64,000 bases of DNA from an uncultured Muribaculaceae bacterium (GTDB lineage Bacteria; Bacteroidota; Bacteroidia; Bacteroidales; Muribaculaceae): NCBI GenBank assembly GCA_944321715.1, contig CALUMJ010000005.1, forward strand, positions 44,208 through 108,207. The letters are read 5' to 3'. The position numbers and the translations under genes are program-made. Below, in pieces: positions 1 to 64,000 of this stretch. The notes beneath the pieces were generated by a model that did no database searches, was not told where the DNA came from, and saw only the letters and a list, made by a program, of their open reading frames with translations. Within the stretch, counting starts at the first letter, position 1. Every line of letters starts with the position of its first letter.

Positions 1-224
1 GTCATACCAGCAGTGCATTGCCCACCATCGGTATCGTCATAATAGGGGCTGAAGTAGTCGGTCAGTCCATAAAAGTAATTGACGGCATATTCCGCGCCCG
101 AAACGCTGCTCCACACCGTGATGTCCGACACTTCATCGGTAGGCGACATATCGAGGTAATCGCTGCATGAGCCAAGGCCAAGCAATGCGGCAGCCAATAT
201 GCCTGTATATATTTTCGATTTCAT
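1..224 (-). CDS. SusD/RagB-like outer-membrane lipoprotein, N-terminal fragment
   Basis: Only the first 74 codons are in the window; the gene runs off the left edge. The ATG at 224 opens a signal peptide ending in a lipobox (LLGLGSC, Cys about 20), followed by SDYLDMSPTDEVSD, the usual opening of a mature SusD/RagB protein (LDxxPxxxxS). SusD-type proteins sit on the cell surface as the lid of a SusC channel and bind the glycan substrate. The gene lies 22 bp after the SusC stop on the same strand, the standard pair order, so it is read as the last visible gene of the operon that starts at 7214. The substrate cannot be told from this fragment. Confidence 0.85.
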   Translation of the reverse strand, partial: MKSKIYTGILAAALLGLGSCSDYLDMSPTDEVSDITVWSSVSGAEYAVNYFYGLTDYFSPYYDDTDGGQCTAGM

Positions 225-246
225 AATATTCAATATTTCAGTTAGT

Positions 247-3200
247 TTAGAATGTCAATGTTAAACCTCCCATTACAGTGCGCTGTTGCGGATAGTAACC
301 ATTGTTCACACCTGGAGATTCGGGGTCGATACCATCAGGCAGACCGTCGATGGTGAACAAGTTAGAGCCTTGCACGTACAGGCGTATGCGCTCGATACCG
401 ATCTTGTCCATCCACTGCTGTGGCAGGGTGTAACCGATAGTCATAGATTTCAAGCGGATGTACTTGCCATCGCGCAACCAGAAAGTAGAAGCCAAGCCGT
501 TGTCGCCACCATGGGTGAGGTTACCGGCAGTGATGCGCGGGAACTCGCCATCGGGGTTGTAAACGCTGTAGGCATTTTCAACCAAGTAGAGCGGAGAGTT
601 CATGCCATCCTTGAAAGTCTTGGTCCACACTGTGTTGTCGTCATATCCGTTGTAGTAAGTACCTGTGAGCGATACATCAAAGATTGCACCACCAGTGAAT
701 TGCATGTCAAGGTCGATGCCATTCCAGCTTGCATTGAGGTTCAAGCCGTAAGTGACTGCCGGGCGGTTGTCGTGTCCGATGCGGGCGCGGTCGCTCCAGT
801 CAATCTTGTTATCGCCATTGAGGTCGCGGTACTTGATGTCGCCCACGTTAGGACGGCTGCCATACCATGCCGAGTTGTCGATTTCTTCCTCGCTGCGGTA
901 AAGTCCGTCGGCAATCCAGCCATATTGTGCATATACGCTCGTGCCAGTTACACGTATCCATTCCGGGTCGTTGGCACCGTCGGCAGCATAGCGCAACCAG
1001 CGGTTCTTTGCCCAGCTCACGTTAGCCGAGATACCGTAGTCAAACATCTTGCCACCGAGCATGAAGTGGTTGCGGTGCGAAACTGTAACATCAATACCCT
1101 TGGTGTCGATCTTGTTATAGTTGGCCCATGAGCTGTAATAGCCACCCATCGATGGTGGATAAGTGCTACCGCCGAGCTGAGTCAGAATATCGTAGGTATA
1201 GTTGTAGAATGCGTCAAATTCCACGCCGAGCATACTGTTCCACATTGTCAAGTCGAAACCGGCATTGTACGACAATGTCTTTTCCCACGTAAGCGTGTTG
1301 TTGGGGATTGCACTGGTGTAGAGCGATGTCCACGAGTTGCCACCTATCATCACGTTGCTGCCGTATGCATAAGTGCTGAGGAAGCGGTAAGGAGTTACAT
1401 TGTCCGAACCAAGCAGACCGATTGAGCCGCGAACCTTCAAGTCATTGATTATTGTCACATCTTTCATGAAGTCTTCACGAGAAATGCGCCATGCTACCGA
1501 ACCCGAAGGGAAGAAGCCCCAACGCTTGCCCGAAACGTTGCCCGAGAAACGATAAGAACCATCATAACGGCCAGTGAACTCGGCAAGGTACTTGTTGTCG
1601 TAGTCATACTTCAAGCGGAACACATAACCGATGCTGCGCGTAGCATTGCTGCTACCAGCAATCGAACCAGTCACATCGGGGTTACCGAAACCAAGTTCAG
1701 GAAGCGACGGGAATGGGATATCTTGTGCATAAGCTGCAAGATTGTTGTATTTATAATCCTGTATTTCCACAAGTGCAAGGAAATCTACATTGTGAAGCCC
1801 GAACGAATTGACATACGCGATGCTACCTTGTCCCACCATTTGGCGAGTAGTAGCCTGGCCTTCGCCAAGTTTGTTGGTCGCGCTGCCACGAGGGTCAAGA
1901 ATGCTTTGATAAGTAAGCTGTTCTACATTGGATGTAGGCTTCGTTGTCATCATTGTGTAATATGGAGTGGACAGGTTCTTGTTCCATGAAGTGCTGTAGT
2001 CATACGACCCGTTAACCTTCAATGTCAAGCCCTTAACCCAAGGCACATCATATTGCAATGCCACATTAGTTTCGACAGCAGTAGAACGTGTTTCCTGGTA
2101 ACCCGACTCGTAGATTGCAGCCAGCGGGCTGTTTGATTGGCCACTGTTGTTGGCAGTACCAGTGTAAACGCCGTCGATTTTCTCGGGTACATACGGGTGC
2201 ATACGCACTGTCTGGTTGGCAATTGACATCCAGCCTTGTTCGCCGAGTTCCGAGTTGCTATCCGTGCCACCCGATGCGTAGCCTGGAGTGTGGCGCTTGC
2301 TCGTGCGAGCCGATACGCCTATCGACAACTTCCAGTCCTTGGCAATGTCGGCTTCGATGTTAGAGCGCAAGTTGTAACGCTTGTAATAGAAATTGTCGAT
2401 GTTACCATCTTGTCCCATGTAGCCCACCGAAGCATAGTAGCGCAAGCGTTCAGTACCACCTTGTACCGACACATTGTGCTTCTGGTTGACACCTGTGCCA
2501 AACACTCGGTCGGCATAGTCAACGTTGCCCCAGCCATTGCGTCCAGCCTTCATGTCGGCAATGTTCTGTTCCGAGAAGATCGGCACATATTCTGCCGGCG
2601 AAGTTATAATGCCATTGGCCATGCGGTCCATCATGTCACCGAGGTTGTAGTAATAAGCAAATTCAGGGCCGTCGCAGAATTCCGGGAAGTTGGTGTTGAA
2701 CGAACCACCCACCGAGCCGTCATACGTAATCTTCGACTTGCCTTGTGCACCTTTCTTAGTCGTAACAATGATTACACCGCCGGCAGCCTTCAAACCGTAA
2801 ACAGCGGCAGCGGCAGCATCTTTCAGCACGCTGACGCTCTCGATGTCGTTAGGGTCGATGTCGCCGATTTCGCGCGGGAAGCCATCAACAATGTAAGTCA
2901 CGCCGTAAATCGAACCACGGATACGCAACGAAGCGTTGTCCACACCAGGTTCACCACTTTCCTGTACCGACGAGATACCAGGCAACTTACCAGCGAGCAC
3001 CTGCGTCACGTTGGTCGATGGCGACACGAGCAGGTCTTCGCCATTGATTGCCGACACGGCACCTGTCAACGAGCTTTTCTTCATTGTTCCATAGCCGACA
3101 ACCACAACGTCGTCGAGCAACTGCATATCATCGGCCATGGTGATATTATGCACCTGCTGGCCGGCGATGTTAACTTCTTGTGTCTGCATTCCCACAAACG

Positions 3201-3450
3201 AGAATACGAGCACTCCATCGGGATTCACTTGATTCAAGCGGTAAGCACCCTGGGCATCGGTTATAACCCCTTTGGTTGTTCCTTTCAGCGTCACGCTGAC
3301 ACCAGGCAATGCGTCGCCCTTGGCATCGCTGACCGTGCCGCTAACGAGAATGCCTTGCGCACTCGCCCCAAATGCGCAAGCCACCATCAGCAACGAAAGC
3401 ACAAGTGCTCGCAGCCGCCGATGGCAGATACATAGACTGTTTTCTCTCAT
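247..3450 (-). CDS. SusC/RagA-type TonB-dependent outer-membrane transporter
   Basis: 1067 aa. The ATG at 3450 is preferred over an in-frame TTG at 3492 because it puts a signal peptide (cleaved near AFGASAQG) at the N-terminus. Next come a carboxypeptidase-regulatory-like domain (SGTVSDAKGDALPGVSV), the DDVVVVGYGTMKKSSLTGAV TonB-box/plug start typical of the SusC family, the plug, and a long beta-barrel ending in an aromatic strand (GGLTLTF). SusC proteins import oligosaccharides across the outer membrane using TonB energy. It follows the 2-epimerase gene by 38 bp and is followed by SusD. The operon (epimerase, MFS porter) suggests an amino-sugar-containing glycan, which is inference. Confidence 0.95.
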   Translation of the reverse strand: MRENSLCICHRRLRALVLSLLMVACAFGASAQGILVSGTVSDAKGDALPGVSVTLKGTTKGVITDAQGAYRLNQVNPDGVLVFSFVGMQTQEVNIAGQQVHNITMADDMQLLDDVVVVGYGTMKKSSLTGAVSAINGEDLLVSPSTNVTQVLAGKLPGISSVQESGEPGVDNASLRIRGSIYGVTYIVDGFPREIGDIDPNDIESVSVLKDAAAAAVYGLKAAGGVIIVTTKKGAQGKSKITYDGSVGGSFNTNFPEFCDGPEFAYYYNLGDMMDRMANGIITSPAEYVPIFSEQNIADMKAGRNGWGNVDYADRVFGTGVNQKHNVSVQGGTERLRYYASVGYMGQDGNIDNFYYKRYNLRSNIEADIAKDWKLSIGVSARTSKRHTPGYASGGTDSNSELGEQGWMSIANQTVRMHPYVPEKIDGVYTGTANNSGQSNSPLAAIYESGYQETRSTAVETNVALQYDVPWVKGLTLKVNGSYDYSTSWNKNLSTPYYTMMTTKPTSNVEQLTYQSILDPRGSATNKLGEGQATTRQMVGQGSIAYVNSFGLHNVDFLALVEIQDYKYNNLAAYAQDIPFPSLPELGFGNPDVTGSIAGSSNATRSIGYVFRLKYDYDNKYLAEFTGRYDGSYRFSGNVSGKRWGFFPSGSVAWRISREDFMKDVTIINDLKVRGSIGLLGSDNVTPYRFLSTYAYGSNVMIGGNSWTSLYTSAIPNNTLTWEKTLSYNAGFDLTMWNSMLGVEFDAFYNYTYDILTQLGGSTYPPSMGGYYSSWANYNKIDTKGIDVTVSHRNHFMLGGKMFDYGISANVSWAKNRWLRYAADGANDPEWIRVTGTSVYAQYGWIADGLYRSEEEIDNSAWYGSRPNVGDIKYRDLNGDNKIDWSDRARIGHDNRPAVTYGLNLNASWNGIDLDMQFTGGAIFDVSLTGTYYNGYDDNTVWTKTFKDGMNSPLYLVENAYSVYNPDGEFPRITAGNLTHGGDNGLASTFWLRDGKYIRLKSMTIGYTLPQQWMDKIGIERIRLYVQGSNLFTIDGLPDGIDPESPGVNNGYYPQQRTVMGGLTLTF

Positions 3451-3488
3451 AATTAAATGTTTTTTAGGTTTTAACAAATTTGGTTTAT

Positions 3489-4667
3489 TCAAAAGTGTGT
3501 GTTTCTCAATTGCTCAAGCACCTGCCAGCACTGGTACAGGCCTCGTGGAACGTGGAAGCATCCTTTCCACTTACCACCTTTCAATGGCAGCAACACCTCG
3601 CCGCGGCGGTTGAGATAACCGAACCACTCGGGGTACTCCTTGTCCTTGAAATGCGTCCAAGTGTAGTCGTGTACACGTTCAAACCATTCAAGGCAGCGCT
3701 GGTCGCCTGTGAGCTGGTAGCCTTTGAGTGTGGAAATGAGAGTTTCGATATGCACCCACCACAATTTCTGGTCCCATTCGAGTTGTTGCGGCGGAAACCC
3801 TTTGCGGTCCATGAAGTAAAATATACCGCCGAACTCCTTGTCCCAACCATAGTCGCACATTGTGAGTGTTATGTTCTTGGCTTTTTCTATTAATTCGGGG
3901 CGACCAAGCCGCTTGCCAAGGTCCATGATGAACCACATGGCTTCAATGTCGTGGCCCGGGGTCACTTGACGACCTTCAAACGAGTCGGACAATTCGCCCG
4001 TGTCAAGCACGTTTTCCACTATTATGCCGCCAAGTTCGGGGCGGTAAAATACTTCCATCACCTCGTGGATACATTCCTCGATGACCTTGTTAAGGAAATC
4101 CTTGTCGAGCAGATGTTCTATTTCGAGCGCAAGGTTGCAAAGTATCATCGGCAACGAGAAACCTTTGAGATTGCGCGTTCCGGGATGCAACTTGTTCCAC
4201 CGGCCCTTTGGGTTATCTTTCTTCGACAATACTACGTCGAATGTGCGTTTGGCAATTTCGGCATACTCGGCATTGCCAGTGGCAAGGGCCAACTGTCCGA
4301 AAGCCATCGTGGCAAACGTGTAAGAGAAAATGTTGTAGGGTTCCACAAGAGGCCTCCCCTCGCGGTCGAGCGAAAAATACCAATTGTAGTTGCCGTCGTG
4401 GCCATACTTTTTCAGGAACTCGCCACCCTGACGGGCGCAATCGAGCCACTCTTGCCGCTTCTCTACCTTGTTGTAGAGCATTGCGAAAAGCCACACTTCA
4501 CGCCCCTGCATCCAAATGAATTTGTCTGTGTCATACACATCTCCATTGCGGTTCAGGCATGAGAAATAGCCGCCGTAATCCTTGTCCTGCGAATGCGTCA
4601 GCCAGAACGGCAACACATTGTCGAGGAGCTCGCTTTTGTACTGGTTTGCTAATAGGTTGAAATCCAT
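3489..4667 (-). CDS. N-acylglucosamine 2-epimerase family enzyme (NanE-like)
   Basis: 392 aa, close to the roughly 400 aa of renin-binding-protein/AGE epimerases. It has the all-alpha barrel pattern with two hallmark His motifs: PGHDIEAMWF near residue 239 and GGKWKGCFHVPRGLY near the C-terminus. The second matches the AGE branch (GGPFKGCFHVPR in animal enzymes) better than the cellobiose 2-epimerase branch. The family interconverts GlcNAc and ManNAc, and Bacteroides use it in the sialic-acid route NanL-NanE-NanT. Here it sits 18 bp behind an MFS porter and upstream of SusC/SusD. No sialic-acid aldolase is visible, so ManNAc or another mannose-type sugar is equally possible. The cytoplasmic location follows from the absence of a signal peptide. 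Confidence 0.85.
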   Translation of the reverse strand: MDFNLLANQYKSELLDNVLPFWLTHSQDKDYGGYFSCLNRNGDVYDTDKFIWMQGREVWLFAMLYNKVEKRQEWLDCARQGGEFLKKYGHDGNYNWYFSLDREGRPLVEPYNIFSYTFATMAFGQLALATGNAEYAEIAKRTFDVVLSKKDNPKGRWNKLHPGTRNLKGFSLPMILCNLALEIEHLLDKDFLNKVIEECIHEVMEVFYRPELGGIIVENVLDTGELSDSFEGRQVTPGHDIEAMWFIMDLGKRLGRPELIEKAKNITLTMCDYGWDKEFGGIFYFMDRKGFPPQQLEWDQKLWWVHIETLISTLKGYQLTGDQRCLEWFERVHDYTWTHFKDKEYPEWFGYLNRRGEVLLPLKGGKWKGCFHVPRGLYQCWQVLEQLRNTHF

Positions 4668-4685
4668 AACTTTATAGTTTTAATA

Positions 4686-6095
4686 TTATTGTTTAGTCCA
4701 ATATCTTTCAATCTCTTCGAGCGACTTGCCCGTGGTTTCGGGCATAAGCCTCCACACTATGAGGATATAAGGAACACACATCACTGCAAACAGCAGGAAC
4801 GTGCCGGCCGGTGTGGCAGCATGCAACAGCCACGGGGTGAGCTGCCCCACAAGGAAGGTGCCTACCCACAATGCAAATCCTGCCACCGACATTGCCATAC
4901 CGCGCACTCGCGTGGGGTACATCTCCGACAGGAACACGAATATCACTGCCGAAATGGAAATGGCGCAACAGAACACATAGAAAAGGAAGAATGCAAGCAA
5001 GAACCAGTTGCCCAAGCCAAGCCCTGCTCCAAAATGGAAATAAAAGGCAATGCACAGCAACGAAACTACCATGCCCGACACTCCCCAGTAAACAAGCATC
5101 TTGCGCCCCACACGGTCGATGATGAACACTGCAATCACCGTGGTGACTGCATTAACGATGCCCACAAGCACCTGGCTGAACAAAGCGTCGCCGCCCGACA
5201 GCCCGGCCTGCTCGAAAATCGTCGGCCCGTAGTAAAGCACTGCATTAACGCCCATGAATTGTCCCAGAATGGCTATGGCTGCCCCGATTACCACGGCCTT
5301 AAATATGCCGGGCTTGAAAAGGCTGCGCCAGTCGGACTTTACCTCAGAACCTATAACCGACTTGACATCGGCCAGCTCGCCAGCAGCGGCCGCCGCATTG
5401 CGATAGATTTTCTCAAATATGCCCAAAGCCTTTTTCTCGTCGCCACGCAAGACAAGCCATCGAGGGCTCTCAGGAATGAAATATATGAATATGAAAAGCA
5501 AAATGGCCGGCACGCCCGACAATCCGAGCATACCACGCCATACCTCCGAAACGAAGATGCGATGCATCCACTCCGAGCTGAAAGCCACGCCGCTGTGCGA
5601 GAATTGCAGCAGCCCATAGTTGGCCGAGTATGCCCCGAGGAAACCTATGGTAACGGCAAGCTGGTAGAGCGACACGAGTTGGCCGCGGTACTTGGCCACC
5701 GAAATCTCCGAGATATAAAGCGGTGAAACTATCGACACCACTCCGATGCCAACCCCACCGAGCATACGCGACACGACAAGCATCGGGAACGATGTGGAGA
5801 ATGCGCAGCCTATGCCCGAAACAGCAAAGAACAACGCCGCCAATAGCATAGTGGCCTTACGCCCGAAACGGTCGCTTAACTTGCCGGCAAATGCCACACC
5901 GGCAATCGAGCCAATCAGCGCACAGCCGACAAACCAGCCCAATTGCAACTCGTCGAGTGCAAATTGCTCGCCGATGTGCGAAACCGTTCCCGACACCACG
6001 CCAGTATCGTATCCGAACAGGAATCCACCTAATGCCGCCACCAATGCAAGCAGCAGCATATAGGAGAAATTAATATTTGTCTTTACCTGCTCCAT
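4686..6095 (-). CDS. MFS sugar porter (major facilitator superfamily)
   Basis: 469 aa with twelve predicted membrane segments. Sugar-porter signatures are present: GFLFGYDTGVVSG in TM1, DRFGRKATM in loop 2-3, PESPRWLVLRG before the central loop, DRVGRKML in loop 8-9, and the C-terminal PETTGKSLEEIE. These place it in the XylE/GLUT-like group, which carries monosaccharides, usually with H+, across the inner membrane. It lies 9 bp after the DUF4434-like gene and 18 bp before the epimerase, so the likely cargo is the monosaccharide the epimerase acts on. The XylE-like signatures do not identify the sugar. Confidence 0.9.
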   Translation of the reverse strand: MEQVKTNINFSYMLLLALVAALGGFLFGYDTGVVSGTVSHIGEQFALDELQLGWFVGCALIGSIAGVAFAGKLSDRFGRKATMLLAALFFAVSGIGCAFSTSFPMLVVSRMLGGVGIGVVSIVSPLYISEISVAKYRGQLVSLYQLAVTIGFLGAYSANYGLLQFSHSGVAFSSEWMHRIFVSEVWRGMLGLSGVPAILLFIFIYFIPESPRWLVLRGDEKKALGIFEKIYRNAAAAAGELADVKSVIGSEVKSDWRSLFKPGIFKAVVIGAAIAILGQFMGVNAVLYYGPTIFEQAGLSGGDALFSQVLVGIVNAVTTVIAVFIIDRVGRKMLVYWGVSGMVVSLLCIAFYFHFGAGLGLGNWFLLAFFLFYVFCCAISISAVIFVFLSEMYPTRVRGMAMSVAGFALWVGTFLVGQLTPWLLHAATPAGTFLLFAVMCVPYILIVWRLMPETTGKSLEEIERYWTKQ

Positions 6096-6104
6096 AGCCG
6101 TGGA

Positions 6105-7214
6105 TTATTTTATGTCGAAATATTCCTTGTAACGGTCATAGAGATGACCGGCTTGCAAATATGCCGACTGCGGACTCATGAAGTGCGAAAACTCAAACGT
6201 GATTGCCTTGTCATATCCACAACGCTTAGCAGCCTCAAGTTTCATGCGCAACTTGTCAAACTTAATTGGCAGGAAGCGTATCGGCATATCGCGGTCGAAT
6301 GTTTCGGCGTTGGTCCAGCACTGCATCCCATAACGGTCGGCAAGTTTCTTGTTGACCGTGAAGAAAGCGTCAAGCTCGTCATAGTCGATATGCCCGTCCT
6401 GGAAAGCGCAAGCATCTACAACGTCGTGTATGCCGTCGAATATCTCGTTCCATTCCTTTTCGTGCTGCTCGACCGACACAGCATCGCTACGCGTGAGTGA
6501 GCCGCTGTTCGCCATTACGGCCTTCTTGCCGTCAATCCACGGCGAGATGAACGTTGGCAGCCCGCCCGACACATCCTTGCATTGCTTGCCCATAGCGTGG
6601 AATGCCTTGATTGCCCCCTTGGTGGCTCGGCTGATTTCGCCGCTTATGTACCAGCCTCCGAAACTCTTGTAGCGTGTGCCGTAACGTTGCCACACCTCGT
6701 CGATGACATATTTATTATCCTCAATCTCCCAACTCAGGTCGCCCGTATCCCAGTAGCGACCCGAGTCGTAGAGCCCAAAGTAAAACTTCATTCCATAACG
6801 CTCGGCAAGAGCCAAGAACATATCCACCAAGTCAACCGACGGCATATAGCATCCTTTTTTGAGCAAATATGACGATGGATATGTAATAAACTTGCGATAG
6901 CCCGAGCGGATAAGTATCACGGTGTCGATGCCGATGGCTTTCATGTTCTTGAAATCCTGTTCCCACTCTTTCAAGCCCCAGTTTTGGTGGGGTATGTCGT
7001 GGGAAATCTCATCAAGGAATGTTCCCGTGATGCGCAATCCGTTGCCCTTAGGCACAATAAGTTCGCCAGTCCCACCATTTTCGACGGGCATCACCGGCAA
7101 TTGCGATACAGACTGATTGGCGGCCATAGCTTCGGCCACTGATGGCAATATGGCAAGCGAGGCTCCTGCCATCGCTGCTTTCTTGATAAAATCTCTACGA
7201 CTATTTTTCTGCAT
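6105..7214 (-). CDS. Tat-exported DUF4434-like TIM-barrel protein, putative glycosidase
   Basis: 369 aa. The N-terminus is a twin-arginine signal (NSRRDFIKKAAMAGAS), implying export in folded form. The body resembles DUF4434-type proteins: a glycosidase-like barrel with GTFLDEISHDIPHQNWG near the start, YFGLYDSGRYWD, and AFQDGHIDYDELDAFF. Conserved acidic residues at strand ends (for example WYISGEISR and WTNAETFD) are candidate catalytic carboxylates, but this is inference. It is the first gene of the minus-strand operon, just downstream of a promoter-like site and divergent from a ROK repressor, so it is probably the periplasmic enzyme that frees the sugar carried by the MFS porter. The family assignment rests on recall of motifs only. 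Confidence 0.65.
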   Translation of the reverse strand: MQKNSRRDFIKKAAMAGASLAILPSVAEAMAANQSVSQLPVMPVENGGTGELIVPKGNGLRITGTFLDEISHDIPHQNWGLKEWEQDFKNMKAIGIDTVILIRSGYRKFITYPSSYLLKKGCYMPSVDLVDMFLALAERYGMKFYFGLYDSGRYWDTGDLSWEIEDNKYVIDEVWQRYGTRYKSFGGWYISGEISRATKGAIKAFHAMGKQCKDVSGGLPTFISPWIDGKKAVMANSGSLTRSDAVSVEQHEKEWNEIFDGIHDVVDACAFQDGHIDYDELDAFFTVNKKLADRYGMQCWTNAETFDRDMPIRFLPIKFDKLRMKLEAAKRCGYDKAITFEFSHFMSPQSAYLQAGHLYDRYKEYFDIK

Positions 7215-7261
7215 GATATGCTTGTGTTTTGTTAGTCATTTTTTTTAATTTTTCTACACCA

Positions 7262-7293
7262 CAAAAATATATTGTTTTTATTATATATCCAAC
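7262..7293 (-). promoter_or_regulatory. Bacteroidetes-type promoter of the DUF4434-MFS-epimerase-SusCD operon
   Basis: On the minus strand the -7 box TATTTTTG (7262-7269) matches TAnnTTTG exactly. The -33 position (7290-7293), 20 nt upstream, reads GTTG, three of four matches to TTTG. It lies about 50 bp before the ATG at 7214, in the 362-bp AT-rich gap shared with the divergent ROK gene. A second -7-like TAACTTTG on the plus strand (7426-7433) could serve the ROK gene, but it has no -33 match. Confidence 0.6.
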
Positions 7294-7576
7294 AATTAAT
7301 AAATAATTTTATTAATCCGCCCTGCATTTTTAACCCGTTAAGTTAAAAAATGGCCTCGTTTCAAACTTTTACACTTATTAATGGTCATTTATTTATTTTT
7401 AAGCCACAGGAATGCTTATAATAACTAACTTTGTTTCAGCAAAATAAGAATGTGATGCCGTGCCGAAATACACGCTTCGCCGCACTAAATAATGCATTGC
7501 ATCAGCCATGTGCTATTGCAATTCATGGTTTTACAGCGCAATAGCCTCTTTGTCCTAACGCTTTACACACTACCCT

Positions 7577-8782
7577 ATGTCACTCACATTGCTCAAAGAA
7601 ATTGAAAAAGGCAGCAAAAATGCGCTGCTTAAAAAGAAAATTATAACACATTATATATATAACGGCAGTTCAACAATCACCGAGCTGTCGAAAGAGCTGA
7701 ATTTGAGCATCCCGACGGTCACCAAGTTCATCGGCGAGATGAGCGAGGATGGCTTCATCAACGAATACGGGAAACTCGAAACGTCGGGCGGACGGCACCC
7801 CATCCTATACGGCCTAAACCCCGAATCGGGCTACTTCGTCGGTGTCGATACCAACCACTCGTCAATCGACATAGGGGTCATCAATTTCAAGGGCGACCTT
7901 ATATGCCACAAGGCCGGCATTCCATACAACTTGGAAAACACCCCGCAGGCACTCGATGAACTGTGTGGCATCGTAAGCCGCCAAATAGCCCGGTTAGACA
8001 TCGACCACGACAAAATACTCAACATCTGCGTAAACATATCGGGCCGAGTAAACCCCGAAACGGGCTACAGCTTCACCATCTTCAATTACTCGGAACAGCC
8101 GCTCGCCGATGTGCTGACAAACAAAATCGGATACCAAGTGTGCATCGACAACGACACGCGCGCACTAACGTATGGCGAATTCATGGAAGGGTGTGTCAAC
8201 GGCGAGAAAGACATCATTTTTGTCAACGCCGGTTGGGGGCTCGGCATAGGCATCATCATCGACGGCAAAATCTACACCGGTAAATCGGGGTTTGCCGGCG
8301 AGTTTGGACATATACCGGCATTCGACAACGAAATCCTGTGCCATTGCGGCAAAAAAGGCTGCTTGGAAACCGAAGCATCAGGGCGCGCACTATATCGTGT
8401 GCTGCTCGAACGTATCGCCGGCGGCGAAGCCTCAATCCTGTCAAAGCCTATCGCCGAGGGCCGCCGCATCACGCTCGACGACATCATCGATGCCATCAAC
8501 AAGGAAGACCCTCTGTGCATCGAAATACTCGAAGAAATCGGCAACAAGCTCGGCAAACACATAGCATCGGTCATAAACGTGTTCAACCCCGAATTAGTCA
8601 TCATCGGCGGCAAACTGTCGCTCACCGAGGACTACCTCACCGAACCTATCAAGTCGGCCATACGCAAGTATTCGCTCAACCTTGTCAACCGCGACTCTGT
8701 CATAGCATCTTCAAAACTGAAAGAAAAAGCCGGAATAATCGGCGCATGCATGCTCGCACGCAGCCGCATGTTTGAGCATTGA
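7577..8782 (+). CDS. ROK-family transcriptional repressor (NagC/XylR type)
   Basis: 401 aa. An N-terminal winged helix (TITELSKELNLSIPTVTKFI, about residues 32-52) is followed by an ASKHA sugar-binding domain with the ROK phosphate motif GVDTNHSSIDIGV and the zinc motif CHCGKKGCLETEASG near residue 255. The length and HTH distinguish a ROK regulator from ROK sugar kinases of about 300 aa. ROK repressors release DNA on binding a sugar or sugar phosphate. It is divergent from the SusCD/epimerase operon across a 362-bp gap, so it most likely controls that operon. The effector may be an amino sugar, by analogy with NagC. ATG at 7577; a hairpin terminator follows. Confidence 0.9.
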   Translation: MSLTLLKEIEKGSKNALLKKKIITHYIYNGSSTITELSKELNLSIPTVTKFIGEMSEDGFINEYGKLETSGGRHPILYGLNPESGYFVGVDTNHSSIDIGVINFKGDLICHKAGIPYNLENTPQALDELCGIVSRQIARLDIDHDKILNICVNISGRVNPETGYSFTIFNYSEQPLADVLTNKIGYQVCIDNDTRALTYGEFMEGCVNGEKDIIFVNAGWGLGIGIIIDGKIYTGKSGFAGEFGHIPAFDNEILCHCGKKGCLETEASGRALYRVLLERIAGGEASILSKPIAEGRRITLDDIIDAINKEDPLCIEILEEIGNKLGKHIASVINVFNPELVIIGGKLSLTEDYLTEPIKSAIRKYSLNLVNRDSVIASSKLKEKAGIIGACMLARSRMFEH

Positions 8783-8788
8783 CACTCA

Positions 8789-8825
8789 TTGTGGCAGAAA
8801 ATCATGCTGCCACCGCAATTTTAAC
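8789..8825 (+). terminator. Intrinsic terminator after the ROK gene
   Basis: Inverted repeat GTGGCAG (8791-8797) and CTGCCAC (8806-8812) with an 8-nt loop, followed by a short T-rich tail (CGCAATTTTAA). It begins 8 bp after the ROK stop codon and separates that gene from the ECF sigma gene. Confidence 0.6.
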
Positions 8826-8886
8826 ACTTCGGGAATTTAACTTCTACCCACTTCGGGCATCAAATTAACGTAAAACGACAAAATCA

Positions 8887-9441
8887 GTGGCTAAGCAAAT
8901 CGACGACGAACAAATAGTGGCGATGCTCATGTCGCCAGCCGACCAAGACCGCGGCTACCGCGCGCTGCTCGCCAAATACGGCTCACGCCTCTACTGGCAC
9001 ATACGCCGCATAGTCGTCGCCCACGAAGACGCCGAGGACGTGATGCAGGAAACTGCCATCAACATCCTGGCCGGCATCGGAAAGTTTGAGCAGAAGAGCT
9101 CGCTCGGAACGTGGGTTTACCGCATAGCCACCAACGAAGCCCTGCGGCTGCTGCGCCGCCGTGCCGGCTTGTTCCAGTCAATCGACAGCCTCGGCGAAGT
9201 GCTTGTCGAGAAACTCGAAGACGAAGCCGGCGTGAACGCCGACGCAGCCGAAGTCCTGTTCCAGAAAGCTCTCCTGCAGCTGCCCACGCAGCAACGGCTC
9301 GCTTTCAACCTCAGGTATTACGACGAGATGCCATACGAAGAAATAGCGCGCATCACCGGCAAGAACGTGAACACGCTCAAGACCAACTATCACTTCGCCG
9401 TGGCAAAAATTAAAACCTATTTAAAAGAAAATTCGTTATGA
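8887..9441 (+). CDS. ECF-type RNA polymerase sigma factor
   Basis: 184 aa from a GTG start. No in-frame ATG fits, and the GTG gives the full sigma region 2. Region 2 includes HEDAEDVMQETAINILAG and the -10-recognition helix GTWVYRIATNEALRLLRR. Region 4 carries the HTH YDEMPYEEIARITGKNVNTL. Only regions 2 and 4 are present, as in extracytoplasmic-function sigma factors. The stop overlaps the next ATG (ATGA, 9438-9441), so the two are translationally coupled. Two copies of CACTTCGGG lie upstream (8825-8833 and 8849-8857), possibly part of an autoregulated promoter. It probably responds to an envelope signal through the next gene. Confidence 0.9.
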   Translation: MAKQIDDEQIVAMLMSPADQDRGYRALLAKYGSRLYWHIRRIVVAHEDAEDVMQETAINILAGIGKFEQKSSLGTWVYRIATNEALRLLRRRAGLFQSIDSLGEVLVEKLEDEAGVNADAAEVLFQKALLQLPTQQRLAFNLRYYDEMPYEEIARITGKNVNTLKTNYHFAVAKIKTYLKENSL

Positions 9442-9812
9442 AAGACGATTTCAAACCAGCAGTGGGCAAACGGTTGCCCTACGCCGAAACCGACGAATAC
9501 ATCGACAGCCTCGTGACACGGTGCGCCGACCGTGCCATCGCTCTGCGCGACGGCAGCCGCGGCAGCCACAAGCGCAGTGGCAGCTTCATGCGTCGCATGG
9601 GCATAGCCGCCACATCGATGGCAGCCGCCATACTTGCCGCCGCCATCATAATACCGTCGGCAATCGACGACAGCGGCAGCCGCATCACGGCAGCCACCAT
9701 AGCACAAAGCAGCTCGCTGGGCGAAGTGCTCTCGTCGCTGTCGAACGACGAACTCGCCACGCTCGACTATTACACGCTCGAAGACCTCCCCGACGACTAC
9801 GACGAACAATAA
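9438..9812 (+). CDS. Small single-span membrane protein, candidate anti-sigma factor
   Basis: 124 aa. There is a charged cytoplasmic N-terminus of about 52 residues, one Ala/Ile-rich membrane segment (IAATSMAAAILAAAIIIPSAI, about 55-75), and an acidic C-terminal tail facing the periplasm (DELATLDYYTLEDLPDDYDEQ). No zinc-binding HxxxCxxC motif is seen, so it is not a ZAS-type anti-sigma factor. The role is inferred from position: it overlaps the sigma gene by 4 bp and precedes a Spy-like gene, as in other sigma/anti-sigma/Spy cassettes. No family is recognised. Confidence 0.6.
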   Translation: MKDDFKPAVGKRLPYAETDEYIDSLVTRCADRAIALRDGSRGSHKRSGSFMRRMGIAATSMAAAILAAAIIIPSAIDDSGSRITAATIAQSSSLGEVLSSLSNDELATLDYYTLEDLPDDYDEQ

Positions 9813-9829
9813 AAACCACGACATACATT

Positions 9830-10291
9830 ATGAAACAACTGTACGCAATATTCCTCATCATCGTGTGCGCACTCGCAGCATCGCCATGCGTCGAAGCCCG
9901 CAGAGGCCTCGACCAGGCTCAGAGCGAAAAGCTATTCAGCGCCAAGATGAAAATGATGCAGGAAAAGCTCAAACTCACCGACGAGCAGACCGAAAAACTC
10001 ATACCCATGTATCGCAACTACCTTGGCGAACTCGATGACATCTTCAAGTCGCGACGGTTCCACCGCCGCTTCAAGCCCTCGACCACGCAAGAGGCATGCG
10101 ACGCAGTCACCGAACGCCTCGACATCGACAGCCGTGTCATCGACCTGCAAAAAAAATACATCATAGAATTTTCAAAAATCCTCAACGCCGACCAGCTCAT
10201 GAACATCTACCGCGTCGAGGCCCAAATCCAGCGCGAAATACGCCAAGAATTCCGCCGCCGCTCCCACTCTGGCAACCCGCCCAAAGGGTAA
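9830..10291 (+). CDS. Spy/CpxP-like periplasmic protein
   Basis: 153 aa from the ATG at 9830. A signal peptide (cleaved near SPCVEA) precedes a small, charged, all-helical domain containing KLKLTDEQTEKLIPMYRNYL, which resembles the LTxxQ-type motif of Spy/CpxP proteins. These are periplasmic chaperones or metal and stress sensors. The gene is 17 bp after the putative anti-sigma factor, closing a three-gene cassette that may be a self-regulating envelope-stress unit. The C-terminus is Arg-rich (EIRQEFRRRSHSGNPPKG). Function is inferred from the motif and context. Confidence 0.65.
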   Translation: MKQLYAIFLIIVCALAASPCVEARRGLDQAQSEKLFSAKMKMMQEKLKLTDEQTEKLIPMYRNYLGELDDIFKSRRFHRRFKPSTTQEACDAVTERLDIDSRVIDLQKKYIIEFSKILNADQLMNIYRVEAQIQREIRQEFRRRSHSGNPPKG

Positions 10292-10336
10292 ATCCCCCGC
10301 ACGTCCGTGCTATAACTGAAAATATACTTATATGTC

Positions 10337-10474
10337 GTAGAGCCGTGGCGCGCCGCGGCTCGCTTGTGTGAATTGAAACAAACTGAATGCCAATCGTTTG
10401 CATTGTAGTAATAATTGAGCCGCGGCACGCCACGGCTCTACAGGATTACAAATATGCTATATTGATACACCCCC
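10337..10474. repeat. Inverted-repeat element with a TTGATACACCCCC end
   Basis: Two 25-bp arms, 10337-10361 and 10417-10441, are inverted copies with one mismatch (GTAGAGCCGTGGCGCGCCGC... against its complement), and each arm is nearly palindromic. The right side ends in ATTGATACACCCCC (10461-10474), the same tip as the elements at 19.0 and 33.1 kb. It lies between convergent genes and could also act as a transcription barrier. No transposase is present. Confidence 0.8.
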
Positions 10475-10669
10475 GCTGGCACTGTTGCTATATGTCGTGT
10501 CAATATCTATAGCTTTAAGGTGGTGCATCATAGAGTCATTGACCTCTGTTGAATCAGAAACGACAACGGTGGTATCGGTAGCGGGCAGACTACTAAGATT
10601 TTGGTTCTCGGATATTGTATCGGAGCCAGACTGCACAAGGGGGGTACTAGATTCTTGACTATTCCTCAA
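10457..10669 (-). CDS. Short Ser/Thr-rich hypothetical ORF
   Basis: 70 aa from a TTG that overlaps the preceding stop (TTGA). The product is polar and Ser/Thr/Asp-rich with no signal, span or known motif. Its last codons and stop fall in the GGGGGTGTATCAATATAG tip of the adjacent repeat, so the natural C-terminus may have been replaced when the repeat arrived. Coding status is uncertain. Confidence 0.3.
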   Translation of the reverse strand: MRNSQESSTPLVQSGSDTISENQNLSSLPATDTTVVVSDSTEVNDSMMHHLKAIDIDTTYSNSASGGVSI

Positions 10670-11313
10670 ACCCTAATCTGCGAAATTAAATAAATTAGCC
10701 CCCCGAGAATAAGTGCAACTATTACAGCTACAACACATTCGTTAATGCGGGACTTTTCGTGCAGTACGTTGAAAACGGCATTGCAAAACCCCATATCGAT
10801 TAACTGCCCAATACTATATCTGTCCAAGTCATACTGGGCAGTTATGTCGTTAGCTGGAACAGCCAGATTTATGGTGGGTAATGGGTGCGATGCAATATTG
10901 TCGAGATTTAATTCTCCAAGTCCATTAAGAAATACATCTAAATCAACCCTGCAATCTTGAAATTTTTTGCCAGTAGCCTTATATTCTCCATCTGATTTTT
11001 CTCTGACTATGAGTTGTTCGTCGGCAAGGGATTGAAAGGCACTTCTAAATAAATGGAGTAACTGATTATTATCGTCACATACCCTTGTATCTCTGAAAGC
11101 TATTCCGATATACCGTTTTTTGCTAAACCTATACACATAGGCATAATATATATACCCATTTTCACGGTGTACCAAGATTTGTTCGCTACGCTTGGTAAAC
11201 TTATCAATTTTATAGTCGAGAAGTGGCGTAAATACCCCCATGCCATGGTGGGGGTATTCATAATAACGGCGTTTCGCCATTTTGTTCCGAAACGTTCCAA
11301 ATAGCCAAGTCAT
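10666..11313 (-). CDS. Tail-anchored hypothetical protein of the GTPase module
   Basis: 215 aa from an ATG. A soluble, mixed alpha/beta body of about 185 residues is followed by a C-terminal membrane segment (ECVVAVIVALILGGLIYLIS) and only three or four residues, the layout of a tail-anchored protein facing the cytoplasm. The N-terminus is basic (RNKMAKRRYYEYPHHG). No known domain is recognised. It lies 27 bp after the retropepsin-like gene in an AT-rich block and has AT-rich codon use. It is probably co-transcribed with the GTPase-like and coiled-coil genes. Confidence 0.75.
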   Translation of the reverse strand: MTWLFGTFRNKMAKRRYYEYPHHGMGVFTPLLDYKIDKFTKRSEQILVHRENGYIYYAYVYRFSKKRYIGIAFRDTRVCDDNNQLLHLFRSAFQSLADEQLIVREKSDGEYKATGKKFQDCRVDLDVFLNGLGELNLDNIASHPLPTINLAVPANDITAQYDLDRYSIGQLIDMGFCNAVFNVLHEKSRINECVVAVIVALILGGLIYLISQIRV

Positions 11314-11340
11314 TTCTGCGTATTTTTATTTGAATTGACG

Positions 11341-11874
11341 TTATTCAAACTCAATTACTTTTTCGTCTAAATTGATAGTGTAGGAGTGGGATGCCATTTT
11401 GTCGATAACGGCATTGCCCAATAGAATTGAGGCTCCGGGATTTTGGGCAACAGAAACAGGCACATTATACACCTTGTGAGTGTTACCCTCGGTATCAACC
11501 AAAGCGATCTCGCTGACATTAAACACCATATTCTCAACAACCTCACCGCTTGCTATAGAAGAATATTGAGTTCCTCTTGCATCACCGTCGGTAAGAGTTC
11601 CGGCTTTTATAAGCGACACTGCCTCCTGCACCGAAATAAGGACATCAGAGCAGCCAGTGTCGAATATCGCATCGAAACTTGCCACATCATTGAGCTTGAC
11701 ATGCACAGTTTTCACTCCACCTTGGGTTTCTTTATATTTGACCTTAAAGCTACTTGATTGTGGGGCATCCGTTTCTTTATGGCTGGAATTATCATCAACT
11801 TCTACGGGTTGATAACCACTCCCACCACAAGAGAAAAGTGCAAATGCTAATATTCCTGTGATTATCTTTTTCAT
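11341..11874 (-). CDS. Retropepsin-like aspartyl protease lipoprotein
   Basis: 177 aa. The signal peptide ends in a lipobox (AFALFSCGGSG, Cys about 16). A linker of about 30 residues leads to a single retropepsin-type domain with IFDTGCSDVLIS (catalytic Asp72) and the later SILLGNAVIDKM hairpin, the hydrophobic-Gly motif near the end of clan AA proteases. Retropepsins act as dimers, so one domain is expected. The residue after DTG is Cys where viral enzymes have Ala or Ser. The start overlaps the stop of the coiled-coil gene (ATGA), so translation is coupled. It should sit in the periplasm on a lipid anchor, on the same side as the C-terminal domain of its neighbour, which is a possible substrate. 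Confidence 0.75.
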   Translation of the reverse strand: MKKIITGILAFALFSCGGSGYQPVEVDDNSSHKETDAPQSSSFKVKYKETQGGVKTVHVKLNDVASFDAIFDTGCSDVLISVQEAVSLIKAGTLTDGDARGTQYSSIASGEVVENMVFNVSEIALVDTEGNTHKVYNVPVSVAQNPGASILLGNAVIDKMASHSYTINLDEKVIEFE

Positions 11875-13421
11875 TGTTTTGTAGCATCTAATCTTCTAGT
11901 ACATACTGGTTTGCCGTCCACAGAACAAAGCAGAACAACAATTCCTTCCCCTAACACAGTTATTTGTTTTTCATCATTTATTTGCGCTATAGAGCCTCCA
12001 CCATACAATATTTTAATCTCATAAGCTCCACCATTAAATTCGACAAATCCATTATTGGTCCATTGCCCAAAACGCAACTTGAATGTATTACCAACTTTAA
12101 AAGGATTGATGCTTCTAAGCCCCATTAAGTCTATTTCATTGTCTTTATATTTAGTGTGTATAAGTGCATCAAAAACCTGTTGGTAGGAATTATTCAAACT
12201 GTCGATTACCATCTGTTTTGCGTTTTGTGTCATTGTCATCAAAGAATCCTGTTGTACAACGTTTTGAACTTTACTTGGGCCAATTGTTTGAGTAAAGTTG
12301 TAAACGCTTGCAGCCGTGCAAATTAGCACTGCCACCAAGATAATCCAATTCAACGGGTTAATTTTCTGATGAGTGCTATAAGACATTTCATCGCGAAACG
12401 AAGAAATTTCTTTAGATAAGCTGCGAACATTACTCGCCAGTTCATTAATGTTGCTGTCTAACTTCTCCTTTTGGGGATTAGTTTCTTTTGGATTATTTGC
12501 TGTAGCCCCAGATGGCCTCGTTGTTGTACCACCACCCATTGGTCTTGTTGTTGTACCCCACGATGGCCTCGTCTTCGGTTCTTGATTTGTGGCAGTATTT
12601 CTTTGTTGCTGCTTTAGTTGCTCCTCAAGATTCCTTATCTTTTCTTCAAGAGCTTTTATTTCTTCGGCATGAACATTCCCTGCTTTGCACAAATCGATTT
12701 GCGCCTTAGAAAGAGCTTGCTCAATTTCTGTTACTTTGTTTTCAAGTTGTTGCTTGTTATCCGTAAGTGTTTTATTTTCTCTCGACAAGGCATCAACCGA
12801 TTTTGACAACTTGTCATAATCAGCCCTCATCTGTTCGACAGGAGGATAAATGCTTGTCACGCACACTTTGCCATTGCTGCGCAACGTGCCGTAGAACGAT
12901 GTGCTGTCTATATCCTTGGGATTGTATTGCACCGGAGTGTTCAATGGCCGAGGGCCATGAAATGTTTCATCTATTTCTCTGAAGTCGCGCTCGTCCAACC
13001 TGTTATACACATCATTTGCGAGCGAAGCCATCATTCCCTCTTTCCCGGCAAACGAGTTTATTAGATAGTGCCCCTTTTCGTCGATAAATTTCAGAACCGT
13101 CCTTAATCCGCCCGTATAAACGAAATCCATCAATTCATACATTTTGGAGGTGCAGATGCTGTAATGCCCCTCCACTATCAGGGTCAAGACACAATACCCA
13201 TTAGGTCGGTTAGAGTAGTCTGTGCCATCGTTATAATAAGAATAAATGCTATAATAGCGGTTCCTCCACCTGCGCACTTCAACCACAAGGCATGGACTCG
13301 CCGATGGCTGCGAGTTGAAAAACTCGTTGTAAATTTGAGTTTCCAAACCGTTAACCATGTCCTGCTGTGCCGTGGTTTCGCCACTATATGGCTTCCCATG
13401 AATGAAAAAATATTTATTCAT
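11871..13421 (-). CDS. Coiled-coil single-span membrane protein with N-terminal cytosolic domain
   Basis: 516 aa with no signal peptide. Order of parts: a globular domain (1-165) with RYYSIYSYYNDGTDYSNRPN and LTLIVEGHYS; a coiled coil (about 196-275); a Thr/Gly/Arg/Pro linker with near-repeats RPSWGTTTRP and MGGGTTTRPSG (285-304); a second short coiled coil (320-346); one membrane span (NPLNWIILVAVLICTAASVY, 355-374); and a periplasmic domain of about 140 residues. The layout suggests a scaffold or signal carrier linking an intracellular sensor to the envelope. It follows the GTPase-like gene by 47 bp and overlaps the retropepsin gene. The N-terminal domain recalls uncharacterised Bacteroidetes proteins; no function is known to me. 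Confidence 0.75.
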   Translation of the reverse strand: MNKYFFIHGKPYSGETTAQQDMVNGLETQIYNEFFNSQPSASPCLVVEVRRWRNRYYSIYSYYNDGTDYSNRPNGYCVLTLIVEGHYSICTSKMYELMDFVYTGGLRTVLKFIDEKGHYLINSFAGKEGMMASLANDVYNRLDERDFREIDETFHGPRPLNTPVQYNPKDIDSTSFYGTLRSNGKVCVTSIYPPVEQMRADYDKLSKSVDALSRENKTLTDNKQQLENKVTEIEQALSKAQIDLCKAGNVHAEEIKALEEKIRNLEEQLKQQQRNTATNQEPKTRPSWGTTTRPMGGGTTTRPSGATANNPKETNPQKEKLDSNINELASNVRSLSKEISSFRDEMSYSTHQKINPLNWIILVAVLICTAASVYNFTQTIGPSKVQNVVQQDSLMTMTQNAKQMVIDSLNNSYQQVFDALIHTKYKDNEIDLMGLRSINPFKVGNTFKLRFGQWTNNGFVEFNGGAYEIKILYGGGSIAQINDEKQITVLGEGIVVLLCSVDGKPVCTRRLDATKQ

Positions 13422-13468
13422 ATCTCATTGGTTGAATAAACTGGTTTATAATCTATTGGCACTCAGAA

Positions 13469-14443
13469 TTAGAAACGGTCGGTCAAAGCTTTCCACAAAT
13501 CCTCGGCTTTTGCCATTATACCAGCATCTGCCGTATATGTTTGTCCAATCACATCGCCGTTATAATTTTTTACGTTTGTAAAAGCGCGCCCTGACACGTA
13601 TGGTAGCATCTTATAATCTGGAATATCCCAAAATAAAAACTTGTGATTAAATTCTTTCTTTATATCGCCATAGTAATCATCCAGCAGTTGTTTCATCACT
13701 TTCTTACGAGAGTCGTTGGATTTGTTCTTATCGAATTTATTATAGAGTAGAATAATGCGGTCGCCTCTACTTTTTGAGAAACCTTCTTTATATATCTCAA
13801 TCAGCCTTTGCGCATAACTTAGGCGCAAATTATTGTTGCGTTGTAATGGCGAATTACCATACATAGTATAAAGGTCTAGCAACATAACATAATACACTGG
13901 GTGAGCATTTTGACCCGTTGAAATGACTGCATTTAAGTAGTTCGCCATTCCTTTATCTGGGTCGTTAACGTCAAAGAAGTGTTCACCAGGAGCTTCCAAC
14001 AACCTTAACTTCTTACCGTCGCCTTTATCATAAATGTCAACCAAAATTTCATTAAGAGTTCCTGGCAGGACAGGCTTGGGCGTGTTCAGTCCCAAGTTAG
14101 CAGTTTGGTCTAATATTTTCTTGAAAACATTGCAATTATTTACATAATTTGGGTCATCTGCATTATAATCCATGTCGGGAGCGACACTATAGCTCGTATT
14201 GCTGCGGACATATTCCACCAAGCTCATTAACACCATGCTTTTCCCACATCCAGATGGTCCAATGAACACCACTACTGGTGCATTGCCTTCTATCTTGTGT
14301 CTTGTGCCACCAAGTGGCATCCCCGGGTTAGCGTCATTCTGCATTTCCATAGCGTTGCCGGCATTCACATTGCCTGCTCGATTATCCTTACCATCTACTT
14401 GACCAAGGATGGTACCTTGTTCTGTCGTATCTAATTTTGGCAT
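13469..14443 (-). CDS. P-loop GTPase-like NTPase
   Basis: 324 aa from the ATG at 14443; a longer in-frame start upstream would overlap the previous gene. Walker A is GPSGCGKS (62-69). A G3/Walker-B-like strand reads RLLEAPGEHFF (147-157), and the G4-like motif is LLYNKFDK (232-239). The A-P-G-E form in place of DxxG resembles bacterial GTPases of predicted NTP-dependent conflict or signalling systems. The first 50 residues are polar and probably disordered. No membrane span is seen, so it is cytoplasmic. Neighbours on both sides are membrane proteins, which suggests it powers or gates an assembly at the inner membrane. Substrate preference for GTP is inferred from NKxD. Confidence 0.75.
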   Translation of the reverse strand: MPKLDTTEQGTILGQVDGKDNRAGNVNAGNAMEMQNDANPGMPLGGTRHKIEGNAPVVVFIGPSGCGKSMVLMSLVEYVRSNTSYSVAPDMDYNADDPNYVNNCNVFKKILDQTANLGLNTPKPVLPGTLNEILVDIYDKGDGKKLRLLEAPGEHFFDVNDPDKGMANYLNAVISTGQNAHPVYYVMLLDLYTMYGNSPLQRNNNLRLSYAQRLIEIYKEGFSKSRGDRIILLYNKFDKNKSNDSRKKVMKQLLDDYYGDIKKEFNHKFLFWDIPDYKMLPYVSGRAFTNVKNYNGDVIGQTYTADAGIMAKAEDLWKALTDRF

Positions 14444-14466
14444 AATATTTAATTTTGATTTGTTAA

Positions 14467-15570
14467 TTAATTCCATTTTATAAGTCCTATAAGTATGAAA
14501 GCCATTACATCGACAATGATAGCCCATGGCAATTTTCCACCGACATCTATATCACTATCATCTGAGATATAACCTTTTAACCAATCTTGCCATAGATTGA
14601 ATGCATTAAACATACGTTCGGACGGATATATTTTATATTTAACCAATTCGGTTTTTCCATCTTCGCTGATTTGAGTTTCTTCTATTGAAGATTTATAATC
14701 TTCAGGCATCTTGCTTAACAGCTTAGTGTATATATCATCATAGCAATCGTGGTAGTCTTTAAATTTTCCCGAATCTTTTATCTGAGGCAATGCCCGAACT
14801 TCTAATTCTTTCGCAATCTGCAAAGTCTCTTCAAGGCGGTCGGTATTTTCTTTTTGAGCATTATAGTATTTATTTATGGCATCGTATTTCCGATTTAAAC
14901 AGCTATTAATTCTGCCCAAATATTTAGTCTTTAACCCCTGCACGGCTATTCTATCAGTCGTATTCCGGTCATTTTTATCATAGCTTTCATTGTATATGAC
15001 ATATTTACCTTCCTTATACAGGGTTGTATCGCTATTTAATTCATTCTCTATTTGTTTAAGAATCTGGATGCAATCATCGCCAAAACCATAAAAACCTTTA
15101 GATTCCAAACTTGCTTCAAAATTGTTCCGAAGATTATAAACACGACTCGATATGTCTGCTTGTGCCTGTGCAGCTTTTTTGGCAACATCCTCATCGGCAG
15201 CAGCTCGCTGCTTTTCAAGATACGCAATACAGCTATGCAGTTGTGCGGCAATAACTTTATCCCCGTGATTTGCTACCACTGCATAATGCACGTTGGTCAT
15301 AAAACTCCACCCCCAAAACACAAGAAAAATTATACTCCAAAAAATGGTCATTGATTTGCTTGGATTTACGGGGTTTTTAATTTCTTTAATGATTTTTGTT
15401 AACGCAACACCTGCAATCAATGAAATACTAAATGCCACAATATATGCCACAAAAAATGGCACGCCAGACAACCAGCCCGAATTGATGCTGTTTGCAGTCA
15501 TGTAGGCACTTATTGCAGCAAATAAGCAGTAGCCTAAAAATAAGGCAACGTTAATCAGAATTTGTTTCAT
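14467..15570 (-). CDS. Polytopic membrane protein of the GTPase module
   Basis: 367 aa. Three N-terminal membrane segments (about 5-25, 37-60, 73-92) are followed by a large hydrophilic, helical region of about 240 residues with Ala/Gln-rich coiled coil (EDVAKKAAQAQADISSRV), and a final membrane segment (LPWAIIVDVMAFILIGLIKW) at the C-terminus. The three-plus-one topology places the central domain on one side of the membrane. No family is recognised; the shape loosely recalls sensor or channel-like proteins. It is the first gene of the AT-rich module, after two hairpins, and precedes the GTPase-like gene by 23 bp. Confidence 0.75.
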   Translation of the reverse strand: MKQILINVALFLGYCLFAAISAYMTANSINSGWLSGVPFFVAYIVAFSISLIAGVALTKIIKEIKNPVNPSKSMTIFWSIIFLVFWGWSFMTNVHYAVVANHGDKVIAAQLHSCIAYLEKQRAAADEDVAKKAAQAQADISSRVYNLRNNFEASLESKGFYGFGDDCIQILKQIENELNSDTTLYKEGKYVIYNESYDKNDRNTTDRIAVQGLKTKYLGRINSCLNRKYDAINKYYNAQKENTDRLEETLQIAKELEVRALPQIKDSGKFKDYHDCYDDIYTKLLSKMPEDYKSSIEETQISEDGKTELVKYKIYPSERMFNAFNLWQDWLKGYISDDSDIDVGGKLPWAIIVDVMAFILIGLIKWN

Positions 15571-15621
15571 AAGAACTATTTTGTTTTATTCTACGTGTTA
15601 ATACTTTGTGGTTTATTCGGT

Positions 15622-15654
15622 GCCTCGGAGGCTGTTTACTTTCTCGAAAGTAAA
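15622..15654 (-). other. Pair of hairpins at the upstream edge of the AT-rich module
   Basis: GCCTCGGAGGC (15622-15632) and TTTACTTTCTCGAAAGTAAA (15635-15654, 9-bp arms) lie back to back in the 91-bp gap between two genes. There is no T-run, so this is not a canonical terminator. They could stop or process transcripts coming from the barrel and lipoprotein genes, or mark the junction of the inserted module. Confidence 0.5.
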
Positions 15655-15661
15655 TTTCATT

Positions 15662-16027
15662 TTAATCCCATGAATGGGTGTTGTGGATTATGTCTTGCAG
15701 GGTTTCGGCTGTTTGCTTTACGCTTTCATCGCTTTGCAACCATTGGCGGAATTCGTCTTTGGTTCCCGAAAACACCCCTTGCGAGGCCGAATACATTTCG
15801 GGATAACGACTGTTGAAATCGATGCAAGCCACCACTCTCCCATTCCGATTCCGAGACATGGACAACTCCACGTCTTGGATTTGCCTACCTACCATATCCT
15901 TGCCCAAGTCGATTTTCACGCTATACGCTTCATCATCTTGATGGACAACCAAGTCGGCAATAAACGACCGCGCCATCTCAAGCATCTCCAATGAGTACCG
16001 CGCCCTCGGCTTCCGTTTCTTAGACAT
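15662..16027 (-). CDS. Hypothetical protein, 121 aa
   Basis: The protein begins with a strongly basic stretch (MSKKRKPRARYSLEMLEM) and continues as a soluble alpha/beta protein without signal or span. The ATG at 16027 lies 35 bp after a lipoprotein gene. Its composition is closer to the G+C-normal genes upstream than to the AT-rich module downstream. No family is recognised. The basic start could bind nucleic acid or acidic partners, but nothing more can be said. Confidence 0.6.
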   Translation of the reverse strand: MSKKRKPRARYSLEMLEMARSFIADLVVHQDDEAYSVKIDLGKDMVGRQIQDVELSMSRNRNGRVVACIDFNSRYPEMYSASQGVFSGTKDEFRQWLQSDESVKQTAETLQDIIHNTHSWD

Positions 16028-16062
16028 ATTTTTATTATATCTCCTTATAAATATTTGTGGTT

Positions 16063-16518
16063 TTACTCTATCACAGTAATGGTAGATGGCGTTACTTTGT
16101 TGGTGTAGCTGTCCTCCCCGCTGTGCGAAGGCGTGATGCTTACCGACAAAGTGTGTTCGCCAATAGCCAAATCCTCCACGGTGTAAGTCGCTGAAAATGG
16201 GAGGCCTTTTTCTTCAGAGTCGGCAACCTCAACTCCGTCAATCAAGTAATGCACAACCGGATAATACTCCTCACCGTTAATAGTATTCCATTCAGAACCC
16301 GCTATGCGACCGCCTATGGTAAACTGTACTTCATCACCATTCTTAACTGTGGACGGTGTGGCAACAGCTTGTCCTGTGACTGTCGAGCTGATTGTGACTT
16401 TAATATTGTCATCTTCTTCACATGAAAAGAGAGTAGTTGCTAATGCTATTAGCAGCACAGGCAACAGGAATATTTTTGCTGTTTTCATCTTTTCGTTTCG
16501 TTTTTTATTTTTATCCAT
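16063..16518 (-). CDS. Small lipoprotein with Ig-like fold
   Basis: 151 aa from 16518, or 141 aa from a second ATG at 16488 that gives a more usual signal peptide (MKTAKIFLLPVLLIALATT, lipobox LFSC). The mature protein is beta-rich with repeated Val/Thr strands and a YTVEDLAIGEHTLSVSI segment, resembling Ig-like or cadherin-like domains of surface proteins. It is paired with another small lipoprotein 8 bp upstream that has the same VGEHTFG-type strand, so the two are probably paralogues or partners of the barrel protein before them. Confidence 0.7.
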   Translation of the reverse strand: MDKNKKRNEKMKTAKIFLLPVLLIALATTLFSCEEDDNIKVTISSTVTGQAVATPSTVKNGDEVQFTIGGRIAGSEWNTINGEEYYPVVHYLIDGVEVADSEEKGLPFSATYTVEDLAIGEHTLSVSITPSHSGEDSYTNKVTPSTITVIE

Positions 16519-16526
16519 GTTTTATG

Positions 16527-16928
16527 CTATTCGGTCACATGTACGGTTACAATGTCATCGTAATCGTCGGGTATATCTACACTTCCGTCGGCATACACAG
16601 TAACTATCTTAATCCCGAATGTGTGTTCACCCACGGTGTCCATTACCTTTCTAAAAGTGTACGGGAACTCTTTCACGATTTCCACTTCCACATCGTCCCA
16701 GTATAAAATAAGATACTTCTCATCAATATCTTCACTGGTAGAATAGGACAACGACAAGTCGCACCTGAAAGTTTCCCCAATCTTCAAGTCCGTACCGTAA
16801 TTATAAGCGTACAGCGTAGCACTACTTACAGAAATTGATACTTTTGGCGGCTCTGGGTCTGGAGAACAAGAAGTCAACCCAATCAAAAGCCCCATCAATA
16901 CAAATACAAGTACAAAAAATCTATTCAT
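16527..16928 (-). CDS. Small lipoprotein with Ig-like fold (paralogue-like)
   Basis: 133 aa from the ATG at 16928; the codon two positions upstream is TTG and is not needed. The signal peptide ends in a clear lipobox (GLLIGLTSC), then SPDPEPPKVSISV leads into a beta-rich domain ending YDDIVTVHVTE. The strand TVGEHTFGIKIV parallels IGEHTLSVSI in the next gene. It lies 21 bp after a FadL-like barrel gene and 8 bp before the second lipoprotein, so the three are probably co-transcribed and may act together at the outer membrane. Confidence 0.7.
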   Translation of the reverse strand: MNRFFVLVFVLMGLLIGLTSCSPDPEPPKVSISVSSATLYAYNYGTDLKIGETFRCDLSLSYSTSEDIDEKYLILYWDDVEVEIVKEFPYTFRKVMDTVGEHTFGIKIVTVYADGSVDIPDDYDDIVTVHVTE

Positions 16929-16949
16929 ATCCAAATTTTCAATTAATGG

Positions 16950-18422
16950 TTAGAAGCTATAGTTTATGCCGAGGGCTACTTGCACGAGCGGCTTGATTTG
17001 GGATATTCCGTTGACGGTGTAAGTGTAGGTATTATTAACCGTAGTTTGCACTGTGTTCCTTCTCTCTACCCAATGTGGGTAGATGCTTACGCCGAGGTTG
17101 ATTTGCATATTTTCGATTGGCGAATATGCCCCACCGAGCGAAATTCGATGGTTGGAGTATGCATCAAATGGAACAGGGAGGATATCATTGAATACCGATT
17201 GTTCGTGGCTGTAGGTATAACCAGCACTGACGAGCCACTTGCTGTTGAATGTGAATGTGCCGCTCACCGACAAGTCGTAGGCACGTGATGGCTTAGATGT
17301 TCCCCATACGTTATTGTAGGTTGCAAACACTACGTTGCTACCGGCTGCCACTTTCAGGCGTGGGATTATCTGCCAGCTTGCACCAACTGACATGCTTGCC
17401 GGAACGTTGAAATGTTCCCGTACACCTTTGGCATTTATGTGGCTTGCAAATTCATATTTTGCTCCAAAGTTGAAGTCTCCCACTTTATAGTCGAGGCCAA
17501 TAATCGGTGCAAATCCCCAGCCGTGAACATCGAAAATATTGATGATATAGTCATTTGTCAATTCGTCTATATTGTTACCAGTTGTGATATTCTCGTTGAG
17601 GGATTCAAGGGCTATGCCTTTGAGTGCTTCGTTCATGTCGGCGTTTTGAATGGTTGGTATTTCCTTGGCGAAATAATCGGCATATCCCCACCTTTCACCC
17701 GTCGATGGTCGGGTAACGACCGCTTGCATATTGCCGCCTTTACCCTTTGATGTGACATAGTTGGCTTTCACGCCTACGTATGCCGAAAAATGGTCGTCAA
17801 ACTTATAGGTTGCGCCGAGCCTGATAGCCCAGTTGTATAAGTGCGTATTGGCCTTGCGGCTAATGAACGATATTTCATCTTCATCTTGTATGTTCAGCTC
17901 GGGAGCACCGCCAAGAATCTCGCCAACAGTACTCCACGTATCCCAAAGATTATGCATCGATTCGTTAAGCTCGTCCAACGCACTTCCCATTTCGCCAACT
18001 CCAAACATCTGCCCCAACAGCAAACTGCCGTTGGCATCGCGCTTGCCGAAGCCGCCCTCCGATGCGAACGAGGCCGACACCGACCAACGGTTCTTCTTCC
18101 ATGCGGCCTGGACGGTCGGCAACAGGCGTGTTTCCTTAGTCCAATACTTGATAGCCGGAATTGCAGCATCACAGTCCGATATGTCGCGATAGGAGTAGAT
18201 GCCGCCTATCGACACATGGAAGCCGTCGGGCATGAATGCCACACCGGCAGGGTTGGTCACCACTGCGTCAATCTCGGTCGAAGCCTGTCGGGCAGGGTCG
18301 CGCGTCAGCACCGGGGTGCTGGTGGTGGCGTCGCTGAGGTAGCCTTGCGCCGCGGCGTCGGGCATAATGGTCGTACACAATAGTGTCACACTCGCAATTA
18401 CGAAAAGTCGTTTCACGTTCAT
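16950..18422 (-). CDS. FadL/OmpP1-like outer-membrane barrel protein
   Basis: 490 aa. The signal peptide is cleaved near DAAAQG. An early VVTNPAGVAFMPDGFHVSIG carries the NPAG motif of the FadL/TodX family, followed by alternating beta strands and a terminal LVQVALGINYSF ending in Phe, as expected for BAM-assembled barrels. FadL proteins let hydrophobic compounds enter through a lateral opening. The ligand here is unknown. It heads a run of minus-strand genes; 13-bp direct repeats lie just upstream (18437-18471). Confidence 0.8.
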   Translation of the reverse strand: MNVKRLFVIASVTLLCTTIMPDAAAQGYLSDATTSTPVLTRDPARQASTEIDAVVTNPAGVAFMPDGFHVSIGGIYSYRDISDCDAAIPAIKYWTKETRLLPTVQAAWKKNRWSVSASFASEGGFGKRDANGSLLLGQMFGVGEMGSALDELNESMHNLWDTWSTVGEILGGAPELNIQDEDEISFISRKANTHLYNWAIRLGATYKFDDHFSAYVGVKANYVTSKGKGGNMQAVVTRPSTGERWGYADYFAKEIPTIQNADMNEALKGIALESLNENITTGNNIDELTNDYIINIFDVHGWGFAPIIGLDYKVGDFNFGAKYEFASHINAKGVREHFNVPASMSVGASWQIIPRLKVAAGSNVVFATYNNVWGTSKPSRAYDLSVSGTFTFNSKWLVSAGYTYSHEQSVFNDILPVPFDAYSNHRISLGGAYSPIENMQINLGVSIYPHWVERRNTVQTTVNNTYTYTVNGISQIKPLVQVALGINYSF

Positions 18423-19030
18423 AGTAAAATGATTAAAAAATAATTACCCGCAATTGATAAAATAATTACCCACATTCATCAATGCGCCCTTGCAACCTGC
18501 AAGATAAAAATACGTTTGAAGTCACACTCGGAGTCGACCGTTGCGGCGGCAGGTCACTCTGGTAAAGCAACCTTGCACACGATGCACTTCGGCTCTCGAT
18601 TAATAGACACATATACAAAAAAATAGCGTGAGATTCGTACTTAGTTACTTATCCCACGTTCCTGGCCTTCGAACTTGCCACCTTGTAAGGACAAGCAACT
18701 CCGAAGCCCACGCCGATATGATTACAGCCATTGCCCCCGATTGTGCCACTGCCATGCGCCCATTGCGCACGGCTGTAAGCAAAACGAGGGGATGCGCATA
18801 TAGCCACATCCCGAGGACATCTACCGTTGCGTCATCTGTTACAAGGATTCCAAGTGTTCGAAGTTCGGAACGTAAAGATGAAGCGTTGAAGTAAACGCCG
18901 TTCTATGTTATGTATCGATTTCGTTACCCGCCAACTGCCAACCTTGCGGAAGCCAAGTGGCACAATTGCAAAATCACTACAAAGTTAGCATTTATTTCGA
19001 GAAAAAGAAAACGAAATAAAAAAATGTAGA
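18423..19030. other. Gene-free stretch upstream of the barrel gene
   Basis: No convincing gene is seen. It holds the direct repeats AAAATAATTACCC at 18437-18449 and 18459-18471, exactly 22 bp apart, close to the barrel-gene start. The segment 18653-18897 is open on the minus strand and encodes hydrophobic-looking residues, but has no start of useful length; it may be a decayed gene. The composite repeat begins at 19031. Confidence 0.5.
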
Positions 19031-19338
19031 GGGTGTATCAAAATAGCTATGTCTGAAACAATCAGCAATTACAGACAGGCAATTATGTAAAGCCGTCATA
19101 GCATGGCGGCTCGTTACTGCCACAGTTACACCACATTACGACTACATTCGAGCTGTCACCGAGGGTGTATCAAAATTGGCATGACCCACCTCGTAGGGAC
19201 GCACGGCCCGTGCGTCCGAGTGCCGCAAGACTCAATTAACCATCTGTAATTCAATAAAATATACGAATAACTGCGCAGCGGACGCACGGGCCGTGCGTCC
19301 CTACAAAATTGCACAAATTTGCGATTTTGATACACCCC
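19031..19338. repeat. Composite palindromic repeat, copy A
   Basis: The element is bounded by GGGTGTATCAAAAT (19031-19044) and its inverted copy ATTTTGATACACCC (19324-19337), with a third direct copy at 19163-19176. The left half holds a hairpin of the AGCCGTCAT...ATGGCGGCT type (about 19091-19111). The right half holds two exact inverted 26-bp arms (19193-19218 and 19279-19304) built on GGACGCACGG-CCGTGCGTCC. Its parts match the element at 33.1 kb in order and sequence, so this is a dispersed REP- or MITE-like family. Confidence 0.85.
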
Positions 19339-19430
19339 GATGACCTCCCCCTCGATTGCAGCCACAATGGTTTGCCACAACTTGACCAAATTTGCAAATC
19401 CAGAAATGCAGTCATTGCAGTATGCGCTGT

Positions 19431-19889
19431 TCAACGGGGCGACAGCGGGCGGCGATAGTAGAGCATGTGACGGAGAAGGATACCGCCGTCGATGACTGGG
19501 TGGTCGTAGTGGGTAGTGAAGAAATCGGGCACTGTGTGGGAATATATGAAGCCGCAGCTCGTGTAGAATGCCGTGCTGGCCGGGGTGTCGCCGGTGCCAA
19601 CGAACATGGTGTGGCAGCGGCCTGCATAGCGGCGACACAGGTATTCCACAAAACGGCGACCAAGTCCACGACGGTGGAAACGTGGCTCAACGGCGATATT
19701 CTTCAACTCGCATACCCCGTCACCCTCGATGGTGACTACAGCGACGGCAAGCAACTCGCCACAGTCGTCACACATGGCATACAAGTCGCCACGGTCGAGA
19801 TAACGCTCGACCATCGACTCTTGCTCATCGGCCACTAACAACAACGGCATGAAACGCCGCTTTCCGGCACTTATTAACTCAACGTTCAT
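19431..19889 (-). CDS. GNAT-family N-acetyltransferase
   Basis: 152 aa. It has the acetyl-CoA-binding motif A, IAVEPRFHRRGLGRRFVEYL (V/I-x-x-x-x-R-x-x-G-x-G), followed by the FYTSCGFIYSHTVP strand-loop typical of GNAT proteins. The start overlaps the MscS stop by 4 bp (ATGA), so the two are translationally coupled. The acceptor substrate cannot be read from the sequence. The gene ends about 90 bp from the edge of the composite repeat. Confidence 0.85.
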   Translation of the reverse strand: MNVELISAGKRRFMPLLLVADEQESMVERYLDRGDLYAMCDDCGELLAVAVVTIEGDGVCELKNIAVEPRFHRRGLGRRFVEYLCRRYAGRCHTMFVGTGDTPASTAFYTSCGFIYSHTVPDFFTTHYDHPVIDGGILLRHMLYYRRPLSPR

Positions 19890-21076
19890 CGCAGTCGTGC
19901 AATATCGGTGGAAGAAACGCGCTGGAACACCTTCAGCCCGAAACGCGGTGTTACAGCAAGTATGTGGTCGAATATGTCGGCCTGAATGCGTTCATACTCG
20001 GGCCACACCGTAGTATTTGTGAAGCAATAGACTTCGACTGGCACACCCTCGGGCGTGGGTTGCAACTGCCGCACCATCGTCATTTGGTCGTGGTCAAGCT
20101 CGGGATATGAGCTCAGGTATTTGCGCAGATAGTGGCGATACACCTTGAGATTTTCCACCGGCTGGCCGCTGCTTGCAAGCTGCTCGTCGGCAAGGCTCTC
20201 TTTCACAAAACCGGCAAGCTCGTCGGCCGTGCAGAAGCGCACAGTCGAAGTGTCGATGTTGAGCGAGCGCATGATGCGCCTCGCTCCGGTATCCCACATT
20301 CCACGCCAGTTCTGGAACGAATCGCTCACCAACGCGTATGGTGGAATGGTTGTCACCGTTTTGTCGAAATTGCGCACCTTTACTATTGTCAACGACACCT
20401 CCTCAACATACCCGTTGGCACCATACTTGGCCATTGTAATCCAGTCGCCGGGGCGCAACATATCATTGGCCGAAAGTTGCACCCCGGCCACCAATCCCAA
20501 TATACTATCCTTGAAAATAAGCATCAACACGGCAGCCGACGCACCAAGCCCGGCCACGATGGTGGCGGCATCGCTATCCATCAATATGGCTATTGCCACA
20601 ATTGCGCCTATGCCAGCTGCCACCAACTTCACCATCTGGAAAACGCCCTTGAGCGGACGGTTTCGCAGGTGCTCATGCTCATTTGACATTTCATACACCG
20701 TGTTGAGAAACGTGCTGATGAGCAAGAATGACACTACCACCAAATACACCTCGCATATTTTCATCAACACCGATAGCAATTGTGGCATATCGTTGAATGC
20801 CAAAGGCAACATGATATACACCAAGATTGGGTCGATGACGCGACAGAAGCCGCGCAACATCTTGCGGCTGAAAAGGTAATCATCCCACGTTGCCTTGGTC
20901 GAAGCCGTAATGCGGTGTACCATGGGCATCAGCACCCGCGAAAACAGCACATTGACAACAAACACCAGCAACAACATTGCCGCAATCACTGCGATGCGAG
21001 CCACCCATGTCATGCTGGTTTCCACCAACCCCATGTCCACCAGCAGTTGCATCATCTCTTCATTGATTTGTCCCAT
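19886..21076 (-). CDS. Mechanosensitive ion channel, MscS family (YbdG-like)
   Basis: 396 aa from the ATG at 21076 (an in-frame TTG two codons earlier is less likely). Several N-terminal membrane segments lead to the pore helix ATIVAGLGASAAVLMLIFKD, then the MscS beta domain (LRPGDWITMAKYGANGYVEE, RNFDKTVTTIPPYAL). The C-terminal part, with YLSSYPELDHDQMTMVRQLQ and CFTNTTVWPEYE, is typical of the YbdG branch rather than short MscS. The protein releases solutes on osmotic downshock at the inner membrane. It is downstream of a strong terminator at 21150-21186, so it has its own promoter; a -7-like TATTTTTG is at 21107-21114. Confidence 0.9.
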   Translation of the reverse strand: MGQINEEMMQLLVDMGLVETSMTWVARIAVIAAMLLLVFVVNVLFSRVLMPMVHRITASTKATWDDYLFSRKMLRGFCRVIDPILVYIMLPLAFNDMPQLLSVLMKICEVYLVVVSFLLISTFLNTVYEMSNEHEHLRNRPLKGVFQMVKLVAAGIGAIVAIAILMDSDAATIVAGLGASAAVLMLIFKDSILGLVAGVQLSANDMLRPGDWITMAKYGANGYVEEVSLTIVKVRNFDKTVTTIPPYALVSDSFQNWRGMWDTGARRIMRSLNIDTSTVRFCTADELAGFVKESLADEQLASSGQPVENLKVYRHYLRKYLSSYPELDHDQMTMVRQLQPTPEGVPVEVYCFTNTTVWPEYERIQADIFDHILAVTPRFGLKVFQRVSSTDIARLR

Positions 21077-21149
21077 GCTCAAAAGATTTTTTCTTCTTAT
21101 GAATTACAAAAATAACAAAAACCCAAGATAAAATGCACCCACAACCATA

Positions 21150-21186
21150 CAAAAAAACAGCCACCCAATACCAAAGTGGGGCGGCT
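21150..21186 (-). terminator. Intrinsic terminator of the TonB receptor-phosphatase operon
   Basis: On the minus strand AGCCGCCC (21178-21185) pairs with GGGTGGCT (one G-T wobble) over a 12-nt loop, followed by G and a run of seven T. It lies about 35 bp after the phosphatase stop codon. Confidence 0.8.
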
Positions 21187-21219
21187 TGTCACAGATAAAT
21201 TACATGAAAAAACTTTGCG

Positions 21220-22167
21220 CTACTTTTTTATCTCGTATTGATATATAATCTCACCCTTGTAGTTGATGAGGAAAAAACGCATCACATCGTCGTTGGCCGA
21301 AAGCACCATGAATCCCTCGTCGCCGCTGCAAAATTGAGTGCCTTCGATGGGTTTCACATTGTGGCGGGCAAGCGACCCCGATGTGTTCACGAAATATTGC
21401 ACACGGCTATCCTTGGCCTGTATGTGCTGGAAATTGTGGATATGGCCGCAAATGTAGGCATCTACGCCATACTTGTCGAGCAGCGGTTTGACACGCTTCT
21501 GCAAGTCGGTGCGCTCGCTCTCGTTCTTGTCGGTATCGGCAAAAATCGGGTGATGGCCAAATACCACTTTCCACTTTGCCTTGCTGGCGGCAAGCGTGTC
21601 TTCGAGCCACTTGAGTTGTGGTTCAATCGGTTGGCGGCCAGCATCGGGATAATCCTCGGTGTCACGACGATACTTGTCGATGAGCGGAGCCGTGTCGATA
21701 AAAACGAAAAGTATTTTCTCGTCGCCCTCGTCAACATCTTTTTCAAGCGCATAATAGCGATTGGGCATCACCCAACGGCGGCTCACAGCGGTATAGTCAA
21801 GCACGGCCTGAGTGTTGCCGCGGTATTCATGGTTGCCCAGGATGGCATACCAGTCGAGCATCAAGTCGGGGTGCGTATAAATCAGCTCGTAATTTGTCAT
21901 CCACAACGGGTCGTTGACGCTTGCCACCCCTTCGAAGTGGTGTACGTCGCCTATTGCTGCAACAAATTCGGGGTCAACCACGTCGGCCATCCAGCCCATG
22001 AGTTCGGCAACAGTCTTTTGCTCGAAATAGCCATTCCGGCCGAGGTCGTTGGCAACATAAATCGATGTCGCACCTGCCGGAATGTCGGGACGCTGAAATT
22101 CAACCTGTGCAAACGCGCCACCGGCAACGGCGAGCAAAGAAAACAAAATCAATGTCAATCGTTTCAT
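21220..22167 (-). CDS. Secreted purple-acid-phosphatase-like metallophosphoesterase
   Basis: 315 aa with a signal peptide (cleaved near AGGAFAQ). The order of metal motifs follows tartrate-resistant acid phosphatase: an Asp in VANDLGRNG, GDVHHFEGV, GNHEY, VFGHHPI and CGHIHNFQHI. The spacing LWMTNYELIYTHPDLMLDWY and RRWVMPNRYYALE also parallels TRAP. In TRAP the second motif is GDNFY, whose Tyr binds Fe(III); here the Tyr position is His. It probably removes phosphate from organic esters in the periplasm. It is the third gene after a TonB receptor and a beta-helix lipoprotein, and a strong terminator follows. Confidence 0.85.
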   Translation of the reverse strand: MKRLTLILFSLLAVAGGAFAQVEFQRPDIPAGATSIYVANDLGRNGYFEQKTVAELMGWMADVVDPEFVAAIGDVHHFEGVASVNDPLWMTNYELIYTHPDLMLDWYAILGNHEYRGNTQAVLDYTAVSRRWVMPNRYYALEKDVDEGDEKILFVFIDTAPLIDKYRRDTEDYPDAGRQPIEPQLKWLEDTLAASKAKWKVVFGHHPIFADTDKNESERTDLQKRVKPLLDKYGVDAYICGHIHNFQHIQAKDSRVQYFVNTSGSLARHNVKPIEGTQFCSGDEGFMVLSANDDVMRFFLINYKGEIIYQYEIKK

Positions 22168-22246
22168 AATTCTATAATATTTATCGTTATAAAATAATCA
22201 TGGAGCCGTTTTGCACAAACAACCCCATGATTTATGTGAATTAGAA

Positions 22247-23563
22247 TTATTCTGCACCGTAAGCACCGAAGTATTCCGATGGAGCGGGCGAAGTGAATGT
22301 GTTGTTATCAACAATTCCTGCAAGACCTTCCATCGTGATGCCAGTGCTGGCAAAATTAGGAGTGAAATCGGTGCGGCCACCAGTGAGAGCGGGCGAGCCG
22401 GCTTGCAAGTGGAAATCCCAGTTATTGTTCCAAGTGGCAGGTGCGCCTTCGCCGTTAGAACCTACGTTGATGTTGATGTCGTCTTGCTGGGTGAAGTTGA
22501 CAAACATCGGGTCGTTGTCGCCGGCATATTCGCTACGTATGTCATCTTCGCCTACAAGGATGCCCTCGGCCTCATCGGCTTGCATTTGTGCGACACCTTC
22601 GTCGGTCGATGCGAAATAGAAGTTGGGAGTGTAAACCGAACGCGGGTCTTCCAGTACCTCGGTATCGTGCTTCAAGCCCCAACGGCAATCATAGATAAGG
22701 TTGTTGTAAACCTCGGCATAGATGTTTTCTTCGAGCCAAATCGAGCCACCCTTGATGCCAGGACGACGCCAGCCGTCGTTAACAAGCGTGTTGTTATAAG
22801 CTACTACGTGTGTTGCAAGGTTCACAAGGTCGGTATTCGACAACTTGAAACCATTGGTGTTGGCATCATATATGAGGTTGTAGGCAGCATCAACGGTGCA
22901 TTCCGACTTATAGTTGATAGCATCGCCACCGTCGTAGCCATTGCTGATGAAACGGTTGTTTGCAACAATCGACTGTCCACCAGTGATATAAATCTGGTCT
23001 TCGGCGTTGTTCATCAATGTGCAGTTTGTGATAATCATGCGTCCGTCGGGGTTGCAGAAGTGTACGGCAGGAACACCTTCACCAGTTTCAGACTTGAACA
23101 GCTTATTGATGAACGACTGTGAATTTTCGGTAGTTTGTGCGCCACCATATTCGATGGTCACATAGTTGAGGTAAAGTTCCTCACAATCATATCCGCAGAT
23201 GATACCACCCCAGTTGCGCGAGAAACGGTCGCTCTTCGAGCCATCCTCAACTGTGAAAGTGATAGGATTCTCTTCTGTACCCATGCAATACATATTGCCA
23301 AGCACAACGATTTCGGGTTTAACAGCTGTGTTGGAAGCAATCACAGTAACACCTTCTTCGACATAGAGCGAAGTGTTAACAGGAACTACAAAGTGGTCGT
23401 CAAGAATAACAGTCGAGTCTTTTCCCCATACAATTGCCGACTCGGGATACTCGCTTTCGTTTTCGTTAGTGTTGTTCTCGTTGTTGTTTGGTTCATCGTC
23501 GCTACAAGCAGCAAGGGCCATGAGAGCAGCGACAGCAAAAACACTGAAAAAATTACGTTTCAT
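22247..23563 (-). CDS. Surface lipoprotein with right-handed beta-helix
   Basis: 438 aa. The signal peptide ends in a lipobox (ALMALAACSDDEP), followed by an Asn/Glu-rich tether. The body is a series of short strands with Asn turns (YLNYVTIEYGG, MIITNCTLMNNAEDQIYITG, IVANNRFISNG, HVVAYNNTLVND, AEVYNNLIYDC), the pattern of a parallel beta-helix of the pectate-lyase/right-handed helix type. No catalytic motif is evident. It lies 33 bp after the TonB receptor gene, in the position SusD occupies in glycan systems, so it may be the surface partner of that receptor. This role is inference. Confidence 0.7.
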   Translation of the reverse strand: MKRNFFSVFAVAALMALAACSDDEPNNNENNTNENESEYPESAIVWGKDSTVILDDHFVVPVNTSLYVEEGVTVIASNTAVKPEIVVLGNMYCMGTEENPITFTVEDGSKSDRFSRNWGGIICGYDCEELYLNYVTIEYGGAQTTENSQSFINKLFKSETGEGVPAVHFCNPDGRMIITNCTLMNNAEDQIYITGGQSIVANNRFISNGYDGGDAINYKSECTVDAAYNLIYDANTNGFKLSNTDLVNLATHVVAYNNTLVNDGWRRPGIKGGSIWLEENIYAEVYNNLIYDCRWGLKHDTEVLEDPRSVYTPNFYFASTDEGVAQMQADEAEGILVGEDDIRSEYAGDNDPMFVNFTQQDDININVGSNGEGAPATWNNNWDFHLQAGSPALTGGRTDFTPNFASTGITMEGLAGIVDNNTFTSPAPSEYFGAYGAE

Positions 23564-23596
23564 TCTTAATTATAATTTAATTGTGGGTTATTATTG

Positions 23597-26332
23597 TTAC
23601 AGTTTAAATCTCACGCCAATCAACAGCCCTACTCCACGCTTGTCCTTGCGTATTAAGGTCTTCCCGTCATTGGGATTTTGACCGAGGAAGTTGTTGTTAT
23701 AGTCATTGTGCGTCTTTATGTATCGTTCCGAGGTAGTGTTGAGCAAGTTAGTACCCTTGCCAAATATGGTTATGCCACACTTGAAACTCTTCTCGACCGA
23801 TGCGTCGAGCGTCACCTCGCCCTTATCCCAATAGTCGGAGTCCAAGTATTGCGACACGATTGCAATCTTCTCGCCGGTGTAGCTGCAAGCGAGCTGAGCA
23901 TCCCAGCCGAAACGGGTATCCTTGTACATGAGCGTTAGGTTGGCCACATGCGGAGCCTGACCAAGCAACGGGCGCGACTGCTCCACGTCATATCGATGCG
24001 TATTGCCCTCTTCGTCCTGGCCATACAGGATTTTTGTAGTCGTGATTTTAGAGTGCGTATAGGTGTAATTGGCCTTGATGCCGAAGTTGTGGAAATATTT
24101 GATAATGTCGATTTCCACGCCGTAGTTGTCGGCATCGCCCACGTTGTCGGGGCCATATCCCACCTGCCTGTTTATAGTGCGGCTGACATATTCGATAGGG
24201 TCGTTAAGATGCTTGTAGAACACACCTGCCATGAACTCCTCGCTGGCACTCGGGTACCATTCCCACCGCAGGTCAACATTGTCGATGCGTGCGCGGCGCA
24301 ACTCGTTGTTACCAAATTCCAGATAGTCCTCATTAATGATTGTGTAAGGTACAATCTCGAAGAACCCGGGTCGGTTGATTGACTTGAAATAAGATGCGCG
24401 TATGTTCATGTCCTCGACAGGAGAATATTTGAAGTGTACCGATGGCAACACGTCCCAATAAAGTTGCTTGCTCTCGGGGTCATTGCTCACCGTTGGATAA
24501 GTCATCGAGTAGGATTGGTCGGTATGCTCGGCTCGTACACCGGCTATTACATGCCACTTAGCCCGCGACAATTTCACTTGCCCATACACGGCACCGATGT
24601 TTTCATCGGCAGTGTAATTGAGCGGCCCCACGCTGCCATGCGGAGTGGTGACTTCCCAGTTTATTTCGTTTAGGCTGTTGAAATCCTCGCCTTGCACCGG
24701 ACGGCTCTCCCCACCGGGTGTGAAATTATAAGTTATGTGAGTATTGTCGCGCGACTTGTCGCGATACATTCCGCCCACCTTGGCATTCAAGTCAAATTTA
24801 CCAATCTTGCGGTCGTACTTCAAATTCAAGTATGCAGCAAGGTCACGGTCGGAATTGTGTTCAAACCGCCGCTCGCCATGGTCGGCGGTGACTTCCGACA
24901 CATAATCCTGCACCAAATTTTCGAGTGAAGTATAAGTGTTGTCAGGGCGGTTGTAATTAGCGTCGGCATACTCGGCCGTCCAATCAAGGCCGAAACCTTC
25001 AAACAACAGATTGTTATGATGCCCCGTCAATGTCGAAGCGAAGATGCGTTGCTTGGTTTGCCGTGCGCGTGTTTCAAACGTCTGGAGCAAGTCGCCATTC
25101 TCGGGGTCGTAGTTCAGCGACAAGTCGGTCTCGACGCTCTCACGCACTTGGTTGGAAATGTTGCTGAAAAATGCGTTATACCACTCGATGTCGTTATTTG
25201 CGTCAAACGTGTAGTCGAGCTTCAAGTGCAAGCCAGTCTGCAACTGCTGTTCCGAGTACATTCGCTCGCGCATGTCACTTAGCCTCACGGTCGTTTCCCG
25301 TTGGCTCATATTATCGGTGAAAAACAGGCTACTCTTCGTGCGATATGTGTTTTGCAGGCTACCTGCAAAGATAAACCCGAAACGATTGTCAAACAACCTG
25401 TTGCCCACAGTCAGCCCAGCCACGATGTCGGGCATGGGATGATAATAGTCGAGCGTCGAAGTTCCTTGCTTGAAATCACTGAGTGTGGCTGTGTATTCTG
25501 TTCCGAAAGCTTCACGTGGCGACTCGGTGGTAATATTGCCGTGGTCGAAACCCGTGAACTTGTGGTCGATATTCATTGTGTTGTAGCCGGCAGCCACATT
25601 GGCATTGAATGTGAAGCGCGATGGGGCGTTTTTCATCACCATGTTGACAACGCCGCCAGTGGCATCGCCCTCCATGTCGGCAGTGAGCGACTTGGTCACC
25701 TCAAGGCGGTCGAGCAGGTCGCTTGGAAATATGTTGAGCGGCACATAACGGTTGGCATCGTCGGGGCTGGGAATTTTCACCCCGTTCACAAGTGTGTAGT
25801 TATACCGCTTGTCCATGCCGCGCAGTATTGCATATTGCTCGTTGTCGCTGCTACCCTTGTCGAGAACCACGCCCGACATACGCTGCAATACGCCAGCCAC
25901 GTCAAGGTCGGGCGAAATTTCTATGCTGTTGGCACTCATGATGTTCAATATGTTGGCCGATGTGCGTTCCACCATGCGGGCATTCACGTCGCTGCGGCGG
26001 TTGGCACTGCCTATCACTGACACCTCGCCGAGCATCGTGCCTTCGGGTTTCATTGCCACATCAATCTGTGCAGCCCCATTTACGCCCTCTTCATGGTTCT
26101 GGTAACTCACATAGTGCCAGACGAGAGTTACGCTTTTGCCATTCGGAATTTCTATCTCGTATGAACCATCAAGTCCGGTAGATGCTCCTATATTGGACAG
26201 TTCCTTGCAAGAAACAACGGCACCTACTAATGTTTCCCCTGTCGTCATGTCGGTTACTACACCGTTAACCTTATAGGCTTTTGCTATCGCAACGGTTGCG
26301 AATAACGCTATAGTCAAAAACACTAATCTCAT
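23597..26332 (-). CDS. TonB-dependent outer-membrane receptor
   Basis: 911 aa. The ATG at 26332 gives a signal peptide (MRLVFLTIALFATVAIAKA); a longer in-frame extension is rejected because it covers the promoter. A carboxypeptidase-regulatory-like domain (VNGVVTDMTTGETLVGAVV) precedes the plug (DVAGVLQRMSGVVLDKGSSD, YAILRGMDKRYNYTLVNG) and a 22-strand-type barrel ending GVGLLIGVRFKL. It is not of the SusC length or motif type. Next in the operon are a beta-helix lipoprotein and a TRAP-like phosphatase, which suggests uptake of a phosphate-bearing ligand. The ligand is otherwise unknown. Confidence 0.9.
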   Translation of the reverse strand: MRLVFLTIALFATVAIAKAYKVNGVVTDMTTGETLVGAVVSCKELSNIGASTGLDGSYEIEIPNGKSVTLVWHYVSYQNHEEGVNGAAQIDVAMKPEGTMLGEVSVIGSANRRSDVNARMVERTSANILNIMSANSIEISPDLDVAGVLQRMSGVVLDKGSSDNEQYAILRGMDKRYNYTLVNGVKIPSPDDANRYVPLNIFPSDLLDRLEVTKSLTADMEGDATGGVVNMVMKNAPSRFTFNANVAAGYNTMNIDHKFTGFDHGNITTESPREAFGTEYTATLSDFKQGTSTLDYYHPMPDIVAGLTVGNRLFDNRFGFIFAGSLQNTYRTKSSLFFTDNMSQRETTVRLSDMRERMYSEQQLQTGLHLKLDYTFDANNDIEWYNAFFSNISNQVRESVETDLSLNYDPENGDLLQTFETRARQTKQRIFASTLTGHHNNLLFEGFGLDWTAEYADANYNRPDNTYTSLENLVQDYVSEVTADHGERRFEHNSDRDLAAYLNLKYDRKIGKFDLNAKVGGMYRDKSRDNTHITYNFTPGGESRPVQGEDFNSLNEINWEVTTPHGSVGPLNYTADENIGAVYGQVKLSRAKWHVIAGVRAEHTDQSYSMTYPTVSNDPESKQLYWDVLPSVHFKYSPVEDMNIRASYFKSINRPGFFEIVPYTIINEDYLEFGNNELRRARIDNVDLRWEWYPSASEEFMAGVFYKHLNDPIEYVSRTINRQVGYGPDNVGDADNYGVEIDIIKYFHNFGIKANYTYTHSKITTTKILYGQDEEGNTHRYDVEQSRPLLGQAPHVANLTLMYKDTRFGWDAQLACSYTGEKIAIVSQYLDSDYWDKGEVTLDASVEKSFKCGITIFGKGTNLLNTTSERYIKTHNDYNNNFLGQNPNDGKTLIRKDKRGVGLLIGVRFKL

Positions 26333-26361
26333 AAACTTGTTATATCCTGTAAATTTCGCTG

Positions 26362-26457
26362 CAAAAGTATCGGCATGAAATAACAACAGTTTTACACATC
26401 CATTACAATTTTGTAACAATTTGTGCTTCCTATAACAATGTTGTATTTCCTGTAACA
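26362..26457 (-). promoter_or_regulatory. Promoter and Pho-box-like repeats of the TonB receptor operon
   Basis: A -7 box TACTTTTG (minus strand, 26362-26369) matches TAnnTTTG, but no -33 TTTG is present. This is a common state for activator-dependent promoters. Upstream on the minus strand lie TGTTACA (26451-26457), TGTTATA (26431-26437), TGTTACA (26412-26418) and TGTAATG (26401-26407). The last two are 11 bp apart, like the half-sites of a PhoB box. The first two are each followed by GGAA. Confidence 0.5.
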
Positions 26458-26606
26458 CCGCACAGAAATCACGAATTTCCCGGCAACGACATAGCTCGGA
26501 ATTTGATGATGATTAGCGTGACTGACACTTGCATATCTCACGAAAAAAAACGAATTTCGCATACGACTTTACCTTATAATATGACATACCCTAAGAATAA
26601 TTCCTT

Positions 26607-29600
26607 ATGAACACAACACCTATCATAAAGTGCATTCTTCTACTACTGGCACTTGTAACGGCCAACGGCACAATGGCAGCACAAACGGACAAATACAGCC
26701 ACTTCGTGCCGGGAGCCGAATGGCTCGACACCGACGGCAATCCCATCAACGCACACGGAGGCGGGATACTTTACCACAACGGAACCTACTATTGGTATGG
26801 TGAATACAAAAAAGGCGAAACCACACTGCCCGAATGGGCTACATGGGAATGCTACCGCACCGACGTGACCGGAGTGAGCTGCTACTCATCAACCGACCTG
26901 ATGAACTGGACGTTCGAGGGCATAGTGCTGCCTGCCGTGAAAGACGACGAAAGCCACGACTTGCACCCAAGCAAGGTGCTTGAACGCCCCAAAGTGATTT
27001 ACAACCGCCTGACAGGCAAATTTGTAATGTGGGCGCATGTGGAGAGTGCCGATTACAGCAAGGCATGTGCCGGAGTAGCCGTGGCCGACTCCCCTACCGG
27101 CCCGTTCACCTACCTTGGCAGTTTCCGCCCCAACAATGCGATGAGCCGCGACCAGACGGTATTCGTCGATGACGACGGACGAGCCTACCAATTTGCCTCA
27201 TCAGAGAACAACGCCACAATGTATGTCAACGAGCTGACCGACGACTACCTGCGCCCCACTGGCCGCTACACACGCATCTTCATCGGGCAGAGCCGCGAAG
27301 CACCTGCTGTGTTCAAGCACGATGGCCGTTACTACCTGCTCACGTCGGGTTGCTCGGGATGGGACCCCAACAAAGCTGAATTAGCCGTTGCCGACTCTAT
27401 CATGGGCACATGGCACACAATCGGCGACCCATGCACTGGACCCGATGCCGACAAGACTTTCTATGCACAAAGCACATACGTGCAGCGTGTCGAGGGCAAA
27501 CGTGACTGTTACATTGCGATGTTTGACCGCTGGAACAAGACCGACCTTGAAAATTCACGTTACGTGTGGCTCCCAATCTCGTTTGCCGACGGAAAAATAA
27601 CAATCCCTTGGCACAAAGAATGGAATCTCGACAGTTATGCCGACCGTCAACGCTTTGAAACCAGCAACGGCACATTCCTGCTCAATGGCGAGCCGTTTGT
27701 TGTCAAAGCCGCCGAGTTGCACTATCCACGCATACCTCGCCCCTACTGGGAACAGCGCATCAAGCTATGCAAGGCATTAGGCATGAACACCATTTGCCTC
27801 TATGTATTCTGGAACTTCCACGAAGAAAAGCCCGGACAATTCGACTTCTCGGGGCAAAAAGATGTGGCACACTTCTGCCGCTTGTGCCAAGAAAATGGCA
27901 TGTACGTCATACTGCGTCCTGGCCCATACGTGTGCGCCGAGTGGGAAATGGGCGGGCTGCCATGGTGGCTGCTGAAGAAAAAAGACATCGGTCTGCGCGA
28001 GGACGACCCCTATTTCATCGAGCGCGTAGGCATATTTGAAAAGGCAGTCGCCGAGCAATTGGCCGACCTTACCATTGCAAATGGAGGCCCCATCATCATG
28101 GTGCAAGTAGAGAATGAATATGGAGCATACGGCACCAACAAGCGTTATGTGTCGATGATTCGCGACATCGTGCGTGAGAATTTCGGCAACGACGTGACAC
28201 TGTTCCAGTGCGACTGGGCATCGAATTTCACCAACAACGCCCTCCACGACATGATTTGGACCATGAATTTCGGCACAGGCGCCAATATCGACCAGCAATT
28301 TGAACGGCTCAAGCAGTTGCGTCCCACCTCGCCGCTAATGTGCAGCGAATACTGGAGCGGATGGTTCGACAAATGGGGAGCGAACCACGAAACACGCCCC
28401 GCCGCCGACATGATAGCCGGCATCGACGAAATGTTGTCGAAAGGCATCTCGTTCAGCTTGTACATGACCCACGGTGGAACAAACTGGGGGCACTGGGCTG
28501 GGGCTAATTCACCTGGATATGCCCCCGATGTGACATCATACGACTACGATGCACCGATTAGCGAATCGGGCCAACCGACACCCAAATACTGGCTATTGAG
28601 AGAAACGCTTGCAAAATACATGGACGGCAAACAGCAAGCTGAATTACCCGAATTAATCAAGCCCATAGCCATCGACAAATTTCGATTTACCGAGTATGCC
28701 CCACTTTTCTCCAATCTGCCCGAGGCCAAGCACGACCACGACATCAAGACGATGGAAGAGTATGACCAAGGATTCGGGAGCATACTGTACCGCACTACCC
28801 TGCCCGAATTGCCCACAGCATCGACGCTCACAGTCAACGAAGCCCACGACTATGCCCGCATCTTCGTCAACGGCACGTTCGTAGGGCATCTCGACCGCCG
28901 AAACGGCGACAAACAACTCACTCTGCCACCTTGCAAGAAAGGTGCTACACTCGACATCCTTGTCGAGGCAATGGGGCGCATAAACTTCGGGCGGGCAATA
29001 AAGGACTACAAGGGCATCACATCCGACGTGAGCGTCACCATCGACTTGCAAGGATATGACTTCACTTGCAACCTGAAAGAGTGGGATGTGTTCAACCTCC
29101 CCGACAACTATGAATTTTACAACAGCATGAGGTTCACACCTATCGACGGCAACGGCACAGAGCGCATTCCCGGATGCTACCGCGCAACATTCACAGTCAA
29201 GAAGACTGGCGACACATTCCTCAACTTCGAGAGCTGGGGCAAGGGATTGGTGTATGTCAACGGCCACGCCATTGGCCGCATCTGGGAAATCGGGCCTCAA
29301 CAGACGCTTTATGTTCCTGGGTGCTGGCTGCGCAAGGGCGAGAACGAAATCATTGTATTCGACATTATCGGCCCGCACGAAGCCTGTTCCGAAGGGCTGA
29401 AACAGCCCATTCTCGACAAGCTGCAAAATTCCGCAACTACGGCAACCGACAGTGCATTGAAACCCAGCCTGACAACCCCTGCCGCATCGGGCAACTTTGC
29501 GCCAGGGAACGGTTGGCAAGAAGTGAAATTAGACCGACCGACGACAGGTCGATACCTGTGCGTCGAGGCACTCGATACACACGACGGCAGCACACCGGCT

Positions 29601-29900
29601 TGCATAGCCGAGTTGTATGCAATCGGTACTGACGGCCAACGCTTGCCGCGCGAGCAGTGGAGAAAGGTCTATGCCGACAGCGAGGACATGGCTGCCAACC
29701 ATTCGGCCGACAAGATTTTCGATTTGCAAGAATCGACCTACTGGAGTGCCGCCACACAGTCGGCCTACCCTCACACTATCGTCATCGACCTCGGGAAACC
29801 ATGCACAGTGACAGCTATCCAATACCTGCCGCGCATGGAAACAAATGCCCCGGGCAGCATAAAGGGCTACAAAATCTACGTCACCGACCGTTGGCACTAA
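26607..29900 (+). CDS. Secreted GH43-like / GH35 beta-galactosidase / discoidin fusion
   Basis: 1097 aa with a signal peptide (cleaved near GTMAAQ). Residues about 28-345 form a GH43-type beta-propeller (NAHGGGILYHNGTYYWYGEY, ERPKVIYNRLTGKFVMWAH) with a candidate general acid Glu231 in SREAP. Residues about 350-800 form a GH35 beta-galactosidase (ELHYPRIPRPYWEQRI) with acid/base Glu504 (VQVENEYGAYG) and nucleophile Glu581 (CSEYWSGWFDKWG). Beta-sandwich domains follow, and a discoidin/CBM32-like module occupies about 966-1095 (HTIVIDLGKPCTVTAIQYLP). Both catalytic families act on beta-galactosides, so arabinogalactan-like side chains are a reasonable substrate; that is inference. It is divergent from the TonB receptor operon. 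Confidence 0.9.
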   Translation: MNTTPIIKCILLLLALVTANGTMAAQTDKYSHFVPGAEWLDTDGNPINAHGGGILYHNGTYYWYGEYKKGETTLPEWATWECYRTDVTGVSCYSSTDLMNWTFEGIVLPAVKDDESHDLHPSKVLERPKVIYNRLTGKFVMWAHVESADYSKACAGVAVADSPTGPFTYLGSFRPNNAMSRDQTVFVDDDGRAYQFASSENNATMYVNELTDDYLRPTGRYTRIFIGQSREAPAVFKHDGRYYLLTSGCSGWDPNKAELAVADSIMGTWHTIGDPCTGPDADKTFYAQSTYVQRVEGKRDCYIAMFDRWNKTDLENSRYVWLPISFADGKITIPWHKEWNLDSYADRQRFETSNGTFLLNGEPFVVKAAELHYPRIPRPYWEQRIKLCKALGMNTICLYVFWNFHEEKPGQFDFSGQKDVAHFCRLCQENGMYVILRPGPYVCAEWEMGGLPWWLLKKKDIGLREDDPYFIERVGIFEKAVAEQLADLTIANGGPIIMVQVENEYGAYGTNKRYVSMIRDIVRENFGNDVTLFQCDWASNFTNNALHDMIWTMNFGTGANIDQQFERLKQLRPTSPLMCSEYWSGWFDKWGANHETRPAADMIAGIDEMLSKGISFSLYMTHGGTNWGHWAGANSPGYAPDVTSYDYDAPISESGQPTPKYWLLRETLAKYMDGKQQAELPELIKPIAIDKFRFTEYAPLFSNLPEAKHDHDIKTMEEYDQGFGSILYRTTLPELPTASTLTVNEAHDYARIFVNGTFVGHLDRRNGDKQLTLPPCKKGATLDILVEAMGRINFGRAIKDYKGITSDVSVTIDLQGYDFTCNLKEWDVFNLPDNYEFYNSMRFTPIDGNGTERIPGCYRATFTVKKTGDTFLNFESWGKGLVYVNGHAIGRIWEIGPQQTLYVPGCWLRKGENEIIVFDIIGPHEACSEGLKQPILDKLQNSATTATDSALKPSLTTPAASGNFAPGNGWQEVKLDRPTTGRYLCVEALDTHDGSTPACIAELYAIGTDGQRLPREQWRKVYADSEDMAANHSADKIFDLQESTYWSAATQSAYPHTIVIDLGKPCTVTAIQYLPRMETNAPGSIKGYKIYVTDRWH

Positions 29901-29942
29901 TGCGCAGATTAGCTAATTTTGCACCAAACTTGACAATTCAGA

Positions 29943-30680
29943 ATGGATAAAGAAATAACATCTGTCAACCTGCACTTCGCCGGCAGCAACAAGCCTGCAG
30001 GAGGAGTGAAAGCGGCACTCATCGACATGGACGGAGTGCTATACGACTCGATGAAAAACCACACGGCGGCATGGTTCCGCATGGCTACCGAACTTGGAAT
30101 CGACTGCACTCGCAACGAATTTTATGCCTACGAAGGAATGACCGGAGCGGCAACAATCAACATACTTTTCCGCCGCGCCTACGGTCGCGATGCATCGCCC
30201 GAGGAAGCCAAAGCATTGTATGCCCGCAAAGTGCAATATTTCATCGAAATGGGCGAACCTGCGCTTATGCCAGGAGCGACACAAATGCTATCGACACTGC
30301 GGGATTCCGGCATAACGTGCGTGCTTGTGACCGGTTCGGGGCAACATTCCATTCTCGACCGCATATCACACGACTATCCTGGCATATTTGCCCCAGGCAT
30401 GCGCGTGACAGCACTCGACGTGACTCACGGCAAGCCCGACCCCGAGCCATACCTCAAGGGGTTGCAACTCGCCGCTTGCCAGCCGTCCGAGGCCATCGTA
30501 ATCGAGAATGCGCCACTCGGCGTGCTTGCCGGGCATCGTGCAGGGTGCTTCACCGTGGGTGTCACCACTGGCCCTATACCCGAAGCTGAGATGACCGGTG
30601 CCGGTGCCGACATAGTTTACAGCTCAATGCCCGAATTTGCGCAGAAATTACCCACGTTAATCAACGCTTTCAAACAATAG
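29943..30680 (+). CDS. HAD-superfamily phosphatase (beta-phosphoglucomutase-like)
   Basis: 245 aa. HAD motif I is DMDGVLYDS (nucleophile and acid Asp), motif II is VLVTGSG, motif III Lys is in HGKPDPEPY, and motif IV is VIENAPLGVLAG. The helical cap between motifs I and II is of the C1 type found in beta-phosphoglucomutase and phosphoglycolate phosphatase. The first 22 residues are an extra leader without signal character. It lies 42 bp after the GH43-GH35 gene and 2 bp before aroB. The substrate is not clear; a sugar phosphate is most likely. Confidence 0.85.
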   Translation: MDKEITSVNLHFAGSNKPAGGVKAALIDMDGVLYDSMKNHTAAWFRMATELGIDCTRNEFYAYEGMTGAATINILFRRAYGRDASPEEAKALYARKVQYFIEMGEPALMPGATQMLSTLRDSGITCVLVTGSGQHSILDRISHDYPGIFAPGMRVTALDVTHGKPDPEPYLKGLQLAACQPSEAIVIENAPLGVLAGHRAGCFTVGVTTGPIPEAEMTGAGADIVYSSMPEFAQKLPTLINAFKQ

Positions 30681-30682
30681 AC

Positions 30683-31741
30683 ATGGAACAGCAGCAAATC
30701 ATATTCTCAAACAACTTGCAAGATGCCATCGGTGCTGCCCTGCAAGGACTCGACTACAACAAAGTGGTGATTCTGACCGATGTGAACGCACGACAATTTG
30801 CGCTCCCCAAGGTTGCCGACTTACCTGTAGTGGCACAGTCACCGCTAATCACAATAAAGTCGGGCGACATCAACAAAAATATCGAAGCTGCCATCGCCGT
30901 ATGGAAGCAACTCGAAAGCGCAGGAGCCACACGCCGCACCATAATCATCAACATCGGCGGTGGCGTAGTGACCGACTTGGGTGGATTTGCCGCTTCGACA
31001 TTCAAACGTGGCATCAAGTTTATCAACGTGCCGACGACGTTGCTCGGTGCCGTAGATGCCTCAATTGGTGGGAAAACTGGCGTGAACTTCAACGGGCTTA
31101 AAAACGAAATAGGTGTGTTCAACGAAGCCTGCGCCGTGATCATATCCACAATCTTCTTCGACACGCTGCCCGACTGCGAATTGCTATCGGGCTACGCCGA
31201 AATGCTGAAGCACGGATTGCTCAGCGACAAGCAATACCTTGCCGCGCTGCTCAACCATGACGTAATCGACGGCAACCGCGAGGAATTGCTCGAATTGCTG
31301 CGCCGCTCAGTAATAATAAAGCGCGACATAGTGGCAGCCGACCCACACGAACAGGGATTGCGCCGCGCGCTCAATCTGGGGCACACCGTGGGCCATGCAT
31401 TCGAAAGCCTCGCCATGCGACGCAGCAAACCTGTGCCTCATGGATATGCCGTGGCGTGGGGATTGGTGGTGGAACTGGTATTGTCGCATATTGCATATAA
31501 ATTCCCTGCCGAAACGCTGCACTCGGTGGCTCAATTCGTGAAAGAGAATTACGGAACATTTACCATCGGCTGCGACGACTATGCCGACATACTCGCACTC
31601 ATGCGCCACGACAAAAAAAGCCTGCGCGGCGAAATCAATTGCTCGTTGCTTGCCGACGTAGGCGACCTGCGATTAGGCTCAACCATGAGCGACGACGATG
31701 TGACAGCCGCCTTAGACATATACCGCGACATGCTGCAATAA
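30683..31741 (+). CDS. aroB: 3-dehydroquinate synthase
   Basis: 352 aa. It catalyses the second step of the shikimate pathway, DAHP to 3-dehydroquinate, using NAD and a divalent metal. Visible signatures are the NAD-binding INIGGGVVTDLGGF, the KRGIKFINVPTTLLGAVDAS strand and loop, GKTGVNFNGLKNEIG, the metal ligand segment ELLSGYAEMLKHG, and LNLGHTVGHAFE with both zinc-binding His. The length is normal for the family. It starts 2 bp after the HAD gene, so the two are co-transcribed, and it ends 28 bp from a convergent gene. Confidence 0.95.
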   Translation: MEQQQIIFSNNLQDAIGAALQGLDYNKVVILTDVNARQFALPKVADLPVVAQSPLITIKSGDINKNIEAAIAVWKQLESAGATRRTIIINIGGGVVTDLGGFAASTFKRGIKFINVPTTLLGAVDASIGGKTGVNFNGLKNEIGVFNEACAVIISTIFFDTLPDCELLSGYAEMLKHGLLSDKQYLAALLNHDVIDGNREELLELLRRSVIIKRDIVAADPHEQGLRRALNLGHTVGHAFESLAMRRSKPVPHGYAVAWGLVVELVLSHIAYKFPAETLHSVAQFVKENYGTFTIGCDDYADILALMRHDKKSLRGEINCSLLADVGDLRLGSTMSDDDVTAALDIYRDMLQ

Positions 31742-31769
31742 CAGATTATATACACACGCGTGCATCGCG

Positions 31770-32939
31770 CTAATCGGCATTGCCATCTTCGCTGTCCTCG
31801 ATTGAGGCTGTGGCTTCGGCCGATTTGCTGTCTTCTTGCGCCTTGTTCCACGGACGAGTGTCGCGATGGTCGATATACCGCTCATAATAAGAGAGCAACA
31901 ACGTGGTGAGCGGAACTGCGATTATCAGCCCGACAAAGCCGAGCAATGCCCCCCATATCGATAGCGACAAGAATATTATCGCCGGATTAAGGCCCATGTA
32001 TTTACCCATGATTTTAGGGATTAATATAAGGTCTTGGATTACCTGCGACACACAATACACAAGAATGGTGAGGCCAAACATTTCCCAAAAATTAGTTCCT
32101 GCCGATACCGTGCTGACCAAGCACAGGACCGCAGCTATGGGTATGGAAATCAGCTGCAGGTAAGGTACCATGTTGAGCAAGCCGATGAACAAGCCGAGAA
32201 TTATAGCCATTGGCAAATCGATAATCCAAAAACCGATACAGAACGAAATGCCGACGAAAAACGACACCAACGCCTGCCCGCGAAAGTAACGGTTCATGCT
32301 CGACTTCACGTCACCGAATATGCCGAAAACGCGTTTCTTGTATTTAGGCGGAACTATGCTCTTGAAACCTGCCACCACCTTGTCGTAGTCGATGAGTATG
32401 AACACCACATAAAGCAGCACAATAAACCAGCTGACAATGCCAAGCACTACACTGAACGTGCCTCCGACAAACGACCATGCACCGCTCGCCGTTTCCTTGA
32501 ACAGGTTCATCCACTCCTCGCGAGTGAGCAGCGACGAGAGTTTGTCCACATCTACCGTCTTGACTATGAAATCGTGCACCGCCTGCGGCAGATAAGGTAC
32601 ATCAAAATTAGCGACAGCATAAGAACGGAACATCCGCACCATGTTTTCACACTCGGCATACATATAGGGTATGAGAAAACGCAAGCTCAGACCAACGACC
32701 AACGTAACCTCGACAAGAGCTAAGATGGTAGCAAGCACGCGCCCCTTGAGCCTGAATAACTTGCCATTCCACTCCACAAGCGGATTGAGCATATAGGCAA
32801 TGATGCACGCCACAAGGAACGGCACCAGCACACCTTGCAAATAATGAAACAGCCATGCCCCGGCGAGAACGCACACCACAGTGATGACAAGCCTCACCAC
32901 ACGGTCGAATGTATATGGTTTTCTCTCCACTTCTTCCAT
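31770..32939 (-). CDS. AI-2E/PerM-family permease
   Basis: 389 aa from the ATG at 32939 (a GTG two codons upstream is possible). It has about eight membrane segments in the AI-2E transporter arrangement, with a C-terminal half containing NRYFRGQALVSFFVGISFCIG, ILGLFIGLLNMVPYLQ and IIFLSLSIWGALLGFVGLII. An acidic, Ser/Ala-rich cytoplasmic tail follows. Members include YdiK/YhhT/TqsA; TqsA exports autoinducer-2, but most have no proved substrate. It stands alone, convergent with aroB and 540 bp from the histidine kinase gene. Confidence 0.85.
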   Translation of the reverse strand: MEEVERKPYTFDRVVRLVITVVCVLAGAWLFHYLQGVLVPFLVACIIAYMLNPLVEWNGKLFRLKGRVLATILALVEVTLVVGLSLRFLIPYMYAECENMVRMFRSYAVANFDVPYLPQAVHDFIVKTVDVDKLSSLLTREEWMNLFKETASGAWSFVGGTFSVVLGIVSWFIVLLYVVFILIDYDKVVAGFKSIVPPKYKKRVFGIFGDVKSSMNRYFRGQALVSFFVGISFCIGFWIIDLPMAIILGLFIGLLNMVPYLQLISIPIAAVLCLVSTVSAGTNFWEMFGLTILVYCVSQVIQDLILIPKIMGKYMGLNPAIIFLSLSIWGALLGFVGLIIAVPLTTLLLSYYERYIDHRDTRPWNKAQEDSKSAEATASIEDSEDGNAD

Positions 32940-33136
32940 AATCACAACAATTTATATTGCAAAAGTAGCGCACTTCCAGCTCAATTGCAAATCACCCTAC
33001 CCTCAATGCGGCATAAAACACACGCTACCAGTCATTTAGCGGCACTGAAATTCGCCAATATGGCAATGCCGTAATTGTGCATTGGTGATATTGTACGTGG
33101 TACATCAAGATAGCAATTACATTTATATGCAGTATT

Positions 33137-33424
33137 GGGTGTATCAAAATTGCAAATACATTTACTTTGTTGTAGAGCCGTCATATCATGGCGGCTCGTT
33201 ACTACCACATTTACAACATATTACGGTCACATTTGAGATGTCATCGAGGGTGTGTCAAAATGCAGATTTAAGCGATTTCGTAGGGACGCACGGCTCGTGC
33301 GTCCGCTGCGCCAATAGGTATATATTGGGTTGAATCATAGCGATTTAATAGTACCTTGCAGCACGCGGACGCACGAGCCGTGCGTCCCTACGAACCAGAT
33401 TGATGCTAATTTTGATACAGCCCC
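33137..33424. repeat. Composite palindromic repeat, copy B
   Basis: It has the same layout as the copy at 19.0 kb: GGGTGTATCAAAAT (33137-33150), a hairpin GTAGAGCCGTCATATCATGG...GGCTC, an inner GGGTGTGTCAAAAT (33248-33261), two exact inverted 26-bp arms (33280-33305 and 33366-33391) centred on GCACGG-CTCGTGC, and an ATTTTGATACAGCCCC end. A degenerate CTTGATACAGCCC follows at about 33450. It sits between the permease and histidine kinase genes, and no gene lies in the 541-bp gap. Confidence 0.85.
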
Positions 33425-33480
33425 GACAAAAAATGTACATGATTGCAATCTTGATACAGCCCTTGCGGCGGCACGGCCAG

Positions 33481-35799
33481 CTACTTTGCGGTCACATTGG
33501 CCTTGCAGTGAATGGTGTAGAAGAACGTCGAACCAACGCCTTTCTCTGACTTGAATCCTACATCATCGCCCATGCGGTCGGCAAGAGCCTTTAATATCGC
33601 TAATTCCAGACCCGAACCCTGCACAAAGGTGTCGATTTTCACAAAACGGCGGAACACTTTGTCGAAATTTTCCTCGGCTATGCCTACACCGGTATCCTCC
33701 ACCGAAATCGTCAAGCCGCGCTCCTCGTTGTAAACATAGCTCAGTTTCACATAGCCTTGCTCGGTATTTTTTATGGCATTCGTCATGAATACTTTAATAA
33801 TCTTTGCAACCATGCGCTCGTCGAGCGTGACGATGCAGCTTTTATACGGGTTATCGACAATAAGTTGTACACCAGGTTTCATTTTCCTACGTATTTCCGT
33901 AACAAATCCGTTGACACTATCCGCAATATCGAATGTGAAAGGGTGCAACTCAAATGTTCCAGCCTCGATGCTCGACATGTCGAGAATGTCGTTAATTAGC
34001 GACAGCAACTGCTCCGAACCGTTGTTGATGATTTCGATATATTGCTTCTGTTCCTCGTCGGTAGCATCTTGCAGCATCGACGAGAAGCCCACTATGGCAT
34101 TGAGCGGAGTGCGTATTTCGTGGCTCATGTTGTCGAGGAATTGCGACTTGAGCCGGTCGGCGGCCTCAGCCTTCTCCTTTGCCTGTTCAAGGTCGTGCTG
34201 AATGCGCACAAGGCTGGTGTTGTCTTGGCGGATTCCAGTATAAAGCACCACATCGCCATTGTCGGCACGAGCCATGACGCGAGCCATTACCGTTGCATAA
34301 TGCACGTCTTCACTGTCGGGATAACAGAATGTGATGTTTCTTGAAAATTCCCCAACCTGTGCTTCGTCCATCAAATCGAAGATTGGCTTGAACGCCGGCA
34401 TATATTCGAGATAAGTGTTCACGCCCACGGTCACTTCGCCATTTAACTTGTAGCCGTTGCGCCACGTCACCAATTTGCGCACCACGTCGTAGTCAAACTG
34501 CGATATGCCAGTATTTCTCAATGCCATGTCCATCCGTTCGTGGTATCGCATGAGTTCAATCCTGTTCACGTATGAGTCGTTCACGTCCTTCAACAACCAA
34601 TATAGCTTGACATTTCCGTCGCCGTCTTTCAGTTCGCGCGAATACAGGACGCAATACCTGTAACCCGGTGTACCGACATGGCTGTCAGTACCCGACTTCA
34701 CTCGCACCACCACTTCGCCATACCGCTTGCCACTGCGCACCTTGTCGATATTGTCACGCACAATCTGGCGGTCCTTATGATACACCCTGTCGAGCATCTC
34801 GTCAATTGTCATGCGCGACAGCACTTCACCCATCGGCGATATGCGATAAAACTCCATAGTTTGCAAGTCCATCTCGAAACTCTCAAAACTCCCGGCATAC
34901 ATCAACATCGACAAGCGGTGGCGTTCCTTGCGTAACAACTGGCGACTGCGGCGTAAGTTGAGTACCATTCTTGATATGACATACACCACTACAAGCAGCC
35001 CCAACACGGCTACCGACATGAGTATGTAAAAATAGCGTTGGTATAAATCTTTCTCGCCAAGCCATTTGTCATAGATGCGGTCATACGTTCCGTCGTGCCT
35101 CATGCGGTTGATTTCGTCGGTCACCTCCATCACCAATGCACAATCACGGCCCGCCATGCGCTGCTCAAGCGGAGGCGTGTTCATCGGCCGCAGCACCACG
35201 TTGTCAATGCCGTTGGCCTCGATGACATAACTGGCAATGAACTGTGCCGACACGATAGCATCGTATTTGCCAGCCGCAAGCTCTTTGATTGCCCTCTCGG
35301 GATTGGTGAAATACACGATGTGGGAGTCAAACAGCGAATCGTTGCGCATATACACCTCGGTTCTCGAATCTTTAACCAATGCCACTGTCTTGCCGCGCAA
35401 ATCGGCTATGCTCGAATAGTTATCCTCTTTGCGGCTTGCTATGCACAAATACATCAGCAATGTTATGTTGCTTTGGTGTCGCTTCGTCGGGTCAACTCCT
35501 CGCCCTTCCAAGCCGAGAACCATGTCAACCAAGCCCCGATTATACCGGCTTACGACCGAGTCGGTGTTACTTAATTTTATGGTATAATTGTATCCGAGCC
35601 GCTCCATTGCGGTACCTATTAGCTCCACATTGAAACCACTTGGCTTGCCCTGACCATCATAAAATGACAATGGGGGAACGGAGTCCATGCCCTCAATAAA
35701 TATCTGCCGCTTGGCATCGGCCCTTAGCGGCAACAAAACAACGAATAATAGCGTAATAACGCCCACAATTAGGGCTGAAGCCCTTTGCTTGTTTGTCAT
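33481..35799 (-). CDS. Sensor histidine kinase with periplasmic solute-binding domain
   Basis: 772 aa. A signal or first span (about 8-28) precedes a family 3 solute-binding-like domain (about 33-255, ending GTYDRIYDKWLGEKD). Then come one membrane span (about 262-285), two PAS-like regions (about 300-530), HisKA with SHEIRTPLNAIVGF (His560), and HATPase with N box MTNAIKNTEQG and G1 EDTGVGI. The second glycine box reads GSGLELAIL, with Glu where Gly is usual. No receiver domain is attached and no response regulator lies beside it. It probably senses a small ligand in the periplasm. The start overlaps a short upstream ORF (ATGA), and a consensus promoter is 270 bp upstream. Confidence 0.9.
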   Translation of the reverse strand: MTNKQRASALIVGVITLLFVVLLPLRADAKRQIFIEGMDSVPPLSFYDGQGKPSGFNVELIGTAMERLGYNYTIKLSNTDSVVSRYNRGLVDMVLGLEGRGVDPTKRHQSNITLLMYLCIASRKEDNYSSIADLRGKTVALVKDSRTEVYMRNDSLFDSHIVYFTNPERAIKELAAGKYDAIVSAQFIASYVIEANGIDNVVLRPMNTPPLEQRMAGRDCALVMEVTDEINRMRHDGTYDRIYDKWLGEKDLYQRYFYILMSVAVLGLLVVVYVISRMVLNLRRSRQLLRKERHRLSMLMYAGSFESFEMDLQTMEFYRISPMGEVLSRMTIDEMLDRVYHKDRQIVRDNIDKVRSGKRYGEVVVRVKSGTDSHVGTPGYRYCVLYSRELKDGDGNVKLYWLLKDVNDSYVNRIELMRYHERMDMALRNTGISQFDYDVVRKLVTWRNGYKLNGEVTVGVNTYLEYMPAFKPIFDLMDEAQVGEFSRNITFCYPDSEDVHYATVMARVMARADNGDVVLYTGIRQDNTSLVRIQHDLEQAKEKAEAADRLKSQFLDNMSHEIRTPLNAIVGFSSMLQDATDEEQKQYIEIINNGSEQLLSLINDILDMSSIEAGTFELHPFTFDIADSVNGFVTEIRRKMKPGVQLIVDNPYKSCIVTLDERMVAKIIKVFMTNAIKNTEQGYVKLSYVYNEERGLTISVEDTGVGIAEENFDKVFRRFVKIDTFVQGSGLELAILKALADRMGDDVGFKSEKGVGSTFFYTIHCKANVTAK

Positions 35800-36073
35800 T
35801 TCAAAATCTCCCCATTTTTACTCTGGTTGACACCTACGACAGCCAGTTCTAAATGATTCATTTTTAGGAAAAATGTGCATCCTCCAATACAACATTCCAC
35901 GAATTTTTGTAATCTGAATTTGACTACGATAACCAATACAAACTTACAATCAATCCAGATTAATCGTTTCTTAATGTATTTCCTATCGGCACAAAACTTC
36001 ACATACACGAAAATATTCTATACCTACGGGAATCCAAACAATAAAATGCAGTTTTCTCCATTTTATCTGAGAA
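35800..36073 (-). other. Long leader of the histidine kinase gene
   Basis: About 268 nt separate the predicted transcription start from the kinase ATG. The leader is AT-rich and has no terminator-like hairpin. A frame open from 36008 (GTG) to a TGA at 35796 overlaps the kinase start; inside it an ATG at 35861 would give a 21-residue peptide. This could be a coupled leader peptide, but no ribosome-binding evidence is visible. Confidence 0.35.
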
Positions 36074-36105
36074 CAAAGGTACTCTCTTTTTATCTTTAAA
36101 GCAAA
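36074..36105 (-). promoter_or_regulatory. Consensus promoter of the histidine kinase gene
   Basis: On the minus strand TTTG (36102-36105), a 20-nt spacer and TACCTTTG (36074-36081) match the Bacteroidetes consensus TTTG-N20-TAnnTTTG exactly. A run of nine C on the plus strand (G on the transcribed sense) lies at 36115-36123, ten bases upstream of the -33 box. Confidence 0.8.
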
Positions 36106-36198
36106 TTTTACCCTCCCCCCCCCATTAACATTAGTTAATTTTAATAACCATATTGCGACATTTTATTTCTATAATCCCTCAAAATGCTTTTTATAAAA

Positions 36199-36236
36199 CG
36201 AGAAGGTGCAACCCAAGGATAACGGGCCACACCTTC
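36199..36236 (-). terminator. Terminator after the alpha-galactosidase gene
   Basis: On the minus strand AGAAGGTGTGGCCC pairs with GGGTTGCACCTTCT, with small internal mismatches, and is followed by CGTTTTATAAAA. It is about 60 bp after the GH36 stop codon. Confidence 0.65.
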
Positions 36237-36294
36237 TTGTTGATTCTAAAAACTGCTTTACTTTTTGTTCAACAGTTTCTTAAAACCTATAATG

Positions 36295-38505
36295 TCATTC
36301 TACTGCCGTCAACTCAAACACACGGCTCGAATATTCAGTTCCAAGCACAAGTTTTATGCCATTCGTCATGAGCAGGTGGCCCGAAATCACGGCACCTTCC
36401 ATCGACTTCATGCCATCGTCGGCGACATTTAGCTCGTGCAGACGGTAATTCTTGTTGGGGTCAAGTCCTGCCATGCGGAATGGAGGAACAGTGTGTCCGG
36501 CAAAATGCTTCAACTTGTAGCCATAGAACACGGCCTTCTGCTTGTCGGGCGAAACATACATCAGCGAAGCCACATCGCCTTTACCCTCGTAGGGCGAGCG
36601 CAAGCGATACAAGTCGCCTTGCTGAATAAGCTCGCGCAAACGCTTGTAGTCGGTTACTGCCTGCTTGGCAAAGGCAAGCTCCTCGGGGGTGAAATCCGAC
36701 GGCCGCATTTCTATGCCCAGGCGGCCCTGCATTGCCACATCGAAGCGGAACTTGAGCGGCACCACGCGGCCAGTCTGGTGGTTTGGCACGGTGCTGACGT
36801 GCGATGCCATTGCGGCTGCCGGGTAGAACATCGACAAGCCCCATTGCATGTAGATGCGCTGCAGCGCGTCGGTGTCGTCGCTGCCCCAAAACTCATCGAA
36901 GTAAGGCAATGTACCGTAACCTGCACGTGCACCACCGCTGGCACAAGCCTGAAGCACGAGGTCGGGATACTTGGCGCGAATGCGCTCAACCACGTTGCGC
37001 AATCCCTTGTGGTACTCGATATATATGTGCGACTGGCGGTTCTTGGGCAAGTAAGGCGAGCCATAGTTTGCAAGGCTGGCGTTGGCATCCCATTTCATAT
37101 AGGAAATCTCGGGATAATCGGTCATCAAGTTATCGACCACCGAGAACACGAAATCTTGCACTTCGGGATTGGCAAGGTCAAGCACCATTTGTGTGCCGCC
37201 ACGCCCCAAAATCGGTTCGCGCCCAGGATATTGCAAAAACCAGTCGGGGTGCTTGTCATAGAGTTCGCTCGATTTCCAGTTACCCATTTCAGGCTCAATC
37301 CATATACCGAATTTCAGCCCGTTCTTTTTTGCTTCGTCTATGAGAGGCTGAATGCCATCGGGCAACTTCTGGCGGTCCACCGTCCAGTCGCCAAGCGCGG
37401 CATCGTCTTTCATGCGGCGGTATTTCTCGCTTGCAAACCAGCCGTCGTCCATCACGAACAGCTCGCCCCCAAGCTCGGCAGCTCCCTGTATGAGTTTCAC
37501 GATGCGTTCGGTGTCGATGTCGAAATACACACCTTCCCAGCTGTTGAGCAGCACGTCGCGCAATGCAGTGCCATTGTGCAGCTTACCGTCGCGGCGAGCC
37601 CAGTTGTGGAAATTGCGGCTAACCCCGCTCTTGCCTTCTTCGCTGTAGGTGAACGCTACTTCGGGCGTGACGAATGTTTCGCCAGCTTTAAGATAGTATT
37701 GCGATGCCGTTTCGTCGATGCCGGCAAGGAAATGGTGCAGGTATTTGCCGTCGATGTCGGTGTCGATGCGCAATTCATAATTGCCCGAATAGCACAACGC
37801 TGCACCTATCACACGCCCCGACAGCTCATCGGGCTTACCGTCGAGCGACAACATCACCTCGGGCATGTCGCTCATGCCGTTGCGCACGCCGTCGCGGTTC
37901 TTTATAACTTTCATGCCGGCTGTGAGCGGCTCTTCAAACAGGTTGGCTTCGTTGGCCCAGCAGCCATGCAAGTGCGACAACCACACCTGGTCGCCATGCA
38001 CGGGCATATAGGCCGATGCGAATTGCGCCAGTTTCACGTCGCCTTTTTTCTCGTTATGCGAAATCTCGCTCCACACTTCTATCACATCAGAATTTGTATA
38101 GGAACGATAACAGTTGGTTACTTCAAACGGATAGGCCTTGTCGCGGGATAGCACACGCACCACCTCTCCATTATCGGTAGCTTCGCGCGTCACGCTCACT
38201 ACTGCCAATTCAAGCGATATGCTGCCATCGGCATGTTCCACTTCTATGGCAGCCTCATCGAGCGGCCATGTGTTGAACGCCGGGTAGGCCGGACGGTTGA
38301 AAGCCATCCCCGACTGCCACACTTGCGCAACTTCGGCCTCATTAATCAGAGTTCCATAATATGCGATTTTCAACGGTTCCCCTTCTACAGCACGTAGCAA
38401 CAACGACGTGTTGCGAGTGGAAATGAGTACGTCCTCGGCACTCACGACGCCACTGCCGCCAATTGCACAAGCTACCAATGCTGCAAACAATGTTTTTTTC
38501 ATCAT
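36295..38505 (-). CDS. Secreted GH36 alpha-galactosidase
   Basis: 736 aa from the ATG at 38505 (the next codon is also ATG), which gives a signal peptide cleaved near GVVSAED. The protein has an N-terminal beta-sandwich followed by the GH36 TIM barrel with MDDGWFA, KFGIWIEPEM, the nucleophile Asp473 in YMKWDANAS, ACASGGARAGYGTL, and the acid/base Asp543 or Asp544 in EFWGSDDTDA. A C-terminal antiparallel domain closes it. The enzyme cleaves terminal alpha-galactose from raffinose-type or glycan substrates in the periplasm. It is transcribed alone; the leader carries 12-bp inverted repeats, and a -7-like TACTTTTG lies at 38618-38625. Confidence 0.93.
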   Translation of the reverse strand: MMKKTLFAALVACAIGGSGVVSAEDVLISTRNTSLLLRAVEGEPLKIAYYGTLINEAEVAQVWQSGMAFNRPAYPAFNTWPLDEAAIEVEHADGSISLELAVVSVTREATDNGEVVRVLSRDKAYPFEVTNCYRSYTNSDVIEVWSEISHNEKKGDVKLAQFASAYMPVHGDQVWLSHLHGCWANEANLFEEPLTAGMKVIKNRDGVRNGMSDMPEVMLSLDGKPDELSGRVIGAALCYSGNYELRIDTDIDGKYLHHFLAGIDETASQYYLKAGETFVTPEVAFTYSEEGKSGVSRNFHNWARRDGKLHNGTALRDVLLNSWEGVYFDIDTERIVKLIQGAAELGGELFVMDDGWFASEKYRRMKDDAALGDWTVDRQKLPDGIQPLIDEAKKNGLKFGIWIEPEMGNWKSSELYDKHPDWFLQYPGREPILGRGGTQMVLDLANPEVQDFVFSVVDNLMTDYPEISYMKWDANASLANYGSPYLPKNRQSHIYIEYHKGLRNVVERIRAKYPDLVLQACASGGARAGYGTLPYFDEFWGSDDTDALQRIYMQWGLSMFYPAAAMASHVSTVPNHQTGRVVPLKFRFDVAMQGRLGIEMRPSDFTPEELAFAKQAVTDYKRLRELIQQGDLYRLRSPYEGKGDVASLMYVSPDKQKAVFYGYKLKHFAGHTVPPFRMAGLDPNKNYRLHELNVADDGMKSMEGAVISGHLLMTNGIKLVLGTEYSSRVFELTAVE

Positions 38506-38541
38506 CAGTATTTTTATTAATGTTTTTAGGTTTATTCTTAC

Positions 38542-38607
38542 GAAACTGTTTTGCTTTTTGCCCAATGACTTGAAAATACTTTTTATGTAAAAATCCAAAA
38601 CAGTTTC
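38542..38607 (-). other. 12-bp inverted repeats in the GH36 leader
   Basis: GAAACTGTTTTG (38542-38553) and CAAAACAGTTTC (38596-38607) are perfect inverted copies separated by 42 nt. Both lie between the -7-like box at 38618-38625 and the start codon, so the mRNA leader can fold into a long stem-loop or the DNA can be looped by a regulator. Confidence 0.5.
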
Positions 38608-38718
38608 TTAGGTTTGACAAAAGTAGCTAAACATTGTAAGCATTAATAATACAATTTTGCCAAATTCATTGCACAATCACAAGCAAAAGCTCATTATAGA
38701 TATTTTAACACCATAAAT

Positions 38719-38750
38719 TTTGAGATTAAAGCATTTTTATTCTACATTTG
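38719..38750 (+). promoter_or_regulatory. Consensus promoter of the activase-TetR operon
   Basis: TTTG at 38719-38722, a spacer of exactly 20 nt, and TACATTTG at 38743-38750 match the Bacteroidetes promoter consensus. The start of transcription is expected near 38757, inside the palindrome described next. Confidence 0.85.
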
Positions 38751-38772
38751 TGTTTGACAATTGTGTCAAACA
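38751..38772. promoter_or_regulatory. Palindromic operator, probable TetR site
   Basis: TGTTTGACA and TGTCAAACA are perfect 9-bp inverted arms around ATTG. The site abuts the -7 box and covers the predicted transcription start, the classical place for repression. The TetR gene at the end of the same operon is the natural candidate to bind it. A half-site GTTTGACAA also occurs at 38612-38620 beside the GH36 promoter region. Confidence 0.7.
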
Positions 38773-38793
38773 TGTAAGTAAACAACAAAACAA

Positions 38794-41700
38794 ATGATAC
38801 GCATAGGGTTAGATGTCGGTTCTACCACCGCCAAACTATTTGCTACCGATGGTGAAAACATATTGCACATGCGATACATGCGCCACAATGCCCAAGCGCG
38901 CGAAGCGATATTGGAGCTATTAGGCGAAATCGCCGCACTTTGCGGCGACAGCAAAGTGTCGCTACGCATAACCGGCTCGGTGGGAATGGGATTTTCAGAA
39001 CGGCTTGGCGTTCCGTTTGTGCAAGAAGTGGTGGCTGCAGCATGCGCAGTCAACAAAAATTACCCGACAACAAGAACCATGATTGACATCGGCGGCGAAG
39101 ACGCCAAGGTGGTATTCTTCAAAAACGGCGAACCTGCCGACCTGCGCATGAATGGCAATTGCGCCGGTGGCACTGGAGCGTTTATCGACCAGATGGCAGT
39201 AATCCTGGGAGTAGAAACTCCGATGCTCGACCAACTCGCATCAAATGCCACACGCACCTACCCCATCGCCTCGCGGTGCGGCGTGTTCAGCAAGACCGAC
39301 ATTCAAAACCTCATTGCGCGCAATGCCAGCCGCGAAGACGTGGCAGCATCAATCTTCCACGCCGTAGCGGTGCAAACTGTCACCACACTCGCACACGGCT
39401 GCGACATAACGGCACCCGTGCTAATGTGCGGCGGCCCGCTCTCCTTTATACCGGCATTGCGAAAAGCCTTTGCCGATTACTTGTCGCTCGCCGAGAGCGA
39501 CATAATACTCCCCGGACACGGAGCAATGTTACCGGCTATGGGAGCTGCAATGGCACACATAGATGACGAACACGCCGAAACATTGTCCGGCATAATAGCC
39601 CGCATCAAGTGCATCGGCAAGCATAGTGGCAGTGCAACCCTGCTAAAACCCATATTCGCCTCGCCCGAAGCCCACGCCGAGTGGAAGGCACGAATGTCGC
39701 GCAATGCAATAGCCCACGCTGCCTTGCAACAAGGCACGCAAGACGCATTCATTGGCATCGACTCTGGCTCAACCACTACCAAGGTCGTAGCCATCAACGG
39801 CAATGGCGAAATCATATTCTCGCACTACACCAACAACGGCGGCAACCCCATGCAAGCCACATACTATGGCCTTAAAAAACTCGATGACGCATGTCGCAAT
39901 GCCGGTGCCACGCTCCGAATCAAGGGGAGCTGCTCAACCGGCTACGGCGAAGACCTCATGAAAGCCGCATTCTCGCTCGACCACGGCATTGTCGAAACCA
40001 TAGCCCACTACATCGCCGCCAACCACCTCGACGACAAGGTTAGTTTCATTCTCGACATCGGCGGCCAAGACATGAAAGCAATATTCGTAGGCGACGGAGT
40101 AATCGACCGCATCGAGCTCAACGAGGCTTGCTCGTCGGGGTGCGGCTCGTTTATTGAAACGTTTGCCCGCAACCTTGGCTATACCGCAACACAATTCTCC
40201 CAGGCCGCCTGCATGTCGGCATCGCCTTGCGACCTCGGCACTCGTTGCACCGTGTTCATGAATTCAAAAGTGAAACAAGTGATGCGAGAGGGTGCATCGG
40301 TCGAAGACATCGCCGCAGGCCTGGCATATTCGGTAGTAAAGAACTGCCTGTACAAGGTGCTGAAGCTCAAAGATGCCTCGGCTCTCGGCAAGCACATCGT
40401 AGTACAAGGCGGCACCATGCGCAACGATGCCATAGTGAGGGCATTGGAACTGCTCACCGGTGCCGAAGTGACCCGTTGCGACTGCCCCGAACTGATGGGC
40501 GCATACGGGTGCGCACTATATGCTATGCAGCACAGCGGCCAACAGCCACGCCCCATAACGAGCCTGCTGGCACAAGCCTCATACACCACCGCCGACCATA
40601 ATTGCCACGGCTGTGAAAACCAGTGCCAAATACACACCTACATATTTGCCGGAGGGAAACGCTACCACTCGGGCAACCGGTGTGAAAAAGTTTTCAACAA
40701 CAGCGGCAAACCGACCGAAAAAGGTGAAAATGCCTACCGCACCAAAAACCGTCTGCTATTCTCGCGCCAGCGCGCTCTGCCCGAGCAATCGCCCACAGTG
40801 GGTATCCCTCGTGTGCTGAACATATACGAGGAATATCCTTTCTGGCACACGCTGTTCACCGATTGCGGAATACAGGTGAAACTGTCCGACGCATCAGATT
40901 TCTCCAATTACGAGAAATGCGCACACATGGTGATGTCCGACAACATCTGTTTCCCTGCCAAGGTCGTGCATAGCCACATCGAGAGCTTGCAAAAACAGGG
41001 AGTGGAGCGCATATTCATGCCTTTCGTAGTACACGAACACTCGACAAAAGGCACTCAAAACAGCTATAACTGCCCCATCGTAACCGGATATTCTACTGTC
41101 GTGAAAAGTTCGCAGCCGTCGGCAATTCCCATCGATTCGCCCACTATCAGTTTTCGCGACACCAACCTGCTGACACGACAGTGCAGCGAGTACCTCACGG
41201 CAGCCTTCGGCATCAACCCGAAAGTAATCGCCCGTGCCGTCGTACATGCCGAGCAACAATTAGCACAGTTCCATGCCGACATGGCTCATGCCGACCAAGA
41301 AATACTGCAACATTCGCGCAGCAAGGGCCGGTTGTGCATAATGCTTGCCGGACGGCCATACCATGCCGACCCGCTCATACAGCACCGCGTTTCCGACCTG
41401 CTGGCCGGCATGGGCATCGATGTAATCACCGACGACATCGTAAGGCTCGACAACCACGGCAACAGTAGCGAAACCCACTATCTGGCGCAATGGGCATACC
41501 CTAACCGCATACTGAAAGCTGCCGAATGGTGTGCCAGCCAAGGCGACGACTTGCTGTTTGTGCAGATGACCTCGTTTGGCTGCGGCCCCGACGCATTTCT
41601 CAACGACGAAGTGCGCGACTTCATGCTGCGGCACCACAAAGCACCGACACTGCTGAAACTCGACGACATCAACAATGCCGGCTCGATGAAATTGCGCATA

Positions 41701-43014
41701 CGCTCGCTTGTGGAAAGCCTTAACATCGCCCGAAAAAAACGCCGCACTTCAATTGCCGAAAAAGGGTTTGTCACGACACCGGCATACGACAAGGCGTGCC
41801 GCAACCGCAAAATCCTCGTGCCATTTTTCACCCCGTTCATCTCGCCACTGATTCCGTCGGTATTGCGGTTGTCGGGCTACGAAGTCGAGAACTTGCCGAT
41901 GAGCGACCGCCAATCGTGCGAATGGGGGCTGAAGTATGCCAACAACGAAGTGTGCTACCCCGCCACGCTCATCGTCGGCGACATCATTAAGGCATTCCGC
42001 AGCGGCCAGCACCTGCCCGACAAGTCGGCCGTGGCCATCACACAGACAGGCGGGCAATGCCGCGCATCAAACTATGTGCTGCTAATCAAGAAAGCCCTCG
42101 TCGATGCTGGGTACCCCAATGTGCCTGTTATATCGCTGACATTCGGCGACGAACTGAAAAACGACCAGCCGGCATTCAAAATCAACTGGGCGAAACTGCT
42201 GCCTGTGGCACTGCGCGCCATATTATATAGCGACTGCATCAGCAAGTTGTACCATGCAGCAGCCGTGCGCGAGAAAATCCCAGGCCAGGCACAAACACTC
42301 GCCCAACTATATCTGCAACGTGGAGCAGAACTCATCGAAGCGCGCCACAGCAACAGGTTGATAGGCTGCATTGCCGACGCAGCGACCGAGTTTGACAACA
42401 TCTGCACCGATATGGAATGCCCGCGGGTGGGTATCGTAGGTGAGATTTTCCTCAAGTCCAACCCATTTGCACAAAAAGATGTCATAGGCTGGCTCATCGG
42501 CCGCCACATTGAGGTAATGCCACCGCTGCTCCTCGACTTCTTCATGCAGTCATTTGTCAACCGCCGGGCCAACGTGCAGCAGCATATCGACCGCCGCAAC
42601 ATCGCCGACACGGCAATGCCAGCCGCCTACAAGATTGTGAAATCGGCTATCGAAAAGTTCGACAAGGCCGCCTCACGATTCAGGTATTACCGCCCGTTTA
42701 ACGACATATTTGCCGAAGCCGAAGCTGCGAAACAAGTAATTACGCTCGCAGCACAGTTTGGCGAAGGATGGCTGCTGCCAGCAGAGGTCATATCGTTTGC
42801 CAAGCATGGCGTGAACAACGTCATCAGCCTGCAACCATTCGGGTGCATCGCCAACCACATAGTTTCAAAAGGTGTGGAAAAACGCATAAAGAATCTGTTT
42901 CCCGACATCAACCTGCTATCGCTCGACTTCGACAGCGGAGTGAGCGATGTTAATATTACCAACCGACTATTACTATTTACCGACAAACTGAAACAACATG
43001 AATACAACCAATAA
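38794..43014 (+). CDS. Giant acyl-CoA dehydratase activase-like protein (BcrAD/BadFG, duplicated, with DUF2229)
   Basis: 1406 aa. There are two ASKHA ATPase modules. Module 1 (about 1-260) has IGLDVGSTTAK, MIDIGGEDAK, NGNCAGGTGAF and SRCGVF. Module 2 (about 317-590) has IGIDSGSTTTK, ILDIGGQDMK, NEACSSGCGSF and GTRCTVF. The paired Cys of each match the [4Fe-4S] ligands of HgdC-type activators. Next is CHGCENQC, then a DUF2229/HgdB-like C-terminal half (about 660-1400). Such proteins use ATP to fire electrons into low-potential iron-sulfur enzymes of the 2-hydroxyacyl-CoA dehydratase or double-cubane type. No separate partner enzyme is adjacent. The TetR gene starts inside its last 17 bp. Confidence 0.88.
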   Translation: MIRIGLDVGSTTAKLFATDGENILHMRYMRHNAQAREAILELLGEIAALCGDSKVSLRITGSVGMGFSERLGVPFVQEVVAAACAVNKNYPTTRTMIDIGGEDAKVVFFKNGEPADLRMNGNCAGGTGAFIDQMAVILGVETPMLDQLASNATRTYPIASRCGVFSKTDIQNLIARNASREDVAASIFHAVAVQTVTTLAHGCDITAPVLMCGGPLSFIPALRKAFADYLSLAESDIILPGHGAMLPAMGAAMAHIDDEHAETLSGIIARIKCIGKHSGSATLLKPIFASPEAHAEWKARMSRNAIAHAALQQGTQDAFIGIDSGSTTTKVVAINGNGEIIFSHYTNNGGNPMQATYYGLKKLDDACRNAGATLRIKGSCSTGYGEDLMKAAFSLDHGIVETIAHYIAANHLDDKVSFILDIGGQDMKAIFVGDGVIDRIELNEACSSGCGSFIETFARNLGYTATQFSQAACMSASPCDLGTRCTVFMNSKVKQVMREGASVEDIAAGLAYSVVKNCLYKVLKLKDASALGKHIVVQGGTMRNDAIVRALELLTGAEVTRCDCPELMGAYGCALYAMQHSGQQPRPITSLLAQASYTTADHNCHGCENQCQIHTYIFAGGKRYHSGNRCEKVFNNSGKPTEKGENAYRTKNRLLFSRQRALPEQSPTVGIPRVLNIYEEYPFWHTLFTDCGIQVKLSDASDFSNYEKCAHMVMSDNICFPAKVVHSHIESLQKQGVERIFMPFVVHEHSTKGTQNSYNCPIVTGYSTVVKSSQPSAIPIDSPTISFRDTNLLTRQCSEYLTAAFGINPKVIARAVVHAEQQLAQFHADMAHADQEILQHSRSKGRLCIMLAGRPYHADPLIQHRVSDLLAGMGIDVITDDIVRLDNHGNSSETHYLAQWAYPNRILKAAEWCASQGDDLLFVQMTSFGCGPDAFLNDEVRDFMLRHHKAPTLLKLDDINNAGSMKLRIRSLVESLNIARKKRRTSIAEKGFVTTPAYDKACRNRKILVPFFTPFISPLIPSVLRLSGYEVENLPMSDRQSCEWGLKYANNEVCYPATLIVGDIIKAFRSGQHLPDKSAVAITQTGGQCRASNYVLLIKKALVDAGYPNVPVISLTFGDELKNDQPAFKINWAKLLPVALRAILYSDCISKLYHAAAVREKIPGQAQTLAQLYLQRGAELIEARHSNRLIGCIADAATEFDNICTDMECPRVGIVGEIFLKSNPFAQKDVIGWLIGRHIEVMPPLLLDFFMQSFVNRRANVQQHIDRRNIADTAMPAAYKIVKSAIEKFDKAASRFRYYRPFNDIFAEAEAAKQVITLAAQFGEGWLLPAEVISFAKHGVNNVISLQPFGCIANHIVSKGVEKRIKNLFPDINLLSLDFDSGVSDVNITNRLLLFTDKLKQHEYNQ

Positions 43015-43630
43015 TAGCACACCAAACGACACAGAAACGCGAATTATCGAAGCAGCAAAGGCTCTATTCATAGAAAAGGGATATGCCGAAACCAGCATGA
43101 GCGACATTGCCGCCCGTGCCGGCATCAACCGCCCCGCGTTGCACTACTACTTCCGCACAAAAGACAAAATGTTCCACGCCGTCATCGGAGGCATTTTAGC
43201 TCCAATTGTGCCGCATGTTTACGAACTGCTGATGCAAAAAGAATTGCCTATATCCATGCGCATGGAGGGCATAATCGATGCCTACTACCACTTGTTTTCA
43301 CAAAACCCGAGGCTGCCGATGTTCATAGTCCGCGAAATAAACCGTGATACACGTATGCTGCTCGGCACATTGCATGAACTGCAACTCGACAGAAAGGCAC
43401 GCGTCGTCATCGCCAGCCTCGAGGCCGAGATGGATAGCGGACGGTTAAATCGAATACCGATAAAATTCTTGTTCATGAGCTTCTACGGGCTACTGGTGAC
43501 ACCATTGCTCATGCAAGATGCCATTAAAGAAGTGTTCCTCGACGACGGAAACTCATTCGAGCAACTGCTGCTGCAGTGGAAACCATACATACTCAAGCAA
43601 ATCCTAACCCTGCTGCAACCCACAACATAA
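42998..43630 (+). CDS. TetR/AcrR-family transcriptional regulator
   Basis: 210 aa. The N-terminal HTH reads RIIEAAKALFIEKGYAETSM followed by SDIAARAGINRPALHYYFRT, the standard TetR signature. The C-terminal ligand domain is helical and has no close match I recognise. The ATG at 42998 lies within the end of the activase gene (17-bp overlap), giving translational coupling. It most likely represses its own operon through the palindrome at 38751-38772. A strong shared terminator follows. Confidence 0.9.
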   Translation: MNTTNNSTPNDTETRIIEAAKALFIEKGYAETSMSDIAARAGINRPALHYYFRTKDKMFHAVIGGILAPIVPHVYELLMQKELPISMRMEGIIDAYYHLFSQNPRLPMFIVREINRDTRMLLGTLHELQLDRKARVVIASLEAEMDSGRLNRIPIKFLFMSFYGLLVTPLLMQDAIKEVFLDDGNSFEQLLLQWKPYILKQILTLLQPTT

Positions 43631-43691
43631 TCGCCAATGATGCGCCGAAACGAAATCACCCACACCATAGCATAACATAAAACATCGACAA

Positions 43692-43740
43692 AAAAGATGG
43701 AAATGAACCGCCAAGTGCAAGCGGCACATTTCCATCTTTT
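43692..43740. terminator. Bidirectional terminator between tetR and rplQ
   Basis: AAAAGATGGAAATG and CATTTCCATCTTTT are perfect 14-bp inverted arms. Inner CCGC and GCGG pairs enclose the loop CAAGTGCAA. The A- and T-rich ends let it work in both directions, serving the plus-strand TetR gene and the minus-strand ribosomal supercluster. Confidence 0.9.
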
Positions 43741-43787
43741 CATTTGCTATATTGTCGGGCAGCGCATTGTGCGCCACCAAGCCTATA

Positions 43788-44306
43788 TTACTCGGCCTTA
43801 GCTTCTTCAGCAGCAGCTGGAGCGGCTTCTTCGGCAGTTGCCGTAGCTGTTTCGGCAGTTGCGGCAGCCTTTTCGCTTGCCGATTTGCGGCGCGAACGGC
43901 GAGTGCGCGAAGTGCTTTTCTTTTCCTTGCCGGCAGCGAGCATGTTTTCATTGTAGTCAACAAGCTCGATAAAGCACATTGGAGCACCGTCGCCTTTGCG
44001 GAAACCTGTCTTGAGAATGCGAAGGTAGCCGCCGGGGCGGTTTGCAATCTTTTGCGAAATCTCGGTGAAAAGCTCTTTGATAGCTTCCTTGTTTTGCAAG
44101 TAGCTGAACACCAAGCGGCGGTTTGCCGTGCTGTCGTTCTTGGCACGGTTAATCAGCGGCTCGGCATAAACCCTCAGAGCCTTGGCTTTAGGCAAAGTGG
44201 TGAAAATCCTCTTGTGTTCTATCAAGGAGATAGTCATGTTGGCCAGCAAAGCGTCGCGGTGGCCCTTCTTCCTGCTGAGGTGGTTGAATTTTTTATTATG
44301 TCTCAT
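43788..44306 (-). CDS. rplQ: 50S ribosomal protein L17
   Basis: 172 aa. The core (about 1-120) has [40 protein letters not shown] and [19 protein letters not shown]. Beyond it is an Arg/Lys stretch and an Ala/Glu-rich tail of about 50 residues, as in other Bacteroidetes L17; E. coli L17 is 127 aa. It is the last gene of the alpha operon, 5 bp after rpoA, and ends before the bidirectional terminator. Confidence 0.97.
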
Positions 44307-44311
44307 CGTTA

Positions 44312-45304
44312 TTACTCTTTATCCAATTTATACTTAGAGATGTCCATCCCAAACGACAAGTTCAGGTTGGCAAGCAACTCATCAAGTTCGGTAAGCGACT
44401 TTTTGCCGAAGTTACGGAACTTCAACAAGTCGGTTTTGTTAAATACTACCAATTCGCCAAGCGTTTCAACTTCGGCCGACTTCAAGCAGTTGAGCGCACG
44501 CACCGACAAGTCCATATCGACAAGTTTAGTCTTGAGCAACTGGCGCATGTGCAGCACTTCCTCGTCAAATTCCTCGTTCTCCTCGTTCTCGGGAGTTTCG
44601 AGCGCGATTTTTTCGTCGCTGAAAAGCATGAAGTGGTGAATAAGTATCTTCGCAGCCTCCTTGAGGGCATCCTTGGGGAGGATTGAACCATCGGTAGTGA
44701 TTTCAAGCACGAGCTTCTCGTAGTCGGTCTTTTGTTCTACGCGGTAGCTTTCGATAGCGTACTTGACATTAACAATAGGAGTGTAAATAGAATCGATAGC
44801 GATAACGTCAATGGCATCGTTCGGATTCTGGTTTTCCTCGGCGGGAACATACCCGCGGCCCTTGTTGATGGTAAGGTCGATTTGGAAACCAGTAGTAGGG
44901 TCCAAGTGGCAGATAACCAAATCCGGGTTAAGGACTTCAAAACCCGTCAATGCCTTGTTAATGTCACCGGCCTTGAACACATCTTGACCCGAAACCTTGA
45001 CAGTAACCTTTTCGGCCTCGGTGTCTTCGACGATACGTTTCAAGCGCACTTTCTTCAGGTTAAGGATAATGTTGGTCACATCCTCCTTAACTCCCGGTAT
45101 AGTGGCAAACTCGTGCTTCACGCCATCGACGTGTATCGACGAGATTGCAAACCCTTCGAGCGATGACAGCAAGATACGGCGCAAGGCATTGCCTATGGTT
45201 ACGCCATATCCAGGCTCCAATGGCCTGAACTCGAACTTGCCGAAGAAATTGTCGGCCTCCAACATTAATACTTTGTCGGGTTTTTGAAATGCTAATATAG
45301 CCAT
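44312..45304 (-). CDS. rpoA: RNA polymerase alpha subunit
   Basis: 330 aa. The N-terminal domain that dimerises and seats beta and beta-prime includes [20 protein letters not shown] and [11 protein letters not shown]. An acidic linker (EENEEFDEE) leads to the C-terminal domain with [19 protein letters not shown] and [19 protein letters not shown], which contacts UP elements and activators. It lies 15 bp after rpsD and 5 bp before rplQ, the usual alpha-operon order. Confidence 0.98.
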
Positions 45305-45319
45305 GGATCGTTATTAATT

Positions 45320-45928
45320 TTATTGTTTTGAATACAATTCCACAATTAACTGTTCCTTGATATTTTCAGGGATGTCCTCGCGTTGTGGCAAATGCAACAA
45401 TTTACCACCCTTGATGTTTTCGTCCCATTCAATCCAAGGATACTTGCTGTGGTTGAAACCTGCGAGCGCATCGGCAATTACTTCGAGAGATTTGCTCTTC
45501 TCGCGTACTGCCACCACTTCGCCCGGGGTAACCGAGTAAGATGGGATGTTTACAACCTTGCCATTTACAGTGATGTGGCGGTGCGATACCAACTGACGGG
45601 CAGCAGCGCGTGTCGGAGCGATACCCAAGCGGTAAACAATATTGTCCAGACGTGCTTCGAGCAGTTGCAGGAGCACCTCGCCCTTTACACCTTTCGAACG
45701 TTTGGCCTTTTCAAAGAGGTTGCGGAACTGGCGTTCAAGCACACCGTAGGTGTATTTTGCCTTTTGCTTCTCACGCAACTGCACGCCATATTCCGAGAGT
45801 TTCCTTCTCTTGTTTACACCATGTTGGCCCGGCGGATAATTCTTCTTTGCAAGCACCTTGTCTTCTCCGAAGATTGGCTCGCCAAATTTGCGGGCAATTC
45901 TACTTTTTGGTCCAGTATATCTAGCCAT
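45320..45928 (-). CDS. rpsD: 30S ribosomal protein S4
   Basis: 202 aa. The N-terminus [20 protein letters not shown] is of the type lacking the zinc-binding cysteines. The S4 RNA-binding domain is [20 protein letters not shown] with [21 protein letters not shown]4 starts 30S assembly on 16S rRNA, and in E. coli it represses the alpha operon. A 150-bp AT-rich spacer separates it from rpsK, long for this cluster. Confidence 0.98.
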
Positions 45929-46078
45929 TGCTGTTTTTTTACTTTTAATAATTTAAACTGACACTTTCAAGTGCAGCCGCGATTACAGAGAGGTTGGTAT
46001 AAGAATGTAATCTATTCACTATGAAAGCCTCGAAATTCTTGTAATGTAAAAATCAGAAGTTCTGAGTTGTGATGGTAA

Positions 46079-46468
46079 TTAAACCCTTCTTCTCTTTGGA
46101 GGACGGCAACCATTGTGTGGCAGCGGAGTGACATCGATTATCTCGGTCACTTCTATGCCGGCACCATGCACCGTGCGGATAGCAGACTCGCGTCCGTTTC
46201 CGGGTCCTTTCACATAAGCTTTCACCTTGCGCAAGCCTAAGTCATAAGCCACCTTGGCGCAGTCTTGGGCTGCCATCTGAGCTGCATACGGGGTGTTTTT
46301 CTTCGACCCACGGAAGCCCATCTTGCCGGCGCTCGACCATGAAATGACTTGACCCTCGCTGTTGGTGAGGCACACGATAATGTTGTTGAAAGACGAGTGT
46401 ACGTGAAGTTGGCCTGCGGCATCAACTTTTACATTTCTCTTCTTTGCTGCGACTGTCTTCTTTGCCAT
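46079..46468 (-). CDS. rpsK: 30S ribosomal protein S11
   Basis: 129 aa. Conserved segments are [54 protein letters not shown] and the C-terminal [19 protein letters not shown]11 forms part of the 30S platform near the Shine-Dalgarno helix. It starts 10 bp after rpsM. Confidence 0.98.
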
Positions 46469-46478
46469 ACTTTAATTA

Positions 46479-46859
46479 TTATTTAGTAGCTTTCTTCTTG
46501 TTAGCAACTGTTTTCTTCTTACCCTTGCGAGTACGTGCGTTGTTCTTTGTGCTTTGTCCACGTACTGGCAAGCCCAGACGGTGACGGATGCCACGGTAGC
46601 AACCGATATCCATCAGGCGCTTGATGTTCAACTGTACTTCGCTCCTCAAGTCGCCTTCCACCTTGTACTCGCTACCGATAATTTCACGAATTTTGGCGGC
46701 CTGAATGTCAGTCCAGTCCTTAACTTTTATATCCTTGTCGATTTCGGCCTTGGCAAGTATCTTGTTTGCCGAGCTGCGGCCGATGCCGTAGATATAGGTT
46801 AAGGCAATTTCACCTCTCTTGTTTTGGGGCAGGTCCACCCCAACTATTCTTACTGCCAT
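46479..46859 (-). CDS. rpsM: 30S ribosomal protein S13
   Basis: 126 aa. It opens with [20 protein letters not shown], followed by the helix-two-turn-helix [16 protein letters not shown], and ends in [19 protein letters not shown], the basic tail that reaches the tRNA sites. S13 bridges to 50S protein L5. A 68-bp gap with a hairpin separates it from rpmJ. Confidence 0.98.
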
Positions 46860-46890
46860 ATTCTTAACTTATGTTATTTTTTGCTTTGTA

Positions 46891-46930
46891 CAATGCCTCC
46901 GCTACATTACGCACGGAGAGGAGGGCATTA
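46891..46930 (-). other. Intercistronic hairpin at the rpmJ stop codon
   Basis: AATGCCTCC (46892-46900) pairs with GGAGGGCATT (ending 46929, one bulged G), with an additional inner CTCCG/CGGAG pairing. The rpmJ stop codon (46928-46930) lies at the base of the stem. The hairpin may protect or separate mRNA segments, or tune rpsM translation. Confidence 0.45.
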
Positions 46931-47044
46931 TCCTTGGCGTTGTTTAAACTTAGGGTTCTTCTTACAAATCACATACAAGCGGCCTTTGCGACGAACAATC
47001 TTGCAGTCGGCCGAACGTTTCTTTATTGAGGCTCTTACTTTCAT
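46928..47044 (-). CDS. rpmJ: 50S ribosomal protein L36
   Basis: 38 aa, [14 protein letters not shown]... to ...NPKFKQRQG. In zinc-binding L36 the ligands are Cys11, Cys14, Cys27 and a His at 32-33. Here positions 11 and 33 are Ser and Phe while Cys14 and Cys27 remain, so the zinc site is broken, as in other Bacteroidetes L36. The start is 17 bp after infA. Confidence 0.95.
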
Positions 47045-47061
47045 ATAGCGTTTTTTCTTTT

Positions 47062-47280
47062 TTATTTATATCTAAAAGCAATTCTTCCTTTGGTCAAATC
47101 GTAGGGCGACATTTCCACTTTCACTTTGTCGCCGGGCAGAATCTTGATATAGTGCAAGCGCATCTTGCCCGAGATGTGGGCAGTGATTTCGTGCCCGTTC
47201 TCAAGTTCCACGCGGAACATGGCGTTGGACAACGCCTCTACGATAACTCCATCTATTTCAATTGCAGTCTGTTTTGCCAT
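47062..47280 (-). CDS. infA: Translation initiation factor IF-1
   Basis: 72 aa, a single S1-like OB fold: [40 protein letters not shown] and [22 protein letters not shown]-1 occupies the A site during initiation. It lies 10 bp after map, the order usual in this supercluster. Confidence 0.98.
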
Positions 47281-47290
47281 TTATATTACT

Positions 47291-48073
47291 TTAAATTGAT
47301 TTATCACCTAATACTTCTTCAACAAATTGGAACGATGACAAGATGTCGGCCTTGCCGTCCTTTATCGCCACCGTATGCTCGTAATGCGCCGACGGCTTGC
47401 GGTCTTTCGTGCGGCATGTCCATCCGTCGGCTTCCATGACAATGTTCTTGCTGCCAAGATTTATCATGGGTTCGATGGCTATGCACATACCATTCTTGAT
47501 TAGCGGACCTGTACCACGACGTCCGTAATTGGGAACATCGGGGTCTTCGTGCATATTCCTGCCAATCCCGTGTCCGCAAAGCTCGCGAACCACACTGTAG
47601 CCGCGTTTCTCGCAATATTCCTGTATGGCATGCCCGATGTCGCCTATGCGGTTGCCAGCCACAGCCTTCTCGATGCCCACGTAGAGCGATTCCTTGGTAG
47701 TCTTTAACAAACGCATGACCTCGTCCGACACATCACCGACAGGGAATGTATAGCACGAGTCGCCGTTAAAGCCGTCAATCACTGCACCGCAATCGACCGA
47801 TACAATATCGCCCTCGCGTAAAGCATAATTCGAAGGGAAGGCATGAACGACATTCTCGTTGACCGACACGCACAACGTGTAGGGGTAGCCGGCATAGCCC
47901 AAAAATCCCGGTATGGCACCTTGCGAGCGTATGTAGTCCTCGGCCACCTGGTTCAACTTCAATGTAGTCACACCAGGCTCGATGTGCTTGGCCACTTCGC
48001 CTAATGTGCGGGCCACAACCATGTTGGCAGCCCTTACAAGCTCAATTTCTTCGTCAGTCTTCAGGTAAATCAT
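47291..48073 (-). CDS. map: Methionine aminopeptidase type I
   Basis: 260 aa from the ATG at 48073, which is preceded by AGGAGATTAGG, an unusually strong Shine-Dalgarno for this phylum; a TTG 42 nt upstream is rejected. Metal ligands are visible: two Asp in DCGAVIDGFNGDSCYTF, His in GHGIGRNMHE, Glu in IEPM, and a last Glu in HYEHTVAI. The enzyme removes the initiator Met from new proteins. It sits between secY and infA with no adk. Confidence 0.97.
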   Translation of the reverse strand: MIYLKTDEEIELVRAANMVVARTLGEVAKHIEPGVTTLKLNQVAEDYIRSQGAIPGFLGYAGYPYTLCVSVNENVVHAFPSNYALREGDIVSVDCGAVIDGFNGDSCYTFPVGDVSDEVMRLLKTTKESLYVGIEKAVAGNRIGDIGHAIQEYCEKRGYSVVRELCGHGIGRNMHEDPDVPNYGRRGTGPLIKNGMCIAIEPMINLGSKNIVMEADGWTCRTKDRKPSAHYEHTVAIKDGKADILSSFQFVEEVLGDKSI

Positions 48074-48092
48074 CAATCCTAATCTCCTGTAA

Positions 48093-49421
48093 TTAAATGC
48101 CAGAACGTCCTGCAATCTTGCCCGACTTCATCAGACCATCGTAATGGTGCATCTTCAAGTGGCTCTCGATTTGCTGCAATGTGTCAAGCACTACCCCGAC
48201 GAGAATCAGCAACGATGTGCCGCCAAAGAATTGTGCAAAATTGTGGTTGATGCCGCAAACACTTGCGAAAGCCGGAAGGATGGCCACACACCCAAGGAAC
48301 AATGACCCCGGGAAAGTAATCCTCGACATGATGGAATCGAGATAGTCGGCAGTCTTCTTGCCCGGCTTGATACCTGGTATGAAACCATTGTTGCGCTTCA
48401 TGTCATCGGCCATCTGCGTGGGACGGACGGTGATAGCCGTGTAGAAATAGGTGAACACGACAATCATGATGAAGTACACGGCATTGTACCAAAAACTGTT
48501 CATATCGGAGAAGGCGCGGAAGAATCCCGAGGGGTTCTGGTTGGCACCGAAGCCCATGAGCGTGATTGGGATGAACATGATGGCCTGAGCGAAAATTATC
48601 GGCATTACACCAGCCGCATTGACCTTCAAGGGAATGTATTGGCGCACGCCGCCATACTGCTTGTTGCCAACAATGCGCTTTGCATATTGCACAGGCACCC
48701 TGCGCGTACCTTGCACGAGCATTATAGCACCGGCAATTACGGCAAAGAGTATCACGATTTCAACGATGAACATGACCAATCCGCCCTCCGAAGTCGTAAG
48801 ACGGTTGGTAAACTCTTGCACAATGGCTCCAGGGAAGCGAGCGATAATACCCACAAGGATTATGAACGAAATACCATTGCCGATACCACGGTCGGTAATC
48901 TTCTCGCCAAGCCACATGATAAACATGCTGCCGGCAGCAAGTATTATGGTCAAGTAGGCCATAGTCCAGAATCCGAAATGGGCTGCACCGCCAGCCGCAT
49001 TCACCTGCACTTGCAAGTTGATGAGATAGGCTGGTCCTTGCAACAATAGAATCAGCACCGTAAGGTAACGGGTGTACTGGTTTAGTTTCATACGCCCGCT
49101 TTCGCCTTCGCGCTGCATCTTCTGGAATGAAGGCAAGAACATGCCCAGCAACTGAATGATAATCGATGCCGTGATATAAGGCATGATGCCAAGGGCAAAG
49201 ATTGACGCTTGCGAAAATGCGCCACCCGAGAACATGTCGAGCAGCTGCATCAATCCTCCGCTGGCAAAGCTGCGCAAGGCATCGATTTCAGAAGGGCTGA
49301 TTCCCGGAAGAACCACGTAACATCCAAACCGGTACACGAGTACAAGCAGGAGTGTTATCGTGATTCGTTTCCGCAAATCATCAATCTTCCAGATATTCTT
49401 AACTGTATCGATGAATTTCAT
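48093..49421 (-). CDS. secY: Preprotein translocase subunit SecY
   Basis: 442 aa with ten membrane segments. Typical parts are RKRITITLLLVLVYRFGCYV (TM1), the plug region, GIGNGISFIILVGI, QGTRRVPVQYAKR before TM6, and the C5 loop ending GIKPGKKTADYLDSI. SecY forms the channel for protein export and membrane insertion. Its start overlaps the rplO stop by 4 bp (ATGA), so translation is coupled. Confidence 0.98.
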   Translation of the reverse strand: MKFIDTVKNIWKIDDLRKRITITLLLVLVYRFGCYVVLPGISPSEIDALRSFASGGLMQLLDMFSGGAFSQASIFALGIMPYITASIIIQLLGMFLPSFQKMQREGESGRMKLNQYTRYLTVLILLLQGPAYLINLQVQVNAAGGAAHFGFWTMAYLTIILAAGSMFIMWLGEKITDRGIGNGISFIILVGIIARFPGAIVQEFTNRLTTSEGGLVMFIVEIVILFAVIAGAIMLVQGTRRVPVQYAKRIVGNKQYGGVRQYIPLKVNAAGVMPIIFAQAIMFIPITLMGFGANQNPSGFFRAFSDMNSFWYNAVYFIMIVVFTYFYTAITVRPTQMADDMKRNNGFIPGIKPGKKTADYLDSIMSRITFPGSLFLGCVAILPAFASVCGINHNFAQFFGGTSLLILVGVVLDTLQQIESHLKMHHYDGLMKSGKIAGRSGI

Positions 49422-49870
49422 TTCTTAACAGTTTGGATAGTTCCACCGGCAGCTACGATAGCCTCCTCGGCTTTCTTCGAGAAAGCATGGGCTTCAACAT
49501 CCACCTTAGTCTTCAATTCACCATTGGCAAGCACTTTCACCAATTGCTTGTCGTCGGCGATGCCTGCAGCGACAATATCGGCAACAGTAATTTTGGTCAA
49601 TTGCTTGCTCTCGGCCAAAGCTTGCAGCACGTCAAGGTTCACTGCCTTATACTCGATGCGGTTCCTGTTCTTGAAACCGAATTTCGGTACACGGCGTTGC
49701 AATGGCATCTGGCCGCCTTCAAACCCAATCTTGGCCGAATATCCCGAGCGCGACTTTGCACCCTTGTGGCCACGAGTTGAAGTACCACCTTTGCCCGAGC
49801 CTGCGCCACGGCCCAGCCTTTTTCCTTTCTTATTTGAACCAGCTGCGGGTTTTAAATTGCTTAAATCCAT
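49418..49870 (-). CDS. rplO: 50S ribosomal protein L15
   Basis: 150 aa. The glycine/arginine-rich N-terminus (GKRLGRGAGSGKGGTSTRGH) and GFEGGQMPLQRRVPKFGFKN are diagnostic; the C-terminal globular part ends VAAGGTIQTVKK. L15 is a late 50S assembly protein. It starts 28 bp after rpmD. Confidence 0.98.
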   Translation of the reverse strand: MDLSNLKPAAGSNKKGKRLGRGAGSGKGGTSTRGHKGAKSRSGYSAKIGFEGGQMPLQRRVPKFGFKNRNRIEYKAVNLDVLQALAESKQLTKITVADIVAAGIADDKQLVKVLANGELKTKVDVEAHAFSKKAEEAIVAAGGTIQTVKK

Positions 49871-49898
49871 AGTTACTAATTAGTTTTTTACGTTCTGA

Positions 49899-50075
49899 TT
49901 AATCAACTATCTCCACCAGATGGCGCACCTTGTTGACCATTCCTCTGATAGAAGGGCAGTCTTCTTTTTCCACCACTTGGTTCATTTTCCTCAACCCAAG
50001 CGAGTCGAGGGTTCTCTTTTGGACAGCCGGACACTTGATGCGGCTCTTCACTTGCTTTATCTTTATAGTTGCCAT
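49899..50075 (-). CDS. rpmD: 50S ribosomal protein L30
   Basis: 58 aa from the ATG at 50075; a longer in-frame extension upstream overlaps rpsE and is rejected. Sequence features are [30 protein letters not shown] and the ending [14 protein letters not shown]. The length is normal for bacterial L30. Confidence 0.96.
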
Positions 50076-50091
50076 GTTCGTCAAAATTTGC

Positions 50092-50610
50092 TTATCCTTT
50101 AAACACTTTTTCCAACGATATGCCCCTTTGGCGAGCAACGGTTTCGGGGCTGCGCAATTCGCCCAAAGCCTCGAAAGTGGCCTTTACGAGGTTGTGCGGG
50201 TTGGACGAGCCTTTCGACTTCGCAAGCACGTCGGTTATACCTGCGCTCTCAAACACGGCACGCATAGCACCACCAGCCTTCACGCCAGTACCGGCAGAAG
50301 CCGGGCGGATAATTATGCGCGAACCGCCAAACTTGGCAATTTGCTCGTGTGGTATCGTACCCTTGTGGACAGGAACACGTATCAAGTTCTTCTTGGCAGC
50401 TTCAACGCCCTTGGCGATGGCAGCAGTCACTTCATTGGCCTTGCCCAAGCCGTAACCGATGATGCCGTCTTCATTACCTACAACCACGATTGCGGCAAAG
50501 GTGAATGTACGACCACCCTTTGTAACCTTAGTCACGCGGTTGATGGCTACGAGCCTATCCTTGAGTTCTATATCGTTAGTCGATTTTACCCTATTATTCT
50601 TCTTTACCAT
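50092..50610 (-). CDS. rpsE: 30S ribosomal protein S5
   Basis: 172 aa. The double-stranded RNA-binding half holds [20 protein letters not shown] and [20 protein letters not shown]; the second half holds [21 protein letters not shown]5 affects decoding accuracy and unwinds mRNA at the entry channel. It starts 6 bp after rplR. Confidence 0.98.
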
Positions 50611-50616
50611 AACGCA

Positions 50617-50961
50617 TTAAAATTTAAGTCCGGCCTTGCGGGCACCTTCAGCTACTGATTTCACTCTCCCATGGTACAGGTAACCATTGCGGTCGAAAAC
50701 CACAGTAGTTATACCGGCTTCCATTGCTTTCTTTGCAGCCAGTTCGCCCACCTTTTCCGAAATCTCGCACTTTGTTCCCTCGGTAATACCCTTAGATGAA
50801 GCCGAAGCCAAAGTGTGGCCAGTGGTGTCGTCAACAAATTGCACATAGATTTGCTTGTTGCTTCTGAACACCGTCATGCGAGGACGTGCGGCACTGCCGG
50901 AAATTTTCCCGCGTATGCGGGTTTTGATTTTCTGTCTTCTTTCTATTTTATTAGTTGCCAT
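50617..50961 (-). CDS. rplR: 50S ribosomal protein L18
   Basis: 114 aa. [20 protein letters not shown] and [18 protein letters not shown] are typical, ending in [21 protein letters not shown]18 binds 5S rRNA together with L5 and L25. The gene lies 15 bp after rplF. Confidence 0.98.
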
Positions 50962-50976
50962 GACTCATCAAATTAA

Positions 50977-51531
50977 TTATTTGGCAGATGCCGATTTACC
51001 AGATTTACGACGAATGATTTCGCCAACGAACTTAATACCCTTGCCCTTGTAAGGTTCAGGCTTGCGCAACGAGCGAATCTTGGCACATACCTGGCCCAGC
51101 AACTGCTTGTCGCACGAGGTGAGGATAATGAGCGGGTTCTTGTTACGCTCCGACTTAGCTTCCACTTTCACTTCGTTAGGAAGCTTGATATATATGGCGT
51201 GTGAATACCCCAAAGCCAGCTCCAGCACTTGGCCGGTAGCAGTGGCGCGGTAACCCACACCGACTAATTCCATTTCTTTCCTATAGCCTTCGCTCACGCC
51301 AACTACCATGTTGTGTATGAGCGCGCGATACAAGCCGTGCTGCGCACGATGGGTGCGGTCGTCGCTCGGACGGGATACGATGATTTCGTTCCCTTCCTTG
51401 GCGACAGTGATGTCGCTATGCACTTCTTGCGAGAGCGAGCCATGCTTGCCCTTGACGCTGACTACATTGTTTTCTATCGTTACCTCTACTCCAGCGGGTA
51501 TCGCAATTGGCAATTTTCCTATTCTTGACAT
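50977..51531 (-). CDS. rplF: 50S ribosomal protein L6
   Basis: 184 aa from the ATG at 51531 (MSRIGKLPIAIPAGVEV); an upstream in-frame extension into rpsH is rejected. The two L6 repeats are visible, with LELALGYSHAIYIKLP and the C-terminal LRKPEPYKGKGIKFVGE. L6 sits near the GTPase centre. It is 16 bp after rpsH. Confidence 0.98.
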   Translation of the reverse strand: MSRIGKLPIAIPAGVEVTIENNVVSVKGKHGSLSQEVHSDITVAKEGNEIIVSRPSDDRTHRAQHGLYRALIHNMVVGVSEGYRKEMELVGVGYRATATGQVLELALGYSHAIYIKLPNEVKVEAKSERNKNPLIILTSCDKQLLGQVCAKIRSLRKPEPYKGKGIKFVGEIIRRKSGKSASAK

Positions 51532-51547
51532 ATCTCGTACCCTCCTA

Positions 51548-51946
51548 TCAATAAACGTAACACAATACTTCGCCACCTATCTGTTGTGCAAGGGCTTCCT
51601 TGTTGGTCATGATGCCCTTTGATGTGGAAAGGATGGCAATACCTAAACCATTCAACACGCGCGGCATGTTCTTGTAGCCGGTGTATTGACGCAAGCCCGG
51701 ACGCGAAACGCGTGTGAGGCACTTGATTGCATTGACCTTGTCAACCGGGTCGTATTTCAAGGCTATCTTGATGGCACCCGACGGAGTCCCGTCATCGACA
51801 AACTTGTAGTTCAAGATGTAGCCTTTTTCAAAAAGGATTTTTGTAATCTCCTTTTTCATTTTTGAAGAAGGGATTTCAACGACCCTGTGCTGGGCCTTGA
51901 TCGCATTCCTCAGTCTTGTCAGATAATCTGCTATTGGATCAGTCAT
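51548..51946 (-). CDS. rpsH: 30S ribosomal protein S8
   Basis: 132 aa. It begins MTDPIADYLTRLRNA and ends with the conserved GLGIAILSTSKGIMTNKEA and GGEVLCYVY. S8 binds helix 21 of 16S rRNA; in E. coli it also represses the spc operon. A 181-bp spacer with GC-rich hairpins precedes it, the second longest in the supercluster. Confidence 0.98.
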   Translation of the reverse strand: MTDPIADYLTRLRNAIKAQHRVVEIPSSKMKKEITKILFEKGYILNYKFVDDGTPSGAIKIALKYDPVDKVNAIKCLTRVSRPGLRQYTGYKNMPRVLNGLGIAILSTSKGIMTNKEALAQQIGGEVLCYVY

Positions 51947-52077
51947 AAAAATAATTTGTTTAAATTGATTCAGCGTGGCTCGCCTGGCACGCAGCCGGCT
52001 CGCCTGTTTGTGCCGAACAATATTTAATACTAAGTTATTTTATTACGTATGCTTTTTTCTTTAATAACTTGTTGGGG

Positions 52078-52114
52078 GTTCCCCCGCGGCCGCCATGCGC
52101 CACAGGGCGGGAAC
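52078..52114 (-). other. GC-rich hairpin in the rpsN-rpsH spacer
   Basis: On the minus strand GTTCCCGC pairs with GCGGGGGAAC (two bulged G) around a GC-rich loop, 14 bp after the rpsN stop. A second structure (GCGTG...CACGC, with two GGCGAGCC direct copies) lies nearer to rpsH, about 51984-52015. There is no T-run, so it is not a simple terminator. Confidence 0.5.
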
Positions 52115-52127
52115 GTTGTGCTGCGCC

Positions 52128-52397
52128 TTACCAGCTTGCCTTTTTAACACCAGGTATAAGCCCCTTTGAAGCCATCTCGCGGAATTGGATACGCGAAATG
52201 CCAAACTGGCGGATATACCCTTTCGGACGACCGGTAATCTTGCAGCGGTTGTGCAAGCGCACTGCGCTGGCGTTGCGTGGGATAAGTTGCAGAGCCTCAT
52301 AGTTGCCCTCGGCCTTCAACTGCGCCTTCTTGGCTGCATATTTGGCTACAAGCTTTGCACGCTTCACCTCGCGGGCTTTCATCGATTCTTTTGCCAT
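52128..52397 (-). CDS. rpsN: 30S ribosomal protein S14 (zinc-independent form)
   Basis: 89 aa, the longer form without the CxxC pairs of short zinc-binding S14. Features are [40 protein letters not shown] and [18 protein letters not shown]. It starts 12 bp after rplE. Confidence 0.97.
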
Positions 52398-52409
52398 ATC
52401 TCTTTCCTG

Positions 52410-52958
52410 TTATTTAGCGTTTTTAAATGGGAGCCCAAGCTCTTTCAACAAAGCATAACCTTCCTCGTCGGTCTTTGCCGAAGTCACGAAAGTGATGTTC
52501 ATACCCATCAACTTGCTAATCGAGTCGATGTTTATTTCAGGGAAGATAATTTGCTCGGTGATACCCACAGTGTAGTTGCCGTGGCCGTCGAGCTTGCTTT
52601 CGATACCCTTGAAGTCGCGGATGCGGGGCAATGCGATGCGCACGAAACGTTCCATGAACTCATACATGCGGTCGCGACGCAAAGTGACGCACACGCCGAT
52701 AGGCATTTTCTTGCGCACCTTGAAGTTAGAAATGTCCTTGCGCGACAGTGTAGCTATGGCCTTTTGGCCGGTGATGTCGGTGAGCTCCTTGATGGCCGTT
52801 TCGATGATTTTCTTGTCGCCCGTTGCCTCGCCGAGGCCTTCGTTGATGACAATCTTCAAAAGGCGCGGAACTTGCATGGTAGAAGTGTAGTTAAACTTCT
52901 TCATGAGAGCAGGCGCAATTCTCTCGGCATAATCCTTTTTAAGACTTGTTGAACTCAT
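52410..52958 (-). CDS. rplE: 50S ribosomal protein L5
   Basis: 182 aa. Typical L5 segments are PRLLKIVINEGLGEA, GQKAIATLSRKDISNFKVRK, IGVCVTLRRDRMYEFMERF and the C-terminal MNITFVTSAKTDEEGYALLK. L5 contacts 5S rRNA and the P-site tRNA. Its start overlaps the rplX stop by one base. Confidence 0.98.
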   Translation of the reverse strand: MSSTSLKKDYAERIAPALMKKFNYTSTMQVPRLLKIVINEGLGEATGDKKIIETAIKELTDITGQKAIATLSRKDISNFKVRKKMPIGVCVTLRRDRMYEFMERFVRIALPRIRDFKGIESKLDGHGNYTVGITEQIIFPEINIDSISKLMGMNITFVTSAKTDEEGYALLKELGLPFKNAK

Positions 52959-53278
52959 TACTTAATCTCCTCTCCTGATTTTTTAGAATAACGTACCTTC
53001 TTACCTTCCTCGTTAAAACGATAGCCTACGCGCGTGGGCTTGCCGCTCTTGGGGTCAATCAAACTAAGATTCGACACATGTATCGGAGCCTCCATCTTGA
53101 TAATGCCGCCTTGCGGGTGCTTTGCGCTGGGCTTCACGCTCTTCGACACCATGTTGACGCCTTCGACAACGGCACGGTTCTTCTTCACGATTACACGCAC
53201 CACGCGGCCAGTCTTGCCACGGTCGTTACCGGCATTGACATATACGGTGTCGCCCTTTTTTATATGCAAACTGTTCAT
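52958..53278 (-). CDS. rplX: 50S ribosomal protein L24
   Basis: 106 aa. The KOW motif [20 protein letters not shown] opens the protein, and [20 protein letters not shown] follows. L24 is one of the two initiators of 50S assembly. It is 32 bp after rplN. Confidence 0.98.
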
Positions 53279-53310
53279 TGTTTTTCTACTCTTTTGTGCT
53301 TTACTTGTTT

Positions 53311-53676
53311 TTATAGTACTTCGGGAGCAAGCGAAACAATCTTCATGTTAGTAGCACGCAATTCGCGGGCCACCGGGCCGAAGATACGCGTGCCGCGCAG
53401 CTCGCCAGCGTTGTTCAACAAAACACAGGCGTTGTCGTCAAAGCGGATATAAGACCCGTCGGGGCGACGTACTTCCTTCTTGGTTCTAACTATCACAGCT
53501 TTCGATACAGTACCTTTCTTCACGTCCGACGATGGGATTGCGCTCTTCACTGTGACCACAATCACGTCACCCAACGAGGCGTAACGGCGGCCAGTGCCAC
53601 CCAAAACGCGGATGCACAGCACCTCCCTGGCGCCACTGTTATCTGCAACTGTTAATCGGCTTTCAGTCTGTATCAT
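53311..53676 (-). CDS. rplN: 50S ribosomal protein L14
   Basis: 121 aa. [39 protein letters not shown] and [13 protein letters not shown] are the conserved blocks. L14 forms an intersubunit bridge and binds the silencing factor RsfS. It lies 5 bp after rpsQ. Confidence 0.98.
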
Positions 53677-53681
53677 AACTT

Positions 53682-53945
53682 TTACTTAACTTTTTCGATT
53701 ATTTCTACTAATCTCCATCTCTTGGTCTTGCTCAGAGGACGAGTCTCCATCAAGCGCACCTTGTCGCCGATGCTGCATTCGTTCTTCTCGTCGTGGGCGT
53801 GGTATTTCTTCGACTTGTTGACGAATTTACCATATATCGGGTGCTTCTCTTTCCAGCTTACGGTGACCGTGATGGTCTTTTCAGCCTTGTTGCTGGTGAC
53901 AATCCCGATTCTCTCTTTTCTTAAATTTCTCTTTTTCTCTTCCAT
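53682..53945 (-). CDS. rpsQ: 30S ribosomal protein S17
   Basis: 87 aa, an OB-fold protein with [40 protein letters not shown] and [18 protein letters not shown]17 binds the 5-prime domain of 16S rRNA. It starts 14 bp after rpmC. Confidence 0.97.
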
Positions 53946-53959
53946 AACCTCAGTTAAGA

Positions 53960-54157
53960 TTACTTGATTTTCAGCTCGCGGGCGCGCAGTTCTGTTTTCA
54001 CTCTCGCAATCATTCGACGGTCTTGTGTAATCTTCGCGGGACTATCAAGAGGGCTGATAGAATGATTCATCTTCATTTGGAGATATTCGCGCTCCATCGT
54101 TTCCAAGCGTTCCTTGAGTTCTTTGTCGCTCAATTCTTTAATTTCTTCCTTCTTCAT
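53960..54157 (-). CDS. rpmC: 50S ribosomal protein L29
   Basis: 65 aa, a two-helix protein: [20 protein letters not shown] and [21 protein letters not shown]29 is next to the exit tunnel and helps dock signal recognition particle and trigger factor. It is 24 bp after rplP. Confidence 0.97.
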
Positions 54158-54181
54158 GTTCTCTCTTTTTGATAGGCTGGG

Positions 54182-54613
54182 TTACACGTTTTGAGTTTCG
54201 TCGTAATCGCGGCGTACCACAAACTTAGTGGTCACAGGCAGCTTCTGCGCTGCAAGGCGCAATGCTTCCTTTGCCACGTCGTAGCTCACGCCGTCAACCT
54301 CGATGAGGATGCGGCCTGGGGTCACCGGAGCCACAAACCCTTCGGGAGCACCTTTACCTTTACCCATACGCACATCGGCAGGCTTCTTGGTAATAGGCTT
54401 GTCGGGGAAAATCCTTATCCATATCTGACCTTCACGCTGCATGTAACGTGTAACGGCCACACGAGCGGCTTCAATCTGACGGGCGGTAATCCACCTCGTC
54501 TGAAGCGTCTTTATTCCGAACGAACCGTGGGCCAGTTCATAGCCACGGTGGGCGAAACCTTTGCTGACGCCCTTTTGCGGTCTCCTATATTTTACTTTCT
54601 TAGGTTGTAACAT
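54182..54613 (-). CDS. rplP: 50S ribosomal protein L16
   Basis: 143 aa. [40 protein letters not shown] and [20 protein letters not shown] are diagnostic. L16 organises the A-site tRNA pocket. It is 23 bp after rpsC. Confidence 0.98.
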
Positions 54614-54636
54614 TGTCTTGCTAATTCAATTGGCGT

Positions 54637-55368
54637 TTAACGATTGTTCTTCTTGTTACGGAACCCGCCACGGCGTTGCCCGCCGGCATTGTTGCCGCCA
54701 CGGCTTTCCTTAGCATTCGAGGTGAACTGCGGAGCCAAGTCGCGCTTGCCGTAAACTTCGCCACGGCATATCCACACTTTCACGCCGATTACACCCACTT
54801 TGGTATGAGCTTCAACGAGTGCATAGTCGATGTCGGCACGGAAAGTGTGCAGCGGCGTGCGGCCTTCCTTGAACATCTCCGAGCGAGCCATTTCTGCGCC
54901 GTTCAAGCGGCCGCTCACTTGGATTTTGATTCCCTCGGCCGACCTCATGGTGGCTGCAATAGCCATCTTCACAGCACGGCGGTAAGCAATCTTGCCTTCA
55001 ATCTGACGAGCAACGTTGGTTGCCACGATTTCGGCATCGAGTTCGGGACGCTTAACTTCATAGACGTTAATCTGAACGTCCTTGTCGGTCACTTTCTTCA
55101 ACTCTTCCTTGAGTTGGTCAACCTCCGAGCCACCTTTGCCGATAATCAACCCCGGACGCGAGGTGCACACGGTGATAGTCACCAGCTTCAAAGTGCGCTC
55201 GATGACGATGCGCGATACGCTTGCCTTGGCAAGGCGCGTATTGAGATAATTCCTTATCTTGCTGTCCTCAAGCAATGTGTCGCCATATTTCTTTCCGAAA
55301 TACCAGTTGGAATCCCAACCACGGATAATTCCTAAGCGATTGCTGACTGGATTAACTTTTTGTCCCAT
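54637..55368 (-). CDS. rpsC: 30S ribosomal protein S3
   Basis: 243 aa. The N-terminal part holds [20 protein letters not shown]; the KH domain is [20 protein letters not shown]; the C-terminal domain holds [20 protein letters not shown] Gly/Arg/Asn-rich tail ends it. S3 lines the mRNA entry channel. It starts 1 bp after rplV. Confidence 0.98.
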
Positions 55369-55369
55369 A

Positions 55370-55792
55370 TTAAGCGTTCTCTACTGCGTTTGCGTTAGTA
55401 TTTTGGATAGTATCTACGTACAATGTCACATGGTTAGAGCGTTTGCGGATACGGTATCCACGGCCTTGCGGCGCAGTGCGCAAACGTTTCAACATGGGAG
55501 CGCAATCTACATAGATTGTCTTTACGTACAACTCGTTGTTCTCGGCCTTGCGCCCGTTCTTCTGTTCCCAGTTGGCGATGGCCGAGCGCAGGAGCTTCTC
55601 GACCTTCAATGCAGCCTCTTTCTTGGTGAAATGGAGGATACCTAAAGCCTTGAAGACCTCTACACCGCGCACCAAGTCAACCACATAGCGCATCTTGCGG
55701 GGCGAAGAAGGGATATTCCTCAATTTTGCGAAGCTTTGGGTGCTGCGTTCTGCCTTAATCGCTTCGGCTGATATTCTTTTTCTTTTACCCAT
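55370..55792 (-). CDS. rplV: 50S ribosomal protein L22
   Basis: 140 aa. Core segments are [37 protein letters not shown] and the beta-hairpin [20 protein letters not shown], which lines the exit tunnel where macrolide resistance changes arise. A C-terminal extension ([16 protein letters not shown]) is present. A 48-bp spacer follows rpsS. Confidence 0.98.
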
Positions 55793-55840
55793 TGTTCTTA
55801 ATTCTTTTTCTATTTATTCTTCCCGTTTGGCCCGGTGTGC

Positions 55841-56110
55841 TTATTTCTTCTTGTTGCCTGAGTGACCGCGGAAGGTGCGGGTGAGGGCAAACTCACCAAG
55901 CTTGTGACCTACCATGTTTTCAGTAACATACACGGGAATAAACTTATTACCATTGTGGACTGCGAAAGTGTGGCCTACGAAATCGGGCGAAATCATCGAA
56001 GCACGCGACCAGGTCTTGATTACTTGCTTCTTGCCGCTCTTTTCCATCTCGGCGACTTTCTTTTCCAGCTTCACGCTGATAAATGGGCCTTTTTTTAATG
56101 AACGACTCAT
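55841..56110 (-). CDS. rpsS: 30S ribosomal protein S19
   Basis: 89 aa: [40 protein letters not shown] and [21 protein letters not shown]19 is in the 30S head and contacts S13. It is 20 bp after rplB. Confidence 0.98.
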
Positions 56111-56130
56111 AAGTTACTTAATTAATCAAA

Positions 56131-56955
56131 TTACTTTTTCCTTCTTTCGATAATGTATTTAGAAGACAGTTTCTTCGGCGAGCGTGTCTTCAAGCCCTTA
56201 GCATACAAGCCTTTGCGTGAGCGTGGATGTCCACCCGACTGACGGCCTTCGCCACCACCCATTGGGTGATCGACTGGGTTCATTACCACACCGCGGTTGT
56301 GCGGGCGACGACCGAGCCAGCGGCTGCGTCCGGCCTTGCCCGAACGTTCCAAAGCGTGGTCGCTGTTTCCTACTACACCCACCGTTGCACGGCATGCAGC
56401 CAAGATTTTGCGAGTTTCTCCTGAAGGTAATTTGACTATTGCGTAGTCGCCTTCGCGCGACACGAGTTGGGCAAACGTGCCGGCACTACGAGCCATCGAA
56501 GCCCCTTGGCCAGGACGCAATTCGATGTTGTGAATTAAGGTACCAATAGGTATGTTGCTAAGCGGGAGTGCATTGCCTACTTCAGGCGCAACATCCTTGC
56601 CGCTTATAACCGTAGCGCCAACTTCCAAACCGTTGGGTGCGATGATGTAAGCCTTTGTTCCATCGACATAATAAAGCAATGCGATGCGAGCCGAACGGTT
56701 GGGATCGTACTCGATTTGCTTTACTTTTGCCGACACACCGTCCTTGTTTCTCTTAAAGTCGATGATGCGGTATTTGCGCTTGTGGCCTCCGCCCTTGTAG
56801 CGCATGGTGCGGTGGCCTTCGTTGTTGCGACCGCCCGTCGATTTCTTGCCGACCGTAAGAGATTTCTCTGGTGTACGAGTGGTGATGTTGTCGAATACAC
56901 CAATAACCTTGTGTCTTTGCCCCGGTGTTGTGGGCTTAAATTTCCTTACTGCCAT
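56131..56955 (-). CDS. rplB: 50S ribosomal protein L2
   Basis: 274 aa. [40 protein letters not shown] and the C-terminal signature [14 protein letters not shown] with its conserved His are visible. L2 helps subunit joining and supports the peptidyl-transferase centre. It is 3 bp after rplW. Confidence 0.99.
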
Positions 56956-56958
56956 TTT

Positions 56959-57252
56959 TTATTGTATGTTACTATAAAAATCAATAGTGTTGCCCTCGGC
57001 AAGCGTCACGATGGCTTTCTTGAAAGCCGATGTGCGCCCTTTGATAAGGCCGCCCTTGGTGTAGCGGTTTTTCCTCTTGCCGCGGCATATCATTGTGTTG
57101 ACTGAAACGACCTTAACTCCATAAAGGTCTTCTACGAGGCTCTTGATTTGAGCCTTGTCGGCCTTGGGGGAAACTTTGAACGTGAACTGGTTCCTCTTGG
57201 CACTAAGGTTGTTGGCCTTTTCAGTGACTACCGGTAAAATCATTATGTCCAT
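56959..57252 (-). CDS. rplW: 50S ribosomal protein L23
   Basis: 97 aa. MDIMILPVVTEKANNLSAKR, FKVSPKADKAQIKSLVEDLY and VVSVNTMICRGKRKNRYTKG match the family. L23 is the main docking site for trigger factor at the tunnel exit. A second ATG three codons in is possible. It lies 18 bp after rplD. Confidence 0.97.
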   Translation of the reverse strand: MDIMILPVVTEKANNLSAKRNQFTFKVSPKADKAQIKSLVEDLYGVKVVSVNTMICRGKRKNRYTKGGLIKGRTSAFKKAIVTLAEGNTIDFYSNIQ

Positions 57253-57270
57253 TGTTTATACCTCCTAAAG

Positions 57271-57894
57271 TTAAAATTCGTTTACCACTGCTACTGCGCT
57301 CTCGCTCAATACCAGCACCTTGTTGTCAAGGATTACATAAGTATTTAAGTCAGACGCAGTTGCTATTCTCACACCCTCGATGTTACGAGCCGACAAATAT
57401 ACGTTTTTATTCTGGTCTGCTAAAACCCAAGTCGATTTCTTGCCACCAATTTTAAGATTATTAGCAACATTTATGAAATCTTTTGTCTTCGGGGCTTCAA
57501 ATGTGAAATCTTCCACTACCAAAATCTCGTTATCGGCAGCCTTGAGCGTCAAAGCCGAACGGCGGGCAAGGTCCTTGGTTTTCTTGTTGAGCTTGAAGCG
57601 GTAGTCGCGTGGACGCGGGCCGAAAACACGACCGCCACCCGACAACAACGGCGAATTGATGTCGCCACGGCGTGCGCCGCCGCCGCCCTTCTGGCGGCCG
57701 AGCTTGCGGGTACTACCCGAAACTTCGCTTCTCTCCTTGGCCTTTGCCGTACCTTGGCGCTGGTTGGCAAGGTATTGCTTGACGGCGAGGTAGATGACGT
57801 GCTGATTGGGGTTCTCAATGGCGAAAACTGCATCGTTGAGCGTCACCTTCTTGCCGGTATCTTCTCCTTTTATGTTATATACTGCGAGTTCCAT
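57271..57894 (-). CDS. rplD: 50S ribosomal protein L4
   Basis: 207 aa. The extended loop that lines the exit tunnel is visible in [20 protein letters not shown] and [20 protein letters not shown]; the rest is the alpha/beta core. In E. coli L4 also represses the S10 operon. The start overlaps the rplC stop by one base. Confidence 0.98.
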
Positions 57895-58511
57895 TATTTT
57901 TCAATTAATACGATTGAACCTTTGTAACCCGGTACCGACCCCTTGATGACCAAAAGGTTGTTTTCGGGTATAATCTTAACAACTTGTAGATTTTGCACCG
58001 TCACGCGTTCGTTGCCCATGTGGCCTGCCATGCGCATGCCCTTGAACACCTTTGCAGGGTAAGAACAAGCACCTATTGAACCTGGGGCGCGCAGACGGTC
58101 GTCCTGTCCGTGGGTCGATTGGCCCACACCGCCGAAACCGTGGCGTTTTACAACGCCTTGGAAGCCGTGTCCTTTAGATGTACCTACTACATCGACAAAT
58201 TCGGTATCGGCAAACAAGTCAACGGTAATCTTATCGCCTAATTTGTACTCGCCTTCGAAACCTTTGAACTCGGCCAAGTGTCGTTGCGGAGCTACACCGG
58301 CTTTCTTGAAGTGACCTTGCAAGGGCTTGGTGGTGTGCTTCTCCTTCTTCTCGATGAAACCGAGTTGGAGGGCTTCATAACCATCCTTATCCAAAGTCTT
58401 AACCTGAGTAACTACACAAGGACCTACTTCGATAACAGTGCACGGTATGCTTTTACCGTCGGCACTGAATACGGATGTCATTCCGATTTTCTTTCCTAAT
58501 AATCCTGGCAT
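57894..58511 (-). CDS. rplC: 50S ribosomal protein L3
   Basis: 205 aa. [20 protein letters not shown] opens the protein; the loop with [31 protein letters not shown] and [17 protein letters not shown] is conserved. L3 starts 50S assembly and touches the peptidyl-transferase centre. A 63-bp spacer follows rpsJ. Confidence 0.98.
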
Positions 58512-58574
58512 TTCTCTTAATTTAAATGTTTCTTCTCTTGATTGTTTATTATCACAAGGATTGACGAACGTCCA

Positions 58575-58880
58575 TTACACCTTGATTTCCACTGCCACGC
58601 CGCTTGGCAATTCGAGCTTCATGAGGGCATCGACTGTCTTGGCGGTGCTGTTGTAGATGTCAATCAGGCGTTTGAACGACGACAGTTGGAACTGTTCGCG
58701 CGACTTCTTGTTGACGAAAGTCGAACGGTTCACGGTAAAGATACGCTTGTGCGTTGGCAATGGTATCGGACCGCTAACAACAGCTCCGGTTGCTTTCACT
58801 GTCTTAACAATCTTCTCGGCCGACTTGTCGACCAAGTTGTGGTCGTAAGACTTCAATTTGATTCTTATTCTTTGGTTCAT
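58575..58880 (-). CDS. rpsJ: 30S ribosomal protein S10
   Basis: 101 aa. [40 protein letters not shown] and the C-terminal [19 protein letters not shown] are typical. S10 is also the transcription factor NusE. It follows fusA by 22 bp with no tuf gene between, unlike E. coli. Confidence 0.98.
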
Positions 58881-58902
58881 ATCTCGTTAAGATGAATATT
58901 TT

Positions 58903-61029
58903 TTATTTCAGTAAGTCAACGCGGCCATTGCATTCGGTGAGCACCTGCTTGGCAATCGATGTGCTTACCTCGGCATAGTGCGAGAACGACATCGTTGAAG
59001 TGGCGCGGCCCGAAGTGATTGTACGCAAAGCAGTCACATATCCGAACATCTCGGCAAGCGGAGCCTTGGCTTTCACGATGCGGGCACCGCTGCGGCTCGA
59101 TTCCATAGCCTCGACTTGTCCGCGGCGCTTGTTAAGGTCGCCAATCACGTCACCCATGCTTTCTTCGGGGGTAACGACTTCGACTTTCATTATAGGTTCG
59201 AGCAGCACAGGGCCAGCCTTTTCGCATGCCTTCTTGAATGCTTGGATGGCACAAAGCTCAAACGACAACTGGTCGGAGTCAACCGGGTGGAACGAACCAT
59301 CGATAACGGTCACCTTGAGGTGTTCAACCGGGAAGCCAGCAAGCACGCCGTTCTTCATGGCAGTGGTGAAACCTTTCTGGATTGCAGGGATAAATTCCTT
59401 TGGAATGTTACCGCCCTTGACCTCGTCAACAAATTGCAAGTTGCCTTCGAAACCTTCGTCAACCGGTTCGACACGGACGATGATGTCGGCAAATTTACCA
59501 CGACCACCAGTCTGCTTCTTGAACACTTCACGCAATTCCACAGGTTTTGTAATGGCTTCCTTGTAAGTTACTTGCGGACGGCCTTGGTTACATTCAACCT
59601 TGAACTCGCGGCGCAAGCGGTCGATGATGATATCCAAGTGAAGCTCACCCATACCGCTGATGACAGTTTGGCCTGTTTCTTCGTTGGTGGCAACACGGAA
59701 TGTCGGGTCTTCTTCGGCCAACTTCTGCAAACCTACGCCGAGCTTGTCGAGGTCTTTTTGCGTCTTAGGCTCTACGGCAATACCGATAACCGGCTCGGGG
59801 AAGTCCATTGCTTCGAGTACAATCGGGTTGTTTTCGTCGCAAAGAGTGTCGCCAGTGCGAATATCCTTGAAACCTACACCTGCGCCGATGTCGCCGCAAC
59901 CGATAGTTTCCATCGGGTTCTGCTTGTTTGAGTGCATCTGGAACAAACGCGAGATGCGTTCTTTCTTGCCCGAGCGAGAGTTGAGCACGTAGCTACCGGC
60001 GTCAATCTTGCCCGAATATACGCGGAAGAATACCAAACGGCCTACATACGGGTCAGTTGCAATCTTAAATGCAAGTGCGCACATAGGTTCTTCAAACAAA
60101 GGCTTGCGGGTAACCACTGTATCGGGGTCGTCAATTGCGTGTCCCACAACCTCGGCTGTGTCTTCGGGGCTTGGCAAATATGCGCACACGGCATCGAGCA
60201 GCGTCTGCACACCCTTGTTCTTGAACGAGCTACCGCAAAGCATAGGCACGATGCTCATCTTCAGTGTGGCGGCGCGCAATGCACGCTTGATTTCCTCTAC
60301 GGTAATCGTAGATGGGTCGTCAAAATACTTGGTCATCAAGTCGTCGTCGAATTCGGCGATGCTCTCAAGCATCTTGTCGCGCCATTCCTCGCACTCGGCA
60401 ACCATGTTATCGGGTATGGGGCCGCGAGTATATTCGGCACCCATTGTTTCATCGTGCCAAATGAGCGACTCCATCGAAATCAGGTCAACAACGCCCTTGA
60501 AAGTTTCTTCAGCGCCTATTGGCACTTGTATCGGGCAAGGATTTGCACCGAGGATTTCCTTCATCTGGCGCACAACCTCAAAGAAATTGGCACCCGAGCG
60601 GTCCATCTTGTTGACATAGCCGATGCGCGGCACGTTGTATTTGTCGGCTTGGCGCCAAACAGTTTCAGATTGCGGCTCAACGCCACCCACTGCACAGAAA
60701 GTGGCAATTGCACCGTCGAGTACACGAAGCGAGCGTTCAACCTCCACAGTGAAATCGACGTGTCCCGGGGTGTCAATCAGGTTGATTTTGTACCTCTTGC
60801 CGTCATAGTTCCAGAAAGTGGTGGTTGCAGCTGAAGTGATAGTGATACCACGCTCCTGCTCTTGTTCCATCCAGTCCATAGTGGCAGCACCGTCGTGAAC
60901 CTCACCAATCTTGTGGGTCAAACCGGTGTAGAACAAGATACGCTCCGACGTGGTTGTCTTTCCGGCATCGATGTGAGCCATGATACCGATGTTGCGCGTA
61001 AAAACTAATTGTGCGTCAGTTGTAGCCAT
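58903..61029 (-). CDS. fusA: Elongation factor G
   Basis: 708 aa. GTPase motifs are G1 [20 protein letters not shown]3 [11 protein letters not shown] and G4 [10 protein letters not shown]; domains II to V follow, with [20 protein letters not shown] in domain IV and [20 protein letters not shown] in domain V. EF-G moves tRNA and mRNA after each peptide bond. The full set of canonical motifs marks this as a housekeeping EF-G, not a ribosome-protection paralogue. It is 26 bp after rpsG. Confidence 0.98.
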
Positions 61030-61055
61030 TGTTTAGTCTATCTTTTCTCTATTAA

Positions 61056-61532
61056 TTAAAATCTGAAGTGTGCGAATGCGCGGTTAGCCTCGGCCATGCG
61101 GTGCATGTCTTCCTTGCGCTTGAATGCGCCACCTTGCTCGTTATAAGCATCGACGATTTCCGAAGCCAGCTTGTCGGCCATAGTCTTGCCGCCACGCTTG
61201 CGTGCGAATGAGATAAGATTTTTCATTGATATCGACTCCTTGCGGTCGGGACGAATTTCGGTAGGAACCTGGAAAGTGGCACCGCCCACACGGCGTGACT
61301 TTACTTCCACTTGCGGAGTAATGTTCTCCAAGGCTTTTTTCCATATTTCGAGTGCGCTCTTCTCCTCGTTTGGCAACTTCTTCTTAACCAACTCAAGTGC
61401 GCCATAAAATATCTTGTACGACGTGTTTTTCTTACCGTCATACATCAAGTGATTTACAAATTTAGAAACTTTTACATCACTAAAAACGGGGTCGGGCAAT
61501 ACGACCCTCTTCTTTGGTTTTGCCTTTCTCAT
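61056..61532 (-). CDS. rpsG: 30S ribosomal protein S7
   Basis: 158 aa. [40 protein letters not shown] and [18 protein letters not shown] are conserved. S7 starts assembly of the 30S head. In E. coli it binds the rpsL-rpsG spacer to control its own synthesis. The 265-bp spacer here is the longest gap in the supercluster. Confidence 0.98.
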
Positions 61533-61797
61533 TTCAATTTTTAAAAGTTGCGTTTTTGTTCGCTTGGTTGTTGTCTTACATCTTCAATGGGCATTCTCCA
61601 ATGCGCCATTTACTCAACCGTAATATCCAATTCCAATAAAAGCAAAAACTAAGTTTTACACTTGTCTTTTTTGTTTCACGTCCGGCCTCACATCGTCTGT
61701 CGCGATGCAGACCGAGCGCAGCTTTGTTTTTTAGTAAAAAATGGCAGTGCTTATGCGGCACCACTCATTTAATGTCGTGGCGACAGGAACCCGCGTA
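61533..61797 (-). other. 265-bp rpsL-rpsG intercistronic region
   Basis: No gene is supported. On the minus strand the RNA could form GTCTG-CATCGCGA-CAGAC (61695-61712) inside a larger GC-rich fold (CGGTCTGC...GGCCGG), flanked by A/T-rich segments. The place corresponds to the S7 regulatory site of E. coli, though no sequence match to that site is claimed. Confidence 0.45.
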
Positions 61798-62184
61798 TTA
61801 CTTCTTGGCTCCTGCTTTCGGACGTTTTGCGCCGTATTTCGAGCGGCGTTGTGTGCGTCCAGCAACACCGGCAGTATCAAGCGTACCGCGAATGATGTGG
61901 TAACGTACACCAGGGAGGTCCTTAACACGTCCGCCCCTGACCATCACAATCGAGTGTTCCTGCAAGTTGTGGCCTTCTCCCGGGATATACGAGTTTACCT
62001 CCTTACCGTTAGTCAACCTCACACGGGCAACCTTACGCATTGCCGAGTTAGGCTTCTTAGGCGTAGTAGTGTAAACACGCACACATACGCCACGGCGTTG
62101 CGGGCATGAATCCAATGCTGGCGACTTGCTCTTGTCAACCAACTTTACACGGCCTTTTCTTACCAATTGCTGAATTGTAGGCAT
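61798..62184 (-). CDS. rpsL: 30S ribosomal protein S12
   Basis: 128 aa. [20 protein letters not shown], the streptomycin-site loop [20 protein letters not shown] and [20 protein letters not shown] are present; the key Lys residues of both loops are wild-type in appearance. S12 checks codon-anticodon pairing. It is the first gene of the ribosomal supercluster. Confidence 0.98.
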
Positions 62185-62258
62185 CTTAAATTCTTTTTGT
62201 TTATTAAAAATTCGTTATGTTCTTTTTCATTAATACAACCTATGTCGCCACCAACTTT

Positions 62259-62279
62259 CGCTAAATCAATCACTTAGCG
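62259..62279 (-). other. Leader hairpin of the ribosomal supercluster
   Basis: CGCTAAGTGATTGATTTAGCG on the minus strand has six- to seven-base arms (CGCTAA and TTAGCG) and sits in the roughly 120-nt untranslated leader between the promoter and the rpsL start. It may stabilise the transcript or be bound by a ribosomal protein. Confidence 0.4.
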
Positions 62280-62312
62280 ACCAATCTTTGCAACATGTGC
62301 TGAAAAACTGTG

Positions 62313-62344
62313 CAAAGATAAGCACTAATATTCTAATTACCAAA
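62313..62344 (-). promoter_or_regulatory. Consensus promoter of the ribosomal supercluster
   Basis: Minus-strand TTTG (62341-62344), a 20-nt spacer and TATCTTTG (62313-62320) match TTTG-N20-TAnnTTTG exactly. The expected transcript start is near 62306, about 120 nt before the rpsL ATG. No other consensus promoter was seen inside the following 18 kb, though a full scan was not possible by eye. Confidence 0.85.
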
Positions 62345-62433
62345 TGTTTTAATGCACCATTTTATATGGCATCAATAGATTTTCGCGACATTTAGCCCAC
62401 CAACACGTGACGAAACGGGCTTTTGCGTTTTAT

Positions 62434-62988
62434 TTATTTTTCTAACATTAACAATATTTCACTCAACGGCAGGCCCGCCTTGTCTTTATCTGACAACAAC
62501 AAACCACCATCAACCTCTGGCCACTCAATGCACAATTCGGGGTCGTCGAACCGCAACGTCACTTCGGCTTGCGGAGCATAAATGTTATCGACCTTGTACT
62601 GGAATTGCGCAACGTCGCTCATCACAAGGAAACCGTGGGCGAAATGGCGCGACACAAACAGCTGACGGCCATTCTCCTGACTTAATTCCACAGCAACATG
62701 ACGGCCAAACGTTGGTGACCCCTTGCGCAAATCAACCACAACGTCATACACCACTCCTTGCGACACTCGCACCAACTTGGCTTGACTGTACTCGCCACGC
62801 TGCAAATGCAAGCCGCGCAACACACCTCGTGACGACTGCGACTCATTGTCCTGCACGAAATCGACCTTGCCGATGGCGTTCTCAAAGTCGGCGCGCTTGA
62901 AACTTTCACAAAAATAACCACGTGCGTCGCCATGCCTTACCGGCTCAATTAGCCACACACCTTTGATATATTGCTCTATAAATTTCAT
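62434..62988 (-). CDS. rfbC: dTDP-4-dehydrorhamnose 3,5-epimerase
   Basis: 184 aa from the ATG at 62988; an upstream in-frame stretch lacks a start context. The cupin fold shows EPVRHGDARGYFCESF, QDNESQSSRGVLRGLHLQRG (with the catalytic His in GLHLQ), KLVRVSQGVVYDVVVDLRKG and SRHFAHGFLVMSD. It makes dTDP-4-keto-L-rhamnose for cell-surface polysaccharide. The other rml genes are not adjacent in the window, so it acts with enzymes encoded elsewhere. An acidic variant of the C-terminus is present. Confidence 0.9.
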   Translation of the reverse strand: MKFIEQYIKGVWLIEPVRHGDARGYFCESFKRADFENAIGKVDFVQDNESQSSRGVLRGLHLQRGEYSQAKLVRVSQGVVYDVVVDLRKGSPTFGRHVAVELSQENGRQLFVSRHFAHGFLVMSDVAQFQYKVDNIYAPQAEVTLRFDDPELCIEWPEVDGGLLLSDKDKAGLPLSEILLMLEK

Positions 62989-63124
62989 AACCTCACAATT
63001 TATGCCATGCAAAATTACTAAAAATACAAAAAAACACATACTCCGATTGGCATTGTGGCATTTAATTTATATTTTTGAGAATTGTAAATACCCATTAACA
63101 CATAGACCCTAACATTAATAAGTC

Positions 63125-64000
63125 ATGAACAAAAAAATTACGCTCGCCTTATTGGCAACACTTGTGTGCGCCATGCAGCTACTTGCCGCACCTGGCAAGA
63201 TTCGCAATGCATCTATCACACAAGACGCCAGCTGCACTGGTCCCGGAAACCCCAACGAAAAAATACTGCAAATAATGCTCGGAATATCGGGTGATGCGGT
63301 AAACCTGAAATCTATCGACTTCACACTCGACGGCACAACCGACCTCAACGACTACAAAAAGGTCAAAGTATATTACAACGGAACCGACCCGTTGAACCGA
63401 TTCGACGAAAGGAACGCCGAGGGCGCAACATTGCTCGGTGAATATGACCCGCAACCAGGAACAATGACCTGCGACCTGACTACCTATATATCGCTATCGG
63501 GGAGGTTCAACTACTTCTACATCGTCGCCGAGGTTGCCGATGATGCCAAGGAAGGCAACAAACTCGATGCGACAGTGGTATCGCTCACGACCGACAACGA
63601 AACCTACACCGTGCAAAACGGCGCGCCCGACGGAGCCCGCGAGGTAATCATGCTACGCAAGCTGATGTACGCCCCCGGCGACAACGGCTCGGTGGCCTAC
63701 CGCATTCCTGCAATGGTGGTACTACCCAATGGCAACATCGTCACGGCAATCGACCGACGCTGGAACAGCGAAGCCGACTTAGCCAACCGCATAGACATCA
63801 TAGCCCGCATCAGCGAGGATGGCGGCTACACTTGGAGCGAGGAATATCCCATAGCCACAGCATCGGATGCCGACAATGGCCGTGGCGACTGCGCATTGGT
63901 GGTCGCACCCAATGGCGATATTGTAGCGGCATTCGTGGGCGGAAACAGCCTGTGGAATTCGACCGAAGCAGACCCCATGTCGTGGGTAATAAGCCGTTAG
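63125..64000 (+). CDS. GH33 sialidase, N-terminal part ending at an amber codon
   Basis: 291 codons, then TAG as the last three bases of the window. A signal peptide (cleaved near QLLAAP) precedes a beta-sandwich N-terminal domain of the kind attached to BNR neuraminidases (about 25-170). The catalytic propeller then begins with AYRIPAMVVL (RIP motif, first Arg of the triad), DRRWNS, and one Asp box SEDGGYTW. A complete GH33 enzyme needs about 540 aa, with further Asp boxes, the other Arg residues and the nucleophile Tyr. The last residues are just before where the next Asp box would start. Sialidase activity would fit the epimerase and SusCD genes at the left edge. Confidence 0.75.
   Translation: MNKKITLALLATLVCAMQLLAAPGKIRNASITQDASCTGPGNPNEKILQIMLGISGDAVNLKSIDFTLDGTTDLNDYKKVKVYYNGTDPLNRFDERNAEGATLLGEYDPQPGTMTCDLTTYISLSGRFNYFYIVAEVADDAKEGNKLDATVVSLTTDNETYTVQNGAPDGAREVIMLRKLMYAPGDNGSVAYRIPAMVVLPNGNIVTAIDRRWNSEADLANRIDIIARISEDGGYTWSEEYPIATASDADNGRGDCALVVAPNGDIVAAFVGGNSLWNSTEADPMSWVISR

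Follow-up and report, generated by a model that had tools for sequence, protein, structure and literature searches.

A candidate trans-membrane GTPase switch with a retropepsin-like lipoprotein in a patchily distributed gene cassette found mostly in Bacteroidota

Six consecutive minus-strand open reading frames (A to F) occupy positions 10457-15570 of the window, i.e. the whole 64,000-nt stretch of DNA analysed here, as the initial annotation had reported. Five of them, A to E, constitute a conserved cassette. Our preferred interpretation, to which we assign a probability of about 0.48, is that this cassette is an accessory, horizontally exchanged unit encoding a trans-membrane GTPase switch, probably longin-controlled and provided with a periplasmic protease, and that its role is most likely in conflict. 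The features of the locus are collected in Table 1.

Table 1. Features of the locus, in window coordinates
Feature	Position	Strand	Description
Variable block	10270..16947		Other operon in its place in sister genome G007
Paired hairpins / 25-nt inverted repeat	10337..10441		Downstream border
F	10457..10669	(-)	70-codon Ser/Thr-rich ORF with TTG start; overlaps E by TTGA; no family match
E	10666..11313	(-)	N-domain homologous to that of C (profile-profile comparison); one TM near the C-terminus
D	11341..11874	(-)	Retropepsin-like aspartyl protease lipoprotein; ATGA overlap with C
C	11871..13421	(-)	Cytosolic N-domain ~1-190 (longin-like or PAS-like), coiled coil, TM 356-379, Ig-like periplasmic domain 430-514
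B	13469..14527	(-)	TRAFAC-like GTPase, soluble; P-loop, EAPGE, NKFD; Foldseek and DO-GTPase profile match
A	14467..15570	(-)	Inner-membrane protein of 367 aa with three TM at the N-terminus and one at the C-terminus; between them a ~250-residue domain, predicted to be periplasmic
Three further genes of the variable block	15662..16934	(-)	121-aa ORF and two small lipoproteins; without relatives in the 16 family loci compared

A, B and C lay side by side in 74 of the 80 related loci, most of which are from Bacteroidota; A-type genes were present in 77 of these loci, C-type genes in 79 and E-type genes in 63. E was found in 59 of the 63 loci with at least 3 kb of sequence after C, and the order A to E was complete in 47 of the 80 (a count in which C and D, and likewise D and E, may be separated by one inserted gene). 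The proteins also diverge together: the Mantel rho was 0.76 for A-B, 0.68 for B-C, 0.70 for B-D, 0.63 for C-D, 0.48 for C-E and 0.49 for B-E, and for none of these six pairs was as high a value reached in 1000 permutations; host phylogeny may account for part of this co-divergence. Homologues are thus syntenic rather than scattered, and the co-occurrence that the initial annotation had proposed to examine holds. The AT-richness of the block and its replacement in another genome (see below) would fit chance neighbours without common function in an AT-rich island, but this explanation is extremely improbable, since it is contradicted by an order and strand kept in distant genomes over the 80 loci and by the co-divergence.

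The G+C content is 0.38-0.42 over 11-17 kb and mostly 0.46-0.57 in the adjoining kilobases. The compositional contrast noticed previously is therefore real, but its extent had been set too short: the AT-rich variable block runs to ~16.95 kb. At its downstream border, a pair of palindromic hairpins jointly makes a 25-nt inverted repeat (arms 10337-10361 and 10417-10441); one of the pair looks like a terminator for the minus strand. These structures had been seen as bordering the block together with a mobile-looking repeat; they are present. Pfam identified no transposase or integrase among the proteins of the block. An Rfam search of the 9-19 kb region gave no match, and nothing above cut-off was obtained from Pfam, NCBIfam or PADLOC for A, E, F, one of the lipoproteins (lipo1) or the 121-aa ORF, while B and C drew matches of the P-loop or coiled-coil kind. 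The upstream lipoproteins and an OMP-like gene, considered as further members of the system, were left out because they have no relatives in the 16 family loci. As to F, which had been counted as a component, the reading frame exists but its status as a gene is doubtful; it is perhaps the detached tail of E, judging from the long tail that follows the TM segment in the E proteins of many relatives.

The distribution of the cassette is patchy. It was detected in 16 of 397 other genomes of the family (E below 1e-8) and in none of 8 congeners; named carriers include Bacteroides luti DSM 26991 and Parabacteroides distasonis NM39_I3. In the genome of a sister species (G007), an unrelated operon occupies its site. 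Neither a tblastn search of phage and plasmid collections with B nor an IMG/VR scan with the single B protein gave a match; scanning IMG/VR with the alignment found one relative among 21 pattern matches. On a viral-labelled contig, one copy has two genes of the phage-integrase family and a type I specificity gene in its vicinity. The best reading is that the cassette is accessory and exchanged horizontally. Its patchy spread and the site swap suggest a role in defence or conflict, which we regard as plausible. When ten proteins were scanned with PADLOC, the matches listed (the best 25 of 34 for C) belonged to B, as a P-loop protein, and to C, as a coiled coil, alone. A scan of the flanks, covering 103 neighbours of the 80 loci alone (with the best 25 of 57 and 25 of 103 families listed), gave among the matches listed, at E<=1e-5, two proteins each for PDC-S01, a PN-type effector and PDC-M60C, and one each for PDC-S02, mad3 and mad8. 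There were thus a few matches to defence models, with no evident enrichment.

B carries the motifs previously assigned to it: a P-loop (GPSGCGKS), EAPGE, which is a variant G3 standing in place of DxxG, and NKFD. They are family traits (P-loop in 82 of 82 proteins, E[AG]PGE in 78 and [NT]KxD in 76). Translation of B more likely begins at 14476 or 14443 than at 14527, because the B genes of relatives start just after A. The Foldseek search with the B model gave 51 matches at E<=0.001, and the best 50 of these 51 were nearly all named TRAFAC GTPases; MglA, Rag/Gtr, Rab and EF-Tu entries were among the matches. Two of the best 50 were ribosomal entries with unnamed chains. By its motifs and by the fold class of a model of mean pLDDT 62, B thus resembles a TRAFAC GTPase. 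With the sequence profile alone, its best PDB matches were FtsY/SRP54 (SIMIBI class; E 6e-5, in the P-loop region) and its best Pfam matches generic P-loop families. Among the families tested by profile, B is closest to the DO-GTPases: it matched one DO-GTPase profile at E 1.8e-8 over 178 columns (1.9e-7 over 158 with a deeper alignment) and a second at 9.1e-5 (2.6e-4 in the deeper comparison), versus 0.0036 or worse for five groups of housekeeping GTPases. The similarity to the DO-GTPases extends past the P-loop. That B might be a housekeeping P-loop protein unlinked to its neighbours was considered and is not what was found.

This relationship raises the question of whether the cassette is a plain DO-GTPase/GAP1 conflict system, with C and E as divergent GAP1 proteins (Kaur et al., eLife 2020, PMC7159879). 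According to that account, Walker-B glutamate is conserved in DO-GTPases, which the EAPGE motif of B parallels, and there are membrane-linked versions with a C-terminal TM segment and extracellular beta domains; a TRAFAC GTPase with a related (D/E)xxGE-type motif, an adjacent partner protein and an accessory distribution are likewise features in common. By eye, the N-domain of C and GAP1-N1 resemble each other in a series of conserved residues (Gly, Gly, Tyr, Arg, Gly), and column shuffling was suggestive for C, whose profile score against GAP1-N1 was above 100 of 100 shuffles (global) or 96 of 100 (local). With hhalign, however, the N-domain of C was at the level of the negative control (probability 0.4%, E 0.15 versus 0.3%, 0.21) and that of E was not significant either (1.0%, E 0.055); for E, as high a score was reached by 38 of 100 shuffles in the local comparison and by 67 in the global one. 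Furthermore, the genome of the window has no match at E<=0.001 to the DO-GTPase1 model (PF19975) or the GAP1-N models (PF20012, PF20013), no GASH or FNIII domain was among the Pfam/NCBIfam matches listed for the ten proteins scanned (best 25 for C), and no zinc ribbon was recognised. The GTPase gene is usually single, and the cassette differs from the DO-GTPase/GAP1 systems in its pair of paralogous N-domain proteins, its 4-TM protein and its retropepsin lipoprotein (the words retropepsin, longin and roadblock are absent from the main text of PMC7159879). We consider this alternative quite unlikely. The earlier statement that no named system corresponds to the locus is thus to be qualified, since B is a profile-level relative of the GTPases of named systems, but by the models searched the cassette as a whole does not qualify as one of them.

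C and E have one homologous cytosolic domain in common (98.6% in the profile-profile comparison of their N-domains). Both cross the membrane once, C near residue 365 beyond its coiled coil and E close to its C-terminus, in agreement with the scaffold and tail-anchored proteins described initially. E is 215 aa long here. In the first 16 loci its complete counterparts measure 330-509 aa, although the set of 80 also includes short ones of 174-265 aa. C diverges fast, its relatives being 12-17% identical to the protein of the window. The AlphaFold2 model of C has a mean pLDDT of 82.7 (93-98 across residues 1-150), and its Foldseek matches include chains of the GATOR1, FLCN-FNIP2 and Lst4 longin entries. 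These longin matches score weakly, at E 0.03-0.11 with none below 0.001 and with no aligned range in the output, and are outranked by a PAS entry (E 0.015); the Lst4 longin domain, for instance, gave a TM-score of 0.57 (by target length) at E 0.06. The C9orf72-like Pfam model was weakly matched by 4 of 53 E N-domains (best E 0.0095) and by 1 of 80 C proteins; by sequence, the PDB gave no such match. The two cytosolic domains are probably longin-like, with PAS-like as the competing match for C.

The predicted membrane topology of A also agrees with the three-plus-one spans proposed earlier: hydrophobic segments lie near residues 13, 48 and 352 in the protein of the window, with an additional one near residue 85 in most relatives. 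Four segments were found in 61 of 77 A proteins, and the mean loop charges fit an N-in topology with the long loop outside. A had no Pfam match over cut-off and no PDB sequence match at E<=0.1. D, coupled to C through an ATGA overlap as had been pointed out, is the lipoprotein with the DTGCS retropepsin motif and an Asp_protease_2 match above the gathering score (E 4e-7); its best PDB relative is the ApRick protease (E 0.007). The D[TS]G motif is kept in 57 of 60 D proteins, or 58 if DPG is counted; of the two others, one is masked at this place and the second reads DTAA. Of the 63 loci in which 3 kb or more follow C, D was called in 49, was present as an uncalled frame in 3 more and was absent from 11; proteolysis is therefore not indispensable. 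Of the relay suggested by the initial annotation, what stands is the unit itself, with its GTPase inside, its single-pass proteins and its retropepsin-type lipoprotein outside.

We propose that B, as a soluble, DO-GTPase-related TRAFAC GTPase, would act as the switch. Through their homologous cytosolic domains, C and E would pair, bind B and set its nucleotide state, by analogy with the longin pairs that serve Rag GTPases (GATOR1, FLCN-FNIP) and with the roadblock protein MglB for MglA. Their single TM helices would connect the cytosolic domains with Ig-like or coiled-coil parts in the periplasm, while A would supply a four-helix membrane anchor and a large periplasmic domain. An envelope event could then be passed inward to B, or B-GTP could alter the membrane complex; D would most likely trim C, E or A on the periplasmic side, and so set or end the signal. 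The purpose would most likely be conflict, e.g. defence or the sensing of an attack on the envelope. The matches of the B model to MglA and Rag/Gtr and of the C model to longin chains liken the cassette to MglA/MglB and to the Rag regulators. Unlike MglA/MglB, GATOR1, FLCN-FNIP and Lst4, however, the proteins presumed to regulate B in the cassette are membrane-bound and have periplasmic domains, and the matches are those weak ones with which PAS competes.

The MglA match of the B model also bears on a different purpose, namely a switch that serves envelope homeostasis or polarity (through osmotic, cell-wall or polarity control) rather than defence, in the manner of Rlo or MglA/MglB. As described for Pseudomonas aeruginosa (PMC12239564), the Rlo operon encodes the retropepsin RloA, the TM protein RloB (an inactive transglutaminase) and the ATP-grasp protein RloC, and secreted RloA retropepsins share with their membrane and cytoplasmic ATP-grasp partners a process concerned with stress tolerance and cell shape. 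A secreted retropepsin-like protease acting genetically with TM and cytoplasmic proteins of its operon is a feature reminiscent of the cassette, but in that account the operon has neither a GTPase nor a longin-like pair. The cassette, moreover, is rare and patchy even among congeners, a different operon sits at its site in the sister genome, and C is fast-diverging, all of which would be unusual for homeostasis. We consider this alternative unlikely.

A membrane anchoring or export complex, loosely like the type VI TssJ-TssL-TssM base with a TagF-like regulator, was also weighed. The type VI base comprises the same kind of set, a lipoprotein, TM proteins and a P-loop protein; TagF is the best non-Ig Foldseek match of C (E 0.007), and in 3 of the 80 loci the cassette is directly adjoined by a MotB/ZorB-like gene whose partner is MotA-like or multi-TM. 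The recurrent flank families (573 genes in 481 clusters, at most 6 genes from the core) did not, however, resemble tail-tube, sheath or effector genes. This explanation is improbable. The abutting pair also recalls the ZorAB motor of Zorya (PMC11890865), unlike which the cassette of the window contains no MotB/ZorB-like gene.

Returning to the trans-membrane GTPase switch, a bolder version can be formulated, tentative and on the unlikely side: an inner-membrane bacterial counterpart of GATOR1/FLCN-FNIP, in which a paralogous longin pair with periplasmic sensors, a DO-type GTPase and a retropepsin reset would make up an immune or conflict switch across the envelope. The presence of the cassette in named isolates makes deletion and expression tests feasible. 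If the switch is confirmed, gut Bacteroidota would possess an inner-membrane-spanning extension of the GTPase-centric conflict systems, in which a GTPase inside the cell is coupled with an external aspartyl protease. Bacteria would then also use, as a transmembrane relay, the longin-type control of GTPases that is familiar chiefly from mTORC1 and vesicle traffic.

The five minus-strand genes A to E, which encode a four-span membrane protein (A), a GTPase (B), a protein with N-domain, coiled coil, one transmembrane segment and Ig-like domain (C), a retropepsin lipoprotein (D) and a membrane-anchored paralogue of the C N-domain (E), are a real unit. With B as query, matches at E below 1e-8 were obtained in 16 of 397 genomes of the family, not counting the window genome, and in none of the eight congeners; weak matches in eight more family genomes (E 5.6e-4 to 0.0072) were left out of the count. 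At these 16 loci A, B and C follow one another on one strand, and D, E or both come next in 15 (L031 stops after C, L023 within E). A scan of genome contigs with an alignment of B (A1) gave 111 pattern matches, which led to 99 relatives and 80 loci kept. Going by the titles of their records, 74 loci are Bacteroidota (including some Candidatus names assigned to that phylum); the six under other labels (L047, L061, L083, L111, L113 and L115) may be misbinned. Profiles built from the first loci recognise A at 77 of the 80 loci, B at 78, C at 79, D at 58 and E at 63. A-B-C is contiguous in 74, and the whole order from A to E is found in 47 when one inserted gene is tolerated at each of two gaps. 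The exceptions to A-B-C are loci where a contig edge falls in B (L113, L115), where B is in two copies (L106), or where its frame is uncalled by the ORF caller or separated from its neighbours (L037, L043, L076). Sixty-three loci extend at least 3 kb beyond C. Of these, 59 have a called E and 49 a called D, and another three (L037, L089 and L107) hold an uncalled D frame, so that D is missing from 11.

The 80 loci include contigs already present among the first 16, and duplicates were taken out before the motif and distance counts, leaving 81 B proteins plus that of the window. The pairwise-distance correlations (rho = 0.76 for A-B, 0.68 for B-C, 0.70 for B-D, 0.63 for C-D, 0.48 for C-E and 0.49 for B-E; 59-78 loci per pair, 0 of 1000 permutations equally high) show that the components co-diverge, a trend not separated from shared host phylogeny.

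The cassette is rare. The B profile scored above 200 bits in four of 324 genomes of the order, the window genome included, and among 247 genomes of the phylum in the window genome only; the remaining hits (five order and three phylum genomes) reached 18.7-22.7 bits over 30-92 positions around the P-loop. Its site is a spot of exchange: the sister species G007 keeps both flanks (sigma-factor-like protein 97% and OMP-like protein 99% identical) and has about 6.3 kb of other genes instead of the 6.7 kb between 10269 and 16948. When ten window proteins were searched at the G007 site, matches came only from the OMP-like protein and from a 33-residue stretch of a small lipoprotein. One protein of the replacement operon is weakly caspase-like (Raptor_N, E 4.6e-4, below cut-off) and another carries WG repeats. 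In four more congeners (L188, L189, L191, L192) the shared left flank stops near 10261 and gives way to other genes, the right flank lying outside the stretches taken; in L190 only 485 bases aligned. A further cassette was found on a viral-labelled contig, which resembles a genomic island more than a phage.

Coordinates of the features discussed (window positions unless a locus is named)
Feature	Position	Remarks
G007 replacement operon	L187:5822-11996	same site as window 10270-16947; lipoprotein and secreted-protein genes
Cassette on viral-labelled contig	L193:691-6417	nearby: two phage-integrase-family genes, HTH_17 gene, type I restriction specificity fragment
Two near-identical palindromic hairpins	10337-10441	
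MotB/ZorB-like gene and multi-TM partner	L081:4406-6693	additional E-type gene ahead of the pair
MotB/ZorB-like gene and multi-TM partner	L114:2-1213	
MotB/ZorB-like gene and multi-TM partner	L068:11261-13568	
Tandem E paralogues after cassette	L086:10638-16616	differing membrane and tail parts
Tandem E paralogues after cassette	L098:10577-13316	differing membrane and tail parts

The initial annotation had described an AT-rich block of six ORFs. The ORFs stand where it placed them, and the composition and the ATGA overlap of C and D are borne out. Its upper limit was too short, because both the shift in composition and the variable block extend to about 16.95 kb. The case for F, a 70-codon ORF after E, as a gene is weak. 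Hairpins had been noted as bordering the block; two are present at the downstream border, together forming a 25-nt inverted repeat. The palindromic hairpins, found nowhere else in the window, could represent either a repeat element or a terminator.

In B, the P-loop is found in 82 of 82 sequences, E[AG]PGE in 78 and [NT]KxD in 76. The structures matched by its model (mean pLDDT 62, higher in the core) are TRAFAC GTPases: MglA, Rag/Gtr, Rab and EF-Tu. It is this fold, together with NKxD/EAPGE, that carries the assignment to TRAFAC, since sequence profiles give as best PDB matches FtsY and SRP54, which belong to the other major class of GTPases, over the P-loop region, and Pfam gives generic P-loop families only. 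In profile-profile comparison, B matched a DO-GTPase (A10, 11 sequences) at E 1.8e-8 over 178 columns and a second one (A11) at 9.1e-5; a deeper B alignment gave 1.9e-7 and 2.6e-4, against 0.0036 or worse for five housekeeping GTPase groups (four over 21-32 columns, one over 58), drawn from seven related genomes and by eye of the Der, Era, MnmE, Obg and HflX types. DO-GTPase is thus the closest family tested, by a link that is not exclusive, as it is itself about equally similar to two of the housekeeping groups (2.6e-7 and 2.3e-8).

The model of C is confident. Its Foldseek matches, all above E 0.001, were to TagF, to Big-type domains of Ig-like fold, to PAS domains and to chains from the GATOR1, FLCN-FNIP2 and Lst4 longin entries; we infer that the last three and PAS belong to the N-domain, the output giving no aligned range, and the strand and helix order of this domain is, by eye, consistent with a longin-like domain. 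The E N-domain is homologous to it (98.6% in profile-profile comparison, 99.2% in another). Both are placed inside by net charge, which falls across the single transmembrane segment, from the N-terminal to the C-terminal side, in 64 of 78 C and 53 of 57 E proteins. D has the retropepsin domain and motif, a lipobox in 48 of 60 by a loose pattern, and ApRick as a weak PDB relative. A has four segments, a long loop on the outer side and no relative of known structure by sequence.

The closest published systems found are those of DO-GTPase/GAP1 (PMC7159879), whose membrane-linked GAP1-N2 forms are laid out, in general terms, like the cassette. Membership fails on two points: the DO-GTPase1 model has no match in the window's genome, and no GASH or FNIII component was recognised among the ten proteins scanned. 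For GAP1-N homology the signs are mixed: neither PF20012 nor PF20013 has a match in the genome and the profile comparisons are not significant, yet the score of C, unlike that of E, beat 96-100 of 100 column shuffles. No description of the cassette was found in the accessible parts of the non-subscription literature searched, which is not proof of novelty.

Flanks mostly differ between loci (573 neighbouring genes fall into 481 clusters), and a defence-model scan of them, run without a control set, showed no clear enrichment. A MotB/ZorB-like gene with a multi-TM partner directly adjoins the cassette in three of 80 loci; the two such proteins scanned match ZorB1 (PADLOC, E 4e-11 and 2e-12; for Zorya see PMC11890865), the third was assigned by clustering, and the L081 partner is weakly MotA-like (E 4e-4, below cut-off). 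An extra gene lies between C and D in L062, L063, L064, L067, L103 and L112, and between C and C in L069; it encodes a coiled-coil, mostly secreted-looking protein of 95-242 aa (six of seven in one cluster), and C is long (582-710 aa) in these loci. The tandem E paralogues are like a variable sensor array. A BACON-type family occurs just downstream of E in L040, L041, L093 and L108, and in L057, L060 and L073 the cassette is followed by a recurrent lipoprotein of about 420 aa.

Regulation of Rag and MglA is a model for the control of a GTPase by a pair of domains. The parts of the cassette fit such a scheme: the membrane-tethered N-domains of C and E would control B, as GAP, GEF or effector, the outside domains would be sensors, and D would be an outside protease cutting some substrate. 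The Rlo operon (PMC12239564) is a precedent, its outside retropepsin acting with a transmembrane protein and an inside ATP-grasp protein. Patchiness, the site swap, the mobile-island copy, kinship with conflict GTPases and the ZorB-like neighbours (3/80 loci) make us lean to conflict or defence, a role to which we give slightly less than an even chance (about 0.45).
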